From: Candidatus Omnitrophota bacterium
Lineage (GTDB): Bacteria > Omnitrophota > Gorgyraeia > Gygaellales > Profunditerraquicolaceae
NCBI GenBank assembly: GCA_018814745.1
Contig: JAHIZC010000129.1
Coordinates: forward strand, 1 to 11,711
DNA: 11,711 nucleotides
Direction: 5' to 3'
The notes under the pieces were generated by a model. The model was not told where the DNA came from, made no database searches, and saw only the letters and a list, made by a program, of their open reading frames with translations. Position numbers and translations under genes: made by a program. Below are positions 1 to 11,711 of the stretch, in pieces; the first letter of the stretch is position 1; every line of letters begins with the position of its first letter.

Positions 1-1093
1 AGCAAATTTTTGTATGGTCATAGACCATAGCGCACCGTCTCCTAACGAGGGTGTATCGCGAATCCATAAAAAAATGCGGAATTTCGCTAAAGATTACGGT
101 ACTAAGCTTTACGATATCGGCTGTGGAGTGTGCCATCAGGTGATTCCTGAATCAGGGGATATCCTTCCGGGAAGCCTGGTCTTGGGTGCTGATTCACACA
201 CCTGTACCTACGGCGCATTGGGTGCTTTTTCTACGGGTGTTGGTTCTACGGATCTAGCGGTTGCTTTATCGACGGGAAAAAATTGGTTTAAGGTTCCTCA
301 AACCATAAAGATAGCCGTAAAAGGGAGGACTCCGAAAGGCATATTCGCCAAAGACATCATACTGCATATAATTTCCGAACTTAAATCAAACGGTGCAACT
401 TATAAGGCAATAGAGTTTCTTGGCCCGGTAATTGATAAATTAGGTATGGACGGAAGGTTTACTATCTGCAATATGGTGGTTGAAATGGGTGCGAAAGTAG
501 GATTTATGCCGCAGGATAAAATAACTAAGGATTGGTTGACTGCAAGGGGAGTCTCCCCTAGTGATATAGAAACGGTCTCCTCAGATGATGCTGCATCGTA
601 CGAAGCTACCCATGAATTTGATATATCAAAACTCACACCGCAGGTAGCTATGCCGCATAACGTGGATAACGTTGTCTCAATCGATAAATTAAAGAGTGTC
701 GAGATAAACGAAGCTTTTTTAGGTACCTGCACCAATGCACGGATAGAAGATTTCAAAGTTGCGGCAAGAATTTTAAAGTCAAAGAGAGTGGCCAGCGGAG
801 TTAAATTAATCATTGCTCCCAGTTCTAAAGCGATATATCTTGAGGCTTTAAGAAAAGGCTTTATCGATATTTTTGTTAAATCAGGAGGAGTAGTTGTCGC
901 TCCGGGTTGCGGCCCTTGTGTAGGAACGCACAACGGCATACCCGCAGACGGAGAAACAGTAATCTCAAGCGCTAACCGAAACTTTAAAGGCCGAATGGGT
1001 AATCCCAACGCCTTTATTTATCTTGCATCACCAGCAACTGTAGTGGCTTCGGCGATTAACGGAAAAATTACAGACCCGAGAACTTATTTATAA
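1..1093 (+). CDS. Aconitase/LeuC-family large subunit, 5'-truncated by window edge
   Basis: Large [4Fe-4S] subunit of the aconitase/3-isopropylmalate dehydratase/homoaconitase family. The frame is open from base 2 and already inside the conserved VIDHSAPSP region, so the true start lies upstream. About 360 residues are visible, against roughly 420 for short LeuC-type proteins. The ATG at 14 is internal. Counting from that ATG, the three cluster-ligating cysteines are C239 (FLGTCTN) and C299/C302 (PGCGPC). GADSHTCTYGALG (58-70) and the C-terminal NRNFKGRMG and YLASPATV motifs are all intact. Family members hydrate and dehydrate citrate, homocitrate or isopropylmalate derivatives in the cytoplasm. 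The matching small subunit is at 2217 and is followed by isocitrate and malate dehydrogenases, so aconitate hydratase activity is more likely than leucine synthesis (inference). Family assignment is very secure; substrate is not. The pilT start follows the stop codon after 10 bases. Confidence 0.93.
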   Translation, partial: ANFCMVIDHSAPSPNEGVSRIHKKMRNFAKDYGTKLYDIGCGVCHQVIPESGDILPGSLVLGADSHTCTYGALGAFSTGVGSTDLAVALSTGKNWFKVPQTIKIAVKGRTPKGIFAKDIILHIISELKSNGATYKAIEFLGPVIDKLGMDGRFTICNMVVEMGAKVGFMPQDKITKDWLTARGVSPSDIETVSSDDAASYEATHEFDISKLTPQVAMPHNVDNVVSIDKLKSVEINEAFLGTCTNARIEDFKVAARILKSKRVASGVKLIIAPSSKAIYLEALRKGFIDIFVKSGGVVVAPGCGPCVGTHNGIPADGETVISSANRNFKGRMGNPNAFIYLASPATVVASAINGKITDPRTYL

Positions 1094-1103
1094 GGATGAT
1101 ATT

Positions 1104-2150
1104 ATGGAAATCAGAAAAATGCTTTTGCTCTGTATCGAAAATAGTGCCTCAGACTTACACATCACTGAAAACGAACCTCCTATTTTGCGTATCGACGGAA
1201 AATTATACCGGACTGACCACCCGAAATTAACCAAACAGAGCCTGAAGACCGCTATATACGCTGTGTTGACTGATGTGCAGAAAGAGATGCTTGAGCGCGA
1301 CTTAGAGCTGGACTTTTCGCTTGCTCTGCCCGGACTTGACAGATTCAGAGTCAACGTGCACATACAGAGGGGGTCAGTAGAAGCAGCTTTTAGGCGCGTT
1401 CCTCTGGAAGTACCCAGCTTAGCTGACCTGGGATTACCTCCTATGGTACTGGAGCTTGCTCGTAAACCCAATGGCTTAGTCTTAGTTACCGGCCCAACCG
1501 GCGTTGGAAAAACTACAACCCTGGCAGCAATTGTGAATCTGATTAATAGTGAAAGAGAATGCCTGATTATCACTATCGAAGATCCAATTGAGTTTATCTA
1601 TTCCAATAAAAAGAGTGTTATCAAACAAAGAGAAGTATACTCAGATACACGCTCTTTTGCCCAGTCCCTAAGGCACGCTTTAAGGCAGGATCCGGATGTA
1701 ATTATAGTAGGAGAGATGCGTGATTTAGAAACTATCTCAACTGCCTTAACAGCCGCAGAAACAGGACACCTGGTTTTAGCAACTCTGCATACCCCTGATG
1801 CCCCGCAAACCGTCGAGAGAATTATTGACGTCTTCCCGCCGCATCAACAACAACAGGTTAAACTCCAGTTAGCAGATTCATTGCAGGGTGTTGTATCTCA
1901 GTTGCTGCTTCCGCATGCTAGCGGTAAGGGGCGAGTACTCGCTACGGAAATCATGGTCGCAACCCCCGGGATTAGAAACCTTATCCGTGAGCAGGAAATA
2001 GAACAGATCCCCACCCTTATGCAGACAGGAAGCAAATACGGTATGAAAACCATGGATAAATGCCTGAAGGAACTAACTCAAAAAGGAATTGTTACTTTAG
2101 ATACCGCTATGTCTAAAGTTAAGAATATGGAGGAATTCAAACAGCTGTGA
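1104..2150 (+). CDS. pilT: Type IV pilus retraction ATPase PilT
   Basis: Hexameric cytoplasmic ATPase that powers pilus retraction (twitching motility, DNA uptake). The 348 residues match usual PilT length. Visible in order: the N-terminal domain opening with ASDLHI (15-20), Walker A GPTGVGKT (130-137), Asp box ITIEDPIEF (156-164), Walker B DPDVIIVGEMRD (196-207), His box TGHLVLATLHT (220-230), and GIRNLIRE (289-296), which matches the AIRNLIRE retraction signature separating PilT from extension ATPases of the PilB type. AAGGA lies about 7 bases before the ATG. The gene sits between the large and small subunits of an aconitase-family enzyme with no pilus gene nearby, so its position is odd while its sequence is ordinary. 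By eye it is somewhat GC-richer than its neighbours. A PilU-like paralogue cannot be excluded, but the motif set fits PilT. Confidence 0.96.
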   Translation: MEIRKMLLLCIENSASDLHITENEPPILRIDGKLYRTDHPKLTKQSLKTAIYAVLTDVQKEMLERDLELDFSLALPGLDRFRVNVHIQRGSVEAAFRRVPLEVPSLADLGLPPMVLELARKPNGLVLVTGPTGVGKTTTLAAIVNLINSERECLIITIEDPIEFIYSNKKSVIKQREVYSDTRSFAQSLRHALRQDPDVIIVGEMRDLETISTALTAAETGHLVLATLHTPDAPQTVERIIDVFPPHQQQQVKLQLADSLQGVVSQLLLPHASGKGRVLATEIMVATPGIRNLIREQEIEQIPTLMQTGSKYGMKTMDKCLKELTQKGIVTLDTAMSKVKNMEEFKQL

Positions 2151-2151
2151 T

Positions 2152-2217
2152 CCCCGTTAGAAATTATATTAATCGGGGAAAACGCGAAATAATTTGGAGG
2201 GAGGATTTCTAACGGGG
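2152..2217 (+). promoter_or_regulatory. Inverted repeat spanning pilT/small-subunit gap, possible RNA switch at the start codon
   Basis: Bases 2152-2164 (CCCCGTTAGAAAT) are the exact reverse complement of 2205-2217 (ATTTCTAACGGGG), giving a 13-bp perfect stem with a 40-base loop. The 3' arm ends on the first base of the GTG start of the next gene. The loop contains the purine-rich Shine-Dalgarno-like GGAGGGAGG (2196-2204). A shorter competing hairpin is possible: TCCCCG (2151-2156) with CGGGGA (2174-2179). The two share the same 5' arm and cannot form together, which would suit translational control of the small subunit. No U-tract follows either hairpin, so it is not a typical terminator. 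Pairing is seen directly; function is inference. Confidence 0.55.
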
Positions 2218-2717
2218 TGATTCTGAAGGGTTCAACAATAAAATTAGGAGATGATATAAACACGGATTCTATTATCTCCGGAAGATACAAATTCTCCATA
2301 ACAGATATCAAAGAATTATCTAAACACTTAATGGAGGATATTGATCCTGACTTTACCAAAAAGATTAAACCAGGAAAGTCTATACTGGTAGCCGGTAATA
2401 ATTTTGGTATGGGCTCATCCCGGGAACAGGCGCCGCTGGTAATCAAAGAAGCAGGAATAACAGCGGTTCTCGCCAAGCAATTCGCCAGAATATTTTACAG
2501 AAACAGTTTTAATATCGGACTACCCTTGATCGAAACGGACACCGATAAGATAAGCGACAAGGATGAGCTGGAAGTTGACCTGGATCAAGGTATTGTTAAA
2601 AACATCACTCAAGACATTAACTTAAAAATTAATCCCTTTCCTAAGTTTATGCAGGAATTGTTAGAAGGGGGGGGAATAGTGAACTATATTAAAAAACACG
2701 GGGAGTTAAAAATATAA
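2217..2717 (+). CDS. Aconitase/LeuD-family small (swivel) subunit
   Basis: Swivelling-domain subunit that completes the active site of the large subunit encoded at the left edge. The 166 residues match the short archaeal/LeuD-HacB type. Conserved pieces are GDDINTD (11-17), the GSSRE loop (66-70) that contributes substrate-binding serine and arginine, and AKQFARIFYRN (86-96). The substrate-recognition loop, read in homologous methanogen enzymes as YLRT (homoaconitase) or YLV-type (isopropylmalate isomerase), is here YKFS (24-27), so it fits neither. The start is GTG; MILKG matches the usual family N-terminus, and GGAGGGAGG lies 12 bases upstream. The start base is part of an inverted repeat. 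A run of eight G at 2667-2674 encodes part of the LLEGGGIV motif. The TAATG junction overlaps the next gene by one base. Likely half of an aconitase; the LeuD alternative remains possible. Confidence 0.9.
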   Translation: MILKGSTIKLGDDINTDSIISGRYKFSITDIKELSKHLMEDIDPDFTKKIKPGKSILVAGNNFGMGSSREQAPLVIKEAGITAVLAKQFARIFYRNSFNIGLPLIETDTDKISDKDELEVDLDQGIVKNITQDINLKINPFPKFMQELLEGGGIVNYIKKHGELKI

Positions 2718-3799
2718 TGGTGCACAGGATAACACTTATACCTGGTGATGGAATCGGCCCTGAAGTAACTGAGGGGGCAAGAAGATGTATTGAGGCAACA
2801 GGGGTTAAAATTGAATGGGATCTAGCAATTGCCGGGCAGGATGCAAAAGACAAAACCGGTGAGCTGCTGCCACAAGCCGTCTTAGACTCCATAAAAAAGA
2901 ATAAGGCCGCCATAAAAGGGCCGATTATTACTCCTATCGGGGAAGGGTTCCGTTCAGTTAATGTAGCGATCAGGCATGCTCTGGATTTATATGCCTGCCT
3001 AAGGCCGGCGAAATCTTATCCCGGAGTAAAAAGTTACTACAAAGATATTGATCTGGTTATAGTCAGAGAAAACAGTGAAGATTTATATGCCGGGATCGAA
3101 TTTGAGCAAGGAAAGCCCGAAACCAAAGAAATTATATCGAGTATAGAAAAATATACTAAAAAGAAAATCCGGCCTGATTCAGGCATCTCGATAAAGCCGA
3201 TCTCTAAATTCGCCTCGGAAAGAATAGTTAAATTTGCTTTTGAATACGCTTTAAGATACAACCGAAAGAAGGTTACAGCCGTACATAAGGCGAATATAAT
3301 GAAGTTTTCCGACGGACTTTTTCTTAAATCTGCCAGAGAGGTAGCAAAACGATATGAGGGAAAGGTCGCTTTCGAGGAAATGATCGTTGATAACATGTGT
3401 ATGCAGCTGGTGCAGAAGCCGCATAATTTTGATCTATTAGTGCTGCCTAATGTATACGGCGATATACTTTCTGACTTATGCGCCGGGCTTGTGGGTGGTT
3501 TAGGTGTTGCCCCGGGAGCTAACATCGGCGAAGAGATGGCGGTTTTTGAAGCTGTACACGGCTCTGCCCCTAAATATAAAGGCAAAAATAAAGTAAATCC
3601 TACGGCGATGATTTTATCCGGTGTATTGATGTTAAGATACATCAAAGAGGATAAAGCTGCGGATAGATTAGAGAACGCAATCAGAGAGGTTTTAGCTGAA
3701 GGTAAATCTGTAACCTATGATTTAAAACCAACCAGAGATGACCCTTCGGCAGTGGGCACTAAAGAGATGGCCGACGCGATCATCTCCCATCTCACATAA
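2717..3799 (+). CDS. icd: Isocitrate dehydrogenase, probably NADP-dependent
   Basis: Member of the beta-decarboxylating dehydrogenase family converting isocitrate to 2-oxoglutarate and CO2 in the cytoplasm; 360 residues. IPGDGIGPEV (8-17) opens the protein. The substrate loop GFRSVNVAIR carries S80, N82 and R86, followed by R96 in CLRP. Their spacing equals that of E. coli Icd S113, N115, R119 and R129, which hold isocitrate; isopropylmalate dehydrogenases lack this serine pattern. VIVRENSEDLYAG is also isocitrate-type. At the cofactor site HGSAPKYKGKNKV aligns with E. coli HGTAPKYAGQDKV, keeping the Lys-Tyr and Val that favour NADP over the Asp-Ile of NAD enzymes. A Tyr in VTYDL matches E. 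coli Y391, but the R395 position is not clearly conserved. Overlaps the preceding stop (TAATG) and lies 6 bases before malate dehydrogenase, consistent with one TCA operon. Confidence 0.9.
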   Translation: MVHRITLIPGDGIGPEVTEGARRCIEATGVKIEWDLAIAGQDAKDKTGELLPQAVLDSIKKNKAAIKGPIITPIGEGFRSVNVAIRHALDLYACLRPAKSYPGVKSYYKDIDLVIVRENSEDLYAGIEFEQGKPETKEIISSIEKYTKKKIRPDSGISIKPISKFASERIVKFAFEYALRYNRKKVTAVHKANIMKFSDGLFLKSAREVAKRYEGKVAFEEMIVDNMCMQLVQKPHNFDLLVLPNVYGDILSDLCAGLVGGLGVAPGANIGEEMAVFEAVHGSAPKYKGKNKVNPTAMILSGVLMLRYIKEDKAADRLENAIREVLAEGKSVTYDLKPTRDDPSAVGTKEMADAIISHLT

Positions 3800-3805
3800 T
3801 AGTAA

Positions 3806-4726
3806 ATGAAGATAAGTATAATCGGAGCGGGAAATGTTGGAAGTACCACAGCGATGCGTCTTGCTCAGGAAGGGCTTGGCGAAATCATCCTGGTAGATGT
3901 GGTTAAAGGCTTGGCTCAAGGTAAAGCCTTTGATTTAGAAGATGCCCGCTCAACCCTAAAAATCCCCTACAATATACAAGGAAGCGATGATATCAATAGT
4001 ATTAAAATTTCTGATATCGTTGTAATTACTGCTGGCCTACCTAGGAAACCCGGAATGACCCGCGAGGATTTAGTAAGCAAAAATGCGCTGATATTAAAAG
4101 ATGTCTGCGAAAATATAAAAAAGTTAGCTCCGGAATCAATCATTATAGTTGTCACAAACCCACTTGATTTAATGACTTACTTTGCCCTCACGCTCACCGG
4201 CTTTAAATCCGGTAAAGTAATTGGCATGGGTGCCAGCCTTGATGCGGCGAGATTTGCTAACTTAATCAGTAAAGAGCTTAATATTCCGTTTTCTGATATC
4301 GAAACATCTGTTATCGGAAGCCACGGACAGGGGATGATCCCTTTAACTAGATTCACTACAATAAAAGGGGTAAGCTTAGAAGAATATTCGGACGATAAAA
4401 AAACTCATGCCCTGGTAGACAAAACCATTGGCCGGGGTGCTGAAATTGTATCACTATTAGGCAGCGGTAGTGCTTATTTTGCGCCTTCTGCGGCAATAAC
4501 TGCTTTAGTTAAATGTATAGTGAAAAACGAAAAAAGAACTATTGGAGTTTGTACATACCTCGACGGAGAATACGGTATAAATGATCTGTGTATCGGTGTA
4601 CCCTGTCGTATCGGAAGAGAAGGGATAGAGAAAATTATTGAATTAGAATTAAATAAAACAGAACTAGAAACATTGAAAAAATCTGCGGAAGCAGTTAGAA
4701 AAAGCATAGAGCTTTTACCTTTATGA
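3806..4726 (+). CDS. mdh: Malate dehydrogenase (LDH-like type)
   Basis: Interconverts malate and oxaloacetate with NAD; cytoplasmic. The 306 residues match the LDH-like bacterial MDH class. GAGNVGS (7-13) forms the Rossmann loop, and D31 at the end of the second strand predicts NAD rather than NADP. Substrate-binding arginines are visible: R80 and R86 in LPRKPGMTRED and R149 in LDAARF. The arginine in the TRED segment marks malate rather than lactate specificity. N118 (TNPLD), D146 and catalytic H173 (GSHGQGM) are present. The residue after HG is Gln where Asp or Glu is usual, a mild variation outside the catalytic dyad. No convincing Shine-Dalgarno is seen; the start is 6 bases after the icd stop, suggesting coupled translation. 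It ends in an ATGA overlap with the next gene. Confidence 0.95.
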   Translation: MKISIIGAGNVGSTTAMRLAQEGLGEIILVDVVKGLAQGKAFDLEDARSTLKIPYNIQGSDDINSIKISDIVVITAGLPRKPGMTREDLVSKNALILKDVCENIKKLAPESIIIVVTNPLDLMTYFALTLTGFKSGKVIGMGASLDAARFANLISKELNIPFSDIETSVIGSHGQGMIPLTRFTTIKGVSLEEYSDDKKTHALVDKTIGRGAEIVSLLGSGSAYFAPSAAITALVKCIVKNEKRTIGVCTYLDGEYGINDLCIGVPCRIGREGIEKIIELELNKTELETLKKSAEAVRKSIELLPL

Positions 4727-6018
4727 ACTACGACCTTACTATAATCGGAGCCGGATGGGCAGGATTCAATGCAGCTTTAAAAGCCAAAGAATTGGGCCTT
4801 AAGGTCTGCTTAATCGAAAAATCACATATCGGTGGAACATGTCTAAATGCCGGCTGCATACCTACTAAGGCATTAATCCATTCTGCAAAGGTTTATTCTA
4901 TATCTAAGAAGGCTGAGAGTTTTGGAATCGAAGGAAATAATCCAAATCCTAACTTCGCTAAAATCCAGGAAAGAAAAAATACAATCGTAAAGCAGCTGCA
5001 AAAAGGAATGCAATTCTTACTTAAAGGTATTGATTATATAAACGCTGAAGCTAAAATACTCAGTAATCAAGAAATTCAAGTAGGTGATCAGAATATTAAA
5101 ACAAAATTCATTCTCATCGCTTGTGGATCTATGCCGATAGAACTTAAGAATCTAAAATTTGACGGAAAAAAAGTAGTCTCAAGCGATGATATTTTAAAAA
5201 TAAAAGAAACTCCGAAGAATCTACTGGTAATTGGAGGTGGGGTTATAGGATGCGAATTCGCCAGTCTATTCTCTAATCTTGGGGCTCAAGTTTCAATAGT
5301 AGAGATGATGCCTCAACTATTACCCGGAGTAGATAATGAAGTAGCTAGAAAAATAGAATCGCTACTTAAAAAGAAGCGGATTAAGATAAGTACAAATACA
5401 GATGCCACCACTGTAGACTTAAGTAACTATGATTTAGTGTTGCTTTGTATCGGAAGGACCCCTAACGCAGGAAACTTAGAACTGGAAAAAATCGGTGTGA
5501 AACTTGAAAAGAATAAAATTATCGTCGATGATTACTTAAAAACTAGTGTAGATAATATTTACGCTGCCGGTGACTGCACCGGAAAAACTATGCTTGCCCA
5601 TTATGCAGCTTACCAGGGAACAGTGGCTGCTGAAAATATTGCTAAACCTGCTAATTCCAAAAAAGCAGACAACACAAACGTACCTAGCTGCATTTTTACT
5701 GATCCGGAGATTGCCAGCGTAGGCTTGAGTGAAGAGGACGCGAAAAACAAAAGTATAGATATCAAAATAAACAAATTTGATTTCCTGGCATCCGGGATGG
5801 CGCGCATACAGGACGAAACCGATGGTTTTGTCAAAATCATTTCCAATAGCAAGACAGATCAGGTATTAGGCGCTTCGATAATCGGCCCTAAAGCAACGGA
5901 ATTAATCGCCGTATTAGCCCTTGCAGTATCTACTCATTTAAAATCTTCTCAAATCAAAGATACTATCTTTGCCCATCCCACGCTATCTGAGTCGATTGAG
6001 GAAGCGCTCAAACACTAA
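4723..6018 (+). CDS. lpdA: Dihydrolipoyl dehydrogenase (E3), compact form
   Basis: FAD flavoprotein that reoxidises dihydrolipoyl groups on 2-oxoacid dehydrogenase or glycine cleavage carriers, passing electrons to NAD. Visible: FAD-binding GAGWAG (9-14), redox-active disulfide C40/C45 in GGTCLNAGCIPTK, NAD-binding GGGVIG (171-176), the second FAD motif AAGDC (281-285), and the C-terminal catalytic dyad H418/E423 in HPTLSESIEE. At 431 residues it is shorter than the usual 460-475. The missing stretch lies in the NAD domain between ISTNTDAT and LCIGRTPN, where several strands are reduced to a short link. The active-site set is complete, so it should be functional. It overlaps mdh by four bases and precedes lipB and a lipoyl carrier, which supports E3 over a mercuric or glutathione reductase. 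GAGGAAG near its end may serve lipB. Confidence 0.94.
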   Translation: MNYDLTIIGAGWAGFNAALKAKELGLKVCLIEKSHIGGTCLNAGCIPTKALIHSAKVYSISKKAESFGIEGNNPNPNFAKIQERKNTIVKQLQKGMQFLLKGIDYINAEAKILSNQEIQVGDQNIKTKFILIACGSMPIELKNLKFDGKKVVSSDDILKIKETPKNLLVIGGGVIGCEFASLFSNLGAQVSIVEMMPQLLPGVDNEVARKIESLLKKKRIKISTNTDATTVDLSNYDLVLLCIGRTPNAGNLELEKIGVKLEKNKIIVDDYLKTSVDNIYAAGDCTGKTMLAHYAAYQGTVAAENIAKPANSKKADNTNVPSCIFTDPEIASVGLSEEDAKNKSIDIKINKFDFLASGMARIQDETDGFVKIISNSKTDQVLGASIIGPKATELIAVLALAVSTHLKSSQIKDTIFAHPTLSESIEEALKH

Positions 6019-6020
6019 AT

Positions 6021-6716
6021 ATGGATTGTAAAATATTCGACCTGGGTTTAATTCAGTTTAAACCGGCATGGTATTTTCAAAAAGAGGCCTTTAAAGCTGT
6101 AAAGCATGGCTATATTGATTCAGCATTAATAATCTGCCAGCATTATCCGGTAATCACTCTAGGGCGGTGTGCGAATAGAGATAATATTCTATGCTCGAAT
6201 AAAGTATTAGCCTTTAAAGGAATTCGGGTATTTGAAATAGAAAGAGGTGGAGACGTAACTTACCACGGCCCGGGACAACTTACAATTTACCCCATATTTA
6301 ATCTTAATTATCTAAAAAAAGACATTCATTGGTATCTTAGGCAATTAGAAGAAATAACTATTAACTCCCTGAAAGATTTTGGAATAACTAGCGAGAGGCG
6401 GCCTGGCCTTACAGGGGTTTGGGTTGGTAATAAAAAGATAGCTTCTATTGGCATTACGGTTAAGAATTGGATAACCTATCATGGAGTAAGTATTAATATC
6501 AAATCCGAAGATTTGGCAAATTTTAAGTTAATTACGCCATGCGGCTTAGATATAGAGATGACTTGTTTAGAAAAAGAGTTAGGCAGGCATATAGCTATAA
6601 CAGACTTAAAAAATGACTTAATACGCAGATTCGGGGGCAGCCTTAGCTTTGGCTCCAAAGACGCTTCTGCTTTGGGAGTAAAGACGGCCCCATTAATGGA
6701 GGAGGCGAGGAGATGA
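6021..6716 (+). CDS. lipB: Octanoyl-ACP:protein octanoyltransferase
   Basis: Transfers octanoyl from ACP to the target lysine of lipoyl domains, the first step of endogenous lipoate assembly before LipA. Signature RGGDVTYHGPGQL is at 75-87, the catalytic lysine is in KKIAS (K139), and the acyl-thioester cysteine is C174 in ITPCG. HYPVITLGR (41-49) is also typical. At 231 residues there is a tail of roughly 20 residues after the catalytic domain (LSFGSKDASALGV region) not needed by the family; its DNA holds the strong ribosome-binding site of the next gene. Two bases separate it from lpdA, and it overlaps the lipoyl carrier by ATGA. Placement beside both E3 and a lipoyl domain implies that the carrier is a dedicated substrate (inference). 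No lipA is in the window. Confidence 0.96.
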   Translation: MDCKIFDLGLIQFKPAWYFQKEAFKAVKHGYIDSALIICQHYPVITLGRCANRDNILCSNKVLAFKGIRVFEIERGGDVTYHGPGQLTIYPIFNLNYLKKDIHWYLRQLEEITINSLKDFGITSERRPGLTGVWVGNKKIASIGITVKNWITYHGVSINIKSEDLANFKLITPCGLDIEMTCLEKELGRHIAITDLKNDLIRRFGGSLSFGSKDASALGVKTAPLMEEARR

Positions 6717-6943
6717 CAAAGGTAGTTTTACCTGATTTGGGTGAAGGAATTGAAAAGGCAACGCTGTCCTACTGGTATTTTAAAGTAGGGGAGAAGGTAA
6801 ATGAGAAGGATGATCTGGTAGAGTTGGCTACTGATAAGGCCACATTTAATCTTCCAAGTCCTGCCACTGGAACAGTTACAGAGATTTTCTTTCAGGAGGG
6901 AGACACGGTTAAGCCCGGAGATACCTTAGCTGCAATAGAATAA
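6713..6943 (+). CDS. Free-standing lipoyl carrier domain (E2-like, 76 aa)
   Basis: A single biotinyl/lipoyl domain with nothing attached. VVLPDLGEGIEKATL at the N-terminus is the classic opening of E2 subunits of 2-oxoacid dehydrogenases. The modified lysine is K42 in ATDKATF, and the mirror-symmetric second half ends in EGDTVKPGDTLAAIE. Complete E2 proteins run beyond 370 residues with peripheral-subunit-binding and acyltransferase domains. Here a stop follows at once and a terminator begins about 20 bases later, so this is a true short gene rather than a readable frameshift. GGAGGAGG lies 7 bases before the ATG, the strongest ribosome-binding site in the window, suggesting high expression. 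LipB directly upstream would load it and Lpd would reoxidise it. Partner enzyme unknown: it may lend its lipoyl arm to E1/E2 units elsewhere. A biotin carrier is unlikely, as the MKM motif is absent. Confidence 0.9.
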   Translation: MTKVVLPDLGEGIEKATLSYWYFKVGEKVNEKDDLVELATDKATFNLPSPATGTVTEIFFQEGDTVKPGDTLAAIE

Positions 6944-6965
6944 TATATAGCAAAAACCATACATT

Positions 6966-6999
6966 ACACCTGGTTCCTTTTTAGGGATCAGGTGTTTTT
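6966..6999 (+). terminator. Rho-independent terminator of the TCA/lipoate operon
   Basis: ACACCTGGTTCC (6966-6977) pairs with GGGATCAGGTGT (6984-6995) across a six-base T-rich loop: 12 pairs including two G-U, followed at once by TTTT. An outer helix CATACA (6958-6963) with TGTATG (7002-7007) may stabilise it. It lies 22 bases after the lipoyl-carrier stop. Confidence 0.88.
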
Positions 7000-7008
7000 A
7001 TTGTATGT

Positions 7009-7068
7009 CTAGATATGACTTGACAAGCCTTAATTTTACTAGTATATATGTAATTTACCTAGATATGA
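7009..7068 (+). promoter_or_regulatory. Sigma70-type promoter bracketed by CTAGATATGA repeats
   Basis: A -35 box TTGACA (7020-7025), a 17-base spacer and a -10 box TATATA (7043-7048) predict transcription starting near 7055. CTAGATATGA occurs exactly twice, at 7009-7018 just before the -35 and at 7059-7068 just after the predicted start. A looser relative, CTAGTATATATG, begins at 7039 across the -10. The three begin 30 and 20 bases apart, close to whole helical turns, so they could be operator sites on one DNA face. The -35 also lies in the short inverted repeat CTTG-A-CAAG (7019-7027). The helix-turn-helix protein encoded directly downstream is the obvious candidate ligand (inference). Confidence 0.7.
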
Positions 7069-7085
7069 ACAAGGAATGAGGCAAT

Positions 7086-7295
7086 ATGAACAGAAATAAT
7101 AAAGAGATTTGGACTACCAAGGAAGTTGCTGACTACCTTAATCTACATCCTCTCACTGTCCACAGGTATGCCCGCGAAGGCAAAATCCCTGCTTTTAAGA
7201 TCGGGACAGATTGGAGATTCCAGAAAAAACACATCGAGAGCTGGATTAAGGAAAAGGTCGCCTATAACCTTGAGTCTAATTCTCACAAAAAATAG
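7086..7295 (+). CDS. Small helix-turn-helix DNA-binding protein, excisionase/MerR-like
   Basis: A 69-residue protein made almost wholly of one winged helix domain of the excisionase-type HTH family. The helix-turn-helix is TTKEVADYLNLHPLTVHRYA (10-29), followed by the EGKIPAFKIGTDWRF wing (31-45) and a recognition tail KKHIESWI. This form is common in chromosomal regulators as well as in phage Xis. No integrase or attachment site is visible here, so a transcription regulator is favoured. It is the first gene after the terminator and has its own promoter with repeated sites, suggesting autoregulation and control of the acyltransferase-reductase genes downstream. GAGG precedes the ATG closely. 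A gap of 25 bases, containing the palindrome GTTATATAAC (7301-7310), separates it from the next gene. No effector domain is present, so any signal is unknown. Confidence 0.88.
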   Translation: MNRNNKEIWTTKEVADYLNLHPLTVHRYAREGKIPAFKIGTDWRFQKKHIESWIKEKVAYNLESNSHKK

Positions 7296-7300
7296 CTAAC

Positions 7301-7310
7301 GTTATATAAC
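7301..7310. repeat. 10-bp perfect palindrome GTTATATAAC before the acyltransferase gene
   Basis: GTTATATAAC equals its own reverse complement and sits in the 25-base gap, directly before the AAGGGG ribosome-binding site. It overlaps a second palindrome, TAACGTTA (7297-7304). It could be a protein-binding site or an internal -10-like element, but such a short AT-rich palindrome may be chance. Confidence 0.3.
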
Positions 7311-7320
7311 TTAAGGGGAT

Positions 7321-7914
7321 ATGTTCTATTATATAGCCAGGCCTATAGTTATAGCGATATTGAAACTGATCTTTAGGTTTAAGGTAGAAGGGTTGGAGAA
7401 CTTGCCTAGCAAAACCAACTTTATAGTAGTTGCTAATCATAGCAGTTATCTCGACCCTGTGCTGGTTGGGGCTGCAATACCTAGAAAGATCTACTGGATA
7501 ACGATGAGGTCTCTTTTTAGCTACCCCTGGTTACGATGGTTGATGGCGATTACGAGAACACTTCCTACGGGTGAGGCATCAAAAAGGGCAATTGATTTAC
7601 TGATGAAAGATAAATTCATCGGCATATTCCCGGAGGGAAAGCGTTCTGAGGACGGCAAACTCACAGAATTCAGAAGAGGAGCAGCGCTATTGGCAATTAA
7701 AACAGGCAGGCCGATTGTACCTTGCGCAATCCTGGGAGGATATGATGTCCTCTCAAAAAGAACTGTATTCTCGAGATTTGCACGCATAAAAGTAAAAATA
7801 GGAAAACCGACGTTTTTATCAAAAGAGTTTACGGATGTAATAGATGACCTGGCCCTACAGGAAGGTATTTTCGAAGTCAAGAACAGAATACAGGAGATGA
7901 TGCATGCCGGATAA
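7321..7914 (+). CDS. plsC: PlsC-family 1-acyl-sn-glycerol-3-phosphate acyltransferase
   Basis: Membrane-associated acyltransferase of the LPLAT family, which moves a fatty acyl group from ACP or CoA to a lysophosphatidate-like acceptor. The catalytic HX4D motif is NHSSYLD (H40, D45). The acceptor-phosphate motif is FPEGKRS (103-109), and PIVPCAI (131-137) is the usual fourth block. Residues 1-20 form a short hydrophobic amphipathic anchor (ARPIVIAILKLIFRF). The 197 residues match small bacterial PlsC proteins. AAGGGG lies about 5 bases before the ATG. It overlaps the reductase fusion by 11 bases. Its position suggests the acceptor may be a special lipid handled by this cluster rather than, or in addition to, ordinary phospholipid synthesis (inference). 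The acceptor cannot be read from the sequence. Confidence 0.92.
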   Translation: MFYYIARPIVIAILKLIFRFKVEGLENLPSKTNFIVVANHSSYLDPVLVGAAIPRKIYWITMRSLFSYPWLRWLMAITRTLPTGEASKRAIDLLMKDKFIGIFPEGKRSEDGKLTEFRRGAALLAIKTGRPIVPCAILGGYDVLSKRTVFSRFARIKVKIGKPTFLSKEFTDVIDDLALQEGIFEVKNRIQEMMHAG

Positions 7915-9493
7915 AGATTTAATCCATATAAAAGTTTCGCGTATTCTGCCCGCAGAAAAATGGAAAGTTATCCGCCTAATCACAAAAGTAAAAGACTTCC
8001 CTGCATTTGTGCCTTCCATAAAAGAGGTATCAGTCCTAAAAAAAACAAAGCATAAGTTGTTCACTAAATGGCGTGTGCAGATCAATCAAATACCAATCAG
8101 CTGGACTGAAGAAGACACTCTTGTACTTAAAGAAAACTATATCGCATTTAAAGCCATAGGAGGAGATTTAAGCCTATTCAAAGGAGAGTGGAGATTCTCC
8201 AAACATCCGCAAGGTACCCAGGTAGATGTAAATGTTGACTTAAAAGTCGGCATCCCGGCAATTACCGAGTTTGCCGATTCTTACGTTAAACAGATGCTTA
8301 CCCTTAACTTTGAGGCAATACTGAGCTCTGTAGAACGCCGTTTGATTTCAACAAAATATGCCAGTTACCGAAAAGGAGATACTAATAAAATAGCTGGTTT
8401 CGGTATTATCGGCCATTTATACAACTTTAACCATCTCGATAAATGCCTGAAGATGCTAAACCCCAGCTTTAAAATGCCTTCAAGGGAGTTTATCGGGCAG
8501 CTTTTCAATATTACTCCTTCCTTTAAACTCTATGATATCGTAGATTTTAAATCTCGAACCGGACAATCCGTTAATGGATGTTTTATAGTAGCTACATTCA
8601 TTCCGGATATGATGGAAAGAGACATCTGGTCAATATTCTCTAAAGTAGTTAGAGGCTGTAAGATTGCAGAGAAGCACGGAGTAGGAATAGTCAGTTTGGG
8701 TGGTTTTACCTCAATAGTAGCAGAAAGAATCGGAATCCAGATAACAGAAGAAGTTGATGTACCTGTTACAAGCGGCAACACCTTTACTGCCGCAATGGTA
8801 ATTGATGGAGTAGTAAAGGCGAGCATGCTTTTAGAAATTGACCTCGGGGCAGCAAAAGTAGCTATAATCGGTGGTACAGGAGATATCGGAAGTGGCTGTG
8901 CCCGGGTATTAGTAAGCAAGGTTAACCAGCTTATTATAACCGGCAGAACAAAATCAAATCTCAAGCGCCTGGGTAAAGAATTATCTAAAGAACGTAAGGC
9001 AAAAATCATAGCTACTACTGACAATGAAAAAGCAGTTAAGGATGCCGATATTATTATTGCTGCTGCAAGCGCTACTTCCTCAATCCTTCAAATTGACTGG
9101 TTTAAACCCGGGGCAATAATCTGCGACGTAGGCTACCCTAAGAATATCTCATATTCAGAAACAAGCCGGGATGACATTTTAGTTTTCTCCGGTGGCCTAA
9201 CAAAATCACCTACACCGATTAAATTTCCTATTGATATCGGTTTACCGGCAGCGGATACTATTTACGGTTGTTTCGCAGAGTCTATTATTCTGGCTTTAGA
9301 AAAGAGGTTTGAAAAGTTTAGTTTTGGAAGAGGGAACATAACAGCTGCTAAAATAGAAGAGATAAGAAACCTGGGCATTAAACACGGTTTTGAGGTATCT
9401 GATTTTTACTGGGGTAATAGACTGGTTGATAATTCAACAATAAATTGCATAAAAAAAGCAGGCTATAGATCAAAAAATGGAATTAAGTGCTGA
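7904..9493 (+). CDS. START/SRPBCC domain fused to long-chain acyl-ACP reductase (AAR-like)
   Basis: A 529-residue two-domain protein. Residues 1-150 resemble SRPBCC/cyclase-COQ10 proteins: IHIKVSRILPAEKWKVI, then DFPAFVPSIKEV, a beta-rich middle and a closing helix after ADSYVKQML, a fold that encloses lipids or polyketides. Residues 163-505 track cyanobacterial acyl-ACP reductase: FGIIGHL (166-172), FIPDMM (232-237), KHGVGIVSLGGFTSI (257-271), TSGNTFTA (289-296), nucleotide loop GGTGDIGS (323-330), GYPKN (410-414), GCFAES (455-460) and FGRGNIT (474-480). C456 aligns with the catalytic cysteine (C294) acylated in Synechococcus AAR, so reduction of acyl-ACP or acyl-CoA to a fatty aldehyde with NADPH is expected. 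A tail of about 25 residues follows. AGGAG lies 7 bases before the ATG. Overlaps plsC by 11 and the GMC gene by 17 bases. The fusion looks unusual to me; reductase identity is confident, substrate is not. Confidence 0.88.
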   Translation: MPDKDLIHIKVSRILPAEKWKVIRLITKVKDFPAFVPSIKEVSVLKKTKHKLFTKWRVQINQIPISWTEEDTLVLKENYIAFKAIGGDLSLFKGEWRFSKHPQGTQVDVNVDLKVGIPAITEFADSYVKQMLTLNFEAILSSVERRLISTKYASYRKGDTNKIAGFGIIGHLYNFNHLDKCLKMLNPSFKMPSREFIGQLFNITPSFKLYDIVDFKSRTGQSVNGCFIVATFIPDMMERDIWSIFSKVVRGCKIAEKHGVGIVSLGGFTSIVAERIGIQITEEVDVPVTSGNTFTAAMVIDGVVKASMLLEIDLGAAKVAIIGGTGDIGSGCARVLVSKVNQLIITGRTKSNLKRLGKELSKERKAKIIATTDNEKAVKDADIIIAAASATSSILQIDWFKPGAIICDVGYPKNISYSETSRDDILVFSGGLTKSPTPIKFPIDIGLPAADTIYGCFAESIILALEKRFEKFSFGRGNITAAKIEEIRNLGIKHGFEVSDFYWGNRLVDNSTINCIKKAGYRSKNGIKC

Positions 9494-10772
9494 TATAATT
9501 ATCGTCGGTTCAGGGGTAGGTGGAACTACTATAGCCAAAGAATTAGCTGGGGGTGGGAAAAAGATTTTGATTGTAGAAAAGGGCCGTTATTTTTCAGAAA
9601 AACAACTCGGTTCAGTAATTAATGGTCTTCAATTTTATGATAGGCAAGGTTTAAGAAGCAAAACAAAAGAGGGAATTTTTTACTACAGGACAATAATGGC
9701 CGGGGGGACATCGGTTGTAAGCTGTGCAAACGGGGTAAGGTCACTGGAAAAAAAATTCAAAAAAATGGGTATAGATCTAAGAGATGAATTTCGTGAGACT
9801 GAAAAAGAACTGGCTATTAAATCTGTCCCTAACAGATATCTTGGTAAAGGCACTAAAGAGATCATCAAAGCAGCGAATAGTCTCGGCATAACGATGAAAC
9901 CGATGCCAAAATTTATAAATTTTGGAAAATGTATTATGTGTGGAAATTGTTATCTAGGTTGTAATAAAGAGGCAAAATGGAGTGCTTTAGAATATTTGAA
10001 AAAGGCTCAAAAAAAGGGGGCTTCTTTATTAACGAGAATTGACGTTAAGAGGGTCATAGTTTCTAAGGGAAAGGCTATAGGAATAGAGTGCACTAATAAA
10101 ATTGGCCTAAAAATAAAGTTATTCGCAAAGATTATAATCCTTGCAGCGGGTGGAATTGAAACACCTATTATTTTACAAAATTCTGGAATTAAAGCAGGAC
10201 GGAAATTATTTTTAGACCTTTTTAACGTAACAATTGGACTAACCGAAGATAAAGGATTAACCAATGAGATTCCGATGGCAGCTATAAGCAACCATAAGGG
10301 ATTTGTTCTATCTCCTTTCATTGATAACCGTTTTGCTTTAGCCTCAACTATCCCTTTACCTTTAAGAAGAAATTTAAAACTAACTATGCATAGAAAACAT
10401 ATGCTGGGAATTATGGTAAAAATAGATGACGACTCTGTAGGAAGAGTTCATAAAAATGGTTTAATAGAGAAAAAGGTAACTCCTGCAGATAAATCCAAAT
10501 TAAATAAAGGTGTAAGACTTTCAAAAAAAATCTTAATTAAAGCAGGGGTTACCCCTAATACCATTATTACTACCAAAACCAGAGGCGCGCATCCCGGTGG
10601 CACGGCAGCTATAGGAGAAGTAGTAAATAAAAACTTGGAGACAAAAACACAAGGGCTTTTCGTCTGTGATGCTAGTGTTTTGCCGGTTTCTCCAGGGGTA
10701 CCTCCGATTGTAACCATAATTGCTTTGGGAAAGAGATTGAGTAAATTTTTAAACAAGCACTATCATTTTTAG
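9477..10772 (+). CDS. GMC-family FAD oxidoreductase with ferredoxin-like cysteine motif
   Basis: Glucose-methanol-choline family flavoprotein, probably oxidising an alcohol or lipid hydroxyl. The FAD loop GSGVGG is at 11-16, the acidic end of the next strand is in IVEKGR (32-37), and the flavin-site AGGTS at 75-79. The C-terminal block has the catalytic histidine H372 in GAHPGGTAAIG and DASVLPVSPGVPP (398-410). The second catalytic position (His or Asn in glucose and choline oxidases) reads as Pro here, which also occurs in some family branches. CIMCGNCYLGC (152-162) has CX2CX2CX3C spacing, as in ferredoxin [4Fe-4S] sites and in the long-chain alcohol oxidase branch. At 431 residues it is shorter than usual (500-550), with a reduced substrate domain. 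Its start lies 17 bases inside the reductase gene. Base composition turns AT-rich here. Substrate unknown; a fatty alcohol or aldehyde-derived lipid is the contextual guess. Confidence 0.87.
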   Translation: MELSADIIIVGSGVGGTTIAKELAGGGKKILIVEKGRYFSEKQLGSVINGLQFYDRQGLRSKTKEGIFYYRTIMAGGTSVVSCANGVRSLEKKFKKMGIDLRDEFRETEKELAIKSVPNRYLGKGTKEIIKAANSLGITMKPMPKFINFGKCIMCGNCYLGCNKEAKWSALEYLKKAQKKGASLLTRIDVKRVIVSKGKAIGIECTNKIGLKIKLFAKIIILAAGGIETPIILQNSGIKAGRKLFLDLFNVTIGLTEDKGLTNEIPMAAISNHKGFVLSPFIDNRFALASTIPLPLRRNLKLTMHRKHMLGIMVKIDDDSVGRVHKNGLIEKKVTPADKSKLNKGVRLSKKILIKAGVTPNTIITTKTRGAHPGGTAAIGEVVNKNLETKTQGLFVCDASVLPVSPGVPPIVTIIALGKRLSKFLNKHYHF

Positions 10773-10784
10773 AAAACCGTACTT

Positions 10785-11711
10785 ATGAAAAAGGTGAAAG
10801 CTTTATTTTCCAATATTATTGAACTATTTAAAAATGTTAAGTTCTTCGGATTTTCCTATCTATTGCGATTAGGAAAGGCAAAAAAAACCGCAGATCAAAT
10901 TATACCGGGATTCTTCCTTACCCATGTAGTAAATTGTTTGCTAAATGTAGGCTTTTTTGAAAAGATCAGTAATAAAGGAATGGTTAACTTAGAGCTATTT
11001 AGCAAAGAGAAAAATCTTGATAAAAGAATTTTGGAGTTACTCTGCGATTACCTATTTACGTTAAGAATATTAAAAAAGAATAAATTAGATTACTCTTTAA
11101 CTAAAAGAGGGAAGTTTATTATTGAAATGTTAAGCGGCGTTTTTCGCATCATATATTCATTTGAGGATATCTTTCATAATTTAGAATCATTGCTAAAAAA
11201 AGAAAAAAATGTAGATAAGAATGCCGTTATAAATAGAAAATTTGAAGCCAAAGGTACCGGCGAAACTGCTAAACTATTACCTTTCCCTATTATAATAGGA
11301 ATCATTAATAAACGTAAGTTAAATAGGGTTTTCGATATTGGGTGTGGTTCTGCTACACTTTTGATTGAATTATGTAAAAATAACTCCGAAATTATAGGCT
11401 ATGGGGTAGATAATTCGGCAGAGGCGATTAATTGTGGCAACGAACAAATAACGGAGGGCAATCTTAAAGGAAGAATTACGCTCTTCAAAGGAAACATTCT
11501 AAGGGATTTTGTAAATATAAGTGGTGAGTTGGACGATATTGATATAATAACTGCTACATTCGTATTACATGAATTGTTTTTTGAGCAGAAAGAAAAACTT
11601 ATAAATTTCTTGAAAGGACTGAGAGAAAGATTTAACAATAAGCCCTTGATGATTTGTGAAAATATAAAGCAGGGACAAAGAAGTTTATATAGCGATCCAG
11701 GGCTTTATTCA
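10785..11711 (+). CDS. SAM-dependent methyltransferase with N-terminal winged-helix region, 3'-truncated
   Basis: Open from the ATG at 10785 to the window end with no stop (309 codons), so the gene continues beyond. Residues 37-120 look like the winged-helix dimerisation part of plant- and polyketide-type O-methyltransferases: helix HVVNCLLNVGFFEKI, then LDKRILELLCDYL, and the wing YSLTKRGKFI. The Rossmann domain follows: motif I VFDIGCGSATLL (182-193), the acidic residue D209 in GVDNS that binds the SAM ribose, and TATFVLHEL (256-264) near the motif IV-V region. Twelve bases separate it from the GMC gene; there is no clear Shine-Dalgarno. It is very AT-rich (one line near 11041 has about 22 percent G+C). 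The acceptor is unknown; in this context a hydroxylated or enolic lipid product would fit (inference). C-terminal active-site residues are not visible. Confidence 0.82.
   Translation, partial: MKKVKALFSNIIELFKNVKFFGFSYLLRLGKAKKTADQIIPGFFLTHVVNCLLNVGFFEKISNKGMVNLELFSKEKNLDKRILELLCDYLFTLRILKKNKLDYSLTKRGKFIIEMLSGVFRIIYSFEDIFHNLESLLKKEKNVDKNAVINRKFEAKGTGETAKLLPFPIIIGIINKRKLNRVFDIGCGSATLLIELCKNNSEIIGYGVDNSAEAINCGNEQITEGNLKGRITLFKGNILRDFVNISGELDDIDIITATFVLHELFFEQKEKLINFLKGLRERFNNKPLMICENIKQGQRSLYSDPGLYS

Follow-up and report, generated by a model that had tools for sequence, protein, structure and literature searches.

A START domain joined to an acyl-ACP reductase in Omnitrophota, and its linkage to histidine kinase genes

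What does an acyl-ACP reductase (AAR) gain from a START/SRPBCC lipid-pocket domain placed ahead of it on the same chain? The question is raised by an 11,711-nucleotide stretch of DNA (here, the window) from an Omnitrophota MAG of 1.1 Mb in 247 contigs, estimated to be 81% complete. Members of this phylum are largely uncultured, and their biology is known mostly from genomes. We favor, with a probability of about 0.6, the answer that the protein is a reductive-release enzyme in which a chain on an acyl carrier would be converted to an aldehyde at the AAR half, served by the START pocket, within a dedicated lipid or polyketide pathway. Both domains are already known, as is the joining of an AAR-type reductase to a partner domain. 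What appears to be new, in that we did not find it in the literature searched, is START as the AAR partner, spread through one phylum, and the linkage of this fusion to a kinase gene.

The fusion protein and its distribution

The START half scores above the gathering cut-off of PF03364, and its helix-grip fold is supported by Pfam and structure matches (Table 1). The AAR fold spans the full reductase length, and this half carries both the glycine-rich GGTGDIGS and C456, the equivalent of the catalytic cysteine; the role of C294 in AAR is described in the available part of PMC9594044. The two-domain AlphaFold model (pTM 0.85) has a single unbroken helix, residues 118 to 156, heading into the AAR domain. 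Against TIGR04058, the AAR half scores 179 bits, far below the equivalog cut-off of 449.7; none of 384 Omnitrophota genomes has a match above that cut-off, and one of 14 control genomes passes. The NCBIfam model for PigE gives nearly the same score on the fusion as the AAR model (176 bits), with its match limited to the reductase part (profile positions 2 to 354 of 837), and no aminotransferase domain is among the 19 Pfam families matched at E <= 1.

Table 1. Features of the fusion gene and adjoining genes, in window coordinates
Feature	Positions	Strand	Basis or remark
PlsC-type acyltransferase, 197 aa	7321..7914	+	PF01553, E 2.8e-27; stop overlaps fusion start by 11 nt
START/SRPBCC-AAR fusion, 529 aa	7904..9493	+	profile, alignment and structure matches
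START/SRPBCC helix-grip domain, residues 4-155	7913..8368	+	
Junction, residues 136-165	8309..8398	+	end of long START helix (118-156) and entry to AAR domain
AAR domain, residues 165-510	8396..9433	+	
GGTGDIGS nucleotide-binding motif, residues 323-330	8870..8893	+	
Cys456 codon	9269..9271	+	aligned with catalytic Cys294 of cyanobacterial AAR
GMC-type FAD oxidoreductase, 431 aa	9477..10772	+	PF00732, 1e-23; PF05199, 4e-11; start overlaps fusion end by 17 nt
SAM-dependent methyltransferase, contig-cut	10785..11711	+	PF13847, 5.2e-8

Much of the first-pass annotation, which had described a START/SRPBCC domain fused in one frame to a cyanobacterial-type AAR, is upheld. The single frame is real, Pfam and structure matches bear out the N-terminal half, the NCBIfam match and the AAR fold bear out the C-terminal half, and the alignment pairs C456 with C294 of AAR. 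The label "cyanobacterial-type" also stands, in that our careful tree joins the fused AAR domains with cyanobacterial AAR, represented by a single long-branched row. These points make the earlier interpretation partly supported; what it proposed for the pocket is taken up below as interpretation. We regard the fusion itself, its folds, its cysteine and nucleotide motifs, and the gene linkage in relatives as established.

The possibility of an assembly artefact or a chance fusion was rejected, given that the same architecture recurs in database homologues and across the sampled Omnitrophota genomes. Our database search scored the 8000 candidates sharing most words and gave 843 matches, of which the best 120, those listed, are all full-length by query coverage. 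Among those listed, every one with an organism name is from Omnitrophica or Omnitrophota, including P0001 (99% identical; Candidatus Omnitrophica). The fusion finds a match of some kind in 139 of the 384 Omnitrophota genomes sampled; in 58, counted from the genome table, the match is full-length at 41% identity or more. The 58 come from the window's own family, own order, and own class and from other parts of the phylum; the count omits contig-cut matches (G014, G380, G258, and G038) and weaker ones at 27 to 33% identity (G249, G119, G277, G087, and G292). The survey of databases for this architecture, proposed in the first-pass annotation, thus found it to be widespread in Omnitrophota; with the search limited as above, fusions may also occur outside the phylum. 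The published fusions of AAR-type reductases that we found have other partners. No report of a START-AAR fusion turned up in the literature searched (listed titles and abstract openings), nor did any paper there treat acyl-ACP reductase together with Omnitroph. One paper that mentions both Omnitroph and fatty aldehyde (PMC13170169) deals with unrelated matters in those passages.

Locus counts below refer to 34 loci, the window and fetched loci from a subset of the 58 fusion genomes, each with a fusion of at least 455 aa. L032 (contig-cut, 463 aa) enters these counts and stays out of the trees. L004, L047, and L048, whose contigs have the same lengths as those of L028, L003, and L006, are apparent duplicates of these and were counted once; L051 and L055 are close, from one genus, and both were counted. 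L008, with just the last 107 aa of a fusion, lies outside the 34. L005, where the frame is broken inside the fusion on a low-coverage contig, was excluded from both counts and trees. Its fusion reads as two overlapping frames (L005:974-2610) on a 3.5-kb contig at coverage 0.8, probably through a sequencing frameshift.

Conservation, junction, and ancestry

Eleven START residues are identical in all 34 fusions (W56, W67, E69, F82, G87, D88, L89, G94, W96, G104, and P118), which indicates that the START domain is under selection. Cys456 is kept in 32 of the 34, with Ser in its place in L028 and L029. These two (G002 and G004) are sister fusions, well conserved in the remainder, and L029 has a KS/CLF pair downstream of its Ser-bearing fusion. 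The structure alignment held 64 fusions (the window, 61 of the 120 listed proteins, and two loci) and 33 of 65 proteins from a separate database search.

All but one of the 34 fusions share the same spacing, exactly 30 residues counted from F136 through G165. Such a fixed junction, largely helical in the model, argues for a defined placement of the pocket relative to the reductase. It would fit allostery as well as channeling, and the START half could, instead of being a pocket for substrate or product, sense a regulatory ligand and so turn the reductase on or off. SRPBCC domains act elsewhere as ligand-gated switches, and structural matches of the START half include three abscisic acid receptors, PYL2, PYL3, and PYL9. 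However, a sensor kinase is already linked to the fusion in relatives; we consider the ligand-sensor reading unlikely.

The fused AAR domains come together as a single clade in the careful tree (27 rows, 96/96, recovered in 98% of 200 bootstrap trees), and this clade groups with the sole cyanobacterial AAR included, at 100/99. That tree holds 58 of the 74 rows of a quick tree, 16 long-branched or near-duplicate rows having been removed. The quick tree likewise places 33 fused rows on one side of a branch (SH-aLRT 94, unstarred; 99 with the cyanobacterial row included). Stand-alone AAR-like proteins, from Omnitrophota and other phyla, fall on the opposite side. We take the cyanobacterial placement as indicative, because it depends on one row with a long branch (1.95) and the remaining database rows came from one Omnitrophota query.

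Membership of the AAR half in the cyanobacterial branch, together with the structural match to 6jzy, an AAR-ADO complex, could be taken to favor alkane synthesis of the cyanobacterial kind, with START standing in for the hand-over of aldehyde to ADO. However, ADO (PF11266) has no match in any of the 384 Omnitrophota genomes; the same search is positive in 2 of 14 control genomes, including Synechococcus elongatus. Alkane synthesis is thereby strongly disfavored, and we hold it to be very improbable. Since this cyanobacterial end use is disfavored, the aldehyde is probably an intermediate for adjacent oxidoreductases, the acyltransferase, or other tailoring enzymes.

The two domains also meet outside the fusion. 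At six fetched loci (more appear in the table of 384 genomes), a separate SRPBCC gene lies immediately before an AAR gene of another lineage; the genes overlap by 4 to 8 nt in five (L033, L036, L037, L038, and L040) and are one base apart in L039. Direct origin of the fusion from such split pairs was tried and rejected: a single clade of fused and six split rows has a p-AU of 0.0089 in a test chosen after the quick tree. An ancestral SRPBCC/AAR pair, with deep duplication and loss, may be an alternative to direct descent. Unless such an ancestral pair was lost elsewhere, the phylogeny suggests that SRPBCC became associated with AAR in two AAR lineages, through fusion in one and through gene order in the other. 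Functional coupling of SRPBCC and AAR is likely, because the junction is invariant in length and SRPBCC genes directly precede AAR genes of this second lineage.

Some stand-alone AAR-like paralogues have Ser at the column of the catalytic Cys and an altered glycine motif: L044:10322-11341 (-), L045:9103-10128 (-), L046:8754-9674 (+), L032:1981-2970 (-), L035:3-974 (+), and others. Those of L044 and L045 lie near KS/CLF pairs. These paralogues may be non-reducing or regulatory versions.

Gene neighborhood and the linked kinase

In the window, the PlsC, fusion, and GMC genes overlap end to start, and the methyltransferase gene comes next. The PlsC protein has HX4D (HSSYLD) and EGKRS segments, which we take to be the PlsC motifs, and a PlsC-family gene is directly upstream of the fusion in 23 of 34 loci. 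The methyltransferase has a weak AprA-type winged-helix match (PF23589, 3.5e-5, below its cut-off), and its PDB matches include MppJ and 2-ketoarginine methyltransferase. At about residues 150 to 166, the GMC oxidoreductase has a four-Cys segment with a weak, below-cut-off 4Fe-4S score, which may bind a cluster or a metal.

The most conserved feature of the neighborhood is a kinase. In 28 loci the fusion is followed by three or more genes, and in 26 of these a co-directional histidine kinase gene, for a product of 600 aa or longer, is among the next three. The control, made up of genes for at least 150 aa that lie in these loci more than four genes away from the fusion and have three downstream genes themselves, gives 0 of 144. 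The two misses are L028, where the gene of kinase cluster c0 is contig-cut at 221 aa, and L042. Among the six loci with fewer than three downstream genes, the kinase is present in L006 and L055, contig-cut in L030, and absent from L002, L032, and the window. Counted by cluster, 30 of 34 loci have a co-directional c0 gene among the four that follow the fusion, and in 16 it is the very next gene. Three of the remaining loci, L002, L032, and the window, reach the contig end, whereas L042 lacks a c0 gene over that distance. The single-linkage cluster c0 also takes in a GAF-HD protein, and we therefore checked length and TM segments. All 30 c0 kinases have several N-terminal hydrophobic segments, four in the contig-cut L028 and seven or more elsewhere, and Pfam matches to HisKA_7TM, HisKA, HATPase, and GAF were found in the four linked kinases scanned of the 30. 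In the window's own MAG (81% complete), kinase matches are partial, with no full-length match, and the contig ends before any kinase gene.

Other neighbors are more variable. Accessory genes were counted from the second gene before the fusion to the ninth after it, as far as the contig reaches, with identities taken from representatives. Near the fusion, a response regulator is found in 21 of 34 loci, a methyltransferase of family c9 in 11, the KS/CLF family in 6 (with two or more copies in 4), an additional AAR-family gene in 6, an OleD/HpnA-like SDR in 5, a long SDR and FabG in 4 each, and ACP, FabZ-like, GMC, and aldehyde dehydrogenase genes in 3 each. No aminotransferase was recognized among the annotated neighbor families, which cover a subset of the neighboring genes.

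Combined, the fusion and its linked kinase hint at a regulated lipid or lipid-signal pathway. One can envision, compatibly with the enzyme chemistry proposed here, that the aldehyde is tailored into a small lipid signal and that the neighboring multi-TM kinase is its receptor, in the manner of the quorum-sensing systems Phc, Cqs, and Lqs. Cqs and Lqs are lipid-signal synthase-kinase systems. In support, the kinase is the most constant neighbor (the 26 of 28 above), it is kept in all 11 loci that lack PlsC directly upstream, and it stays constant while tailoring genes vary. The c9 methyltransferase adds to this, as one of the 120 homologues listed carries the JGI name "EF 3-hydroxypalmitic acid methyl ester biosynthesis protein," and Ralstonia makes and senses signals of the 3-hydroxypalmitic acid methyl ester type via PhcB and PhcS (available parts of PMC8578825 and PMC11960443). 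However, c9 is common in Omnitrophota (775 matches) and its NCBIfam matches are weak and generic; Pfam finds only HisKA_7TM in the sensor region (4 of 30 kinases); sensing of the state of the membrane, or control of unrelated genes, would be just as plausible a role for the kinase; and no kinase stands beside the fusion in the window's own genome, where the contig ends first. We regard the signal system as a possible but less likely reading. That c9 is PhcB was considered and set aside: a single JGI name, in a list of 120 homologues that mostly have none, is a hint only.

The Phc locus, the nearest example among the systems looked up, resembles the fusion loci in that a gene for a lipid product adjoins genes for a sensor histidine kinase and a response regulator, a likeness of gene order alone, and Phc, Cqs, and Lqs all differ from the fusion loci in synthase chemistry. 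No link of a START-AAR synthase family to signaling was found in print. The broader proposal, a phylum-wide lipid-aldehyde signaling module in which the START-AAR synthase makes a chain-derived aldehyde or tailored product and the multi-TM histidine kinase encoded alongside is its cognate receptor, we consider doubtful; if true, Omnitrophota would have a cell-density or membrane-status signal made by this synthase family. The close tie between fusion and kinase across the loci examined offers a tangible genetic starting point for tracing a lipid pathway or lipid signal in Omnitrophota.

The KS/CLF genes bear on a different reading, in which the START half is an aromatase/cyclase of the TcmN/ZhuI type and the fusion cyclizes and then reductively releases a type II polyketide. 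A KS with its active-site Cys is paired with a KS bearing Phe or Tyr at that position, which we take as a sign of the chain-length-factor subunit, in seven loci: L008, L029, L041, L044, L045, L062, and L064, where L044 and L045 are stand-alone AAR loci. KS/CLF genes are near only the 6 of 34 fusions counted above, and the window's own MAG has a single KS match, on another contig, and no KS/CLF pair (the genome being 81% complete and the contig broken at the locus). TcmN uses Tyr35, Arg69, and Arg82 (available part of PMC9014085); R24 is the sole invariant Arg in 16 aligned START domains, to which the TcmN positions were matched approximately, by net range offset. The FabG- and FabZ-like genes beside KS/CLF suggest a reduced, non-aromatic chain. 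An aromatase/cyclase role is, in our judgment, quite unlikely.

A gene of the aldehyde dehydrogenase family lies a few genes downstream of the fusion in L034 (3612-5174, minus strand; PF00171, 4.1e-62), the one family member scanned with Pfam, and the family also occurs in L051 and L052. Its place downstream of the fusion in these three loci is consistent with an aldehyde product.

Proposed reaction and known relatives

Substrate, product, the role of the pocket, and any regulatory link are what we infer for the fusion. We imagine that the chain is first transferred from its acyl carrier, of which ACP is the likeliest, to Cys456 of the AAR half, and that this half would then use NAD(P)H to reduce the resulting thioester to the aldehyde. 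This follows AAR chemistry as given in the available part of PMC9594044, where the chain passes from a phosphopantetheine carrier to Cys and is then reduced to aldehyde. ACP is favored as the carrier because the reductase of TamH gave no product from acyl-CoA, according to the same partly available source. The START half, held at fixed spacing on the continuous long helix, would be an acyl-chain pocket that receives or presents the carrier-bound chain; alternatively, it might keep the aldehyde until the next enzyme collects it. In M. smegmatis, the pocket of a START-like protein is deep and hydrophobic, and this protein and long-chain acyl-AcpM form a complex (available part of PMC9014085). 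Taken together with AAR off-loading chemistry, this analogy leads us to think it most likely that the START half takes the carrier-bound chain, or the released aldehyde, at the reductase.

The fusion would then work in a dedicated pathway for a lipid or polyketide, with PlsC and a variable set of tailoring enzymes encoded alongside: oxidoreductases of the GMC or OleD/HpnA-like SDR kind, aldehyde dehydrogenase, methyltransferases, and in some species a KS/CLF-ACP-KR-DH set. In most relatives examined, the same locus also contains a multi-TM histidine kinase gene, often with a response regulator. Against the reductive-release reading, we count the wide shortfall from the TIGR04058 cut-off, the Ser that replaces Cys in 2 of 34 fusions, the ACP gene near just 3 of 34, and the lack of a full-length kinase match or a KS/CLF pair in the window's own MAG.

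The closest reductase relative is cyanobacterial AAR (TIGR04058; PDB 6jzq, 6jzu, 6jzy, and 6jzz). Unlike it, the fusion adds START, scores far below the equivalog cut-off, sits in a different operon context, and belongs to a phylum sample in which ADO was not found. In joining an AAR-like reductase to a second domain on one chain, it resembles PigE (prodigiosin), TamH (tambjamine), and KecF (koreenceine), whose partner is an aminotransferase, whereas the partner in Omnitrophota is a START pocket. According to the parts of these sources available, TamH off-loads carrier-bound chains with an AAR-like domain fused to an aminotransferase (PMC9594044), the same role for the AAR-like domain of KecF is its authors' prediction (PMC6498172), PigE reduces a thioester (PMC8341465), and natural transaminase fusions are the topic of PMC10829540. 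The START-like protein that binds acyl-AcpM, MSMEG_5634/Rv0910 (7wa9), is stand-alone, mycobacterial, and without a reductase, and it is 9% identical over the alignment. TTHA0849 (2d4r), a PF03364 START protein whose PDB name is hypothetical protein, also stands alone. AAR-type reductases are valued as a route to aldehydes, alcohols, and alkanes, and the published natural fusions we found have aminotransferase partners. A built-in lipid pocket, if real, would be another route for passing a greasy chain to a reductase and a possible part for biocatalysis.

Two further gene groups upstream of the fusion recur among relatives. A lipoyl-domain protein of 76 aa that stands alone, with no E2 catalytic domain attached (window 6713-6943; PF00364), is encoded with dihydrolipoamide dehydrogenase and LipB (window 4723-6018 and 6021-6716), and each of the three families is found in 12 clustered loci including the window. 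Farther upstream, a gene for a T2SSE-family ATPase, PilT-like by reading (window 1104-2150), lies between genes for aconitase-type large (2-1093) and small (2217-2717) subunits. This block is followed by genes for isocitrate/isopropylmalate-type and malate/lactate-type dehydrogenases, and each of these families occurs in 9 to 11 clustered loci, in like order where seen.
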